Positions 1-64,000 of a DNA stretch of 64,000 bases are shown here, piece by piece. The notes beneath the pieces were generated by a model that searched no databases, had not been told where the DNA came from, and saw only the letters and a list, made by a program, of their open reading frames with translations. The position numbers and the translations under genes were made by a program. This DNA comes from Haematococcus lacustris (lineage: Eukaryota; Chlorophyta; Chlorophyceae; Chlamydomonadales; Haematococcaceae), in NCBI GenBank assembly GCA_030144725.1, contig JASKMD010000015.1, positions 8,449,794-8,513,793 of the forward strand, given 5' to 3'. The number at the start of each line of letters is the position of its first letter. Positions within the stretch are counted from its first letter, which is position 1.

Positions 1-1356
1 GGTGTCAATGAAGGAGGGCTAAATAATGAGACAATGGAGCAGATAATGGAGTGGGACAACGCTGAGCAACGATGAGCAAGGGGTAGCTGCGTGGCGCTGT
101 GTGCACGCGGCTTGCACGCACGCGACTACACCTCGCAAGATTGCCAGGGTGCGTTGCAGGATGGCGGAGTATTGTTGTGGCTAGGTTGCTTGGCTACGTG
201 ACTAGGTTGCGAGGCAGCTACGGGGCTGCCGTCTAGGAGCTTTAGGCCAGATTGCAGGGCTGCATTGTTGCGAAGCAGGCTGGTGGAGTTTTGCTGAGTG
301 GCGAGTTGGTGTGGCTGGGTTGCGAGGCAGCTACGGGGTTACCTGGCTCGGAGCTTCAGGCTAGATTGCGGCTGCGTTGTTGGCCGGCTGAGAGGCTAGC
401 TGCGAGGCTGGCTGCGAGGCTTGCTGGGACGCTGGTACCTAGCACACCTTTCTTTGCGCGCTTCAAAAACGGCATCATGGAGTTATGAATAACTTTCCTG
501 AGCCCAGAATCGCGGCAAGTCTGCAACACAGCTAGCTCGCCGCAGTCTTGCCTGGGGCCACGGCCCATAGACCACACAGCCTCGACTAGCCATCGAGCGC
601 CCCGCGGCAAGGCATTCCCGCAGCTGCCCAGCCTTGCATCTATCCCTAGGCACCACGCAAAGCATCCCTTCAGGATGATCTGAACTTGCAACCACGCAAG
701 CAGCCACACAGATAGCTTCATAGCCAGCGCAGCCCCGCAGCGCTACGCAGCCACCCTCGCCGCCAGCGTCACCAATGCAGCCATGCAACTTTCTCTGCTT
801 GTGCAGGTGCGGCAGTGCAATGATGACGACCACCACCTCGTTAACTTCCCCTGCAGGTGGGTTGTGTTGCCTTGTACTAACAAGGTGGTTGCATATGCAT
901 AGAGCAGCAACATGTAAGGACACAGCAAGGAGCAAGGAGGAGGAGGAGGAAGAGCAAGGACATAGCAAGGGTCAAATGGTGAGTAGATAGCCCCCTGCCA
1001 ATTAGTGCCCTGAGTACAGCTCTATTGATAGCATGGCTCTTTCTGCAGGTTAGGTGATCACACCAGGTCTGGTGGTCTACTTCTTCCCTCCCCTCCCCTC
1101 CTGCCCTCCCCTCCCCTCCCCCCCCCCTCCTGCCTCTCTGCGAGCAGCGAGGAGACAGCTAGCCCAAGGTGTGAGCAGGTAGGAGACCAGCTTCGGAGGT
1201 TAGTACGAGCACGGTAAGAGCAAGGCAAGAGCCACCAAGAAGTGATCATGGAGCAGCATGGAGTGAGCGGTGAGTGCTGACCCCCTCGCTGAGTGTGAGC
1301 GGTTAGTGGCCCTGATTACCTAGTCTCACCTCTGCTTTGCCGTGTGTTTGCTGCAG
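1..1356. other. Spacer without a recognisable gene
   Basis: I see no protein or RNA gene here. The open frames are short and compositionally odd. Pyrimidine-rich tracts occupy 1078-1140. Blocks beginning with GTGAGT and ending in CTGCAG occur at about 977-1048 and 1271-1355, with a third at 1842-1920. The bases before the latter two donors are alike (AGCGGTGAGTG). They resemble small introns of a duplicated, decayed gene, but the would-be exons do not make a convincing protein. Confidence 0.5.
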
Positions 1357-1460
1357 CCAGGAGGCGCAGCCAGAAGGCGCAGCCAGAAGGCGCAGCCAGA
1401 AGGCGCAGCCAGAAGGCGCAGCCAGAAGGCGCAGCCAGAAGGCGCAGCCAGAAGGCGCAA
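1357..1460. repeat. 13-bp tandem repeat, about 8 copies
   Basis: The unit AGAAGGCGCAGCC repeats head to tail about eight times with almost no divergence. Because 13 is not a multiple of 3, each frame reads the same peptide periodically, which explains several overlapping open frames. I regard those as artefacts of the repeat. Confidence 0.9.
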
Positions 1461-2155
1461 CAAAGGGGAGCAGCCAGGAGCAGCCAAGGGGAACACCCCA
1501 CCCCACCCCACCCCACCAGGACCCCACCCCACCCCATGCCCCTCGCCACTCACCACCCCTACCATGCCTTGCAATCTGGAGCAAGCCCCACTTCCTAGCA
1601 GCCAAGAGCAAGCCCCACTTCCTAGCCTTCCTAGCAGGTAGGAGACCCTTCCCCCCACCACCACAACCACCACCTCCCAAGCCAATACTTGCAGCCAGAG
1701 CAGCAGCCAGGAGAGGCAGCTAGGCGGCATGTGGTGCAAGGCATAAGTTGTCAGGAGCTAGCTGCCATATGGCAGGTGGTGCAGAGCCAATACAAGGAGC
1801 CAGCAAGGCGCATTGCGCAGCACGGAGCACCAAGGCGTAAGCGGTGAGTGGTTTGCCCTTGCCTTACAGTGTCCACTATTATCCAGCCTAACCAATAGCG
1901 CGCACTGTATTTGCTGCAGGTCCAATGGTAACTCTCAGTACCTCACCTTTCCCCCTCTCCCTTCCCTTCCCCCCATCCCCCACCCCACCCCACCACACCC
2001 TCCTCCTACTTCCCCCTTCCCCCTCGCCTTCTACTCCCTGGCATCGCAGCCACCTACCCTTCCCTCCCTACCCTTCCCAGCAGCCAAGAGCAGACCTTCT
2101 CCTACCTACCTTGGCACCTTGGCATCACTACCACCACCTTCCCACCTCCACACTG
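1461..2155. other. C-rich spacer, no gene seen
   Basis: This stretch is dominated by CCCCACCC and CCTTCCC tracts (about 1495-1700 and 1940-2150), with a GTGAGT...CTGCAG segment at 1842-1920. The polypyrimidine runs could serve as splice-acceptor tracts, but I cannot connect them to any exon with recognisable content. Confidence 0.4.
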
Positions 2156-3060
2156 AGCAGGTGGCAGGTGACAACTGAGCAGTTGCCATATGGCAACTCA
2201 GCAGGTGGCATGTTGCAACTGAGCAGTTGCAGTTTGGCAACTGAGCAGGTGGCAGTTGACAACTGAGCAGTTGCCACATGGCAACTGAGCATGTGGCAGG
2301 TGACAATTGAGCAGTTGGCATATAGCAACTGAGCAGGTGGCAGGTTGCAACTGAGCAGTTGCTATGTGGCAACTGAGCAGGTGGCAGGTTGCAACTGAGC
2401 AGTTGGCATATAGCAACTGAGCAGGTGGCAGGTGACAACTGAGCAGTTGCCATATGGCAACTGAGCAGGTGGCAGGTTGCAACTGAGCAGTTGGCATATA
2501 GCAACTGAGCAGGTGGCAGGTTGCAACTGAGCAGTTGGCATATAGCAACTGAGCAGGTGGCATGCGGCAACTGAGCAGGTGGCATGTAGCAACTGAGCAG
2601 GTGGCAGGTGGCAACTGCGCAGGTGGCAGCTGACAACTGAGCAGGTGGCTTGTAGCAACTGAGCAGGTGGCAGGTGGCAACTGAGCAGGTGGCATGCGGC
2701 AACTGAGCAGGTGGCATGTAGCAACTGAGCAGGTGGCATGTGGCAACTGAGCAGGTGGCAGCTGATAACTGAGCAGGTGGCTTGTAGCAACTGAGCAGGT
2801 GGCAGGTGGCAACTGAGCAGGTGGCATGCGGCAACTGAGCAGTTGGCAGGTAGCAACTGAGCAGGTGGCAGGTAGTAACTGAGCAGGTGGCATGTAGCAA
2901 CTGAGCAGGTGGCGGGTAGCAACTGAGCAGGTGGCATGCAGCAACTGAGCAGGTGGCATGTAGCAACTGAGCAGGTGGCATGTAGCAACTGAGCAGGTGG
3001 CATATAGCAACTGAGCAGGTGGCAGGTTGCAACTGAGCAGTAGCCACATGACAACAGAGC
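2156..3060. repeat. 22-bp minisatellite with internal palindrome
   Basis: About 41 copies of a 22-bp unit of the type GCAACTGAGCAGGTGGCATG plus two bases, spaced exactly 22 bp where I measured (for example 2941, 2963, 2985). Variants alternate GGTGGCAGGT, GGTGGCATGT and GTTGGCATAT. Where CAGTTGC replaces CAGGTGG, the unit contains the perfect palindrome GCAACTG-AG-CAGTTGC and could extrude hairpins. All three minus-strand frames stay open across most of the array, because the unit lacks stops and 22 is not a multiple of 3. I do not call these frames genes. Confidence 0.95.
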
Positions 3061-3765
3061 AGTAGCCACATGGCAACAGAGCAGTAGTCACATGGCGAGC
3101 AGAAGGGTGCTGGGGAAGGGGTGGGGGGGAGGCTCCACAGGCTAAGCGCCACAAGGGACAGTAGTGAGGGGTTGAGTATGGCACCAGCAGATCAATAGCC
3201 ATTGCACATCATCACGACTTGCACCGCAAGGCACACAGAGGCAGGTGTGCGTCATGCTGTTGTTGCTGCTCAAGTTGCCTTGTGTGGTGCTGTTGGTGTG
3301 GTGGTGGGAGGCCAGCTGGTCATGATGTCGTTGCCTCTCATGATGTTGTCGTTGTTCATGTCTTTGATGCTGGTAAATGAGTCTGATGACGAGTGTAAGG
3401 TCCACACAGTGTAAGAGTCCAACCTACAGTAATAGTAAGTATCCCGTCTTCTGGTTATGATTATATTAATTAAGATGAGCCATTGAGATGAGCCTTAGAC
3501 ACAGGCAACATGAGTTAAGGTTTACACGGTCTTAACCAAGTGTAAACATAGGCTTGAGGCATCAACCTAGCCATGCATCAACACAACAACCTGAAACAAC
3601 CGTAGGTTGACCATCAACATCAGCAATTACCGCTGTCACAACGACCCACAGAACAAACGATAGAGAAATGAAGGGAAGTTGTGCAACAGCGTTGCCCCAG
3701 AGCATGGTACACAAACGCAGAAACACAATGACGTTGCAAGGAAACATTCGCAGAAGAAAGAAAGA
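3061..3765. other. Spacer, no gene seen
   Basis: Apart from degraded minisatellite edges up to about 3090, I see nothing recognisable. The stretch from 3430 to 3560 is distinctly more AT-rich than its surroundings. Confidence 0.4.
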
Positions 3766-3850
3766 AAATATAATGCACCTTGCGGGTGTCGAACCCGTGT
3801 CCCCTCGCAAAAGGCAATTGTCAATCGCTACTGAAATTGACAATGTAGCT
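3766..3850 (-). other. tRNA-like sequence with perfect B box
   Basis: On the minus strand, 3795-3785 reads GGTTCGACACC, a perfect RNA polymerase III B box, in a T-arm-like hairpin with four of five stem pairs. Upstream lies a 9-bp inverted repeat (ATTGTCAAT/ATTGACAAT at 3817-3825 and 3836-3844). I could not fold a full cloverleaf in normal or permuted order: the acceptor partner GCACCTT is absent on both sides. It is best read as a tRNA-derived relic or part of a SINE. It overlaps the end of the neighbouring minus-strand frame. Confidence 0.4.
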
Positions 3851-5580
3851 AGGCATCTGCTCGTTTAGCTTGTCCACTACCTCACGTAGGCTCAACCTGA
3901 ATTGCTGCAACTCAATCCTTGCTGGCCCTTCCTTCTGCTTGACTGGTGCGTATTGCTTGACATAGAGCATGATAGACCCATCCACACCTGGCTTCAGCTT
4001 CATGCACTTGTCCTTGCAGTCAGAACACGTGCGGTGACAGCAACGTGCTTGGTGGGGTGCATCAGGTCCACAGGAACACATGTAGAGACCACGAACAGTG
4101 GTGGCACTCAATTGGGTGGGGAAGGCAGCCAGGACAGGAGGAGGGACTGGGAGGTGGTGGTGAGGGTGGGGGTGCTCAAACTCGCCGTTGGGGTCCACAA
4201 AAGGTGAGTCGGCAGCTAGCAAGTGTGCTGTGACTCCATCCCCATCCTCCCCAGCAGCCCCTAGGGCCCCAGGGGGGGGGGCTGCGGTGCCAGCCCCGGG
4301 GGCAGCGGGCAGGGGTGCTGCAGTGCCAGGGGCTGGGCCAGGCAACTCAAGTGCAAGGCCGGCTTTATGTTGTGCCTGGACTGTCAGCATGAGCTTGATG
4401 TTCCAGCAGGTTTTGCACACACACACCTGCCGTTGAGCAGTTGAGAGACGCGCAATCCAGGGCGGCATGAGGGCCATGAAGGTGTGGAGAGAGACGGCGG
4501 GCTGCCCAACAGCTGCCTGCTCTTGCATGTACATGCAATACAGGTCGGGGACCGAGCAGTCTGTCAAACGCTTAGTCTCAGTCACAGTGTTGGTAGGCTC
4601 CTCCTTCTTACGCACATGGCAACACTACAATTGGCCACCCTTACACACAACAATTGGCCACCCTTACTCTCACCCCATGTTCCCATGCCATCGATGGTGG
4701 GTGCCCTGCACATGGGTCACAGCAGGTCACAACAGGTCAGTAGCACATGGGGCACAGTAGGTCACAGCATGTCACATCACGTCACAGCAGGTCAAACTCT
4801 CACCTCATGCATGCGTCCATGTGCTGACGCAACAGTAGCTCGCTGCGCTCCAGCCCCGTCTTGCCGTTCTGCAGCTGCTCGTGGGCCTGAGCCAGCTGCT
4901 GCTGGGCACTCTACAGACGCTGAAGGTCCAGGGCCAGCAGCTGTTGGGCACCATGTTGTTGCTGCTGGGCTAGGGTGATCTGTTGTTGGGCACGCCGCAG
5001 CAGCTGCTGGTCCACAGCCAGTTGGTGTTGGGCACCTTGCAGCTGCTGCTGATTCAGGCTTAGCTGGTGTTGGGCATCCTGCAGTTGCTGTTGGTCCAGG
5101 GTGATCTGGTGCTGGGCACCATGCAGTTGGTGCTGGGCACCATGCAGCTGCTGCTGGTCCAGGGGCAGTAGGTGTTGGGCATCCTGCAACTGCTCTTGAT
5201 CCAGGGTCAGCTGCCGCTTGGTACCCTGCAGCTGTTGCTGGTCCAGAGCTAGTTGTTGCTGGTCCAGAGCTAGATGCTGCTGGGCACCCAGCAGCTGCTG
5301 CTAGTCAAGAGCGAGTTGGTGTTGGGCACCCTGCAACTGCTTCTGGTCCATGATGAGCTGTTGCAAGGCGCTCCAGCCAAGGCAGGTGCGTGGGCGCTTT
5401 TGGCCCCATGTGTTGGCATCCCTGCTTGACTGTTGTGGTGTTGCAAGGGCTGTTTCAAGGGCTGGCAGCTCGGTAGGGCTCTGCAGGGTGTAGGATGGAG
5501 GAGGAGGATGTAAAGGTATAGGTTCCCGCCACAATCGGGGTTCCCGCCACAATGGAGGTTTCCACCACTGCCAATGCAAC
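3821..5580 (-). pseudogene. Decayed transposon-type protein: Gln-rich coil plus Cys cluster
   Basis: Minus strand. The N-terminal part (5580-4800) encodes a Gln-rich heptad-like coil with repeated DQQQLQGAQHQL motifs, ending in KTGLERSELLLRQHMDACMR. A GTGAGAG donor follows (about 4802). The next exon starts after a TAG acceptor near 4632 (CCHVRKKEEPTN) and runs to a stop at 3821. This second exon carries VCVCKTCWNIKLML and later CSCGPDAPHQARCCHRTCSDCKDKC, a cysteine arrangement I associate with uncharacterised transposon proteins. Two in-frame TAG codons interrupt the coil (about 4913 and 5300); the latter is shared with the copy at 38 kb. I do not know the function. The family assignment is a guess; the exon structure and stops are read directly. 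Confidence 0.4.
4905..5340 (-). repeat. Degenerate 42-bp coding repeat (Gln-rich)
   Basis: A roughly 42-bp unit encodes the 14-residue pattern LDQQQLQGAQHQLx on the minus strand. It repeats about ten times with substitutions and a few 36-bp units. The same array is present, shorter, at 37954-38240. Confidence 0.7.
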
Positions 5581-6370
5581 TACTTACCCGCTTTGCACGT
5601 ATCGCTGTCGCCTGTGCCAGGCCAGCGCGGCGTCGGGGTCTAGGCGGGCCCATCGCAAATTTCGGCTTAGAATTCGCGCAGAGTGCGAGAAATGTAGCGA
5701 TGTGGGCGCCTAGCGACTACACAAGGTCAAAACTGTCGGGGATACCCCCGAGGACGCCGCTAATCGGCCCCTGTGATGAGCTCGCCCCATGCCACATTCA
5801 CCCTCTGTCACATGTTGTCATTGTATGTACCACACAAGGTGATGGAGCATGTCTTGCACCGCATCCCAAAATATAGACCCGCCCAGCTATCAGTGAAAGG
5901 TGGAAGCACGTGGAAAGGACCACTGACCGAAGAGTTGAAGGACTTGAACGAAGCCCAAAAATGATGGGGTCTGGGCTTCAGCAGATTGCACGGTAGCGAA
6001 ACAAAGTCAACGAACGGTGCTGCTAACACCTCATGGAGATGCTCTGCTTGCTTGGAGGCAGGGTTAGGCAGGTCTCGGGCCAGGTGTCAGGAAGGGCCCG
6101 GGCCATGAGGGGTCCCGACCCAACCCAGGGAATCTTGCGCTTCGCCCTGCGACCCACGTACGGTCGCACCCCGTTGAGCCCCAGGCTGCAGCGAGCGACC
6201 ATGTTCACAGTCCGCGGGAATGGCGGGCGGAGTGATCTGGGAAGCTTCAGTCTAAAACGCGAGTTTTAGCGCGCGTGACTTATCGCGATAGCCTTAGCTA
6301 CCCTTCACTAGCGCGTGGTGTGAGCGGCAGGCCTGGCACGGATTGGCGGGACCAACGGCCGGGGTGACCT
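5061..6370. repeat. 1.3-kb dispersed repeat, copy A
   Basis: This block is nearly identical to 37954-39270. Both start inside the Gln-rich array (CTGGGCATCCTGCAGTTGC) and end at GGCCGGGGTGACCT. The most visible difference is a small indel around 5745-5760 versus 38630-38665. Copy A is followed by unrelated sequence, while copy B leads directly into a reverse transcriptase frame. Two short plus-strand frames (5773-5964 and 6033-6269) are conserved in both copies but have no recognisable content. Confidence 0.9.
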
Positions 6371-6902
6371 TCAGCACTAAGCAATACATGTGTGCACCCA
6401 GCAATAACAACGTGTGACCTACGCAGGTCAGGACAGACAAGAGCAGGGTCACTCTCACTCCCAGCCACGCACCTTTGACAAGCCGGGGAGGCTACTGCAC
6501 CCAGGGCGCTGGGTACTCGTGGCATGCCCAGCTGCTATGCCGCACCCCTCCCCTCAGGGTGGTCAGGCCAGTGGTGACACACTAGGCTTGAAGGCAGCAG
6601 GCTAGTGGCAGGTGAGGCGTAGTTGCTAGCTCGTGAATGGCCAAAGTAAGTTGGAGGTTGAAACAGAGGGGGGCAGCCCTGTATTTAGCCTCTGCGCGAG
6701 CTCAGGTTTGCCCCGACATCTTTGTTGTAACTAGTACAGTAGGCCCGTCCCACATCGGACGGACAGAAAGACATGGCTGCAATTGAAGGCCCAATGCAAC
6801 ATGTTCCCCAAGCACCAACATGTGCCAACATGTCGTTATGCCAATATGTTGTCATGCCATCATGCCAATATGTTGTTACGCCATCATGCCATGTTGGTTG
6901 TC
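6371..6902. other. Spacer, no gene seen
   Basis: No recognisable gene. The 20-bp motif around 6409-6428 (ACGTGTGACCTACGCAGGT) matches, with two changes, the sequence just after the LINE frame at 41393-41412. That makes it a candidate 3'-end remnant of the same element. Between 6795 and 6900 short repeats of CCAATATGTTG and CCATCATGCC occur. Confidence 0.4.
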
Positions 6903-8085
6903 GGTTGACTGCTGCCCCTGCAGCTGCTGCCCCTGCTGCTGCTGCTGCTGCTGCTGCCCCTCTTGCTGCTGCCCCTGCTGCTTCTGCCCCTGCTACTGCT
7001 GCCCCTGCTGCTGCTGGTGATGAAGCCGCTGCTGCTGCCCCTGCTGCTGCCCCTGCTACTGCCCCTGCTGCTGCCCCTGCTGCTGCCTGCCGCCGCCGCT
7101 GCCGCTGATGCCGCTGTCGCAAATGCCGCTGCTGCCCCTACCCCTACTGCCCCTGCCGCCCCTGCCCCTGCTGCTGCTGCCCCTGCTGCTGCTGCCCCTG
7201 CTGCTACTGCTGCCCCTGCTACCCCTGCTGCTGCTGCCCCTGCTGCTGCTGCCCCTGCTGCTACTGCTGCCCCTGCTACCCCTGCTGCTGCTGCCCCTGC
7301 TGCTGCTGCCCCTGCTGCTACTGCTGCCCCTGCTGCCCCTGTTGCTGCTGCCCCTGCTGCTGCTGCCCCTGCTACTGCTGCCCCTGCTGCTGCTGGTGAT
7401 GATGCCGCTGCTGCTGCCCCTACTGCTGCCACCGCCGCCGCTGCTGCTGCTGCCGCTGCCGCTGCTGCCCCTGCTGCTGCTGCCACTGCTGCCACTGCTG
7501 CCGCTGCCGCTGCTGCCCCTGCTGCCCCTGCTGCTGCCGCCGCCGCCGCTGGCGCCGCTGCCGCTGCTGCCCCTGCTGCCGCTGCTGCCCCTGCTGCTGC
7601 TGCCCCTGCACCTACTGCCCCTGTCGCCCCTGCCCCTGGTGCAACTGCCGCTGCTGCCCCTGCTGCCACTGCTGCCCCTGCTGCTGCTGCCCCTGCTGCC
7701 CCTGCTGCTGCTGCCCCTGCCCCTACTGCCCCTGCCGCCCCTGCCCCTGCAGCCCCTGTTACTGCTGCCCCTGCTGCTGCAGCCCCTGCTTCTGCTGCCC
7801 CTGCTGCTGCTGCCCTTGCTGCTCCTGCCCCTGCTGATGCCTGCTGCCTACCGCTGCCTACTGCTGCCTTCTGCTGCCCCTGCCGCCCCTCTTGCTGCTG
7901 CCCCTGCTGCTGCTGCCCCTGCTACTGCTGCCCCTGCTGCTGCTGGTGATGATGCCGCTGCTGCTGCCCTTGCTGCTGCCGCAGCCACCGCTGCCGCTGC
8001 TGCCGCTGCCGCTGCTGCTGCCCCTGCCACTGCTGCCCCTGCAGCTGCTGCCCCTGCTGTTGCTGCCCCTGCTGCTCGCCTGGCT
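6903..8085. repeat. CTG/CCC low-complexity array with higher-order copies
   Basis: About 1.2 kb of CTGCTGCCC-type sequence. A longer landmark containing GGTGATGAtGCCGCTGCTGC recurs near 7015, 7395 and 7945, so the array holds large internal duplications. Plus frames read Ala/Pro or Leu/Pro polymers of about 330 residues, and the minus strand reads poly-Ala/Gly. No frame has a non-repetitive domain, a credible start or flanking exons. I annotate it as a repeat and not as a hydroxyproline-rich protein, although an Ala/Pro-rich cell-wall protein exon cannot be excluded. Confidence 0.85.
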
Positions 8086-8167
8086 GCTTTTCGGGGCTAG
8101 ACACCTGCCATTTGGTGCATCGGGGACGTGAGGCTCCCTTGCGCTGAAGCAGAGGCTGAGCATGTTT

Positions 8168-8236
8168 CACCGCATAGGCAGTGCGCAAAGTGCACGCATA
8201 GGCAGTGCGCATAGGCAGTGCGCAAAGTGCACGCCA
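8168..8236. repeat. Short direct repeats (CGCATAGGCAGTGCGC)
   Basis: CATAGGCAGTGCGC appears three times, twice followed by AAAGTGCACGC, giving nested 20- to 35-bp direct repeats. Confidence 0.8.
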
Positions 8237-8631
8237 CCCACGCCACGGCCAAGCGCCGCATCCGTGAGGTGCAGCCCAGCCCCTGGACTGCGGCTGTCAG
8301 TTCAAATTGACGAAGCAACCTGCGTCATTTCATTCAAATTGATGGGCCAACCTGCGTGATGTTATATTTCATTCCGCGCACTGGCGCCACCACGTGCCGA
8401 GCCATAATCGCAGCTCAAACGTAATTATTCGTCTCAAAAAGTCGCCAATCGAAAGTGAATCTCACTGCCCAGTCCAGAGCTGGGGCTGTCTTCTTGTATG
8501 GTTGGTGGCTCTGATTAGAGGAGGCTGTGCGCGCGTTTTCAGGCCATTCCGAGCACATTTTTCATCTTGCCCCCTTATATTTTTTATATGTAGATGGCTG
8601 CAGCATGCGCCAGCCAGGGGCAAACACCGAC

Positions 8632-9556
8632 ATGGCGCCATCCGTTCAAGACCTCGTGCCGCATGATAAGCGCGGCGCAGAGCTGCTACTCGCCTTCGAG
8701 GACTGCCTGGCCGCTCACAAGTACCGCGTGTTCGGAGGTCCGCTGCCAACCCTCCCTCGCTCCACTTGCAGCCCTGCGCGCAGTAGAGGAGAATTGTATG
8801 CACCGGCTCAGGCTACAGTTGCTCTGCAGCCTGCCTGTAGGGCGCGCAGCTTGGCTCAGTGGTCCACCGCACCTCACGCGCCTGTTTGCCTGCAGTAACC
8901 TGGGCGCTGACCATTCCCTGGTCCTACCGCTCCAAGTCCCTGGCGCCACTGAGCCTGGGCTCGGCCCTGGCAGTGCTGCCTGACATCCTGTACGGTGAGG
9001 AAGGGCGCACCAGTCAGCCCACCCCAGCCACACCCCTCCTAGGCTTAGGGCCAGTAACCCTTCAGCTCACGCTGACAAAAAAAGGGACTACACCCTCACC
9101 ATTGGGCGTGCATCAAGGGAGGAGAGTAGCCTCAGGGCATGCTAAAGGCAGGGCAGCACTCGTTAAAGGGATGGCCTCGACCGGACAAACACGGTACAGC
9201 GCGAAGTAAGACTGCCTAAGTCAAGTACTCCTAAAATCTCTGATAGTCTGACTGACCCCTTGCTGCCCACCCTCCTTCACTGCTGGTGCACTGCGGTGCA
9301 TCTGGGTCACCATGGGGTGGACGGGAGGGCGTGCTGGCTGAGCACCCCATTCATGCGCTGCGTGCCTCACCTGTCCCTCACCGCTCACTGCAGGCAGCCA
9401 GCCCCTGCAGGACCTGCCGCCTGCCTGCCTGCCCCGCTTGCAGCCAACTGGTGCTGCCAGACGCAAGCCGAAACTCTCAAGGCCTACACGGACAGCTACC
9501 ATCAGCACCAGAGGGCTGCTGGCAGTGAGGAGCTGGTCAGGCCCAACAGGCGATGA
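8632..9556 (+). CDS. Small two-helix membrane protein, three exons
   Basis: Exon 1 is 8632-8737, exon 2 is 8896-8994 and exon 3 is 9444-9556. All join in frame (phase 1 at both introns) to give about 105 residues; an in-frame ATG at 8605 would add nine. The donors are GGTCCG and GGTGAGG, and the acceptors are CTGCAG and TTGCAG. The product starts MAPSVQDLVPHDKRG, continues LLLAFEDCLAAHKYRVFG, then has two hydrophobic stretches (VTWALTIPW and LAPLSLGSALAVLPDILYG) separated by SYRSKS. It ends in a polar tail (CCQTQAETLKAYTDSYHQ) with stop TGA at 9554. The layout suggests a small organelle or ER membrane protein, but I do not recognise the family. A TATAT-rich stretch lies at 8576-8590, just upstream. 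An alternative exon 3 acceptor at 9393 gives an unlikely basic tail. Confidence 0.65.
9105..9141. repeat. 37-bp dispersed motif, copy 1
   Basis: GGCGTGCATCAAGGGAGGAG followed by AGTAGCCTCAGGGCATG is repeated at 46007-46043 with a single difference. It lies in an intron of the small membrane-protein gene. Flanking bases do not match, so it is either the conserved core of a short interspersed element or a functional motif. Confidence 0.7.
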
Positions 9557-9885
9557 TGGCTGCGGCAGCAGCCGGTGGGGCCGGCAGCGCCTGACCCAGC
9601 CATGACACCCACAGCCGTGGCTCAGCCTCCTCTGCTGCGCATGCTGCCGGCTCTGCTGCAGCCTCAGTCTGTGGGCACCTGCAGCAGCCAGTGACGCCCT
9701 GTGGGGACTGCTGCAGTCCATGTGCAGTGGCAGCAGCCAGGGAGGTGGGGGACAGGTTGCCTCCCTGGTAGCCTGAGTCGAGCTGAGTTTAGGGCAGGGG
9801 TGCTGAAAGCCCCAAGACTCCCACCTGTATCAGGGCAGGCGCTACATGCCCATTGCAAGGCTGGCCCCTGGACCCTCCTTGCACC

Positions 9886-9945
9886 CAGGGTTAGGGTTAT
9901 ACCCTGACCCTAACCCTGACCCTGACCCTGACCTAGACCCTCTCC
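9886..9945. repeat. Interstitial telomere-like repeats
   Basis: GGGTTAGGGTTAT is followed by degenerate CCCTAACCCTGACCCTGACC. The bases match TTAGGG-type telomeric repeats in both orientations, with many CCCTGA variants. Similar short patches occur at 21537, 25760 and 54866. Confidence 0.7.
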
Positions 9946-10045
9946 TTGACCCACGGGTTAGGTGAGCCTGCACTTCATCAAGCAGAGGGCTCCACGGGGC
10001 CTGCTGGGCATGAAGGGTGATGATGGGGCCGGCCAGATGGTGGGG

Positions 10046-10105
10046 CGGGGCTGTTCAGGGTCTTTCTGGGGTCTTTCAGGGGTCTTTCTGGGGTCTTTCA
10101 GGGTG
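10046..10105. repeat. 15-bp tandem repeat (GGGTCTTTCNGGGG)
   Basis: Four copies of GGTCTTTCTGGGG or GGTCTTTCAGGGG in tandem, alternating T and A at one position. Confidence 0.8.
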
Positions 10106-10287
10106 GTGCTGCCTGTGCGGATGAGGCAGAGGGGGACGGCAGCAATCGCCTGCCCCTTTCAATCGCCATGCCCACCTGAGCTGGCCACTAGCGGCTTGCA
10201 CCTGATTGGTCAGCAGTAGGCTCAGACCCAGGTAAATACCATGAAGATGCATCGCGTGTCCAGCCAAGCGCAGCAAGCACACGTAGG

Positions 10288-10590
10288 TTGGGCAGGCAGC
10301 TGAACCCACTCAGCCCACTAGAAGCAAAGGCCAAGGCAGAGTTGCTAAAGCTCAAATCAGCCCCTCAGCCAGGCAGGTGGGTAGACTGGGACTGCAATGC
10401 AGCGCTGAACATGCAGCGCATCGGGGAGAGCAGGTGGCGCCAGCTGGAGCTGTGCTGGTGGCCTGAACAGCTGAAGCTGCTGGCTGCGGGGAGGGAGTAC
10501 CCAGGCCTCGGCTGTGTGCGGCTGCGAGACCCAGCCCCAATTGCCCAGGCCCTGCAGCCTGCTGTGGCACCACTGCGTGTGCCATGTTGA
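10288..10590 (+). pseudogene. Fanzor/TnpB-like nuclease, C-terminal fragment
   Basis: The frame reads QPGRWVDWDCNAALNMQRI, then ESRWRQLELCWWPEQ and KEYPGLG-type sequence, ending at TGA 10588-10590. The DxDxNAALN motif matches the third RuvC motif of the IS605 TnpB/eukaryotic Fanzor family, RNA-guided nucleases carried by transposons. The same C-terminus occurs on the minus strand at 57247-57440, where the motif is DRDCNAALN; here Arg is replaced by Trp. The earlier RuvC motifs and the zinc ribbon are missing, so this is a truncated relic or a single surviving last exon. The family call rests on the motif and on three related copies in the window. Confidence 0.6.
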
Positions 10591-10769
10591 GGCTGTGTCA
10601 GCTTACATCATCATGCATGTATATCACGCCAAACCGGCTAGTCACTCCCAAGGGTGATGAGGCGGCAGTGCAGGGGGTAGGCAGCCGCAGCCTCGGACAT
10701 GGTCCTGGACACAGTGGTCCTTGGGGCTAACCCTCACTGCCCTCACTGGCTCTGTATGTGTTGCCTCAA

Positions 10770-11260
10770 ATGTCGCGGAATAAGAAACGCAAGCGCCCCG
10801 CACAGAGTGCAGCCGGTAAGCCGCAAAGCCGCAAAGCTTGACGAAAGACTAGGCCCCCCTGACGAAGCGACGCAGTGCCCCACGCGATACTGCGACTCCC
10901 TAAACTGCGCGTGTGCTATGTCGTCCCATGTATGTAGGTGCCAGTGGCAGTGGGCAGCAAGAGGTAGTTGGAGAGCGGCGCCAGGTCATCAAGTCTGCCA
11001 TTCGTAGCCTTGTGGAGGCAGCGCGGCCTGATCTCAGCCCAGCGCAAGTTGACGCTCTTGTGGCGGAGATGAACAAGCGCATGACCATGGGCAGCAAGCA
11101 GTGCTGCCTAACAGCGGTCCTGTGCCTACTTTTGCTGCTCCAGTCCTTCCTAGGCCAGCCCACTGAAGGCTTCCCAGCAGCAGATCCAGCCCCAGGCCCC
11201 TCTCCCCCCAGGCCCCCTCCCCCTCCCCCTGTAGGAAAGCCCAGAATACAACCTAAGTAG
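10770..11260 (+). CDS. Unknown protein with basic N-terminus, two exons
   Basis: Exon 1 (10770-10815) starts at ATG and encodes MSRNKKRKRPAQSAAG, a nuclear-localisation-like basic tail. Donor GGTAAG and acceptor ATGTAG join it in frame to exon 2 (10938-11260). Exon 2 reads QEVVGERRQVIKSAIRSLVE and SPAQVDALVAEMNKRMTMG, a likely helical bundle. It continues with a hydrophobic stretch (CCLTAVLCLLLLLQS) and a Pro-rich tail ending at TAG 11258. The hydrophobic part and tail may be intron read-through: the helical part probably spliced to an exon now separated by the retroelement that begins 36 bp downstream. I do not recognise the family. Confidence 0.5.
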
Positions 11261-11295
11261 CTGACTTAAGTAGCTGACTCATACCAGGTAGTAGT

Positions 11296-11424
11296 AGTTG
11301 TTACACTAAGGAGGTAGGGCTCGGGTGGATACAAGCCAACCTCCAAAGGTAAAAGACTTAGGAGAGAACAGAGAGAAAGGGAAAGAGAAGGGGAACTACC
11401 TAGGAGAGGAAGAACTCAGAGAAG
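11296..11424 (+). repeat. Inverted repeat at LINE 3' end
   Basis: About 129 bp that match the reverse complement of 21387-21515 with roughly 90% identity by eye, including GTGGATACAAGCCAACCTCC and GGGGAACTACCTAG. In the element's own orientation this is its 3' end. Confidence 0.85.
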
Positions 11425-11572
11425 GAAGGGGAAGGGAGCTAAAGGGAGCGTGTGAGGGACCTCGAGAAGCGGAGAAGTCAGAGAAGCGGAGGAGCAAGGG
11501 GCGCAAAAGGTTGGAGGGCTAGTAAGGAGGCAAAAGCTAGGAGGGTTAGGAAGGAGAGGGGAGTGAAACACG

Positions 11573-13712
11573 TTAAGAGTCAGAGGGACTAGGAGGAGTA
11601 ACCGGGAAAGTGACACTAAGGGATCCGTCTTGAGTAGAGATGAAGGGATGGGGATGGGGGAGGTTCCAGCCAGGAGGGTTGGGATGGGCTAGGGTGAAGT
11701 CTTGTAGGTGAAGCCAAAAGGTAGAGATAGCAAGTTGGCTGGCTGCAGAAATGGGGGAAAGGGTGGAAGGAGCGGTCGCTTGAGTGGTGGGGTGATGGGT
11801 GAGAGCCCAGAGACGGCGACGGCCAAAGTCCATCGCATCAAGGGCAGCCATGCAAACCAGGCTCCAGAGGGAAGGAGGGAAGGTAGGGGTGGGGGGGATG
11901 AGGCACCAAAGGGAGGATTGGTGAACTTGGGTGCCGAGGTTGAGGGAGAGATGTTGTCTAATGGTAACGGCGATGGGGCAACTCCAGAAGCTGTGTTGGC
12001 GGCTGTGACGGGGATGGTGAGAGGGGTCGCAAGGGCAAGACCAGGGGGTGATGCGGCTCCCAGGGATGGCATTGATGCTCAAGCGCCATAGGGTCTCTTT
12101 AAGGAGGTTGGAGCAAGGAATCTTCCAGGCTTTGTTAAGGTTGGCAGTGAAAGCTTGAAGGGCTAGCGCTCGAGAGGTAGGTGGGTGAGGTGTGGATAGA
12201 GCTTGGTTGATGTAAGAGATGTGGGCCTGCTTGCGGGCAGAGGTGATGTGGGGAGTGAGCATGGAGGTGAAGACCCTCACAGGGGTCCCAATGAGGGTGG
12301 GGAAGACCCGAGGGGCAGAGGTGGTGGGTGAGGACCAAGAGAGGGAGGTAAGGTGTTGGAGGGGGACTGGTGTAACTGGGAGGGGTTGGCTGGGAGAGGT
12401 AGCGGGAAGGGATAAAGGGCCGAGGGCTTGGAGGGCTTGGCACATGAGGGTAATGATGCCTTGGGGGAGTAGGTGGGGTTGGTGGAGTGCAGGGAGGCCT
12501 ATGATGCCTCGAGAAATGTCAGGAACGGTGGCTTGGGTAGAGAGAAGGAGGGTATGAGCAGGGTGGAGAGAGGGACAGGCGTGGGTGAGGAGGGTGGCTG
12601 CTAGGGGGATCCATGAAGGGGATGATTGAGAGGGGGTTGGGGGGGTTGGTGAAGGGGGGAGGGTGTTGGGGTTGGTATGAGAAGGCTGGGTAGGGTGGGA
12701 GGGGCTGTCTTGGGAGGGGTTAGGTGGTAGGCTGGAGGAGAGAAGGGGGGTGAAAAAACGGGAGAAGAGGGAGTGAAGGGTGTGGTAGAGATTGGAGAGG
12801 AAGGAACGGATAAAAGAGAGGAAGGGGCGGGTAGGTGTAGGGCGGGTAAAGGGTGGGGGGTGAAGGGTGGGATTGGCTGGTGGGGGGGACGGGGAGGGAA
12901 GGGTGGAGTAGGCGTGGTCATTGATGAGGTGGTGTAGAAGCCGTGTAGCCATGGCGGCGTGCCGAGCCTGGATATGTTCTCTTAGAGGTAGGAGGCCAAA
13001 ACCTCCGTCAGCAGGACGGCCTATGGCAAGGGGGTAAGGGAGGTTCTTGACCACAAGGTGGTAGAGGGTATGGGTGAAGGTAGGGAGAGTAGGTGGTAGG
13101 CCCGAGAATTCGGCGTGGTAGAGGAAGGTGCTAAGGGCATAGGTGGAGGAGGCGATGCCCTTGCCCATGGTAGAGAGGGGGAGGCCGTTGAGACGGTGGA
13201 GGTGTTTGGTGGCTTGCCTCAGGCGCTCCTCCCACGCTGAGGAGGTAGCTGGGTCGGGGTGAGGGGAGAGGGTGTTTGGAGGTCTAAGAGAGGCTCGGGT
13301 GGCTCTGGTGTGGCGAGGGGTGGGGGAAGAGAGGGTAGGGTTGGCCTGTTGGATGCCAAGGGAAGTGGCGGAGTGATGGACAGGGATGCCAGCCAGATGG
13401 GTGGGGGGAGAGGGGAGGGGGACGCCAATGAGGACAGCAGAGGATTTGTCTGTATTTACCCGTTGCCCCGAAGCGTCTCCAAAGGTAGTGAGAGCAAGGG
13501 AGAGGGTGGAGAGGGCAGGGTCTGTGAGGTCGCCTTGGTGAATCTGGGTATCGTCAGCGAAGAAAGTGCAGACGAGCCGAGAGCCTCCGATCCGCACGCC
13601 TAGCTGTGGGTGGGAGATGAGCCAGGAGGCGAACCCTTGAGCCACAAAGAGGTAAAGGAGGGGTGAGAGGGGGCAGCCTTGTCGGACGCCCGCGGACCAG
13701 GTGAAAAGGGGT
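11573..13712 (-). pseudogene. LINE ORF2, C-terminal part: RT motifs B to E and zinc knuckle
   Basis: Continuation of the frame broken by the nested transposon. Motif B is GVRQGCPLSPLLYLFV, the catalytic box (motif C) is VCTFFADDTQ, and motif D is FGDASGQRVNTDKSS. The long C-terminal region is Pro/Ser/Thr-rich in places (PTPPTPSQSSPS). It ends with a cysteine/histidine cluster, WSCPCDPSHHPRHSRQHSFW, like the C-terminal zinc knuckle of L1-type elements. The stop is at 11573. The FADD box keeps both catalytic aspartates, so the enzyme was intact before the insertion. Confidence 0.8.
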
Positions 13713-13719
13713 GAGTCTG

Positions 13720-13925
13720 CAATCAAGTCTCCCGGTAAAAGTTCCCCCTATATGGGGGAAATTTGTTGGCTGTAGATGGGGGAAGTTTTGAATTGCCCAA
13801 CCGCGTTACTCGACAAGCACTAGCGACTAGCAACCCACACTACAGCTTGCTGGCTTCCTCCGCATGCTTTGACGCGCAACCTTGACTGCCCAGAGGCGGT
13901 TCCGGGCGGGCGGTTACTGCCCAGC
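13720..13925 (+). repeat. Left terminal inverted repeat
   Basis: Pairs with 19300-19505. Landmarks common to both are TCCCCCTATATGGGGGAAAT, itself a small palindrome, then TTGAATTGCCCAACCGCG and CGCATGCTTTGACGCGCAAC. Similarity fades after GGCGGTTACTGC. Confidence 0.9.
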
Positions 13926-14329
13926 AAACGCAGCCCAACACCCGCCTGGACCGTTCTTATTTTGATAAGCTCAAGCGCGCAGCCCAAAAGGGACTTGCCA
14001 GGGGAGCGGTTACAGGGGATGTAGAGCGAGCGCAGTGCTTAAGCGGCGAGCCAACAGGACAGGCCAAATCCCCCTAGCGACGGACACAAATGCAGTGCCA
14101 GACGAGCTACAGGAGGAACCGTAGCAGGAGCAGCACCTGCGTTCTGCAGCTTTTCTGCCTTGGCAGGAGCGCAGAGAGCGGTCAGATGCCGCTACCCGTT
14201 CCAATTCGGAGCAGCGCAAGCGGGAGTATGTTGGCAGCTCAAATGACAGCCCTGCAGTCAGTCATGTAAACAGCTATCAGCGAGGATTGGCAGCACCATG
14301 CTTGTGCCTCTGGGGCAACTAGACTAGAA

Positions 14330-16140
14330 GATTCCCCCCTGAAGCCACTTCAGGTGATGCAGGTGGAGTACATCAGCATGCAGGACCGTTTTAAGTTGAT
14401 GCTCCCTTGCTATGAGTGCGCTTCATGCAATCAGTCAATCAGTCCCAACCATTCTTCTGCTGGCCTAGCAGCCCCAACGATGATGTGAGAGTTTTGCACT
14501 CCTATACCCGGATGCAAGGGTGTGGTGTCTCCATGGAAGGTCAGCCATCGCTAGTCACGTGCGCTGTAGACTGCGCCATGCGCCACCCATGCGTATCATC
14601 ATGTGTGTTTGTGTGTGCTGTCATGTAGCCTTCCTGGAGGCCCTCAACGCCGCTCACCATCCTTTGGCCTTGTACCCACCTCGGCAGATAAGAACAGACA
14701 GCTTCAGCCAAGCATTCTTTGACTACCTGCGGGCCATTGACCGGCTCCTCTCCATGCCCAGCTTGTTGCAACAGCGCTTAGACCTACAAGCCAAACTCCC
14801 CAGAGGAGCATTTAGTGACTGTCCCATCTGTGCGCTCGTCCAAGGTAAGTGGTCGCATGCATCTGCTGCCATGCAGGAAAGCTGTGTGTGACATCATTAT
14901 CATTATCATACGGCAATGAGTGTGTATGTGTGTGCGTGTGTGTGTGTGCATGCTGCAGGTGTGCTACAAGATGGCTACGTGCATTGTGTTGCTGGCGATG
15001 CTTGCAACAAGCCCAGCAGCTATGCCGGTGTGGTCAAGGCCACCCGTGACCTAGAACAGCACACAGGAACCTACCTACAAGTGCATGACAGTGGGCAACT
15101 CCCCCTGGGTAGTAGCAGCAAGATTGGCAGGCGTGGACAGTGAGGCACATGACTGCTCAACCTTAGCTGTCCTATTCCAGGCCTGAGACCAGCAACATAA
15201 CAGCAGGCCAGCCTTGTGCAGTCCGTGGTGTGTTTTGCTTTGTGTGCTGCCATGGCGTGCCGCTACTAGCCTTGGTATCTGCCTTCCAGCACACAGCTGG
15301 CTGTCTGCCACATGCTCAGGTGAGCTGGAAGTCAAGCTGGGTAACCTTTGCTCGCGCGCGTTTGCCGAGGGTGTGACAGATGAGACAGCAGCCATCGCTG
15401 CCTGTAAGGACAGCCACCTCACCCCTAAGACGTCACATGGTCAGCCAGAAGAAGGAAGGTACGGCAACAGCAAACGTGGCACAACTGTGGCTAGGCTAAG
15501 GCTATTGGATTGCTCGGTGCTTTGTGGTGCCGCAGTGGGACAGTGGGTGGACCAGCAGCTGCGCCTAAAGCTCTTGAGGTCATGGCCAGCGGCAAGGGTC
15601 AGGCACCCACCCGGCTGCCCTCCATCTCGCTGTCAACAGACATGGCTTAGCTGCAGCTAAGGGGGTTACGAGGGCCCCACGAGCAGCGCATGGCAGCTGC
15701 CAAGCTGAAGTGCATGGAGCTCGAGACAGCGCACGGCGTGCATGCCCTTGAGAAGGAGAAGCACCATGGCAGTGCTGAGGGTGAGAGCCCTCTCAATGCA
15801 CGAGGCCTGGTCCTCATGGTCGAAGGTCAAGTCTCAAGGTGTGTGTGGCATGGCAAGGGTGCAGAGTGTTCAGGGTGAGGTACAGTTGAGGCACAGTTGG
15901 TTTTGTGCGGTGTGTTGTAGGTACCGTATCCAGGTGGAGCAGCTCACCAACGATGTGCACGAGCTGGGGTTGCAACGCGACCGTATGGGCCAGAGCGACA
16001 AGGACATGCGCGCAGCAAGCAGCGCCATCAAGGCAAAGCTTAGGACAGCTCGTCATCTTCTCAAAGAGGCAGCACTCTACCGGGCACTAGGGAGTGGTGA
16101 GGATGCAGCAGCTGACAGCATGACCGAGGAGCAGCATTAG
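14330..16140 (+). pseudogene. KDZ-type transposase exons, central core missing
   Basis: An upstream exon near 14330-14440 reads QVEYISMQDRFKLMLPCYEC, a Cys-containing segment like that preceding KDZ transposases. Exon 14629-14844 (acceptor ATGTAG, donor AAGGTAAGT) encodes AFLEALNAAHHPLALYPP to FSDCPICALVQ. It joins in frame to 14959-15143, GYVHCVAGDACNKPSSYAG, then a stop. Exon 15921-16140 (acceptor TTGTAG) encodes a basic coiled coil (YRIQVEQLTNDVHELGLQRD, IKAKLRTARHLLKEAALYRA) ending at TAG 16138. That resembles the C-terminal coil of KDZ enzymes. The DDE-like catalytic core expected between these ends is not visible in the 500 bp between 15143 and 15660, so the copy looks internally deleted and non-autonomous. 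The family call is moderate; the exon junctions are good. Confidence 0.55.
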
Positions 16141-16257
16141 GCCATGGTGAGGGGTGAGCCAGCTCCATGGGCTGAGGCCTCCACAGCAACCCCCTATGGC
16201 AAGCTGCTGCACTATGGACGGCAGCTGCACCATTTGCACTTTTCATTCCCTTGTACC

Positions 16258-16306
16258 AGTTGTAACACCCTTGTACCACATGTAACACCTTTGTAATTCC
16301 TTGTAA
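16258..16306 (+). promoter_or_regulatory. Cluster of TGTAA polyadenylation signals
   Basis: TGTAA occurs at 16261, 16281, 16292 and 16302, about 120-165 bp after the transposase stop codon. TGTAA is the usual polyadenylation signal in chlorophycean algae, so this fixes the 3' end of the transposase transcript and supports its plus-strand orientation. Confidence 0.65.
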
Positions 16307-17166
16307 CATGGTGGTCATGTAATGCTATCCAACCAACCGCTTATGTGATCCCTAACCGATGAGAGCTGACCTAACTAGACTTCATTCCAGAGACACCCGG
16401 TCCCAACCTCTACATACCATGCATGTAACCAGCCGCATCCCTAGGTGCCCAGCTCCTAAGTGGAGTAGTAGCTCTTTATTGACAATAGACATAGGATAGA
16501 CAAGGCTACCCAAGCCAAATAAGAATGGCCGCGCTCAAGTTTATAACCTGTAGCCTAAACAATGTTAGCACCGCCTTGCCTCCTAGCTAGCCCAGCCCAT
16601 CCTACCTATCACTGCCAGGCCAGCCCATCCCATCCCTAGCCAGCCCATCCCATCCTAACCTATCACTGGCAGGCCTGCACCTGCTAAGCATGACCGTGAT
16701 GCATACATGCATAGGGGGTATGTAGCAGGCGGCTACCACGTTTGCAGCATTAGCGCATCACCGCATGGTGGTGTTGTCCATACAAGGGGCGTAGGTCATA
16801 TGAGAAGAGGATACACGGCTAATGACCACCACCGTTTTCTTCATTACATCTTGACCATTCACAGCTTACAAATCACGTTGTGTAGCATGGAACTGAACGG
16901 AAGCTCAGGACAGCTTTTCTAAAGCTTTTGTACCATGCAACCTTCTTTTCAGATGAAGGCTCAAAGTTGCTGCTTATTGCTAATACAAGACTGCACTGCC
17001 ACACACCTCAGCCTGCTGATGTTGTCCATGCACCGCAACACACCTACAACCTGCTGCTACTACTGCTCATGCATTGCAGCACATGCACCGCAGCCTGCTG
17101 CTGCTGCTCATGCACTAAAGCACACCTGCAGCCTGCTGCTACCTGCAGCATGCACTGCCACACACC

Positions 17167-17835
17167 TGCAGGCAGGGCAGGGCGGGGCAGGGCAGGGCAG
17201 GGCAGGGCAGGGCAGGGCAGGGCAGGGTAGGGCAGGGCAAGGCAAGTCAGGTCAGGTCAGGTCAGGGAGGGGATGGGGCAGGGCTGGGCTGGGCCGGGAG
17301 GGGGTGGGGCAGGGCTGGGAGGGGGTGGGGCAGGGCTGGGAGGGGGTGGGGCGGGGCTGGGAGGGGGTGGGGCAGGGCTGGGCAGGGAGGGGAGGGGCAA
17401 CACAAGGCTGGAAGGGGGTGGGGCAGGTCTGGGCAGGGCTGGGAGGGGGTGGGGCAGGGCTGGGAGGGGGTGGGGCGAGGCTGGGAGGGGGTGGGGCAGG
17501 GCTGGGCTGGGCAGGGAGGGGCAACGCAAGGCTGGAAGGGGGTGGGGCAGGTCTGGGCAGGGCTGGGAGGGTGTGGAGCAGGGCTGGGAGGGGGTGGGGC
17601 AGGACTGGGAGGGTGTGGGGCGGGGCTGGGAGGGGGTGGGGCAGGGCTGGGCTGGGCAGGGAGGGGCAACGCAAGGCTGGAAGGGGGTGGGGCAGGTCTG
17701 GGCAGGGCTGGGAGTGGGTGGGGCAGGGCCGGAAGGGGTTGGGGCGAGGCTGGGAGGGGGGGTGGGTGGGTAGGGCTGGGAGGGGGTGGGGTGGGGCTGG
17801 GAGGGGTTGGGGCAGGGCTGGGCTGCGGCGGCGAG
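17167..17835. repeat. G-rich 21-bp minisatellite with higher-order units
   Basis: The unit CAGGGCTGGGAGGGGGTGGGG repeats across about 670 bp. Spacers containing GGGGCAACGCAAGGCTGGAAG occur at about 17395, 17520 and 17665, defining higher-order blocks of 124-144 bp. Four or more G-runs per 40 bp on one strand predict G-quadruplex formation. Frames are open on both strands because of the composition; I do not treat them as coding. Confidence 0.9.
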
Positions 17836-18931
17836 GGGTGGGGTGGCATGACAACAACACCAAAATGCAAATGGGTGGGTGGGCGGGTGACTGGGTGCAC
17901 CTTGCTGTGTAGCGGCATTACGGCTGCCTCCCCAGCCAGCTGCAGCACAGAGCTTGGCCCCCCCGGCGCTAGTTGCACTAGGGGTGGCCCGCTCGCCAGC
18001 AGCAAGCCCGCGGCTGCCCTCCCCACCAGCTGCGGCACAGAGGTCAAATCTGTGTCCAGCAGTTGCATTGGGGTGGCCCCCCCGTCAGCAGCAGGTCTGT
18101 AGCTGCCCCGCCTGCCAGCTGCGGCTCACCAATCCTTTTGGCAGATGGTTGCTGAGCTGGGCTGGGGCGTGGGCTGCAGAGAGGTGTGCACAGGGGGGGA
18201 ACAATTGTAGGCACACAAGCATCAAATCACACAACAGTCATGCAGCCAGCAGTCATGCACAAATCAGATTCAAGATCATGCAAGCCAGCAGTCATGCAAG
18301 CCATGATCATGCAAGATAGCTGGTTGCTTCCAAGGATTAGACACAGCGGTTGTGACAAGTAATCCTGTGTCATCAACAACAACAGCATCAACGCAACAAC
18401 ACTAGCACTATTGCATAGCATACCTTGGCAAGGGGATGGGATGCCACCCAGTTGCCATATGTTGTCCTCCAGCGGAGACATTACCCCATCTGTGAATAGG
18501 CAGGCAGGGCAAGCTACTTCCTTGATGCCATAGGCAAGCAAGCAAGCAATGACTATGCTTTTGCACAAGGGGAGAAAGCCCGGCTGCCAAGATGATGCAG
18601 ATTGGTACAGATGCGAGTGTTGGATAGTTGCTGTCTTAGCGCCTTATATTAGCCCAGTCATAGGCATAGGCATATAGGCATGAACACTGTCAGCTGGCGG
18701 CAGACAGCATGCGCACACTGACTTACATGAAGGGTCTTCGTTGACGTCAAACGTCTCAGGGCTGATGGCTGACATCTGCAGACCGCCCAACACATCGTGG
18801 GTGGTTGGCCCGGTGCCCACACGCGCCTGCCGCTGTGGTGGTGCATGCTACTCCACACCCTCTTCCGCAGGCTTGCGTCTTAGTGCCCTGCCTTTGCCTA
18901 CTGCCTTTGCATGCTGTACCGTCACTGTCAC
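17836..18931. other. Transposon interior without a clear gene
   Basis: Between 17925 and 18125 a degenerate repeat containing CCAGCTGCGGCACAGAG and GGGGTGGCCC occurs three times. Between 18215 and 18315 CAGTCATGCA and AAGCCAGCAGTCATGCAAGC recur. I cannot assign exons here. Confidence 0.5.
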
Positions 18932-19156
18932 TTATCGCTTCTTGATGTTGTGCTCGATTATGAAGGCTATAAAGCAATCAATAATGGCCTGACCGGCAGC
19001 TACTCTAAGGTCTGGCCGTTGGGAGTCTGTCAGGCAGCGCAACATGCCAAACAAAGCTGTATATAACCTCCTCACTAACCCGTTGTCCTCCTCCGCATCC
19101 TCCGCACTCCCCGCATTCTCCACGAGAGAAGCAAGCAAACCACCACGTAGGTTCAC
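18932..19156 (-). CDS. Unknown exon on minus strand of the KDZ element
   Basis: A 74-codon frame with protein-like composition: GGLLASLVENAGSAEDAEED, GLVRRLYTALFGMLRCLTD, PDLRVAAGQAIIDCFIAF, ending IIEHNIKKR. The first in-frame start is GTG, so an upstream exon or a 5'-flank start is likely. It reads towards the interior from the right end of the transposon and may be the second gene some KDZ elements carry. No recognised domain. Confidence 0.4.
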   Translation of the reverse strand: MNLRGGLLASLVENAGSAEDAEEDNGLVRRLYTALFGMLRCLTDSQRPDLRVAAGQAIIDCFIAFIIEHNIKKR

Positions 19157-19299
19157 TGCCTAAGACCACTGCCTCCACTTCAACATGCTGACGATGGGCG
19201 CACGAATGTCGAGTATCGGTCAGTGTGGCTCTGGCTTTGCCGTGGGTCTACTGGTGTTAAGGGACGGATTGGGGTCGGCCTCGCTGCGGCCGTTCATCA

Positions 19300-19505
19300 A
19301 CGATTGCAATAACCGCCCCCAGGAACCGCCCCTAGGCAGTCAAGGTTGCGCGTCAAAGCATGCGGAGGAGCCCAGCAAGCTGCAGTGTGGGTTGTTAGTC
19401 GCTATTGCTTGTCGAGTAGCGCGGTTGGGCAATTCAAAACTTCCCCCATCTACAGCCAACAAATTTCCCCCATATAGGGGGAATTTTTACCGGGAGACTT
19501 GATTG
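19300..19505 (-). repeat. Right terminal inverted repeat
   Basis: Reverse-complement partner of 13720-13925 with a handful of substitutions (for example ACTAGC versus AATAGC). The modest divergence shows the copy is not brand new. Confidence 0.9.
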
Positions 19506-19512
19506 GAGTCTG

Positions 19513-21405
19513 TGCCGTTGACGTGGGTAACAGCCTGGGTGTTGTGAAGGAGGATCCGAGCCCAATTAACCATCCCGTCCGAGGCTCCCAAGGTGTGCAT
19601 GAGGGTGTAAAGGAAGTGGCGGTCTACGGTGTCAAAGGCCTTGGCTATGTCGAGGTAGATGTTGGCTGCTGAGAGCCCTTGACTCTGGAGGGCGTGGGGA
19701 AGAAGGGAGGTGGTGTTGATGTTATCCTCTATCCGACGACCGGGGAGGAAGGCAGATTGTTCCCTGCCGATGGCTGGGGCCATGGCTTTCCCGAACCTGG
19801 CTGCCAAGATTTTGGCGAGGAGACGGTAAAGAGAGGGGAGGAGGGTGATGGGGCGATAAGAGGTAGGGTTAGAGAGGTTGGGAGCTGAAGGTTTGGGGAT
19901 GGGGGTAATGGTACCTCTGTTGAAGCCGGTGGGGAGGGTTCCAGTGGTGCCGATAGCAGTGAAGAGCTTGGCTATCAGTGGAGCCCAGCAGTCACCGTCG
20001 ACGCGCCAAAGGTTGTAGGGTAAGCCGTCAGGGCCAGGGGAGGATGTCGAGGGGCAGGAGGTGAGGGCTGTGAGGACTTCAGCCACTGTGATGTCTGCCG
20101 CTCCGGCTAACCCAGCAAGGGTGGGGGGGATAAGGTGGACTGTGCCTTTAGTAAGCTCAAGCTGAAGGGCTGTGATAACCGCTCGTTGGGCATGTGGGTT
20201 GGTAAGAGGTTGAGCGCTGACCCGCGAGAAGTGGGCGCCGAGAGCTGTAGCAATGGATCTGTTAGAGGTGAGGTATTCGCCTCTAGGAGAACGGAGGGAG
20301 GGGATGGAAGTAGGGGTGGTCGGTGGGTGGATGAGGGAGGTGAGGAGGGGGGAGGGTTGTTCTCTATGGTGGAGCCAGGTGGAGTGCGCGTCGCGGGTAA
20401 GGTGAGAGGTAGAAGCTGAGTGCGCTTGCCTGAATGAGGTGAAGGCTTGGGCCACCAGGTTTAAGGCATGAGGAAGGGTGTCAGGGAGAGCTGTGGCCAC
20501 TGCGGAATGGGCAAGGGTAAGGTCGTGGTGGGTGGTGTTGAGGGTAACGAGAGCTCTGTGATCGTGCTCTTTAGTGAGGGGGAGGAGGGTGTGGGCAAAG
20601 GTTTTGAAGGCTTTCTGTAGGGTAGGCCACCATGAGATGAGATCCGCGGAAGAGAGGGTGAGGCCAAAGGTGACTGCTTTACGGGCCCAAAGAGTAAGAT
20701 GGGGGCTGGCGATAGGGTTGGTAGCCATGGAGCAGGGGATGGGGTGACGCCCTGGGCCTCTAGGTTGTAGGGGAGAGGCGGGGAGGAGAAGAAAGGAGAC
20801 TGCGTGGTGATCGCCTCGTGGGGAAAAGTGACAGGAGGCTGAGTGGGAGAAGGTCGAGAGTTGGGGAGGAAGGTAGACGCGGTCAAGGCGGGCTAGGTGG
20901 TGATGGCCCCTGTGAAAGGTGAAGCTTCTGCCTGTAGGATGGTGTTGGCGGTAGATGTCAGAGTGGGATGGGAGGAGGGATGAGAGGAGGGTGGTGGTAG
21001 CATTGTCCGAAAGGGTAGTGGTGTGGCAGGAGGGTAACCTATCAAGGTTGGGGAGAGGGGTGAAGTTGAAGTCCCCAACAAGGCAGAGGGGTAGGGATGA
21101 GGGAAGGAGAAGGGGGGCAAGGGTTTGGGTGAGGAAGGTGGCGCGGTCTACAGCTCCTGTGCTTGGCCAGTAGGAGTTGAGTAGCAAAAAGGAATGACCG
21201 GCCCAAGAGATAGAGAGGGACTGAAGGCGACCGCAGGGGAGGGCTGAGTGGTTAGAGAGGGTAATGGGGAGGTCACTGCGGACAAGGATGGCTACCCCTG
21301 CATGGGAATGGGAGGAGTGGTTGTTGGCCCAGAAGGTGTGAAAAGGGGGGGAATGTAGGGCAGAAGTGGCCTGTGTCGCTAGGAAGGCCTCTAAGTTCCT
21401 TCTCT
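19513..21405 (-). pseudogene. LINE ORF2, N-terminal part: endonuclease and RT motifs up to A
   Basis: Read from 21405 downwards on the minus strand. The endonuclease-like domain shows HAGVAILVRSDLP, LLNSYWPSTGAVDR and CLVGDFNF, typical of apurinic-type LINE endonucleases; the first 50 or so residues of that domain appear absent. Reverse transcriptase motifs follow: GTITPIPKPSAP, YRPITLLPSLYRLLAKIL, QSAFLPGRRIEDNI and motif A YLDIAKAFDTVDR. The frame then reaches VTHVNGTDS, where the DNA transposon is inserted, and continues from FTWSAGVRQGCPLSP at 13705. The break is purely insertional. Confidence 0.8.
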
Positions 21406-21515
21406 TCTAGGTAGTTCCCCTTCTCTTTCCCCTTTTTCTCTGTTCTCTCCTTAGTCTTTTTCCTTTGGAGGTTGGCTTGTATCCACCCAAGCCCTACCCC
21501 CTTAGTGTAACAACT
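21387..21515 (-). repeat. Inverted repeat at LINE 5' end
   Basis: Partner of 11296-11424. In the element's own orientation it forms the 5' untranslated region immediately before the endonuclease frame. Confidence 0.85.
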
Positions 21516-21536
21516 GTCTGTTAGTCTGCTAATGAT

Positions 21537-21561
21537 GACCCTAACCTTAACCCTAACCCTG
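21537..21561. repeat. Interstitial telomere-like repeat
   Basis: CCCTAACCTTAACCCTAACC, just outside the right end of the LINE-type element. Confidence 0.7.
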
Positions 21562-22130
21562 CTATGCTGCCATGTTGCCTAGCGCATGCTGTCTGCTGCA
21601 CTGGGCTACAGCTGTGTGACTGCCTGCCGTCTGGGGCTGTGAGCCGTTGAATGAGTTTTGGGGACTGTTAGTGTGTGATGCCAACTGATCACACCCATGC
21701 AGGTTATGTAATCCGGAAGCGGCAGCCGAGCTCAACATCAGCCGTTGTCGACCCAGGGCCACTTCCCACTGAGCTCCTCACAAGGGGGATGTGTGTTAGC
21801 AAGAGCTTTAGGAGGTTCAGCTAGCAATGGTGGCACACACACCAGATGGGCGGAGCTGGAGCACACTAGGCTGATGTGGGGGATAGGCACACCAGTAGCC
21901 TCAATGGCTGTGAGCTCGCAGCCTGTGCTTGCCTACAACTCGTTTTATACTTCAGTGTAGCAAGAAAGTTGTGCAACTATGGTGCATGTGTGCTTGCATG
22001 TCATACTTGCGCCAGCCGACGGCTTCGACTGCTTGCCTGGGATGGCCTCTCAGCTCAGCGTTGCCTCAGCCGTCAGCGGTGCTCGATTGTATCGTAGGGT
22101 GGAGGCTGGGATCCATTGCGCGTAACGCCG

Positions 22131-24770
22131 ATGCGCCACGCGAGACTTGTCCCCTGTTCTGCGCCTGATGCGGTCTTGCGGAGGTGTCGGCCAGTTAGTT
22201 GTCGAGGATCCGGTCGAGAGCCTTCTGCCATCGCCTCGCAGCTCAGCGCCTCCTACCGCCTGCAGCTGCAGAGCCTGCAGCCGCTTCTGACACCTGAGGC
22301 GGTGCAGCAGCTGCAGCGCAGCCTGGGCCCAGAGGACCTGGTGCAGCTGCAGTATGTGCTGGAGGACATCGAGGCGGTGTGTGGCCCAGCAGGCTCCAGC
22401 AGCAGGGCAGGCCAGCCCCCCCCTTCACCTGTGGAGGCAGCCAGCAGCAGCCGGAACGATGATGTGGCCCAGCTGCTGCACGACCTTCCCCCAGACTTCG
22501 ACAGGTGCGCCCGACCCAGCCCCACCTGTGTTGCCCAGGCAGCTGCCAGCTGTGCGCGTGCAGCCTGCTGCCCTGTGCCTGTGCTGTGTGGCCAGTGCTG
22601 GTGGTGGTGGGGCCTAGGGGGTGCCAGGGGAGGCCAGGGGGGGTGTCAGGGTGTCGGGGCTGGGTGATGCGGCTTGAGCCCCCGGGCGCCGCAGGCAGGT
22701 GCTGCTGGTGTGCGCTGCCGTGCCTGCCTGCCTGCCTGCAGCTACCTGATTGAACACATGATGGGGGGCGGGGGGCGGCAGGAGCTGGAGGCCATGAAGG
22801 ACGCCATGGGCCGCCACACCCTGGAGCAGCTTGCGCTGTGAGTCATGGCCTGCGCCGCACAGCAGGGGCAAGCCAGCTAACCCTCCCCACCAGGTGGTGT
22901 ATTGTGGCAGGGTCAGAGGCGGCACAGCAGGGGCAAGTCAGCCTGTAGGGTCAAGCCAAGGCCAAGGCCAAGGCCAGGGCAAGGGCGAGCCAAGCCAGCC
23001 TCGAGGGCAAGCCAGCTAGCTATGCAAGCCCCTGCCTAAGGAGTGGTGTACTGTGGCAGGGTCAGAGTTGGGTGGCGCAGTGCAGCAGCAGCACTGGGGG
23101 ACAGCAGCTAGGGGCTCAGGGCCTGGCTGCCACCTCCACCTCTGCCTGCCCTGCTGCCAGCTCCCACCCCCCCTGCCTGCCTTGCTGCCTGCCTCCCCCG
23201 CCCCTGCCCCCCCTGCTGGCTGCCAGGGTGTATGCTGAGCTGCTGGACTTCAGCTCACAGCCGCATGAGCTCATGGCAGAAAAGGTACAGGTTACTGGGG
23301 GGGCAGAGCCATGAGGGGTGGGCCCAGGGCCGTAGGGGCAGGGGCCCGTGGGCAGGGGCAGGGGCAGGGGCAGGGGCAGGGGCAGGGGCGCGTGGGCCAG
23401 TGTCAGCACTCTGGTGTGGGCTGAGCCACAGGTCAGGTGAGGGTCATGGTGGGATATTGCTGGGTCAGGTCCTGGTCCTGCCCCCCCCTGTGGCCCCCTG
23501 CTGCTGCTGTGCCCCACTACTGCCACCGCTGGCTCCTTGCGCCCCCTGCTGCTGCCATTGCTCCCCTACTGCTGGTTCCACTGCCCCTGCCCCTACCCCT
23601 GCTGCTCCTGCTGGTTTCACTACCACTGCCCCTGCCCATGCTGCTGGTTCTACTACCACTGCCCCTGCGCCTGCTGCTGCTGCCTGACTCATTGCCCTGC
23701 AGTACCTGGAGCTGACTCAGCGCATGGCCCAGCTGGCCAGTGAGGGCGCAGGGGAGGAGCCCCCCGCCCCCCAGCCCCTGCTGCCAACCACGGTGGTGCG
23801 CCAACACTTGCAGGGGCAGCAGCAGGGGAGGCAGCAGCAGGGCCAGGGGCACCTGCAGGGGAGGGAGCAAGGGCAGGGGCAGCAGCAGGGGAGGGAGCAG
23901 GGCCAGGGGCAGCAGCAGGGGAGGCAGCATGGGCAGGGACAGCAGCAGGGGAGGCAGCAGCAGGGGCAACAGCAAGTGCAGGGGCAGGGGCAGCATGAGG
24001 GCCAGGGGCCTCCAAGGCGTAGATTGAGCAGGCAGTGGGGCAGGCAGTCGGGGCAGCAGCAGGCGGGGCGGGGAGTGGCCCCATCCAGCAGCTGGCAGTC
24101 ACCCCCACTACCTGCCCCTCCCCCACAGCAGCAGCAGCAGCAGCAGGGGGGGCAGCAGGAGGACAGCGGGCTTCCTGGGCAGTGGGGTGGGTGGGAGGAG
24201 GCTGGGGCCCAGGGGGAGGGCTGGCAGGTGCAGTCTGCCCCCAGCAGCCGGCACAGCCTGTGGCCGCAGTGGCAGCCCCTGAAGCCTCAGGGCCAGGCAG
24301 CAGCAGCAGCAGCAGCAGCAGCAGCGGCTCCACCCCACCCCCAGCAGCAGCAGCAGCAGGCAGGGCAGCCGGCAGCACCTCACCGCCACCCTCCAGCCTT
24401 TGGCCCGCTCCCCGCCCCCCCCTCCGCCCCCCCACCCACCCCAGCAACCAGAGCCAGCAGCCAGCAGCACGCCTGGCCCCGCAGCCTGGGCCGCTTACAC
24501 ACAGCAGCAGGCGCCAGACCCCCCGGCCCCCCTAGGCCCCCTGGCCCCCCTAGCAGCTCGAGCAGCAGCAGGACAGGGGGGGTGCCGCCTCACCCCCAGC
24601 AAGGCAGCAGCAGGTTCAGCCAGGGCCAGGCGGGGGACTACGGCATAGCAGGGGCAGGGGCACACAGTCAGGGCAGGCATCCTAGCCCTGGCCCTGGCCC
24701 CGGCCTCTCCTTCACCTCCAGTGCAGGGCCAGGGGGGCCGGGGCCTGACGCCCCCCACGCCCCCCCCTAA
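22131..24770 (+). CDS. Gln/Pro-rich protein with conserved helical N-terminus, four exons
   Basis: Exons 22131-22504, 22742-22837, 23227-23284 and 23703-24770 join in frame (phases 2, 2 and 0) for about 531 residues. The N-terminal third looks helical and conserved: SYRLQLQSLQPLLTPEAVQQ, EDLVQLQYVLEDIEAVCG, DVAQLLHDLPPDFDS, YLIEHMMGGGGRQELEAMKD, MGRHTLEQLAL, VYAELLDFSSQPHELMAEKY, LELTQRMAQLA. The last exon is low-complexity Gln/Gly/Pro/Ser (GQQQGRQQQGQ, PPPPPHPPQQPEP-like segments) and ends at TAA 24768. The start is uncertain: ATG 22131 is in frame, but a CTCGCAG acceptor at 22241 could make this an internal exon. I do not recognise the family. The tail resembles a transcriptional or RNP scaffold, which is inference only. 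Confidence 0.6.
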
Positions 24771-25809
24771 CCAGACGTGGGACAGGCCTCACTCTCAGCA
24801 CCTTGGCACAACCACGGGGCGTCCAGCGGCACCAGCCCCCCCTGCAGCTGCCGCTGCGGCCTCTCCCCCCTCCCCCAGCCTAATGCAGCCGCCACGGGGC
24901 CAGGGGCCAGGGCCAGAGCCTGGGAGCCCCCCCCCGCCCCCTGCAGGGCCCCCCCCACCTGACCCCGCAGCAGCTGCACCTTCTCAGGCGCCATCCCAGA
25001 CACACCCACCAACCTCGCGGCTGCTGTTGGGCCAGGCCAGGGGGCTGGGGGGCCCTAGGTCCTCAGGGGAGGGGGGGGGGGCGCCGGCTGCTGGCAGTCA
25101 GGGGGCGGGGACCGGGCAGCCGCTGATGCTCGGGTCAGTCGGACTGGCGCTGCCTATACTGCCCATGCTGCTGGGGGCTGCTTAGTGGGGCTGGGCGCTC
25201 TGGTTGTCCCTGGCTCCTAAATTGCGCTCCGTGTCTCCTGATCAGGACCAGGCTGGCGGTGACGGCTGGGCCGGGCGGCGTGAGGCGGGGCGGATGTGGC
25301 ACCCTGGAGCAGCCGTCCTCTTTCAGTCGAGCCTAGACAGTTGGTGCCGTGTGTAGAGCTATAGTCCTTTTTTTATGCGCCTGGGTCGTCCCGGGCTTTG
25401 TCAGTGCTGTGCGATTCCAAGCCCCCTCTTGGTTGCACTCAGTTATGGTAGACAACATTTCGAGCGTTACCCTACACCATAGCAGGGTACATGAGTTAAA
25501 CGACTAAACGATTATACTAGTCAGTTGGTGACGACGTTGGTGACGCCCCACCTTTGAAAGGGGGTGGGGGCAGGGAAGTAGGCCGGGACAACGATAACAG
25601 ATAACACAGCCCCTTGTTAAGGGGGAGATGCATGCTGTGTCATTTGATTAGTTCTTTGGATGACTTCTTGCTCAGTCCCAGCCGAGCACACAAACAGCCA
25701 CATCACGAGGCCATGATGGCGTCATAGGCTCATAGCGGCTGTGTTAAGGTCGCGGGGGGTTAACCCTGACCATAACCCTACGCACTGTGCCTATGGGATG
25801 GCACTGAGG
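24771..25809. other. 3' flank of the Gln/Pro-rich gene, no clear gene
   Basis: A second Pro/Ala/Gly-rich frame (24721-25185) overlaps the end of the preceding gene in another frame. It ends MLGSVGLALPILPMLLGAA and could be an alternative C-terminus if a homopolymer is miscounted. From 25190 to 25810 I see no gene. TTAACCCTGACCATAACCCT near 25760 is telomere-like. Confidence 0.4.
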
Positions 25810-25813
25810 AAAA
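25810..25813 (-). terminator. Pol III T-tract after the permuted tRNA
   Basis: TTTT on the minus strand lies 9 bases after the last base of the 5' half, just beyond the outer helix of the predicted bulge-helix-bulge. It is where a polymerase III terminator would be expected. Confidence 0.55.
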
Positions 25814-25822
25814 TGGGTGCAT

Positions 25823-25901
25823 CCCAAAGCGAGAATCATACCACTAGACCAAGTCCCCAGGGTATGGGGGACTACGGGAATCGAACCCGTGACCTCTTGC
25901 A
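25823..25901 (-). tRNA. Circularly permuted tRNA-Pro(UGG)
   Basis: Minus strand. The 3' half comes first (25901-25866: TGCAAGAGGTC, T arm ACGGGTTCGATTCCCGT, AGTCCCC, discriminator C). A 7-base spacer (25865-25859) and the 5' half (25858-25823) follow: GGGGACT, D arm TGGTCTAGTGGTAT, TCTCGC, loop TTTGGG. GGGGACT pairs perfectly with AGTCCCC (7 bp), and the T stem is perfect (5 bp). Joining the halves between positions 37 and 38 gives a 72-nt tRNA with anticodon loop TTTGGGT, anticodon TGG. The anticodon stem CTCGC/GCAAG has one C-A mismatch (29:41). The flanks form a bulge-helix-bulge: TTTG pairs with CAAA, the bulges are GGA and CAT, and the outer helix ATGC-ACCCA pairs with TGGGT-A-GCAT. Cutting after the second base of each bulge gives exactly the mature ends. 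Permuted tRNAs are known from red algae (Cyanidioschyzon) and prasinophytes. The mismatch leaves open that this copy is decaying. Confidence 0.82.
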
Positions 25902-25950
25902 TGTTTGATGCTACCCAGGTTATGTGTGTTTGTTGCTCAGACAAGGTTGT

Positions 25951-25979
25951 GTATATATCTAGTATATAGTATTTTATAG
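25951..25979 (-). promoter_or_regulatory. AT-rich TATA region upstream of the permuted tRNA
   Basis: On the minus strand CTATAAAATACTATATACT and AGATATATACAC precede the tRNA by 50-78 bp, in otherwise GC-rich DNA. Upstream TATA elements are plausible here because permutation reverses the usual A box/B box order. Its promoter role is inferred. Confidence 0.45.
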
Positions 25980-26166
25980 CTTCCAGGGTCCGGAGCTTCC
26001 AGGGTTGCACATATGGCAGAACATGGCTGCCTGCCGAGATCCTTTCTTTGCCTACCAGGACAGCAGCTAAGCAGTCTCCCCGCTCATGGTAACCAGAGAC
26101 TACGTGACCGGGTGGTTTGTGGGAGCAATAGCAGCCGCAGCAGCTACAACAACCGTAGCAGCATGA

Positions 26167-26627
26167 GGCTGGGGCTGGGGCTGGGGCTGGGGCTGGGGCT
26201 GGGGCTGGGGCTGGGGCTGGGGCTGGGGCTGGGGCTGGGGCTGGGGCTGGGGCTGGGGCTGGGGCTGGGGCTGGGGCTGGGGCTGGGCTGGGCTGGGGCT
26301 GGGGCTGGGGCTGGGGCTGGGGCTGGGGCTGGGGCTGGGGCTGGGGCTGGGGCTGGGGCTGGGGCTGGGGCTGGGCTGGGGCTGGGGCTGGGGCTGGGGC
26401 TGGGGCTGGGGCTGGGGCTGGGGCTGGGGCTGGGGCTGGGGCTGGGGCTGGGGCTGGGGCTGGGGCTGGGGCTGGGCTGGGGCTGGGGCTGGGGCTGGGC
26501 TGGGGCTGGGGCTGGGGCTGGGGCTGGGGCTGGGGCTGGGGCTGGGGCTGGGGCTGGGGCTGGGGCTGGGGCTGGGGCTGGGGCTGGGGCTGGGGCTGGG
26601 GCTGGGGCTGGGGCTGGGGCTGGGGCT
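26167..26627. repeat. GGGGCT hexanucleotide array, about 77 units
   Basis: CTGGGG repeats for about 460 bp, interrupted at about 26284-26295, 26375, 26475 and 26498 by units lacking one G. The plus strand reads Leu-Gly, Gly-Ala and Trp-Gly dipeptide repeats in its three frames; the minus strand reads Pro-Ser, Gln-Pro and Ala-Pro. The density of G4 runs strongly favours quadruplexes. I do not annotate the long frames across it as genes. Confidence 0.95.
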
Positions 26628-26639
26628 GACGCGGGCGAA

Positions 26640-27180
26640 GCCGTGGTGCAACATGTGTCCGTGGTAGTCCACGGCCGGCATGAGCTCAGTGATGGAAGGG
26701 TTCCGGACACAGAGACGAGGTCCAGACAAGCACTGCAAGCGCTAGTGTAAGGCTTCAGGGTAGGAGTCGGACCGTTGGGTGTGGCCGGTGCGCGGCGATG
26801 CGACACGGAAGCAAGGTCGCAACTCCATAGGGATGCAGCTCCACCTTCAGCGGGCTGCAGGCACTGAACAAGCAGCGACCTGCGACCGGGAGCTGTCCCG
26901 CTGGCCTGACCTGGTCTTGCCTGACCTTGACGGCCCAAACTGGGACATCCCGGACGCCGAGGCCAGCATGGAGCAAGCGGCGGGACATCGATCGGCTGGG
27001 CTTGCGCGTGCAGGGCTGGGTGCAGCTGTTCAGGGGCCGTCAGCAACATGCTGACTGGCCAGAGGCGACAATGTTGCATCTTATGCAACGCCCCCTTGTT
27101 CCAAGCTTGAAAACAGCTAAGCAATTCGCCTGGAAGGGCAGCCGTGAGCAGCTGGAACTGAGGTCACGGGACACCTGACC
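26640..27180 (+). other. Fragmentary coding-like sequence of unknown origin
   Basis: A plus frame at 26878-26960 reads [17 protein letters not shown] and [16 protein letters not shown]. Another frame from 26980 reads [18 protein letters not shown], then [20 protein letters not shown]. Both look protein-like but lie in different frames with no clear splice sites between them. A decayed transposon gene is the simplest explanation; I cannot name it. Confidence 0.3.
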
Positions 27181-27321
27181 GTGTATATGACCATGCATAT
27201 ACTGGTACATGGCGGCTTCTCGGGGTTTTTCATCCGTGGGGTATCCAGCTCAATGCACTGTAGTATCTTAACCTGCCGCCAGCGCGGTGACTAGGGAGCG
27301 GGACAGTTGCAAAAAAGCTCC

Positions 27322-30300
27322 ATGGCAGGCGCTCGCATCGGGAAGCGGCAGAAGATTGTTTACAGGGATGACCCGCACGAGAAGGTAGTAAGCGCACAGC
27401 GAGCCATCCGCACCAGACCCCATTGCCCCCATGCCTCTGCGACCCCTTCATCTCATCAGCGGTTGGTTGCCAGGTCGTTGAGCTGGAAGAGTTCTTGTTT
27501 GGCGCCCGTGGAGGAGCAGCCTCAGTGTTCAGTGCGCGAGCTGAGCAGGATGAGGAGGGCGAGGACGCCACCCTGTCTGACCTGCTGCACAAGGTAATGC
27601 CAAGGGAGGTGCAGGGAGGAGCCGTGTGGCATGTCAGGTGTTGTGAAGGCTTGGGGAGAGGGAGGCAGGCAGGGAGGGGCTCAGCACGAGGGAGGGAGGC
27701 TGCTCAGCAGTGGTTGAGCAGTGGAAAAGGAAGGGGTCACAGGGAAAGCGAGGACAAGTGGCTAAGTTGCCTGGAGAGACATTGAGGGCCGGCAGGGAGG
27801 GGCAAAGACAAGGGACTGACCTTAAGACCCCTCCCTCCCTCGCTGCTCAGCCGCCTTGCCATCCCCCACCTCCTTACTGCTGTCTTCTTCCATTTGCAGC
27901 AATGGTGGCAGCAGCGGCAGCAGCGGCAGCAGCAGCAGCAGCAGCAGCTGGCACTGTGGCATAAGGAGTCCAGAGGCAGAGACCTGCTGCTTGCATCACC
28001 TGACAGCACCCAAGGCTGCTGCATAACAAGCTGCGGCCCTCTGCCCTCTGCCCCACGCCGCCCCACCTAGGTGCTTGACCCTGTCACCGCTGCTGCTCCT
28101 CAGTCCGACCCCCTCACACCCCATCACTCCCCGCCACTCCCCCCTCACTCCCCCTCACTCCTCCTGACACCCCTCAGCCCCCCCTCCCCTGTTGCCCACC
28201 TGTTGCAGTCCCTAGGCCGCCCCCCGGGGGCGGGTGGCTCAGACGCCGCCCCCTCCCCCCCTGTTCTTTGAGGACAAGGGGCCCAGGCGCCCCCCCCCCC
28301 CAGCTAAGCGCAGGGCTAGCAGGGCAAGCAAGCGGCCTGTGGATAGCAGCAGCAGCAGTGGTGATGGCGGCAGCGGGGGGGGGCAGCAGCGGGGAGGAGG
28401 GGGGCAGCAGTGAGCAGGGCATGGGTATGGCCAGCAGTGGAGATGAAGGTAGCACCCGTGGCGGCAGCAGCAGCAGCAGCAGCAGCGGGGCCAGTGAGGG
28501 CAGTGGGGGGCCAGAGGACAGCAGCAGCAGCGAGGAGGGGTCAGACAAGGAAGGAGGGGGCACTGCCACTGCCCCTGGGGGTGCCCAGGGCGTGAGGGAG
28601 GGGGAGGGTGGAGGGAGGGGTGGGGTAGGTCAGGGCAGGGTCCGGCGGGCGGTGTGGGCTGACCCAGCCGACGCTGCGCTGTCCGTCAGCCTGGCTTCCT
28701 CTGCTCGCACCCGCAAGCTGCGCAACTCACACAAACAGGACAAAGTCAGCGGTGAGGGGTGGAGGGGGGAGGGTCCTGTGGGGGGTGGAGGGGGGGGAGC
28801 AGCAGGGCTGAGGCATGAGGGGGAGGGGCAGGGCAGCAGGGCTGAGGTCAAGTAGGTAGGGGCCTAACCCGGTGCCTACTTGTCAGCCCCCCTCCCCCTC
28901 CCCTGCCCCCCTCCTGACCTGCCAGCCCCCCACACGTTGCCCCCCCTTTCACACCCCCTCTCTGATACCCCTCCTGACCTGCCAGCTCGCTACCCCTTGC
29001 CCCCCCTGCCCCCCTCCCCCCCTCTGCCCCTCAGGCCTGGCCTACGAGGCGGCCCTGCGCAAGCAGCACGCGGCACTGCACACCCGCACCGCCTGGGCCC
29101 AGGTCAAGCCCCGCAGCAGCCTAGCTGGACGTCAGGCGGGGCTGGGGGGGGACCCAGCGGGGGAGGAGGAGGAGGAGGAGGAGGAGGAGGAGGACAGGGG
29201 GGTGGCTGGCCTCCTCACCTCGGCCCACAGCCTGCTGGACAGGGGCCCGGGCCGCATGCCCCCTGGTGGGTGTGACCAGGGTGACCAGGGTGACCAGGGT
29301 GACGGGAGGGGCAGGTGGTGCGTGTGGAGGAGACGCCTGTAGATGTCAGCACGGCCGGTGATGTGAAGGGGAGTGTACCCAGTGAGGTTCATGAATCAAA
29401 TAGGCCTGAGTCTGGCCATTCTGCCTTACTCGCCCTTGAACACGCCCGCTTTCTTTCATACCCGGTCGTTGAAGGATGTGAGGATAGTGCGGATTGGTTG
29501 GGGACGGATCATCGCAATTTGTCGGCTGAGATGTGGCTGTTGCTGTGTAGGGGTTAGCACTGTGGGCTGGCCAGCACCCTAGCACTGTAGCACAGTGGCC
29601 TACAGCTTTGTCAGCACTGGGGCCTGCAGCTCATCCCACTACGTCATCCGCTGGCCCTGTCTCCTCTACGGCTCATGTGCTGCATGTGAAGGAGATGGAC
29701 ATGGGGGGGGGTGGCCTGGGTGGAGTCCTGGGTCAGCCTGGGGTCAGCCATCACCCCTGCTGTCGCTGGCCCCCTGTGGTGGCCCCAGCCTTGGCCCTTA
29801 GGGCGATGGCCTCCACTCTGTAGCCGCCACCCTTGGGGGATAATGCCCCCCTCATCCCCCCTTGCCCTATCCTGTCACCCCCGCCCTTCTAAACCTCTCC
29901 ACCTCCACCTCCACCTCCACCCCCCCAACCACCTCCCTCCCCCCACACCTCAATAACACACCCTCACCCCCCCCATGCCTTCTTCACCCCCCCCCCTGCC
30001 TCCTGCCCCCCCAGGGCTGTTGGAAACGTCCCGGGTGAAGGACGCCAACCAGGGCGAGCCCTGCCAGGGGGTGGTGCGCAGCGTTAGCTTCCACCCAGCT
30101 GCCGCCGGACTCATGCTCACAGCCAGCCTGGACCGCAAGCTCCGCCTCTTCCAGGTCTGACACCCACAGGGGGGGGGGGGGGGGGGGAGGGAGGGATCAG
30201 CAGCCTGGCAGGGGGGTGGCAGCAAGCAGGGCAGGGGTGGCAGGGCAGCAGGGGGCAACAGGGACAGGGGAGAAGGGCGGCTGCTGTTGGCACAGAACAG

Positions 30301-30622
30301 GATTCGAATGCGTTGGTCTGAACAGAAACTGTACTGAGGAGTGTTGGTGTTGGTGGGAGTCGAACTGAGGACCTAGTCTGGCGGCTTGTGTGACAGTGTG
30401 TGAGAAGTAGATGCGGTGTGGTGTGGTGTGGTGTGATGGTCTGGTTGCAGGTGGACGGCGTCCGCAACAGCGCAGTGCAGACCGTGTTCCTGGCTGACTG
30501 CCCCATCCAGCAGGCCAGCTGGGCAGCGGGGGGGGCTCAGGTGGTCATGGCGGGGCGCAGGCCGCACTTCTACTGCTACGACCTGGGAGGGGGGCGGGTG
30601 GAGCGGGTGCTGGGGCCTGCAG
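27322..30622 (+). CDS. UTP18: U3 snoRNP WD-repeat protein UTP18, 5' seven exons (partial)
   Basis: UTP18 belongs to the small-subunit processome that matures 18S rRNA in the nucleolus. Exons: 27322-27384 (MAGARIGKRQKIVYRDDPHE), 27474-27593 (VVELEEFLFGARGG), possibly 27900-28010 (Gln-rich), 28207-28751, 29035-29265, 30015-30154 and 30451-30622. The 28207-28751 exon holds an acidic Ser-rich linker and ends VWADPADAALSVSLASSA, RKLRNSHKQDKVSG. The next exons read LAYEAALRKQHAALHTRTAW; LLETSRVKDANQGEP with SVSFHPAAAGLMLTASLDRK; and VDGVRNSAVQTVFLADCPIQ, AGRRPHFYCYDLGGGRVERV. Order and wording match UTP18 closely through the first WD repeats. The remaining repeats are absent: the sequence runs into an intron, the 500-N gap and a Copia element. 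The nine-G run at 28375-28383 needs a one-base change to keep the acidic linker in frame, probably an assembly error. Confidence 0.82.
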
Positions 30623-31251
30623 GTGGGTGGGGGGGTGGGGGGGTAAAGGGCAGGGGGAGGAGGGGAGGAGGGAGGGCAGGGGGGGGGTGGGAGGGGGGGA
30701 GGGGTAGGCGAAGGTGACATTGTCGGTCGCGAGGGCGATACGCATTGTGCAGCTCAGTGGGATAGGGCCATGCCGTGGCAGGTGCAGGTGCAGGGACATG
30801 TCATGAGGGGCGTGACGGTGGGGTCAGGTCCAGGGCGGGGCAGAGCCCCGTACCAGACACACACAGGGTGGCCTGTGCACCAGACACACACAGGGTGGCC
30901 TGTGCAGTGGTTGTTGTGAGAGGACAAGGGCAGTTGGACAAGGAGTTCAGGTGGCAGCCATGAGGGGCGTGAAGGTGGGGCAGGGCCTTGTGTGCCACTG
31001 CAGGGTAGCCAGGTGCAGGTGGGGCGGGCAGGGGCAGGGCAGGGTGAATTGGTCAGCGTGCAGACAGCCCACCCGGTACATGAACTGGTTAGCGTGCAGT
31101 AGGTTAGCTCATGACCTCGAGGAGTGCCTAGGATGTCATGACCTTATCTTTGGCAGTCGCTGGCACCTTATCTTTGGCAGTACGCGCACAGCCCACCCGG
31201 TACATGAACCGGTCCTGACCTTGGCACCTTGGCACTGGAGGCATGAGTGGG
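30623..31251. other. UTP18 intron/flank with small direct repeats
   Basis: No further UTP18 exon is visible. CCAGACACACACAGGGTGGC occurs twice (from about 30855 and 30881). ACAGCCCACCCGGTACATGA occurs at about 31064 and 31187, and ACCTTATCTTTGGCAGT occurs twice near 31140-31181. Confidence 0.5.
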
Positions 31252-31751
31252 NNNNNNNNNNNNNNNNNNNNNNNNNNNNNNNNNNNNNNNNNNNNNNNNN
31301 NNNNNNNNNNNNNNNNNNNNNNNNNNNNNNNNNNNNNNNNNNNNNNNNNNNNNNNNNNNNNNNNNNNNNNNNNNNNNNNNNNNNNNNNNNNNNNNNNNNN
31401 NNNNNNNNNNNNNNNNNNNNNNNNNNNNNNNNNNNNNNNNNNNNNNNNNNNNNNNNNNNNNNNNNNNNNNNNNNNNNNNNNNNNNNNNNNNNNNNNNNNN
31501 NNNNNNNNNNNNNNNNNNNNNNNNNNNNNNNNNNNNNNNNNNNNNNNNNNNNNNNNNNNNNNNNNNNNNNNNNNNNNNNNNNNNNNNNNNNNNNNNNNNN
31601 NNNNNNNNNNNNNNNNNNNNNNNNNNNNNNNNNNNNNNNNNNNNNNNNNNNNNNNNNNNNNNNNNNNNNNNNNNNNNNNNNNNNNNNNNNNNNNNNNNNN
31701 NNNNNNNNNNNNNNNNNNNNNNNNNNNNNNNNNNNNNNNNNNNNNNNNNNN
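31252..31751. other. Assembly gap of exactly 500 N
   Basis: The round length implies an unsized scaffold gap. It ends two bases before the Copia LTR, so the missing sequence includes the UTP18 side of the insertion. Confidence 0.95.
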
Positions 31752-31753
31752 AT

Positions 31754-32013
31754 TGTTAAGATTGCACGGGCAGACGACGACACCAGTTCAGGGTTTTACA
31801 CAGATCTGCCAGAACAAGCTGGCGCATAGCACGCGCCCACCTGTTAAGATTGCACGGGCAGACGACGACACCAGTTCAGGGTGCCGTCCTATGCCTGGCA
31901 ACTGCTCTATATCAAGCAGTCACACTCGTACACTCTTCGGCTAGGCCGCTGGCACACGCCCTACTATCCCGGTGCTCTAAATCAACTGCACCGGGAGGGC
32001 AAGATTTCCAACA
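31754..32013 (-). repeat. 3' LTR of the Copia element
   Basis: Appears identical to 37361-37620. The bases just inside it (GAGTGGGAG on the minus strand) form a short purine-rich stretch that may be the polypurine tract. Confidence 0.9.
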
Positions 32014-32220
32014 CTCCCACTCAGTGACCTAGCCAAGAGATTGACCAGGTCTGCGTACAACTGCAAAGCTCCAAACAACTGCTTGACAAAACAACGGCTG
32101 TTTAACAGGCATACAAACCTGTGCCTTGTGCAACTGCATGAAGCTACAAACATCCCAGTCCTGAGATAACACACAGGCTGGGTACAGCAGGCTGTTTCAG
32201 GCAGGCATGCCTGTGCCTGC

Positions 32221-35200
32221 TCATGGGCTGAAGACTCCACACCCTTGCTTCCCAGCGTTAAACTTGACTGCTGCCAGGGGCTTGGTAAAGATGTCTGCCA
32301 GCATGCTGTCAGTGTGGCAGTAGCTGAAAGCAACCTCGCCTCTGGTGATGCGCTCTCTGACAAAGTGATGGTGCACATCAATGTGCTTGGCACGTGCAGT
32401 TGCCATGGGATTGTGGAGCAGTTGCAGCGCTGCTTGATTGTCACAGCTCATCTGCACACACCTTGCTTCCAGCTGCAAGTCTCTCATCAGCTTTCGCAGC
32501 CACAGAGCTTCCTTGGTAGCACTGGAGGCTGCCATGTATTCGGCTTGTAGTAGGCTGTAGTCTGCTGGACCAGCTGATTGCTCCACCATTCAAGGTAAAA
32601 AGGTAGCCTGTGGTGCTTCTGGCTGTGTCCTTGTCACCAGCATAGTCTGCATCAGTAAAGCCCTGCAGGCCTGTGACTCCACCAAAAAGAAGTCCTTGCT
32701 CAGAGGTCCCCTTGAGGTAACACAGGACAGTGCAGGCAGCAGCCCAATGCTGCTTGGTGGGAGCAGACATGTGCCTAGCCAGGGCACCCACGGAGAACGC
32801 TATGTCAGGCCGTGTGCAGCATGACAGGTACAGCAGGCTTCCTACCAAGGCACTATACTGGTGCACAGATGTGTCCAGAGCCTCCCCTTCCCTGATTAAC
32901 TTGACTGCTGCAGCCATGGGTAGGGTCTTGCTGTGTGCATTAGACATGTTGTGTGTGGTGACCAGCTCATGGATGAGCTTCTGCTGGCTGATCAGAATTG
33001 TGCCCTCAGCTCTGTCCCTAACAAGCTGCATGCCCAGGAAACACCTTGCCTCTCCCAGGTCCTTCAGTTTGAACACTGAGGAGAGCTTCTGCTTGACATA
33101 GGCCAGTCCTGTGGTGTCCCCCTGCTGTGTGCACAGGAGGCAATCATCCACCTAGACCAGCAGGTAGACTGTGCCTGATGGTAGGTGCAGAGTAAACAAA
33201 GCAGGATCAGCCTCAGATGACTTGAAGTTCATGGCCAGAAGCTCTTCGCAAAGCCTAGCATGCCATGCCCTGGGTGCCTGCCTCAGACCATACAGAGCCT
33301 TATGCAGACGACAAACAGTGTTACTGCTGCCCTCCCTGAAGCCTTCTGGCTGCTGGACATAGATGACCTCGTGCTCTGCAAGCACTCCATTCAGAAAAGC
33401 AGTCTCAAAATCCAGCTGGTGCACTTCCATGTTCTCTGCTGCTGCCTTTGCCAGTAGGGCCCTTAGTGTGGTGTGCTTGCTGACAGGAGCATACACGTCT
33501 CCTACATCCACACCTGATTGTTGAAAGTACCCCTTAGCCACTAGCCTGGCCTTGTACCGCTCGACATTCCCTGCGGCATCACGCTTCACTTTTAGTACCC
33601 ACTTTGTAGGCAGGACACGTGCATTTGCAGGGCGCTCTTCAAGTGACCATGTTTGGTTAGAGTGCAGGGAAGCCAACTCAGCATTCATGGCCTCAATCCA
33701 CATGTCTGCCTGAGGACTGGCCAGTGCTTCTTCCACAGTGGGTGTGTCATTGACAGGAGAGTCTGACACAGTCATGGCATACAGGTCAGAGTCCCTGAAC
33801 CTCTCAGGTCGGTGCCTCTCTCTGGATGGGTTGCGCCGTGGCACGGGTGCAGCAGGTGCTTCAGGTGAGGCAGGCCGTGGATCAGGTGCAGCAGGCATGG
33901 GCGCAGAGGGGTGTACTGCTGGTGCTACTGGTCCTGCTGCTGCTGGTGCTGGGATGAGAGAAACACGGCGCGCAGGCTGTGCCAAACCAGGTGCTCCTGG
34001 TCTGGCTGCTGGTGCTGCTGCTGCTGCTGCTGCTGGTCTTGCTGCTGTTGGTGCTGCAGCTGATGCTGATGGTCTGACTGCTGCTGGTGTTGCAGCTGAT
34101 GTTGCAGCTGGTCTGACTGCTGCTGGTGCTGCAGCTGATGTTGCAGCTGGTCTTGCTGCTGCTGGTACTGCGGTTGATGCTGATGGCCTGGCTGCTGCTG
34201 GTGCTGCAGCCGCTGATGCTGCTGGTCTCTCTGCTTCTGGTGCTGTTGCTGGTGCGACTGGCTGTGCTCCCACTGTCTCCCTGGCTAGAGGCATGGGTCG
34301 AAGGCTAAACCTGCCTATTCCAGGTCTGGGTAGTCTGCTGATGAGCTCTAGTTGCTGTTGCTGCCACATGTGGGAGCCTGGCTCGTATCTGGCAGTAAGA
34401 CTGATCTGCTCTGGCTCACTGAGTGGAGATTCAGGTCTGCTGCTGTCGTCCTGTGCCTCAATTCTCTGCAAGGGTCTGGACTGTGGTTGCTGTGCACTAC
34501 TGCCCGGCCTGTTGCTGCTGTCGGTGCTGCTGCTGCTGCTGCTGCTGCTCCCACTGTCGTCAGAGCCACTGCTGCTGGTCTGTTGCAGACTGTTGCCCCC
34601 CTCAGCAGGGGCTACTGGCTCAGAGGAGGACAAAGGGCTGGGTGGGAGGGGTAACAGAAACACAGGCTGGGCTGGCTGGTCATGCTGGCGGGCAGGCTGC
34701 AGCACAGACAGCTCGTCAAACACAATGTCTTTGCTGCAGGTCTCTCTGCCGTTGACCTCTACCAGGTAAGCCTTGGAGCCAGGCTGGTAGCCAATGAACA
34801 GGCCCTCAACTGACTTGGACTGAAGCTTGCTGCGCTTGTGGTCAGGCACATGGAGCCATACCTTGCATCCGAACACTCTGAGACCTGACAAATCAGGCTT
34901 GACACCATAAAAGGCTTCCCAGGGTGTGAGTGGCTGACCTGACACAGGTAGTAGACACCTGATGTAGTTGGCATACTTGACTGCATGAGCCCAGAAGCTG
35001 AGAGAGATATCAGCAGCATGGAGAATGCTGCGAGCCTTCTCAAAGATTGTCCTGTTCAGGCGCTCAGCTGCACCGTTCTGCTGGGGGCTGTATGGTGCTG
35101 AGTGTTGGTGCACGATGCCCTTGCTGCTGCAGTATTCCTTCATACGGCTGTTGACATACTCTGTGCCATTGTCTGTGCGGATGGCTTTGCAGCGGAAGCC

Positions 35201-36159
35201 AGATTGAGTCTCCAGCTGTTCTATCACAGTTCTGACTACGTCTGGGACTTGCGACTTGCTGCTGATGGGCACACACACAGACAGCTTGGTGTGCTCGTCA
35301 AGGAAGGTGGCTACATAGAGGCTCCCATCCCTGGCCCTTGCATGCATGGGGCCACAGACATCCATGTGGATCAGGCCAAGGGGTGTTGTTACTGGAGCTG
35401 CATTAGGGGGTGGGTCTGCAAAGGCGACATTCTTGTGCTGTTTGCCCTTGACACAGCCCACACACACGGTTGGATCAGAGGCAGCTGCCCGAAATTGTGA
35501 TGCTGTAACAGGAACACCTGACACCATGCCCTCTGACTGCATACGGGATAGAGCAGCATAGGAAGCATGGCACAGTCGCTGGTGCCACACCTTGGGGGAG
35601 TTGGATGTGGAGCTGTTGGCGGAGGGCGCAGCAGTGTTGGTCAGAAGCTCCAGCTTCACCCGGTTGTCTGGCTGTAGGGTTGACTGCTGGATGCCGTACA
35701 GCTTCTCAGGCTCAGAGTCTGTATCTGGGCCATCAGGCATAGGGACAGCAGCCAGGATGTAAGAGTTCCTGATCTTGTGAGCGTTTACTCTGAGCATGCT
35801 GCCAAAGCGGTTGCTGCTGATCTGGCACAGATCACCACGGAAAAGAAAGCTGCTGCCGTCTTCTGTAGCTGCTGACACTGAAATGAAGTTCTCTTTGCTG
35901 TCAGGCACATACAGAGCATGACTGAGAAACCAGGAACCTCGCTTGGTGCTGAGAAACACACTGCCAGATCCGACTGCCCAGACCCTGTGGCCTGCTGCTG
36001 CCAGCTTCACAGGCCTGTGCTTGTCAGGCGCAAAGGGTGTGTAGTTGTAGAAGAACTGCAGATCTTTCAGGATGTGCTGGGATGCGCCTGAGTCAATGAA
36101 GAAGGGGCTGTATAGATCGCTGTTGAAGTTCAGTCTGGGCTGCACCATCTGCATGAGGG

Positions 36160-36190
<31 letters not shown>

Positions 36191-37273
36191 AGTGGCAGTG
36201 AACAGGGAGGCACCCCTGCTTGGGCTCTGAGCTGCTGCTCTGCCAGGAGTCTGGGTCCTGCCTCTGCCGGGGCTGGATGGCCTGGCTGGGCTGGAGCTTC
36301 TGCCTGGGCTGGGCCTTCTACCAGGGCTGCTGGTCCTGGCAGAGTTGCTGAATAGAGTCTTCATGCGGTTGCGCTGATCCCTGTCAAAGACGAAGCACTC
36401 TGACATGATGTGACCTGGCTTGGCACAGTAGTTGCAGGTCAGGTGAGCGTGTGAGCTAACATCCCTGGTGGACCTGTCAGGAGACTGTGCCCTGGACAGC
36501 TGCTCACGAGGCTGCTGAGGGGCCCTGCTCCTGCCCCTGCCCCCCTGGCCACCTGAACTGCCAGCCCCCCTGTGCTCAGAAGGGGAGGAGTACGACCAGA
36601 GTGTGGATGAGGAGGTGCTGAGCTGCTGCTGCATTTGCTTGCTGAGTAGGTCTGCTTCCTTCTGCAGCAGCACACGCTTGATGCGCTCAACTGTAAGGTC
36701 TGCGCTGGTTTGATCATAGCGCAGTCTCTCAACCGTGCCCTCATACTCAGGCGGCAGGGCTGCCAGAATGGCCAGCACCACTGTGGACTCAGAGGTTTCG
36801 CAGCTGCAAGCTTCGAGCTCTGTTAGCAGCTGCTGCAAACGCGCATAGAAGCGCGAAACTGACTCGCCGGGTTCCATGCGCAGGAGGCTGAGTTGCTGCT
36901 GAAGCTGAGACTGTCGCGCGACCGACGACTGGGTGAACTGGGATTCGAGGGTCTCCCAGGAGTCTTGCGCTGAGTTCGCGTTCTTGACAGTGAAGATGTG
37001 GAGATTGGAGACGTGCCGCTGGATAAAGGCTTTGGCTTTCCGGTCCAGGGCTGTTTCTGCGCGAGAGCGAGTTAGCTCAGCATTGTAAGCAGCCTGCTCC
37101 TGCTGAGTGGCGTTGGCTGCTGGCGCAGTGGGTAAGGGGGTGACGCCGTCGGCGACGACGGACCAGAGGCCTGCTTCAATCAGCAGGCCCTCAGTCCGGA
37201 TGCTCCAGATCGGCCAGTTATCATCATCGAGAATAGTCGGCTGATTTCCAGGAAGCGAGGGATTAGTTGCCAT
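32221..37273 (-). pseudogene. Copia gag-pol polyprotein with amber codon and frameshift
   Basis: Starts MATNPSLPGNQPTILDDDNW at 37273. Gag shows a UBN2-like core, then the zinc knuckle CNYCAKPGHIMSEC and aspartic protease FIDSGASQHI. The pre-integrase finger has WHQRLCHA and CVGCVKGKQHK. Integrase catalytic residues sit in HMDVCGPM, RTDNGTEYV and QQNGAAERLNRT. Reverse transcriptase shows KARLVAKGY, QLDFETAFLNG and LYGLRQAPRAWH. A TAG at 33152-33154 replaces the first residue of the catalytic YVDD box: the frame resumes VDDCLLCTQ in phase. RNase H (FTDADYAGD) follows. Between about 32540 and 32580 the frame shifts by one, and QAEYMAASSATKEALWLRKL continues to the stop at 32221. This copy therefore cannot make a full polyprotein without readthrough. 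Confidence 0.9.
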
Positions 37274-37347
37274 CGCTGGTCGACTCGGCTGTCAACCACA
37301 CGAACCCTAGCCAGCAACTTACTGGCGTCTTAACACGCGTCAGCGCG

Positions 37348-37360
37348 TGGGCCCATAACC
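37348..37360 (-). promoter_or_regulatory. Primer-binding site for initiator-Met half-tRNA
   Basis: The 13 bases directly next to the 5' LTR read GGTTATGGGCCCA in element orientation. Their complement TGGGCCCATAACC is the anticodon stem-loop of plant-type initiator tRNA-Met. Copia of Drosophila and Ty5 of yeast prime from such an internal half-tRNA, not from the tRNA 3' end, so the same mechanism is inferred here. Confidence 0.75.
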
Positions 37361-37620
37361 TGTTAAGATTGCACGGGCAGACGACGACACCAGTTCAGGG
37401 TTTTACACAGATCTGCCAGAACAAGCTGGCGCATAGCACGCGCCCACCTGTTAAGATTGCACGGGCAGACGACGACACCAGTTCAGGGTGCCGTCCTATG
37501 CCTGGCAACTGCTCTATATCAAGCAGTCACACTCGTACACTCTTCGGCTAGGCCGCTGGCACACGCCCTACTATCCCGGTGCTCTAAATCAACTGCACCG
37601 GGAGGGCAAGATTTCCAACA
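37361..37620 (-). repeat. 5' LTR of the Copia element
   Basis: Reads TGTTGGAAAT...AATCTTAACA in element orientation. Each LTR contains an internal direct duplication: a 40-bp segment starting TGTTAAGATTGCACGGGCAG recurs 89 bp later. Confidence 0.92.
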
Positions 37621-37887
37621 AGTATACATGGCTGGCGACGGAGGCCAGAATCTATTCCGACAGTGGTAGTGGCTGCTTAGTGGCTGTTGCTGATGCTTTC
37701 GTACTCTGGAAGTAGCGCGCTTCAGACATCGAGTCGCCAGGATCCATCCTTACATGTCTCTACATTCTTCTTAGTTCTCCAATCAGTGATCCCGAGTAGT
37801 ATGTGTGAAGGCCATTCTCCGCGAACCAATCCCCCGCATCCTGCCTGGCCTCAGCTTAAGTAAACCGAAAGTCACATCTCACGCATG

Positions 37888-37954
37888 CAAGGCTGAAAAG
37901 ACTTGCAAGCGCATTCAAAGCTCATGCATACCAGGTCTGAAGTTGAACTGTAAC
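37888..37954 (+). repeat. LINE 3'-tail-like sequence upstream of repeat copy B
   Basis: Resembles 41651-41718: both contain GCGCATTCAAA, then CATGCA, then AGGT and GAACTGTAACA, with scattered differences. It suggests the end of one LINE copy abuts the start of the next. Confidence 0.55.
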
Positions 37955-39270
37955 ATGGTGCTGGGCATCCTGCAGTTGCTGTTGGTCCAGGGTGATCTGG
38001 TGCTGGGCACCATGCAGTTGGTGCTGGGCACCATGCAGCTGCTGCTGGTCCAAGGCAACAGGTGCTGGGCACCCTGCAGCTGCTCCTGATCCAGGGTCAG
38101 CTGCCGCTTGGTACCCTGCAACTGTTGCTGGTCCAGAGCTAGCTGTTGCTGGTTCAGAGCTAGATGCTGCTGGGCACCCAGCAGCTGCTGCTAGTCAAGA
38201 GCGAGTTGGTGTTGGGCACCTTGCAACTGCTTCTGGTCCATGATGAGCTGTTGCAAGGCGCTCCAGCCAAGGCAGGTGCGTGGGCCCTTCCGGCCCCATG
38301 TGTTGGCATCCCTACTTGACTGTTGTGGTGTTGCAAGGGCTATTTGAAGGGCCGGCAGGTCGGTAGGGCTCTGCAGGGTGTAGGATGGAGGAGGAGGATG
38401 TAAAGGTATAGGTTCCCGCCACAATGGGGGTTCCCGCCACAATGGAGGTTTCCGCCACTGCCAATGCAACTACTTACCCGCTTTGCACGTATCGCTGTCG
38501 CCTGTGCCAGGCCAGCGCGGCGTCGGGGTCCAGGCGGGCCCATCGCAAATTTCGGCTTAGAATTCGCGCAGAGTGCGAGAAATGTAGCGATGTGGGCGCC
38601 TAGCGACTACACAAGGTCAAACCTGTCGGGGATACCTCCCAGGACGCCGCCAGACGCCGCCAATCGCCCCATGTGATGAGCTCGCCCCATGCCACATTCA
38701 CCCTCTGTCACATGTTGTCATTGTATGTACCACACAAGGTGATGGAGCATGTCTTGCACCGCATCCCGAAATATAGACCCGCCCAGCTATCAGTGAAAGG
38801 TGGAAGCACGTGGAAAGGACCACTGACCGAAAAGTTTAAGGACTTGAACGAAGCCCAAAAATGATGGGGTCTGGGCTTCAGCAAATTGCACGGTAGCGAA
38901 ACAAAGTCAACGAACGGTGCTGCTAACACCTCATGGAGATGCTCTGCTTGCTTGGAGGCAGGGTTAGGCAGGTCTCGGGCCAGGTGTCAGGAAGGGCCCG
39001 GGCCATGAGGGGTCCCGACCCAACCCAGGGAATCTTGCGCTTCGCCCTGCGACCCACGTACGGTCGCACCCCGTTGAGCCCCAGGCTGCAGCGAGCCACC
39101 ATGTTCACAGTCCGCGGGAATGGCGGGCGGAGTGATCTGGGAAGCTTCAGTCTTAAACGCGAGTTTTAGCGCGCGTGACTTACCGCGATAGCCTTAGCTA
39201 CCCTTCATTAGCGCGTGGTGTGAGCGGCAGGCCTGGCACGGATTGGCGGGACCAACGGCCGGGGTGACCT
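37954..39270. repeat. 1.3-kb dispersed repeat, copy B
   Basis: Nearly identical to 5061-6370, including the shared in-frame stop in the Gln-rich coil (CTGCTGCTAGTCAAGAGC). It is followed immediately by the LINE frame at 39271. Either it is the 5' part of that LINE, or the LINE inserted at its end. Confidence 0.9.
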
Positions 39271-39292
39271 GAAGCGAACTTCCAGACAAAAA

Positions 39293-41296
39293 GTGTGTTC
39301 TCTTGATCACAAAGAGTGTGAATCATGGATACTCCACACAGTATATCATGGATCATGGATACTCCGCACAGTTGAGGAGGGTGTTACCACATACTTGTTG
39401 CTCCCTCTGCTTGCCACATGGTTTCACAGCATGATGCGCACAGGGAATATCCCTGCGGCTTGGAAGGTAGCTAGGATCAGCCCCCTCTTCAAGGACACAG
39501 ACCCCACAGACCCCAACAAGTACAGAATGCTTGCTGTGAGTAGTGTGTTGTACCGCCTGTATGCTAACGTCTTGCGGCACGTGCTGACTGCCTGGTGCAT
39601 GACACACAAAGTGCTGCCAGCTGAGCAGTTTGGGTTCATCCCGGGACGCAGCACCATGCAACCCATGTTCATTCTGCGCCATCTTGTCCACGCTCAAAAG
39701 GCTAGCGCAGATGCCAAGCACCGCAAGCTTTACACTGCCTTCATTGACTTAAAACAGGCCTATGACCACATACCTCGACAACAATTGTGGGAGCACTTAC
39801 GGGTTGGGGTCAAGCTGCCACAGCCCTTGCTTGCCTGCCTGGAGGGTCTGTATAGGGATGATAGCTATGTGCTGATAGATGGCCCCCACCGCACCCCCCC
39901 AGTGATTCCGGACCAAGGTGTCAAGCAAGGCTGCCCCATCAGCCCACTCCTGTTTGCTCTCTATGTTCACGACATTAGTAAGGAGTTCCTGGGTCCTGTT
40001 GATGCTGTGAGGGTGCAAGGCACACCTGTCACCCACTTCATGTATGCTGATGACCTGACCCTGGTGAGCACCTCGCCCCACGGGCTGCAGCGGCTGGTCT
40101 GCCAGCTTCAAGGCTTTGCAGACAGGAAACACCTTACAGTCAATGTGGGCAAGTCAAAGGTGATGGTCTTCAATGGCAACTCACAAACAGCAGCACCTAG
40201 CATTCGGTACAAGCATGAGATCCTGCCTGTGGTGAGAGAGTTCAAGTACTTAGGCATGCACTTCAACCCCAGCGCCACCCCTGCTTTTGCTGCCACTCAT
40301 ATGAGGGCTGGCATGTTCCTCGCCATGCGCCAGGCGTGCAAGCGTGCTAGAGAGTATGGGGTCCTGCATGATCCCTATGCCCTGTGTCACCTCATTAGAG
40401 CGTTTGTGCTCCCCTTAGGGCTGTATGGCAGCCAGGTATGGGGCACTGCCTTCCTTGGGCACGGTATGCAGCTCTCCAACCCAGTGCAAACACGCATGCT
40501 CAGCTTTCTCAGGTTTGCTGCCAGGGTACGTGGCTCAGTGTCAGGCCTGATGGTGCTGCATGAGTTGGGGCAGCTGCCCCTCCAACTTTACTGGCTTAGG
40601 GCTGCATGCAAGTTCTGGAACACTGCCAAACTATCCCACAGTGACCTGCTAATGAGGGTCATCAAGGCAGATGTGGAGTTAGGCAGGGGTTGCCAGGCCA
40701 GCTGGAGTGCTCAGTTCCAGCTTGCCGCCAGAGAGCTGATGGGGGGTGAGTTCACCTTGAGCCCGGACATGGTCCTAGGCACCAAGGCTATGGAAGTGAA
40801 GTGGCTCGAGAGGTGGGGGAGGCGTTGGGTTGGGTTTGAGGGAGACCCTAGATTGCCTGAGACGGTGCATCGGGAGAGATGTTCGTATGCTGCATGGTTC
40901 AAGCATGGGGACGGCATTGGCATCAATCACATGGCACCACACCTGCTTAACAGACAGCTTTCTACAGAAGTTCGCACGAGCTTGACTAGGTTCAGGTTAG
41001 GCAACAGCGGTCTGGGGGTGGAGAAGGCTCGGTTTGAGGGGGTAACTTTCATTGATCGCACATGCACCAGATGCACAGAGGGGGTAGTGGATGACGCCAT
41101 GCATTTCATCTTTGAGTGCACTGCCACGAGTTCCATCAGGGAGCAGCCGGAGTTTGCCATGACTTTACAGAACAATAATGAGAATTTGCATGACTTCATG
41201 TTGAGCCCATGTGCACCTTTGTTTGTGCACCTTGCTTTGAAGTGCGTTACAGAAAGTCCCGAACCCCTAGAGGGGGAGGGCGGCCTAGCAGCCTAA
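39293..41296 (+). CDS. LINE reverse transcriptase, about 667 codons, uninterrupted
   Basis: The frame is open from before 39293 (first start is GTG) to TAA at 41294-41296. RT motifs run in order: IPAAWKVARISPLFKDTDP, YRMLAVSSVLYRLYANVL, GFIPGRSTMQPMFILRHL, motif A FIDLKQAYDHIPRQ, motif B QGVKQGCPISPLLFALYV, catalytic motif C FMYADDLTLVS, motif D HLTVNVGKSKVMVF and motif E FKYLGMHFNP. A C-terminal zinc knuckle follows: CTRCTEGVVDDAMHFIFEC. No endonuclease domain is present in this frame, so the N-terminus is missing, spliced from elsewhere or in the 1.3-kb block. The catalytic aspartates are intact. It differs clearly from the LINE at 11-21 kb, which has a FADD box and a long Pro-rich C-terminus. 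Confidence 0.85.
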   Translation: MCSLDHKECESWILHTVYHGSWILRTVEEGVTTYLLLPLLATWFHSMMRTGNIPAAWKVARISPLFKDTDPTDPNKYRMLAVSSVLYRLYANVLRHVLTAWCMTHKVLPAEQFGFIPGRSTMQPMFILRHLVHAQKASADAKHRKLYTAFIDLKQAYDHIPRQQLWEHLRVGVKLPQPLLACLEGLYRDDSYVLIDGPHRTPPVIPDQGVKQGCPISPLLFALYVHDISKEFLGPVDAVRVQGTPVTHFMYADDLTLVSTSPHGLQRLVCQLQGFADRKHLTVNVGKSKVMVFNGNSQTAAPSIRYKHEILPVVREFKYLGMHFNPSATPAFAATHMRAGMFLAMRQACKRAREYGVLHDPYALCHLIRAFVLPLGLYGSQVWGTAFLGHGMQLSNPVQTRMLSFLRFAARVRGSVSGLMVLHELGQLPLQLYWLRAACKFWNTAKLSHSDLLMRVIKADVELGRGCQASWSAQFQLAARELMGGEFTLSPDMVLGTKAMEVKWLERWGRRWVGFEGDPRLPETVHRERCSYAAWFKHGDGIGINHMAPHLLNRQLSTEVRTSLTRFRLGNSGLGVEKARFEGVTFIDRTCTRCTEGVVDDAMHFIFECTATSSIREQPEFAMTLQNNNENLHDFMLSPCAPLFVHLALKCVTESPEPLEGEGGLAA

Positions 41297-41650
41297 CGGC
41301 TGACGGCTCAAGCGGTGTAAGCCACATCATCATCATCACCACACAGTATACATTGGAAGTGGACGAATATATACCTAGTGCCTAGCACCAAAAACGTGTG
41401 ACCTGCGTAGGTTTAAGTGTGCCCGCAAGTGCAAGGCCCTGCGCTATGAGACCTGAAGTATGCGTTACATGGCTTGCACGCGTGCACTGCCTCTCCATCC
41501 AGCTATACCATCCAAACCATTATTACGAACAGGGGTCATGCGCTGCCACCCATGCAGCACCCTGCCACCTCAAGACAAGCATCCTTCCACCCAAATGCCG
41601 ATCAGGCACCATCGCATTCAGTGTGTGCCTTTATTGAATTGCGTTTATGC

Positions 41651-41718
41651 AGGGCTGGAAAGGCCTGCATGCGCATTCAAAACACATGCACACTAGGTTT
41701 ATAGCAGAACTGTAACAC
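41651..41718 (+). repeat. LINE 3' tail
   Basis: Partner of 37888-37954 (see there). It lies about 360 bp after the RT stop codon. Confidence 0.5.
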
Positions 41719-41720
41719 AG

Positions 41721-43979
41721 CACTTGTTCAGCGATCACTACGACTCCCACTGCGGCCAGGTCACCTCGCTTCAGGAGCTACCACTTATCAAGACATGCTT
41801 GCCCAGAACATGGCAAACGAACGTGCAGGCACCCCGGGCATGTAGCCCCTGCCTGGCAGCACAACAGAGTAAACACCAGCCCCAGCGCCTGACACCACAT
41901 CCCTGACCATGCACCCGTACCATCACGGCACACGCACCTTGCTAACGCCATCATGCCAGCATCACGGCATCACTAAAAGACAGTTCTCATTGCTATTAAC
42001 CACATAGGAATGCTGTTCACTAGCATCAAGTACCGGTACCCGGCTTGTCACAACCCAGCTGGTTTAAGAAGGGCCAGGACGTCATCAGCCCACATCAATC
42101 ACCCGGCCTTACCTGCACATCCCAATCACCACTGATAGCAGCCACGTAGTTCCTACATGCTTCGATATTATTCCCCCACAAGATTCTATCAGCATGCAAC
42201 AAAGAAAGCAACAAAGCTTATGCATGCAGAGGGCAGGTGGGCCATGTCGGCCAGGCCCACCTCAAGTGCGTATGCGAAGAAGAATAAGCTAATGCATTAT
42301 TCAATGTATGGGGTTCTATGCCGCCTGCTGGCCATTGTTGGCGGCAAGGCCTCAGGCTGTATAGGACATGCTGCTGACACATCAGGTGCGGGTGCCTGAC
42401 TAGGCAATGCCACGTTTAATCAGATCCTGAGGACCCCCCGCTGCATGCTGTGCAGGCAGGCCTTTGCTACTTCACAAAACCTCCCTCCCTCCCTGCCTCC
42501 CAGCGGGCAAGATGTGCCTACGTTGAGCAGCAGTCTTGGAGCCCACAGACTAGGGGTGGTGCTCTGACTGAGCTGAGGCGCTTGAGTGCACCTTGGGGTA
42601 CACAATTGCCCGGATACTATGCTATGGCCACTGCCCAGTGCTGGCGTGACCAACATGCGCTGAGAGATGATGAGAATTGATGAGAGCTGCAACCAGCCCT
42701 GGCATCGACCACAAATCACGGCGGCAGCATGATGCAGCCAGCTGGCCTGGCAGCCCCTGGCGCCAAACATGGGCCTTGGGCTGATGATTGCGTTGCGCCA
42801 GGCTGGCTGGCCCCGTCCACGCTGTCTGTTGACCCCTGTGCTGTCAGCCCTGCCCCCGGCCTCTCAGCCTACCCTCAACGCACAGCCACCCGCACCATCA
42901 AACACACACGCTTGCGTTGCGCCAGGTTGGCCCTGCCAGGCAGGCCACCATGTCTGTTGACCCATGTGCTGTCAGCCCAGTGGAGGATGGTCGCATGCCC
43001 AGTGAGTGTGAGGGAGGTGCTAGGATGACGTGATTGAGCCGTGACAACAAGGAACCATGATCGTGAGCCGTGAAAACCGCTGTCTCTGTCAGGAAACAGA
43101 GTGAACAGAACGGTGTCAATCCTTGCACAATGTGGTGGTGGTGAATCGACGCTGTTGCTGGTGCTACGGCTGTTGCTGGTGGTGGTTCTGTCGCACGCCA
43201 TGTGATGGTACGATGTGCAACATGCGGTGTTGATGAGAGGGTGTGTAGGCTGCTGCTGTGGTGCGCTGTGGCTCCTCAGAGGGTCAGAGGCTCCTGTCGC
43301 CGCCTGCCTGCCAGGGCGCCGCAGAGGTTGCCGGCTGACAGTCAGTGTGGGGCTGCTGCAGGGCTGACTCAGCCTGTCCAGGTCAGCGCCCGGCTTAGCC
43401 TGTCCAGGACGGCTGTCCGGGGCCCCAGCAGGCGAGCAGGGGGCCCATGCCCTATGCCGGCAGCCAGCTGTGCAACAAAGTGCTGCCCACGACATGGCTT
43501 GCATGGACGAGGCAGCTGGGAAGGGTAGCAGCAGGGTGGGTGGGGGTGTCACCAGGCGGTGGTGCCCTGGCAGGGAGAGGGCTGGCTGCGGTGCCCCTGG
43601 CGGCACAGGCGGCGTGCTGGAGGCAGCGTGGGGCACAGCCTGCTCGCCCTCACCCCTTGCCCCCTCCGCCTGCTGCCGGTCTGCCGGGCCACCGCTAGTC
43701 TCCCCTGCAGCCGCCCTGCAGCCTGTCACAGGTCTGCAGCCGGCTGAGCTGTGGCCTGGCAGCCCCCTCCGTAGAGCTGGGCGGGGGTTGATAGTGCCGG
43801 TGTCAAGGCTGGGCAGTGCTTCACTGCACACAGCGCCACCACTTACGCTAGCCATGGCGACTCCCAGCCGCCTGCAGCCAGGTCAGGGCCAGGCTGCCGT
43901 CAGCTACACCAGCTAGCCAGTGTACTGCCAGTGTACTGCCTGACCGTGTACTGCCTGTGTACTGTCTGTGTAGTGCCAG
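41721..43979. other. Spacer without a supported gene
   Basis: I see no recognisable gene. A 326-codon minus frame (43855-42875) begins ATGGCTAGC directly at a GTAAGT donor. Its body lacks protein-like structure, so it is probably intron read-through from the gene at 44-46 kb. At 43918-43978 GTGTACTGCC-type units repeat five times. Confidence 0.45.
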
Positions 43980-45836
43980 GTTGCTGCCTAATCCACAGCA
44001 CCAGCAGGTAGGTGCCCATGCCACAGCAGCAGGAGACAGGATCAGGGCTGGTGGCTGCAGCATTCGGTAGGGTTAGGTGGCCCTGGGTCTTTGACAGCCG
44101 ACCCAGGAACTCGTCCATTGGGGCAGCTCCTGGGCCCCTACCCTGCCAGCTGTCCCCTACCGTGTTGGAGCAGCACCTCTGAGCAGCCCTCACCTGATGC
44201 TCCCTCGTTGACCTGTAACAGAGCAGCCGCCCCCACAGACTCAGCCAGGCGCTTGCCGCTGGGGGTCAGCAGCGTGTCCAGCGCCTCCTCCATAGACCAG
44301 GCTGCGCAGAGGCCATCCAGGGGTCCTGCCAGCACCCCTGAAGGGTCCGCTGCCTGACCCGCCACCACCTCTGTCGCCACCACCTGCGTCCAGCACAGTG
44401 CAGCTAGGGCCATTTCAGCTGAAAGTCAGATGTGGCCCTGGCCCTGGCTTAGCCCTGACCTTAACGCTACCCCAGATGCCGCGGCCCTGACGCGCGGCCC
44501 AGTGAGCTGTGAATGAGCCGTGAACATGAGCCCCTCCCGCACTACCCTGTACCCCGCTTAGCTCAGGGCAGGGCAGCATGGTGGTGGGGAGCTGCAGAGG
44601 ACAGTCCACGTGAAGTTGACCCACCTGAAGCTGCTGGGGTCGGGGCCTGGGCCGGGGTGCAGGGGCAGCAGGGCCGCCCACACTGCCGGGATCAAGGGGC
44701 TTGGGAGCTAGGGCCTCACCACAGCCTGGACCCCCGGAAGGCCTCAGCACTGGCTGCAGCAGGGCAGGGGGCAGGACCAGCAGTGGCGGCGCTACCCCTA
44801 GCACCGCTGCGCTGGGCTGCAAGGTAGGTTGCGATGCCCACGCCTGACCGGGCGCCTGCCAAGCAGGTTGTGGTGTCGCTGCTACCGCCATGGGCCCCAG
44901 ACCTTGCAAGGCCTGTGCAGGGCCCAGCCCCTGGCCATTCCTGCCTGGCAGGGTCAGGATCTGAGGGGAGGGCGGGTGGCTCTGCTGGGTTTGGCTGAGA
45001 AGCACTTGTGCTGCCAGTTGGCGTTGCAGGTGTTGCTGCACCGCCTGCTGCTGCTGCTGCTTGACAGGTGGTGGCGACTGCTTTTGCTGGGGCAGCTTTT
45101 GCTGTCGGCGCGGCTTTTTGCGCTGGGGCAGCTGCCCGGCCTGCCCATTGGGGGCTGCTGGTGGAGGACCGCTGCCAAGCCCTGCCAGGCCCCCGGGGCT
45201 GCTGCTGGTCTGGAGGAGGTCACCTGCTGGGCGCTTGCTGCTGTGACTGGGCGGTGCTAGGCAGGGACAAGGTGCTGGGGGAGGGAGGCGGCCCTGCGCA
45301 GCAAAGGCCTGCAGGGCCTGCAAGGCCTGCTGAATAGGGCCTTGCTCCTTGCAGACGTGGAGCAGGGGGCTGGCAGTGTGGGTCACCCCTCCTGGAGGCA
45401 GGTCAGGTGCCCGGGCCGCCACCTCCCTGCTGCTCAGCTCCCCTGCCTGGCGCGGTGCAGTGCGCAGCAGGTGGTGCAGCAGGTGGTGCTGCACCTCCTG
45501 GCCAGGCGGGAGTGGGCCTTGCTGCTGCTGCTGCTGCTGCTGCTCCTCGCGTTGGTCCACCTGGCGATCCGCCTCGTCTTCACCTGGGTGGGGCATCACC
45601 TGCAGCCAGCGCCACCACAGCTGCAGCACACGCAGCCCTGCCCAGCAGGACAGGCAGCGCCGGCGCCTGCTCCTGTGTGCCCGGCTCTGGCCCACCTCAG
45701 TAGAGCTGGGGTGCAGGTGGGGCAGGCCGGCCTTCTCACGCAGATACATCAGGTGCTCTGGCAGCTGGGTCGAGTGGAAGCCTGGTGAGGCGTAGGACCA
45801 GGAGGCGCCTTTGTCGTTGACCACAAACATGAACAC
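43980..45836 (-). CDS. Gln/Pro-rich protein with conserved N-terminal segment, multi-exon, partial
   Basis: Minus strand. A CTGCAG acceptor at 45842-45837 opens an exon beginning VFMFVVNDKGASWSYASPGF and HSTQLPEHLMYLREKAGLPH, which looks conserved. Basic RAHRSRRRRC follows, then Gln-rich coils (EEQQQQQQQQG, KQQQQQAVQQHLQRQLAAQV) and Pro/Gly linkers to about 44430. A second exon from 44418 (acceptor TTTCAG) reads MALAALCWTQVVATEVVAGQ, WSMEEALDTLLTPSGKRLAE and ends near the GGTGAGG donor at about 44190. A third reads APMDEFLGRLSKTQG. The start lies upstream of 45836 in sequence I could not assign. The Gln-rich architecture suggests a nuclear regulator, but I recognise no domain. Confidence 0.5.
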
Positions 45837-46006
45837 CTGCAGCGGGCAGAATGCTGGGCAACTTGAGATGCAGGCTGGGTGGGCATGGGCTGGGTGGAGA
45901 CTGGGGAGCAGTGGTGGAGGATGGTGTGGCCAGGGGGCCAGGGGACGGCAGGGCTGGGAAGTGGTGGTGGCATAAGAAGGAAAGAAAGACACCGCCCTGT
46001 GCATCA

Positions 46007-46043
46007 GGCGTGCACCAAGGGAGGAGAGTAGCCTCAGGGCATG
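46007..46043. repeat. 37-bp dispersed motif, copy 2
   Basis: Matches 9105-9141 with one substitution (CAC for CAT). Confidence 0.7.
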
Positions 46044-47198
46044 TCCTTGCTACCCTCCCACCAGGACCACTGGAGATGGGTGGAGGGGGAGGGTTTCCAG
46101 GCCGCAAGGGGCACCCAGTGGTCATGGTTGTGGTGGTGGCGCCTAGGGTTTCACCAGGGATGTGGCTTATTGGGCCCCTCTCTCACCCCACAGAGTGCCC
46201 TGCATGCCCTGTGTGCTCTTTGCTTGCATGACAGGCGACCAGCAGAGCTGATGAAGGGACATGGCGCCATGGCGGGCGGGTCAAGCCGTCTGTCTTGGCT
46301 AACCCGAGTGGGGCCGCAATGCTGCGCAGCGACCTCCCTTAGTGAGGGGACCTTATCATGCCTTTGCGTTGGTATTTGCTGCCTTTTGGGCTGATGAGGG
46401 AGCACCCAAGCTTTCGTCTATGGCTGGGAAACGTGGCTGTTGAAGACGCCCTATGACTTGTGCCATGGCTGTTTCTGGCTCATCCAGGGAGGGGGGGGGC
46501 AAAAGTTCCCACACATGGGCATGTCTGCAGGACTTTCGTCTTTATTATCTTTAAGGAGTGTGCTTAGGCAACATGCATAGCATGCTATCAGCTGCTGCCC
46601 AAGTCAGCCGACTACCTGGACAGAAATCGCACACCTTTGCGTCGGTCAGCTTGTATAGCTGGTACGCCTGTGACGCACGGAACAAATCGTAGACTTGACC
46701 CACTGACTGCGTCTGGTAAGACGCCACCCACCTTCAGTACAATGCCGCGCTTGCGCTTGGAAAAGGCTTGGCGCTTCTGATCCGGCCCCTGCCGATGGCA
46801 GGCGATGTCGGCGTGGAGCCATGTGCACGTTAGCAACTGCACAGGCGCCACCCACCACTCACCACAGGTTTCTGTGTGGCTTTCCGTCGGGATGTGCTCG
46901 TGTACTTCGCGTTAGGCTGCACTGCCGATAAGGATTCGTCACTACCCGAGTCATTCCCTTGCATCCTTGCGTTGCTGCAGGCGCGCAACCTGCGACAGGG
47001 GCGCGATGATTGTGCCTGAAACGGCGGGGGCAGTTTGTACCCCTATGACTCTTCGAAAAACAGGCAATCTCACTGACCTGGGCTGCAACGTGGTTGCTGC
47101 CGCGCTGACAGACTAAATCACTGGGCGTCGCCAGGAGCGCGTTTTATAACAGGGCAAACCCGACCAACCACAGTGGCGCATGGACCACGTACTTACGT
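46044..47198. other. Spacer with a possible minus-strand exon
   Basis: The minus frame 46851-46612 reads APVQLLTCTWLHADIACHRQ, then QAFSKRKRGIVLKVGGVLPD. That is protein-like and could be one exon of an unknown gene, but I find no partner exons. The remainder shows nothing recognisable. Confidence 0.3.
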
Positions 47199-47325
47199 TG
47201 TACTTACGTCGCGTTGGTATTGATTATGGCGAGAATGAAAGACGTACTGGTGTGGGTTAGCACTACTAACACCACTACTTAGCCAGGTGATATTACCACT
47301 ACTTAGCCAGGCGCAGTTCAATGAA
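47199..47325. repeat. Direct repeat, copy 1
   Basis: TTGTACTTACGTCGCGTTGG at the left and CTTAGCCAGGCGCAGTTCAA at the right both recur at 47681-47824. The middle diverges by substitutions and an indel (AGACGTACTGGTGTGG is common to both). Confidence 0.75.
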
Positions 47326-47680
47326 AGGGCTGCTGGAGGGGCTCGCGCAGCCAGCGAGAAGGACAATATACATGGATAAGCTGAGGGGTGCTGGCTGTCT
47401 CAACATGAGCACTCACATGCTGGTTCAGGCTCATATGCACAACCATGCAGAGCCAGGGTCAGATCTGCATCAGGCTCAGCCCAGGGTCAATGTAAGGGCC
47501 AGGGCCAAGAGCATGTCAGCTGAAGGTGGGAGAGGTTTGGTAACTGATGGGCGACATTGGTTGCCTCCTAGGGCTCCTAGGGTACACGACACGTGGTTGC
47601 CCCGCGACCTGTGCCGCTAGGAAGGCCTTGAGGCTCTGCCTGCCTGGAGAACCAGCAGGGCTACAAGTACTACTAAGTAC

Positions 47681-47824
47681 TTGTACTTACGTCGCGTTGG
47701 TATTGCTCATGGCGAAAAACAAAGACGTACTGGTGTGGCTTTGCCTAGGCCCGTGCCGGAGGAACCCGACATTGACATGCTAGCACTATATTACCACTAC
47801 TTAGCCAGGCGCAGTTCAATGAAT
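47681..47824. repeat. Direct repeat, copy 2
   Basis: Second copy of 47199-47325. The pair brackets a 355-bp unique segment, which could be a small element or a local tandem duplication. Confidence 0.75.
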
Positions 47825-48290
47825 GAAAAAGATAAGGTTCCTGAAATAGACTACAAATAGACTAGATATAGGCCCTATTCGCGACTTTTTTGGTATTCTA
47901 TTTTCTGTTTTCTCACCAACCGCTGCACTTTTTGGCCGCCCCACCGACTGGCTGCACCGATGCGAGTGTTGACCATACACGATTCTCCTGTGTACCAGCT
48001 TCTGCCCGAGGAGTGTCTTAACGTTGCAAATACACGCTGTTAGAAGCCGTCACTCGATCCGTCAACCGCCCAACCGTGGAGAAAGTTTAAATTTTGCTCA
48101 GGCCCCTAGAAAACGACCCGAGTAAACTTGAACTTGCTCGGGGGTTGAGTCGTTGAGATACTCCCGATGTCCGACCTCAGGGAGCTGGCTGCACGGGCGT
48201 TCGCGTCAGTAGGCTTTGATCCAGCGGCACAACAGCAGCAGCAACGTTCCATGGGGGCCTAAATGAAGGAGTGTGCGCGTGTGTTAGCTA

Positions 48291-48400
48291 CGGAGCTACG
48301 TGTGTAAACTACGGAGCTAAACTTCGGTGTGCGAAACTACGGTGTGCTCAACTACGGACCTAAACTACGGTGTGCTAAACTACGGTGTGCCATGATGTAC
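48291..48400. repeat. About 16-bp tandem repeat (AAACTACGGTGTGCT)
   Basis: Six to seven degenerate units of CTACGGTGTGCTAAA and CTACGGAGCTAAA-type sequence inside the inverted-repeat element. Confidence 0.8.
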
Positions 48401-48414
48401 GGTCTGGCTGCACG

Positions 48415-48485
48415 GGCGTTGGCGTCTATAGCCTATAGCCTATAGTATAGGCGTTGGCGTCTATAGCCTATAGCCTATAGTATAG
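48415..48485. repeat. Two 35-bp direct repeats with CTATAG palindromes
   Basis: GGCGTTGGCGTCTATAGCCT plus ATAGCCTATAGTATA occurs twice in tandem (48415 and 48450). Each unit has several CTATAG/CTATA self-complementary steps. Confidence 0.9.
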
Positions 48486-48825
48486 GCATAGCTGCATGGC
48501 ACATGTGTCCGAAACATGGGGTTGGTAATCTTCACGCAAGTACTCTCTACAAAGTGCACCGTTTTCACTAGCGTTCATCTCATCGGCAGCTGCGAAATAA
48601 CGTGCGTCTGTTGGCAAGCGGCGCATCAACTCTTGCGCGTGAGACCATGCTGGCGCAAGCGATCGCGGACACACATCAGCTGCTCACTATCGATTGTTCT
48701 AGTGGTGAGTAGTGGCATCAATGATAGAACTGCGCCTGTTATCGAGCCGCAAGTACAGTCAAGTTTCAGCCGGCCAAGCTCGCTCCGCGAGCCTCTCATC
48801 GGCCCTAGAGTTTCAAGACCAGCCG

Positions 48826-48870
48826 CAGTCGCAGTCGCAGTCGCAGTCGCAGTCGCAGTCGCAGTCGCAG
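48826..48870. repeat. GCAGTC hexanucleotide repeat
   Basis: About eight perfect GCAGTC units near the right end of the inverted-repeat element. Confidence 0.9.
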
Positions 48871-49159
48871 GCACAGCAGGCCACGGGTGGTTGCCCCCAA
48901 CCGCCCCAACCGCAGAGAATCAGAGAAAAATAGAATACCAAAAAAGTCGCGAATAGGGCCCTTGTTAAAGATGGTTTAACAAACCGGGTCACGCTCTAGT
49001 TGCAGGTTGTTCACGAACTTGGCAGCTTAGTGCTTGGTCCAACTAACCTTCTTCCTAGCCACTAACGGCATGTAGTCCCGCCTGTGATGGCGGTAGAGGT
49101 GCATCAGAAACAGGAAAAGTTAAAGACATGATGCGAGTTGAGAACATGGTCATGGATAC

Positions 49160-51525
49160 ATGTTGCATGAGATGTTACGCGAAATGTTTGCTCATAAGAC
49201 AAGTACACGCCGCACCCCCTTCCAAAACCTAGCAGCTCAGACGCGCCGGCACAGACCAGCAGTACCACAGACCAGCGGTGTCGAGTTGGTGCCTCCCTCC
49301 GCTCGCACATCTTCTCTAGGAAGTCCGGAAGGGGCTGGTTTCCTGCAGCTGAAGGCAGGTATGGCTGGTGCACACATGTAGACCCCGCGTCCTCATCCTA
49401 CCTGTATCGTGCTTGCAGGAACGCTGCGCTCCATGGTGGTGAGGCCCTGCCAAGTGTCCTGCGTGAAGTCGCTCGTGGCAAATCGACCTTGCATTGCCTC
49501 TGCGCTGCGTAGATCCGCCCATCCAGCGAGGAGGAAGACTATGATGAGAATGATTCCTTCCTCTCTGACGATAGCCCAAGCTCCTCTCTGGCATCTACAC
49601 CACATGTAGCCACCAAAGCAACTCGGGCAATGGCCAGTTCTGCTTCCATATCTGGCAGCCTTAGTAGCAGCCTATCAGTATCAAGCTCTGCTCGCAAAGT
49701 CAAGCCTGAGGTACTTCCCAAGGTCAGCAAGACAGGTACATCACGTGCTACAGATGCAAGCAGCAGCCTTGCCAGCAGCACATTGTCATCAACCTCCTAC
49801 CGATCATCTCCAGCACAATCCCAAAAATCAAGCAGCACCTCAGCGTCATCGAAAGGCGCTTCCCAGCCTTCTTCAAAGGGTAGCTCATCAAAGTACTCTT
49901 CGCTGTCTGCTGCCAGTAAGGTGCCTCCACCAGCAACACAAGAGCAGCAAACAGCAGCAGATCATGCAAGCAGCGACAGTGAGTCTGACTACGACCTGTC
50001 TATGACCAGGAGCAGCCTCGGTGCCCAAGCTACTGAAGCTAAGCAGCTGCCCGAACACAGCTCACTGACGACCAGTGACTCAGACACAGAGGTGACTCCG
50101 AGGGGCAGCAAGCAGGAGGATGACAAGCCTACTGACAGCCAGGGAAGTGACAGTGACTCTATGCTCAGTGATAGCAACTTGGAGGGCCAGCAGCGTGAAA
50201 AGCCTGCTGGTGGCACCATCCTGGAGGGCCAGCAGCAGGAGGATGAGCAGCCTGCTGACCACAACCAGGATAGTCACAGCACCTCCCTCCTGAACAGCAG
50301 TAGCCTGAGCAGCCGGCAGCATGAGGATGAGGAACCTGCTGCTGACAGTAACTTGATCAGCCAGCAGCAGGAGGAGGAGGAGCCTGCTGCTGACAGCAGC
50401 CTGAGCAGCCAGCAGCAGGAGGAGGAGGGGCCTGCTGCTGACAGTAACTTGATCAGCCAGCAGCAGGAGCAGGAGGAGCCTGCTGCTGACAGCAGCCTGA
50501 GCAGCCAGCAGCAGGAGGAGGAGGAGCCTGCTGCTGACAGCAACTTGATTAGCCAGCAGCAGGAGAAGGAGCCTGTTGCTGACAGCAACTTGATTAGCCA
50601 GCAGCAGGAGGAGGAGCCTGTTGCTGACAGCAACTTGATCAGCCAGCAGCAAGAGGAGGAGGAGCCTGTTGCTGACAGCAGCCTGAGCAGCCAGCAGCAC
50701 GAGGAGGAGGAGTCTGTTGCTGACAGCAACTTGATCAGCCAGCAGCAAGAGGAGGAGGAGCCTGTTGCTGACAGCAACTTGATTAGCCAGCAGCAGGAGG
50801 ATGAGGAGCCTGCTGCTGACAGCAACTTGATTAGCCAGCAGCAAGAGGAGGAGGAGCCTGTTGCTGACAGCAACTTGATTAGCCAGCAGCAGGAGGAGGA
50901 GCCTGTTGCTGACAGCAGCCTCAGCAGCCAGCAGCACGACGATGAGGAGCCTGCTGCTGACAGCAGCCTCAGCAGCCAGCAGCACGACGATGAGGAGCCT
51001 GCTGCTGACAGCAACTTGATTAGCCAACAGCAGCAGGAGGAGGAGCCTCTTGCTGACAGCAGCTTGATTAGCCAACAGCAGGAGGAGGACCTTGCTGCTA
51101 ACAGCAAGCTAAGCAGCCAGCAGCAGGAGGAACCTGCCAGCAGTGAAAGCCTTGCAGCTCATGCTGTTAATCACAGCAGAACACGGAGGCACCGCAAACC
51201 AGACCCAACTGTCTCCAACAGCTACTCCCTGGAGTGCAGCGAGGTGAGCGCCCCCAGCCAGCCCTCCACAAGGCCAGGGTCTCCTTCTCAATCTGCTGCC
51301 AGCACCAAGCGCACCTCAGACGCTAGTTCTGCAGCGTCCCGCCCCAGCCACCGCTCCGCTCAAGCCTCTGGAGCCCCATCAAGGGCATCCTCTCGTGCAG
51401 ACAGTAGCATTGCGCGATCCTCGGCTGCGGATGCCAAAGCCAAGGTGGGCCTGGATTCTGTGAACGAGTATGGGATTCAGGTCAAAGCCACGGTCATCCG
51501 GTCAACAAGCAATGTTTACAGTTGA
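49160..51525 (+). CDS. Ser-rich protein with acidic Gln/Glu repeat array (possibly the N-terminus of the next gene)
   Basis: Exon candidates: about 49160-49358, 49419-49438 (20 bp) and from 49513. They join in frame (LQLKAGTLRSMVIRPSSEEE), so the ATG at 49630 is internal and the true start lies upstream. The big exon is Ser-rich (SGSLSSSLSVSSSARKVK), then acidic (SDSESDYDLSMTRSS). It then has about 16 repeats of 16-18 residues alternating ADSNLISQQQEEEEPV and ADSSLSSQQHEEEEP, then a Ser/Arg-rich tail. A good donor, AAGGTGGGC, lies at 51445 (phase 0) and would splice to the acceptor before 52679, also phase 0, fusing this to the SAM-domain gene. Without splicing the frame stops at 51523-51525. 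Low complexity indicates a disordered protein. No enzymatic domain is seen. Confidence 0.6.
50330..51110 (+). repeat. 48-54-bp coding repeat array
   Basis: About 16 in-frame units encoding ADSNLISQQQEEEEP or ADSSLSSQQ variants. Unit length differs only by whole Glu codons, so the frame is always kept. That implies selection for translation. Confidence 0.9.
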
Positions 51526-52115
51526 GCCCATGACCTGTAGCTGTTTTCCTGTGCATGTACTTCTTTACCTCAGGGCAGCTGACTGTGCTTATGTAAACCG
51601 GCTGACTAGGATGCCCTAGTTTGGTAGCAGGCTTGCCTGAGCCACAACAGTCCACAGTTCCTTGCATAACCTGCTCCTGCTGCTGGCCACTGTGCAGCAT
51701 GCCATACTGTAGCCTGCTGCTGTGCTGTTGGCCCATTCTGCCCCTGGGGACACTTGAGCCAAAGATACTCAACTGTCCTCGGTGGATAGAGCCGCTGTCA
51801 TGTCAGCCCTGTGAGCCCCCTCTGCAGTACGAGCTGTGGTGGCTGCATCAGCTGTAGTCCAAGCATTGAGGGCTGCTGTGCGGGTGGGCTGTGCCACGCT
51901 GGGCCTTGGTCGGCAATGTGCATACTGCAACTGCCTGTAGCTGGTGTCCCTCTGCTTCGAGCGTGGCAGGCTTGACCAGCTTGCGTGGGATGGGAGCTGG
52001 CTCCAGTCCCTCTGCAAAGGAAGTGCCTTGACAGTCTTAGATCCACAGTCTGCTTAGCCATCGCCGTATGCAATACCCTTGTCGTTCATGGTGGTGTCCT
52101 TGTGATGCTGGCTGA

Positions 52116-52260
52116 CTGGGTCAGTGGCTCAGCCTTGGCCTTGGGCTCGGTCTGGCCAGTGACTCAGACGTGGGAGAGAGGGGACCTCGAGGGGCAGTAT
52201 ACTCACTGGGGGAGTGGCAGCGACTCCATGCTCAGTGATAGCAACTGTGACTGGTGACCA
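52116..52260 (+). pseudogene. Relic duplicate of the acidic exon
   Basis: This segment contains GTGACTCAGAC, CTCGAGGGGCAG and CGACTCCATGCTCAGTGATA, reading GSDSMLSDSN before a stop. It matches 50070-50180 of the big exon (SDSDSMLSDSN) with decay. It is a fossil partial duplication lying between the repeat exon and the SAM exons. Confidence 0.55.
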
Positions 52261-52678
52261 GTAAACACCATACCCACAATGGGCACAGCCTCCCAGCACG
52301 TAGCTCGTTTTGAACCAAGGGCTGTGTTATCTGGAACCACCACGCATTTGGCCCTCAACCAAACGATTTCTGCAGAACAACAAGGACCAAGTCGTTACTA
52401 CACAGCAAAGTAGGCAGGGCTATGTGTGCGTCATCATCATCATCATCAGTGTCATCATCATTACGTAACACTGCCCAAGTGCGAGACTGAACACCCCTTG
52501 CCTTGCTGCAATGTAAACAATCAAAGATATGAACAGTTGTGTTTCAATATGCTTGGTGTGGGCACGCCATGTCTCACTGTTGTAGCACTCGCCCACCCAT
52601 TGCATGCCAGCCTGCAGCCTGCCTCACTGAGACGAAGGCGGCGGGGAGTGAGATCATGCGCAATGTGCGTACCTGCAG

Positions 52679-55600
52679 GCAGAGCCGCCCTTGTCAAGAC
52701 AGAGCAGTGCCAGACTCCCTGCCCCGGACCAAGCAGCACCTGTCACCCCAGCCTTGCCCCCACCTTCCCTGGCTGAGGCTGAGGCTGCAGTTCCCGTCAT
52801 CAGCAGCAGCAGCAGCAGCAAGAGCAGCGGTCGCTCCCACAGCAGGACCTCTCAACAACCAGCCAGCAGGTGCGAAGCTCCTCCTGAGGCCCAGGACGCT
52901 GCGCACCAGGCCTTGCTGGGCAGGAGCGGGAGCAGCCACAGTGTGTGCTCCAGCCAGCCTCCAGCCACCTCCAGCAAGCATGACCCTGCCAGCCCCGCCC
53001 CTGTCAGCCCTGAGCCCAGCACGCACAGCCAACAACCTGCACCTGCTGTGCCTGTGCCTGAACAAGGCAGCCGGAAGAGCAGCCACCACAGCAGCAGGCG
53101 CAGCAGCAAGGCAAGCTCTTCTGCACCCACTGCAGAGCCTAGCAACGCATCTGTGGCTCCTGCTGCAGCGCCAGTAATGGCTGATACCGCCCGCCCAACC
53201 ATTCTGAGCGAGGCTTTAGCCGCTGCTAATGAAGCGTACAGCATCAGCTCCCCGCACCACAGCCAGCGCTCCCCCTCCCTAACAGTTGCTGCAGGCAGTG
53301 CCGCTGGCAGCAGCTCCAGGTGCAGCATCAGCTCCACTGCCTCTGTGCCCATTGAGCAGCCAGCTCCTCTCCCTCCAGCCCGCCCCCTCAGCTCCCGGGC
53401 TCGTGCTCTGAAGGCCCTGCTGGAGGAGGACAGCTGGGACATGCAGCTGCTCATCCTGCCTGCCACTCACCAAGATCCCACACCCATGCTGCCAGGCGGT
53501 CTGCCCCTTGCCCACCCTGGCCGTGGCCCCGACCCCACCCTTGGTGTGGAGCCCAGCCTGGGGGCTGTGGCGGATTCAGGTACTCTTGTTGGCCCACTGG
53601 TGGGGCCTCCTGCGGGCCATGGGGGTGCTGCCCGCACTGCCCAGCCAGCGCAGTCACGCCAGCGCCCCAGCTCCGCGGGTCCACATGGCCGCCAGCCCTC
53701 CCCGGCCGCTGACCCCGGCCGCCTGCACCCCTCAGCATGGGGCCTGCAAGATGTGGCCAGCTGGCTGAGGTACATCGACCTGGGGCAGTACGCTACCTTG
53801 TTCCTCAGGAGCGGTGTGGATGGCCAGCAGCTGCTGAGTGTGACAGACACCCGACTGAAGGTAACAGGGTCGACATGGTGTCAGCCAAATACGGAGCTGC
53901 TTTGGACTCAGTGCCATCAGCACAAGCGCAGACACCATGTCACTCCTGGCTCAGGCTCCTACACCCTGATGCCAGACATGAAGGAGCAGGGTTTTGGGCC
54001 GGTGACGGGGCTTGCCTCTGGCGGCAGGTGCAGTACTGATGCCCTGTGGATGTTTGTGGCACCTGCCTCGTCAGCAGGCTGCAGCAGAGGTGAGGGCCTG
54101 TCCTGGTGCCTTGCTGCCTACCTGCAGGAGTTAGGCATTGTGGCGTCGGGCCACAGAAGGGATTTGCTGGGAGCTGTGGCCCACCTGGCAGCCGAGGCTA
54201 ACAAGATGGGCACAGGTAGGCCCGGCATCATATGCTGCCTCTTCAAGGAGGCTGGCCCACACCATAGCCCACAGCTGCTGTGCTGCAGATTGTATTCTAT
54301 GATTACTGCAAGTATGGCACACAACATGTCCTAGCAAGGCACGACCGGCCCACCTACAGCATGAGCCCCCTCCCTCCCTCCCCCTGCCTGCCGTGTTGCC
54401 TGCTCTGCAGACCAAGCTGTGCAAGGCAGGCAGGGCGCAGGCAGCCCCAGCCCTGCCCGGCAGCGGCGCCCTGTCAGCGCGCGCCCGCTGGCTGGCCCTG
54501 CCCCACAGCTGCCCCGCCGCCCCCTCAGCGCCTCCAGGGCCTCCCTGCAGGGCCCTGCCAGGTCCTATGTGCAGGAGGAGCGCAGCCGGCTGATGAGCAC
54601 TCTGCCCTACGCCGCACCTGGTGGCATGCACCCGGTAGGTGCTTTGGCAAGGGGTTAGTGAGGCTGTAGGGTAGCATCCCTGTGCCGCCAGCGGCGTGGG
54701 TGGGTGAGGATGGTGAACACCAGCGAAGTGTATAGGACCAGCTGCGTGGAGGGGTCTAACCTACCCTTGAGGTTGTGTGTTGCTGGCTGAGGCAGTGCCC
54801 TGGCGTAATGTTGCCCAGTGCTGCCGTCTGGGAGAGTGACATGCACTGTGGCTGTGGTAGGGGGTTAGGGTTGGGTTGGCTTAGGGTTAGGGCTAACCCT
54901 AACCCGACCCAAACCCTAACCACTGTGGCTGCAGGGTGGCGAGGTCAGCAGGTCAGCGTGGGCAGGGGCGCTGGGCTCCGACATGGCTGGGCCACGGTCT
55001 CCCTGGCGGCCCAGCAGCCGAAACAAGGAGGTGCGGGAGGAGCTGTGCGCATGGAACGCCATCATCAGCATCATCGTCATTGCATGGCATCCGCCTGTCA
55101 GCGAAGCTGCAGTACTCATAGTATGTGTCACATACTCCTGCATTCCTCTTGTAAACCTCCCTCACAGCGTTGTGAGACCGACTCACGTTCTCGTGGCCGC
55201 CCCTGCAGGTGCCCGACCCCTTTCCTGCCAGGTATGGGAGCAAGGGGGATGACCCGGCCGTGGATATGACCTGGGCTCCACGTGTGAACCCCTCCAAGCG
55301 CCCCTCCTCTGCCAAGGACCTGTATGGAGCCATGGTGGGTGCTCACAGCAGCAGCCCCGCGGGGAGAGCTCGAGCACTGCCCTGAGGTGCCCTGGTGCCT
55401 GGCCATGGTGGCACCATTGAGTGGCAGCGTCCCGGGTGCCTCAGGTACGTGGCAGGGGTCACAGATGTGGTGCCCTGTGCTGCCTTGCCCTGCTGTAGGC
55501 CAAGGCTACCTCCTGCTGGGTGGGGGAAGGCAACACCTTCATGGACAGGCTGGAGACAGATGCCCGCCAGCGCGAGCTGAACAAGCAGGAGATCACCCGC

Positions 55601-58600
55601 AAGTACTACAGCCGGGTAGGCCGGGCCGCCTGCTGCTCACTTGCGACCTGCTGACTGGTCGTCTGCTGGCTGCTGCACTGCCTGGTGGATGTGAGGCTGT
55701 GTGATGTTGGCTGAGACTTAGACACCACACACATATGGCACCATGGCTGTCATGTCTGCACATCTATGACCCTTGTTGGATGGCTGGCCAACTGCTCAGG
55801 AGGCCATCTTCCGTGACCCGCTGATCAGCAAGAAGAAAGCTGACATGGAGCTGAACTTTGTCAGTGACTTCCTGCTGGTGCGTGATGATGCACAAGCTGG
55901 GGGCTGGCACCGCTCTGTTGGCCCAAGCCAGTGTGGCTTACCCACTGCAGCCTGCTGCTACTCCCATGCCTGGTGTTTAGGGAGCTACCGGCCAACCTAG
56001 AATTCTAGTTTTTCTAGCCTAGAATCCTAGCTTTTTCTAGCCATTCTTTTTAGGTCCCTCTAGCCTAGAATTCTAGGTTTTTCTAGGAACCAAGCCACCT
56101 AGAATTATATGGGCGTACTCTGCTGGTGATGCTGCTCCCCTCTCTAGTTATTCAGTGGCTCACAGCTCGGCTGTCTCTACTTGGCGGTGTGGCAGTGCGC
56201 TGCCATCCTTGGCCAGTGTGGTACAGCTGCAGGAGGCCTTCTCTACCCCCTGCTACACACACATGCCGCCCCCGCCGTGCCCTGCCCTGCCGCGCCCTTG
56301 TCCCCTCCACCCCCCCTTCACCCCTCGACCATGACTCGATTTAGTCAGGGCCCTGCAGCAGCTCTCGGTTGATCTTGGCTCACCCTGCCCTGCCTGTCCC
56401 TTGCACAGGCAAACGGGGCTGTCAGCTCCCCTCTGTCTCCCCACACAGCAGACAGCGCTATTGATGAGGCGGTCAGGGTGCGCCACTGGGCAGGGGAATT
56501 CGTACAGGTGGGTGCCCAGGTCATCCAGCCTGCCCGCGTGCTCTGGTCACTGTGCTGCCATAGCCAGGCCTATAGCCTGCATCGATGCATGCGCCACTTA
56601 TTTCAGGACTGGGTGCACTTCACCCATAGGCATGTGTGGCGAGATGTCTGCCTTCATTGCCTGCCTAGCCACGGCATACAGCAGCTGCTCCGCAATGCAT
56701 ACGTGCGCCAATATCATGCCAGTGCAAGCATGACTGTTGCAGGCTAGAGCATGGCTGGCTAAGGGGATGTGATGTAGGGAGAGGATGGGATGGGAAGAGC
56801 CAAGGCCCTGTGCTATGTGCCATGCCCTGCCCCGCAGACCAATGCCTTGACCAAAGACTTCCTGGAGCGTCATGAGGCGCTTGAGGTGCTGAAGACTGCC
56901 ATGATGGAGACCTTGAGGGACAGCCACGTAAGACTGCTCTTACTTGTGCTCTTACTTGTGCTCTTACTTGTGCTCTGAACCTGAGGGCGGGGCTGAACAG
57001 CACCTTGGTTCTCAACCTTGAGCTGTCATTGCAGTGGAACACTCATTGTGGACCACTACAAAACGGTGTTTTTGTCTGTGTGGAGTTCCCCTTCACATGG
57101 CATGCGCATGGCATACACATGGCTTGCATATGGTCATGGTCGCCTACCACCTACAGTATTGCCTGACCCCGGAGGGCTATGATGTAGAGTTGGCATGACA
57201 AACATGCACTAACTGTGAGCTGATGACAGCTATAAGGGGGCACACACTACTGTGCCGCAGCAGGCTGCTGCTGGGCCTTGGGTGGCTTGTCTCGCAGCCG
57301 CTTGTAGCCCAGGCCTGGGTACTCCTTGCCCTTGGCTGGCAGCTTCCCCTGCTCTGGCCACCAACACAGCTCCAGCGGACGCCACCTGCTCTCCCCAATG
57401 CGCTGCATGTTCAGTGCTGCGTTGCAGTCCCTGTCCAGCCACCTGCCTGGCTGAGGTGCTGGTTTGGCTTTGGCAGCCTTGCCCTTGCCTTTGCCTGTGC
57501 CCTTGTTGGGCTGGGTGGGCTCAGCTGGATGCTCAGCCTTGGTGCGCTTGCCTGGCGGGGGAGTGCTAGGCCCAGGCTCTGAGGCTGCTGGCTGTGTGGC
57601 TTCCTGGCTGCTGCGTGCGGACTACACCACGACTACGACGAACCTTGTTTTCGCGGGCTTTCAATCGGATGCGGCTCAAGCTCCGCGCTGCTGGGCCGCT
57701 TCCTCAGAGGCATTGCGCCACTAGGCTCATATGTGCTAACACCTGCTCATACCTACTTATCCCAGGAGGCGATGTCACTCACTCTCTCACCTCCAAAGGG
57801 CACCTCCAAAGGGCACCTCCATAGGGCACCTCCAAAGGGCCCACCTACAACAGGGCCCACCTAGTGGGGCTGAACAGCACATGTGGGGTGGGGCTTCGGG
57901 GATGCGGAGGAGGTGAGAGCAACATTCACTGTGAGCAGTAAGCTGCCGCCACCTCTTGCTGCAAAGCTGGCTGCTGGCTACATGCTAGTTGCTGGGGCCC
58001 TGTCCTGCCTTCCCAGTGCTGGTGTTGAGACTAGTCTAGGCTGCCGTATCTCGGTCCTTGTCCTCCACTGAGCTCTCTTTGCTCATGCTTCGAGTGAGCG
58101 CTTTCATGCCCTAGCCAGCACCCTGACTGTCCTGCTCGTGATCAAACTGGATGCAGGTGGAGGGCGTGCTGGAGAGCTGGTATCAGCCTGAGCTTGACAC
58201 CACGTTGTTTTCTCGCATAGCAACAGTGAGTGCTTGACGCTGCCAGCCCTGCACAGCTCCTGGTAACTGGACCGCAGTTCTGCCCTAACCCTTGTTCTTC
58301 CTTACAGCCCCTGCATGTTCAAGTTCTTTGCCTGCAACAGCGGCTGGCCTCCTTCATGTGTGCTGCAGGCCACCCGGAGCATGAAAGAGAGTTTGACTGA
58401 GCAGCAGGCGGAGCATCTCCTGACCACGCCGTCCTCCCAGCTGAGCCCTGCTCAGAGGGTGAGCCCTTAGGGCTCCTAGGGGCTGCTCTACAGCCAAGCT
58501 CCTTCTGTATCTGCCCCATCTCTTGACAGAGGATAGTCTGGGTTGGCTTAGCAAAGACGCCCTGAAACGGGCAGTAGCTGTCATGCCACTCTGCTGTGCT

Positions 58601-60171
58601 ATGCGCCACTTATCCCTGCTTTGACTTGCCTTGCCTTGCCCTGCAGAGGTCACAGGAGCAGCTGGCTCCCCTGCTGGTGACACAGCTGTCACAGGGCCAG
58701 CTGCTTGACAGGTACTGGCGTGTGGTGCATGTGCAAGAGGGTGCAATGCCTGGGGCAGCCAAGGACGAGGTAGAGCGCCTAACCAAGCTGAAGCCCCAGC
58801 AGGTATGAGGCTGGCATGGCTCCCTCCTGGAGCCGCCTGAGCTGCTCTCAGAGGCAGGCAACACAGGCACTGATGCAGTGCACCAAGTAAACTTGTGAGG
58901 GGCTACACACAAAATGTGAATCAAGTGGCAGGGCCTGGAGCACGGCAACCTCTGACTGACTGCTGAGGGGTTTGTTCCTGGCAGCTTCGCCCATGCCCTA
59001 GTCAAGCTGGGGTCAGCCAGCCTTAACCCTCAAGGTCCGAGAAAGTCCAAGTCCTTAAGTCTTTGTTCTTGGCAGCTTTGCCCACGCCCTGCTCATGCTG
59101 GGTCACTGGAGTCTGGGAAAGCCCAGGACAACCATGGACTGCTATGCAGATGCCCCCTTTTCATGTTTTCACTGTCTCTGTCTCGGTGGATTGCTAGCAG
59201 GCAGCCAGGGCTGTGTGTGGCTGTTTCCTGATTACAGGTGACCGCAATCCTCACCGCCCAAGGGCCTGCCAAGGTCGCCGCGTTTGCCACTGCAGTGCAT
59301 AACCTTCAGTTCATGCTGCGCTACGAGGTGGAGTTGGCTGGGCGCCAGACGCGGCTGCAGGCCTTGCAGCGGCACTGGTGGGATGGCAGCATCGGCCGCA
59401 CCAAGCAGACTAAGGAGGAGGAGGACCTGGAGCAGAGCTTCAAGGTGGGCTGCATCACCTCCCTGCCTGGCTTGAACCCCTTACTGGCATCATCATCAGT
59501 AGCAGAAGCAGTAGCAGGCATTGTCCTCATCGTCCTCATCTTCCTCGTCAGCAGCAGGCATCCTGCTGCTCATTGTCTAAGGTCTGACGCCAGCCTACCC
59601 AGCTGAAGCTGCCCCTGTTGCTCTGCAGTACTTTGCGCTGCTGGGCTGGTCAGAGGACGACGTGACCAATGACCTGCGTTACGAGGCACTGCTGAAGCGG
59701 GTCTCTGCCTGCAAGACAGCGTACCAGAAGTGGCGGGACCAGCCCAACAACCAGGGCAACACACCCTCAGTGGTGTCAGCCGCAGCCCTGGGCCTGGACT
59801 GGGCCGCCGCCCCCTGGTGCAGTGACGGGCTGGGCCAGCTGCAGGACGCCATCCTCCATGCATCACAGTCCACAGTGGAGCGCGGAGCCACCGCAGTGGC
59901 CAGTGCAAACTCCAAGGTTGCAAAGACGGCGCACGCACCGGGCGGTAGCGTGTTTGTTGGCCCAGTGGCAGAGTGTGGGCTGGACTACCTTAGCTACACG
60001 GTGCGCCTCCTAGCCCGCTGCCGCTGGGACGAACTGCAGAGGCTGGAGGGGCTCAATGGCCGCGCAAAGCAGTTGGGGGTGTACCGGAGCGTGCGCACAC
60101 AGAAGTTCATTGAGTTTACAGGTGAGCACGAACTGCCCCCTGAGCTGAGCTCAACTGAAGCGGCAGCGTGA
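52679..60171 (+). CDS. Large SAM-domain protein, 14 exons
   Basis: Exons: 52679-53860, 54128-54215, 54411-54634, 54935-55030, 55209-55334, 55499-55615, 55800-55877, 56409-56507, 56838-56927, 58157-58225, 58369-58458, 58647-58802, 59238-59444 and 59629-60171. Nearly all junctions are phase 0 with GTGAGT/GTAGG donors and CTGCAG-type acceptors. After a Ser/Pro-rich start, a sterile alpha motif spans exons 1-2: WGLQDVASWLRYIDLGQYAT, LFLRSGVDGQQLLSVTDTRL, then KELGIVASGHRRDLLGAVAH. SAM domains mediate protein-protein oligomerisation. Later exons are charged and helical (DARQRELNKQEITRKYYSR, TNALTKDFLERHEALEVLKT, FATAVHNLQFMLRYEVEL). The last exon has YFALLGWSEDDVTNDLRYEA and ends SSTEAAA at TGA 60169. 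The first exon begins at an acceptor (AEPPLSRQ), so it needs an upstream exon, possibly the repeat gene before it. A scaffold role is inferred; I do not recognise the family. Confidence 0.75.
54865..54922. repeat. Head-to-head telomere-like inverted repeat in an intron
   Basis: GGGTTAGGGTTGGGTTGG and GGGTTAGGG meet CTAACCCTAACCCGACCC and AAACCCTAACC, making a nearly perfect inverted repeat of about 28 bp per arm. It sits just before the CTGCAG acceptor of the exon at 54935. Confidence 0.85.
56001..56108. repeat. AT-rich intronic repeat (CTAGAATTCTAG)
   Basis: TAGCCTAGAATTCTAGGTTT-type units occur four times with the perfect palindrome CTAGAATTCTAG. It is conspicuously AT-rich inside a GC-rich intron. 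Confidence 0.8.
56998..57750 (-). mobile_element. Fanzor/TnpB-like element 3' end within an intron
   Basis: Lies wholly within the intron 56928-58156 of the SAM-domain gene, in reverse orientation. The segment 56998-57255 is homologous to 60712-60970; both contain CCTACAGTATTGCC or CCTACACTATTGCC, then TGACCCCGGAGGGCTAT. It represents the element's downstream flank. The coding end is at 57247. I cannot find a left terminus or a full nuclease. Confidence 0.6.
57247..57660 (-). pseudogene. Fanzor/TnpB-like nuclease, C-terminal region
   Basis: Reads PAPQPGRWLDRDCNAALNM, QRIGESRWRPLELCWWPEQ, KLPAKGKEYPGLGYKRLRD and ends KAQQQPAAAQ with TAG at 57247-57249. DRDxNAALN is the RuvC-III signature of TnpB and Fanzor nucleases. 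The preceding linker is Lys-rich (GKGKGKAAKAKPAPQ). Farther upstream ARENKVRRSRGVVRTQQ is in another frame, so the gene is frameshifted. The short QQQ near the end is the site that has expanded in the copy at 61-64 kb. Confidence 0.65.
57785..57865. repeat. 13-bp tandem repeat (CTCCAAAGGGCAC)
   Basis: Five units of CACCTCCAAAGGG with single substitutions, in the same intron as the Fanzor fragment. Confidence 0.85.
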
Positions 60172-60243
60172 GAGCTCACACATTATTGGTCACACAGCAG
60201 TGATAGAAAGTGAGGGGCACCAGCGCAGGCTACCATTGCACCG

Positions 60244-60538
60244 GTGAGTTTACAGGTGGGCCCTCGTTTTTCTGTGAATGCTGCGGCTGCTGGCACTGAT
60301 TGTTCTTGTTGTCCTAACCGTGCCAACGATGGCCACTTCATGTGCTTCTGGTGCCGTGCAGAGACTGATCTGAGGAACAAGGAGCGCAAGCTGAGGGAGA
60401 TCTGTGAGTTGTGTTCCGCATTGACCTTTACCTTTGGACTGTTGTTCATATCCATGATATGCAAGCCTTGACCACTCGTGATGGCTGTCCAACTGCAGTT
60501 GAGGCCATGGACAAGCCTAAGAAGGTGTTGGGCAAGGA
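60244..60538 (+). CDS. Cys-rich exon after the SAM-domain gene
   Basis: The frame from 60244 reads VGPRFSVNAAAAGTDCSCCP, NRANDGHFMCFWCRAETDL and RNKERKLREI before a CTGTGAGTT donor near 60403. A following small exon candidate (60499-60538, VEAMDKPKKVLGKE) is bounded by CTGCAG and GTGCGTG. CSCC...CFWC is a plausible zinc-binding pair of CxxC-like motifs. It may be an alternative 3' end of the SAM-domain gene or a separate gene continuing into the expanded repeat region. Confidence 0.4.
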
Positions 60539-60711
60539 GGTGCGTGGTATGCTATCAATGGCGGGCTCCAGTCGGCACCAGCATTGCCATGAGGCCATGC
60601 CAGCTGTGACAAGCTGGGCTGACTGCACAGCCCTGGAGGCAAGGCAGGTAGCATGGTGATAATGACCGTGATGAGGATCACCCCTGCTAGCCCAACACCT
60701 CGCTCATCAGC

Positions 60712-64000
<3,289 letters not shown>

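What the first reader, a model, noticed from the sequence alone, without database searches (positions are those of the whole stretch)
25810..25920. Circularly permuted tRNA-Pro(UGG) with a reconstructable bulge-helix-bulge
The minus strand has the tRNA 3' half (T arm, 7-bp acceptor strand AGTCCCC, discriminator C) before the 5' half (acceptor GGGGACT, D arm, TCTCGCTTTGGG). Only 7 bases separate them. Acceptor and T stems are perfect. Leader and trailer pair: TTTG with CAAA, ATGC with GCAT, ACCCA with TGGGT. This leaves 3-nt bulges GGA and CAT whose cleavage after the second base gives exactly positions 37 and 38. Permuted tRNA genes are established in Cyanidioschyzon and prasinophytes; one in a chlorophycean-like genome would extend the range. 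The only blemish is a C-A mismatch at 29:41.
Basis: partly seen in the sequence, partly recalled or inferred. Interest (0 to 1): 0.93.

Follow-up and report, generated by a model that had tools for sequence, protein, structure and literature searches.

The report
Back-to-front proline tRNA gene family
In the assembled genome of the green alga Haematococcus lacustris the genes found for two of three proline tRNAs are written back to front, in 37 intact copies with no normally ordered copy found, so the cell would have to cut and rejoin a predicted circular RNA to translate likely three of the four proline codons.

Summary
Window 25823-25901 (minus strand) holds the 3' half of tRNA-Pro(UGG), 7 nt of spacer, then the 5' half; rejoined, ARAGORN calls tRNA-Pro(TGG). 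Leader and trailer can form a bulge-helix-bulge at 37/38; TATAAAA lies upstream and TTTT directly downstream. The genome is Haematococcus lacustris, Chlorophyceae. A census at up to 3 mismatches finds 37 intact permuted tRNA-Pro genes (10 UGG, 27 AGG; some may be alleles), 4 broken copies and no conventional UGG or AGG gene; the same search found 5 conventional CGG genes. Mature sequences are identical in 10 of 10 UGG and 25 of 27 AGG copies, while leaders, spacers and trailers have diverged. The junction helix follows the anticodon (U34:A, A34:U). The C29-A41 'blemish' is in all 10 UGG copies, so it is not decay of this copy. Permuted and conventional tRNA genes here share an upstream CATC word. 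A Sen34-like endonuclease exon is present. Expression and the circular intermediate are inferred. The gene type is known; the lineage, isotype, copy number and apparent replacement of conventional genes look new.

The parts
25972..25978 (-). TATA-like TATAAAA, in an AT-rich stretch 25951-25985 (23% GC, lowest 0.02% of 35-mers of the window)
   Evidence: promoter role inferred
25932..25935 (-). CAAC at -34 from the 3' half, where 30 of 37 permuted copies have CATC at -34 to -32; candidate transcription start
   Evidence: inferred
25908..25917 (-). leader strand of the outer helix (TGGGTAGCAT), pairs with ATGCACCCA
25904..25907 (-). leader strand of the central 4-bp helix (CAAA), pairs with T32 T33 T34 G35
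25902..25903 (-). last two leader bases (CA) of the 3-nt bulge CA|T38; predicted cut just after them
   Evidence: cut inferred from the bulge-helix-bulge rule (recalled)
25866..25901 (-). 3' half of tRNA-Pro(UGG): positions 38-73 (T38, anticodon 3' strand with A41, variable loop, T arm, acceptor 3' strand, discriminator C)
25859..25865 (-). 7-nt intervening sequence ATACCCT joining acceptor 3' and 5' strands; predicted to be removed by end processing
25823..25858 (-). 5' half of tRNA-Pro(UGG): positions 1-37 (acceptor 5' strand, D arm, anticodon stem, UGG anticodon, G37)
25814..25822 (-). trailer ATGCACCCA, outer-helix partner; predicted cut just before it, after G37
25810..25813 (-). TTTT, candidate RNA polymerase III terminator
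   Evidence: role inferred

Best explanation
This is one of 37 intact circularly permuted (type II, junction 37/38) tRNA-Pro genes in the Haematococcus lacustris assembly, which are likely its only source of tRNA-Pro(UGG) and tRNA-Pro(AGG). Likely working: RNA polymerase III, directed by an upstream TATA/CATC-type promoter and stopped by the T-tract, makes one short RNA in the order leader, 3' half, spacer, 5' half, trailer (inferred). Leader and trailer pair across the anticodon loop into a bulge-helix-bulge (complementarity and covariation with the anticodon shown; fold in the cell inferred). The tRNA-splicing endonuclease would cut after G37 and before T38, and ligation would close a circular pre-tRNA with the normal anticodon loop. 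End-processing nucleases would then remove the spacer, open the circle at the acceptor end, and CCA would be added (inferred from Cyanidioschyzon as described in PMC3978253). Shown here: the arrangement, the two-isoacceptor family, no conventional UGG or AGG gene at the search sensitivity, near-invariant exons, junction covariation, an upstream word shared with conventional tRNA genes, and a Sen34-like exon.
For: Both halves in permuted order, rejoined to a tRNA that ARAGORN calls Pro(TGG). 46 places carry the Pro 5' half at up to 3 mismatches: 37 intact permuted, 4 broken, 5 conventional CGG; reversed control pattern 0. 39 places carry the 3' half: the same 37, plus 2 with 3 mismatches; the coordinates pair up exactly 37 to 37. 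One mature sequence for 10 of 10 UGG copies, one for 25 of 27 AGG copies. In 23 of the 37 copies aligned, exon columns are invariant 72 of 72 (UGG, n=10) and 71 of 72 (AGG, n=13), with leader, spacer and trailer 45-62% identical. Central helix 4/4 in 33 of 37, and TTTT beginning at most 14 nt after the 5' half in 35 of 37. Position 34 with leader -5: T:A 10, A:T 25, A:C 2 of 37. Cognate leader-trailer duplexes are better than all 20,000 re-pairings of 12 non-redundant loci. CATC between -48 and -26 in 31 of 37 permuted copies and between -45 and -8 at 23 of 30 conventional loci. Sen34-like exon.
Against: No RNA data: transcription, circle and charging untested. Unconstrained folding of the window pre-tRNA gives -40.1 against -31.8 kcal/mol for cloverleaf plus bulge-helix-bulge. 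The outer helix register varies and is weak in some copies; the cognate trailer is the single best partner for only 3 of 12 leaders. The count of pairs changed on both sides is reached by 366 of 500 shuffles. 4 of 37 lack one central pair; L015 and L026 lack a close TTTT; only 14 of 37 have a TATA-like word. The UGG tRNA keeps a C29-A41 mismatch. A conventional gene with more than 3 mismatches in both searched stretches, or in unassembled DNA, would be missed. Copies may include alleles.
Confidence: 0.93

Rival explanations
1. Relics: tandem duplication of a normal tRNA-Pro followed by truncation left inactive 3'-half/5'-half pairs, and functional tRNAs come from conventional genes.
For: Truncated copies exist (L029, L035, L036, L092); tandem duplication plus loss of outer halves is a published model for how permuted genes arise (PMC3978253 section 10).
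Against: No conventional UGG or AGG gene in the assembly at the sensitivity used, while the conventional CGG genes are found; exons near invariant while flanks diverge; junction pairing follows the anticodon.
Confidence: 0.03
2. Conventional splicing over a distance: in the tandem arrays the 5' half of one copy and the 3' half of the next are joined as one tRNA with a long intron.
For: On C175, 7 pairs of copies lie with 713 nt between a 5' half and the next 3' half in conventional order.
Against: 713 nt is the shortest such distance of all; all 10 UGG copies lie at least about 1 kb from the next copy; TTTT soon after the 5' half in 35 of 37 copies would end transcription; leader and trailer of the same copy pair better than re-paired ones on average.
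Confidence: 0.02
3. The family is a tRNA-derived mobile repeat (SINE-like) that merely carries permuted halves.
For: Multi-copy, in a transposon-rich window.
Against: Among 13 loci compared with 3-kb flanks, many pairs share only about 100-250 bp around the gene, and the longer matches look like segmental duplications; exons are near exact while flanks are not, unlike a decaying repeat. The two isoacceptors would still have no other gene.
Confidence: 0.02

Closest known systems
Type II circularly permuted tRNA genes of prasinophyte green algae (Ostreococcus, Micromonas) and the Bigelowiella nucleomorph (from PMC3978253, sections 5 and 8 whole, first parts of sections 4 and 10; Maruyama et al. 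2010 itself not read)
   Same: 3' half before 5' half, junction 37/38 (all but one of that table's green-algal entries), hBH-type motif, short spacer (5-64 bp in that table's green-algal and nucleomorph rows; here 7-18), AT-rich upstream stretch in some.
   Different: The table lists no Pro and mostly one gene per isoacceptor; here two Pro isoacceptors have 37 intact copies, partly in tandem arrays, in a 308-Mb assembly of a member of the class Chlorophyceae.
[quoted passage not shown]
   Same: Permutation, upstream TATA-like element, downstream T-stretch, CCA not encoded; circular intermediate and charged tRNA reported there.
   Different: There junctions sit at 20/21, 37/38, 50/51 or 59/60 and the genome is compact (16.5 Mb); here all 37 are at 37/38. 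The TFIIIC subunits not identified there could not be tested here.
Permuted tRNA genes of Auxenochlorella (PMC12633428, passages read; a trebouxiophyte by recall)
   Same: Green-algal nuclear permuted tRNA genes, noticed after tRNAscan-SE gave an incomplete set.
   Different: The passages seen give no isotype or copy number; streamlined genome; another class (recalled).
Permuted tRNAs of the archaeon Thermofilum pendens (same review)
   Same: Sole genes for their anticodons, hence argued to be functional.
   Different: Junction 59/60, CCA encoded, single-copy.

Membership tests
Circularly permuted tRNA gene, type II | 3' half encoded upstream of 5' half on one strand | tested here: met
Circularly permuted tRNA gene, type II | Rejoined halves give a complete tRNA with normal eukaryotic features and no encoded CCA | tested here: met
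   ARAGORN tRNA-Pro(tgg) on the rejoined 72 nt; discriminator followed by ATACCCT; one C29-A41 mismatch
Circularly permuted tRNA gene, type II | Bulge-helix-bulge type motif at the junction, at 37/38 | tested here: met
   central helix 4/4 in 33 of 37 copies; position 34 and leader -5 change together; 5' bulge 2 or 3 nt; not the predicted minimum-energy fold
Circularly permuted tRNA gene, type II | Short spacer without its own promoter or terminator | tested here: met
   7-18 nt, no TTTT in the 37 spacers listed
Circularly permuted tRNA gene, type II | Upstream TATA-like or AT-rich element and downstream T-stretch | tested here: met
   window: TATAAAA and TTTT; family: TTTT in 35 of 37, CATC in 31 of 37, TATA-like word in only 14 of 37
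Circularly permuted tRNA gene, type II | Circular pre-tRNA intermediate; mature tRNA charged | not testable with these tools
   no RNA data on hand
tRNA pseudogene | Decayed relative to functional conventional copies | tested here: not met
   no conventional UGG or AGG copy found; exons near invariant
Intron-containing conventional tRNA gene | 5' half followed by 3' half within intron length | tested here: not met
   exact pattern with 0-30 nt gap, G41 form: 0 hits; of 41 UGG/AGG 5' halves none has a 3' half closer than 713 nt downstream

The most novel reading that the evidence does not exclude
Haematococcus has given up conventional genes for tRNA-Pro(AGG) and tRNA-Pro(UGG): every CCU, CCC and CCA codon would be read by tRNAs that pass through a circular RNA, and the permuted form was itself amplified to dozens of copies and shared by two isoacceptors, with the junction helix tuned to each anticodon. 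Permuted tRNA genes are then not relics of compact genomes but a gene form able to displace the normal one.
Probability: 0.8. Interest if true: 0.85.

Novelty: new member of a known kind. Interest (0 to 1): 0.78.

Why it matters
The 2014 review counted 34 permuted tRNA genes known by then, from six algae and one archaeon; this one assembly holds 37 intact copies for a single amino acid. They are the only genes found for two isoacceptors that translation presumably cannot do without, so circular pre-tRNA processing would be essential in this alga. The family offers many natural variants of one junction to test what the splicing endonuclease needs, and a genome where permuted and conventional genes share an upstream word, so that transcription with inverted A and B boxes can be studied. 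ARAGORN missed every permuted copy given to it (window; 15 stretches covering 13 loci), so other algal gene sets may lack such genes too.

Tried and rejected
ARAGORN and Rfam at gathering threshold on the window: nothing, as expected for a permuted gene; ARAGORN does call the 5 conventional CGG genes. Looking for the permuted Pro arrangement in viral contigs and genome contigs: 0 and 0. The 5'-half pattern: 0 in viral contigs and 1 in genome contigs, an ordinary tRNA-Pro(TGG) on a contig in a bacterial bin, used as a yardstick with G at position 41. Phage records: only a short tRNA match in 2 records of one phage. The idea that C29-A41 means decay was dropped when all 10 UGG copies proved to have it. 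A general model R1 of permuted tRNAs finds the window gene (75.5 bits; Pro is in its training set, so this is no independent test). In 35 of the loci then held it gave 73.2-76.8 bits at permuted copies and 30.4 bits or less elsewhere, and no other isotype came out permuted; these loci are not a sample of the genome. Whether other isotypes are permuted stays open. The RF00005 search scored 63 of 6,533 candidates, so it is no census of conventional tRNAs. Searches for TFIIIC (PF04182, PF09734) and for conventional initiator-Met and Cys junctions did not complete.

Full report
What is in the window. On the minus strand, 25901-25866 is the 3' half of a tRNA (positions 38-73), 25865-25859 a 7-nt spacer, and 25858-25823 the 5' half (positions 1-37). 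ARAGORN finds no gene in the window as it stands but calls the rejoined 72 nt tRNA-Pro(tgg). From position 8 to 38 it equals a conventional tRNA-Pro(TGG), eukaryotic-looking by my reading, on a contig in a bacterial bin. No second copy of either half lies in the window.

Junction. Leader CAAA (-6 to -3) pairs with T32 T33 T34 G35, leaving CA|T38 as a 3-nt bulge and G36 G37|A as the other bulge; cuts after the second bulge base would give exactly 37 and 38. Beyond the bulges TGGGT-A-GCAT pairs with ATGCACCCA. Unconstrained folding prefers another structure (-40.1 kcal/mol), so the fold rests on comparison, not on energy. Random window flanks match both helices in 78 of 20,000 draws, nearby flanks in 104 of 17,381.

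Signals. TATAAAA lies at 25978-25972 in a 23% GC stretch, and TTTT at 25813-25810 follows the trailer helix at once. Chance rates are 0.4% (TATAAA within 80 nt upstream) and 1.2% (TTTT within 14 nt downstream).

Organism. A reverse-transcriptase ORF of the window is 99% identical over 96% to a Haematococcus lacustris protein, and the 22 best hits are named for that species (120 of 302 hits listed). NCBI places it in Chlorophyceae, Chlamydomonadales. The window is part of a 308-Mb assembly in 597 contigs. The title of the published H. lacustris genome paper speaks of diploid traits, and the splicing-endonuclease exon appears three times with one score, so some of the copies below may be alleles or duplicated assembly.

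Family. A DNA search with the locus gave 40 matches (40 of 45 first-look candidates scored). I fetched the other 39. With the window, 37 are complete permuted genes: 10 with anticodon UGG and 27 with AGG. A census of the Pro 5' half at up to 3 mismatches gave 46 places: 30 AGG, 11 UGG, 5 CGG; the reversed control pattern gave 0. The 41 AGG/UGG places are the 37 intact genes plus 4 broken ones (L029, L035, L036, L092). The 5 CGG places are ordinary intronless genes. A census of the 3' half gave 39 places: the 37 intact permuted genes and 2 with 3 mismatches that I did not fetch. By coordinates, 37 of 41 5' halves have a 3' half less than 60 nt upstream, and the shortest conventional-order distance anywhere is 713 nt, between neighbouring array copies. 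The conventional-order pattern (exact, G41 form, gap 0-30) gave 0. So no conventional tRNA-Pro(UGG) or (AGG) was found, and the CGG genes show that the search can find conventional genes. From the standard decoding rules (recalled), CGG reads only CCG, so CCU, CCC and CCA would depend on the permuted genes.

Selection. All 10 UGG genes give one mature sequence; 25 of 27 AGG genes give one, and two differ by a base each. In 23 aligned copies (alignment A1; 14 of the 37, mostly near-identical array copies, left out), exon columns are invariant in 72 of 72 (UGG, n=10) and 71 of 72 (AGG, n=13), while leaders, spacers and trailers are 45-62% identical. Leader -5 follows position 34: T:A in 10, A:T in 25, A:C in 2 of 37 (7, 4 and 1 in another order of 12 non-redundant loci: A:T 7, T:A 4, A:C 1). 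In those 12 loci cognate leader-trailer duplexes average -6.78 against -3.86 kcal/mol for non-cognate ones, and none of 20,000 re-pairings does as well; yet the cognate trailer is the single best for only 3 of 12 leaders. Counted on the alignment, 97.6% of cells pair, against 53.8% at best when the partners are slid; the covariation score is reached by 0 of 500 shuffles, but the number of pairs changed on both sides (2) is reached by 366 of 500. Those two pairs (34:-5 and 4:69) separate the two classes and may be one event each. C29-A41 is unpaired in all 10 UGG copies, so it is a shared trait; editing or tolerance is untested.

Transcription. CATC occurs between -48 and -26 in 31 of 37 permuted genes, 30 of them at -34 to -32, and between -45 and -8 at 23 of 30 conventional loci fetched, several of them near-identical. 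The window copy has CAAC at -34. TTTT begins at most 14 nt after the 5' half in 35 of 37, against 16 of 29 conventional ARAGORN calls within 20 nt, one of these a doubtful Leu. A TATA-like word is found in only 14 of 37.

Machinery. A tRNA-splicing endonuclease catalytic domain is present at 3 places with one score; the exon at one of them is closest to Sen34 of solved structures. TFIIIC searches did not complete and ligase was not searched.

How copies spread. Of 13 loci with 3-kb flanks compared, two of the three UGG copies on C49 share 3.1 kb at 97% and the third shares long blocks with them; the two AGG copies on C11 share 3 kb at 87%, and L007 and L009 (both C251) share long blocks; other pairs share about 100-250 bp around the gene. 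DNA duplication of permuted genes is therefore shown for some; reverse transcription of a circular pre-tRNA, proposed in the review for origin, is not excluded for the dispersed ones.

Comparison with print. Of Soma 2014 (PMC3978253) I read the abstract, sections 5 and 8, and the first parts of sections 4 and 10. I saw passages of the Auxenochlorella preprint, of a chlorarachniophyte nucleomorph paper, and of the H. lacustris genome paper, whose tRNA passages concern organelles or references, with no occurrence of 'permuted'. The review lists 34 permuted genes, none for Pro, and says Chlamydomonas reinhardtii contains none. Searches of the held open library for permuted tRNA alone, with Chlorophyceae, and with Haematococcus (listings seen) showed no report for Haematococcus; most subscription papers are not held.

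Verdict. A family of type II circularly permuted tRNA-Pro genes, very likely functional and likely the only genes for two isoacceptors. The kind is known; the amplification, the isotype, the class of alga and the apparent loss of the conventional genes look new.

Noticed in passing
window 60978-64000: A perfect (GCT)n array of over 3 kb that runs to the window end; biological or an assembly product.
   Followed up: no
window 3775-3809, minus strand: A lone T-arm-like hairpin (CGGGTTCGACACCCG) just after an ORF end and before T-rich DNA; weak hit of the permuted-tRNA model (13.3 bits, E 0.12); no 5' half seen nearby. Perhaps a tRNA-like 3' end of a retroelement.
   Followed up: partly
window 32441-37273, minus strand: A copia-type retrotransposon reading frame in two adjoining ORFs.
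   Followed up: no
L029, L035, L036, L092: Broken Pro loci: 5' halves with a missing, truncated or degenerate 3' half; L035 and L036 share upstream sequence resembling that of L027.
   Followed up: partly
UGG 3' half, window 25891-25901: TGCAAGAGGTC, with A41, is identical to the start of the 3' half of this genome's tRNA-Ala(UGC); gene conversion or coincidence.
   Followed up: no
window 26167-26628: A (GGCTGG)n array of about 460 bp next to the locus.
   Followed up: no
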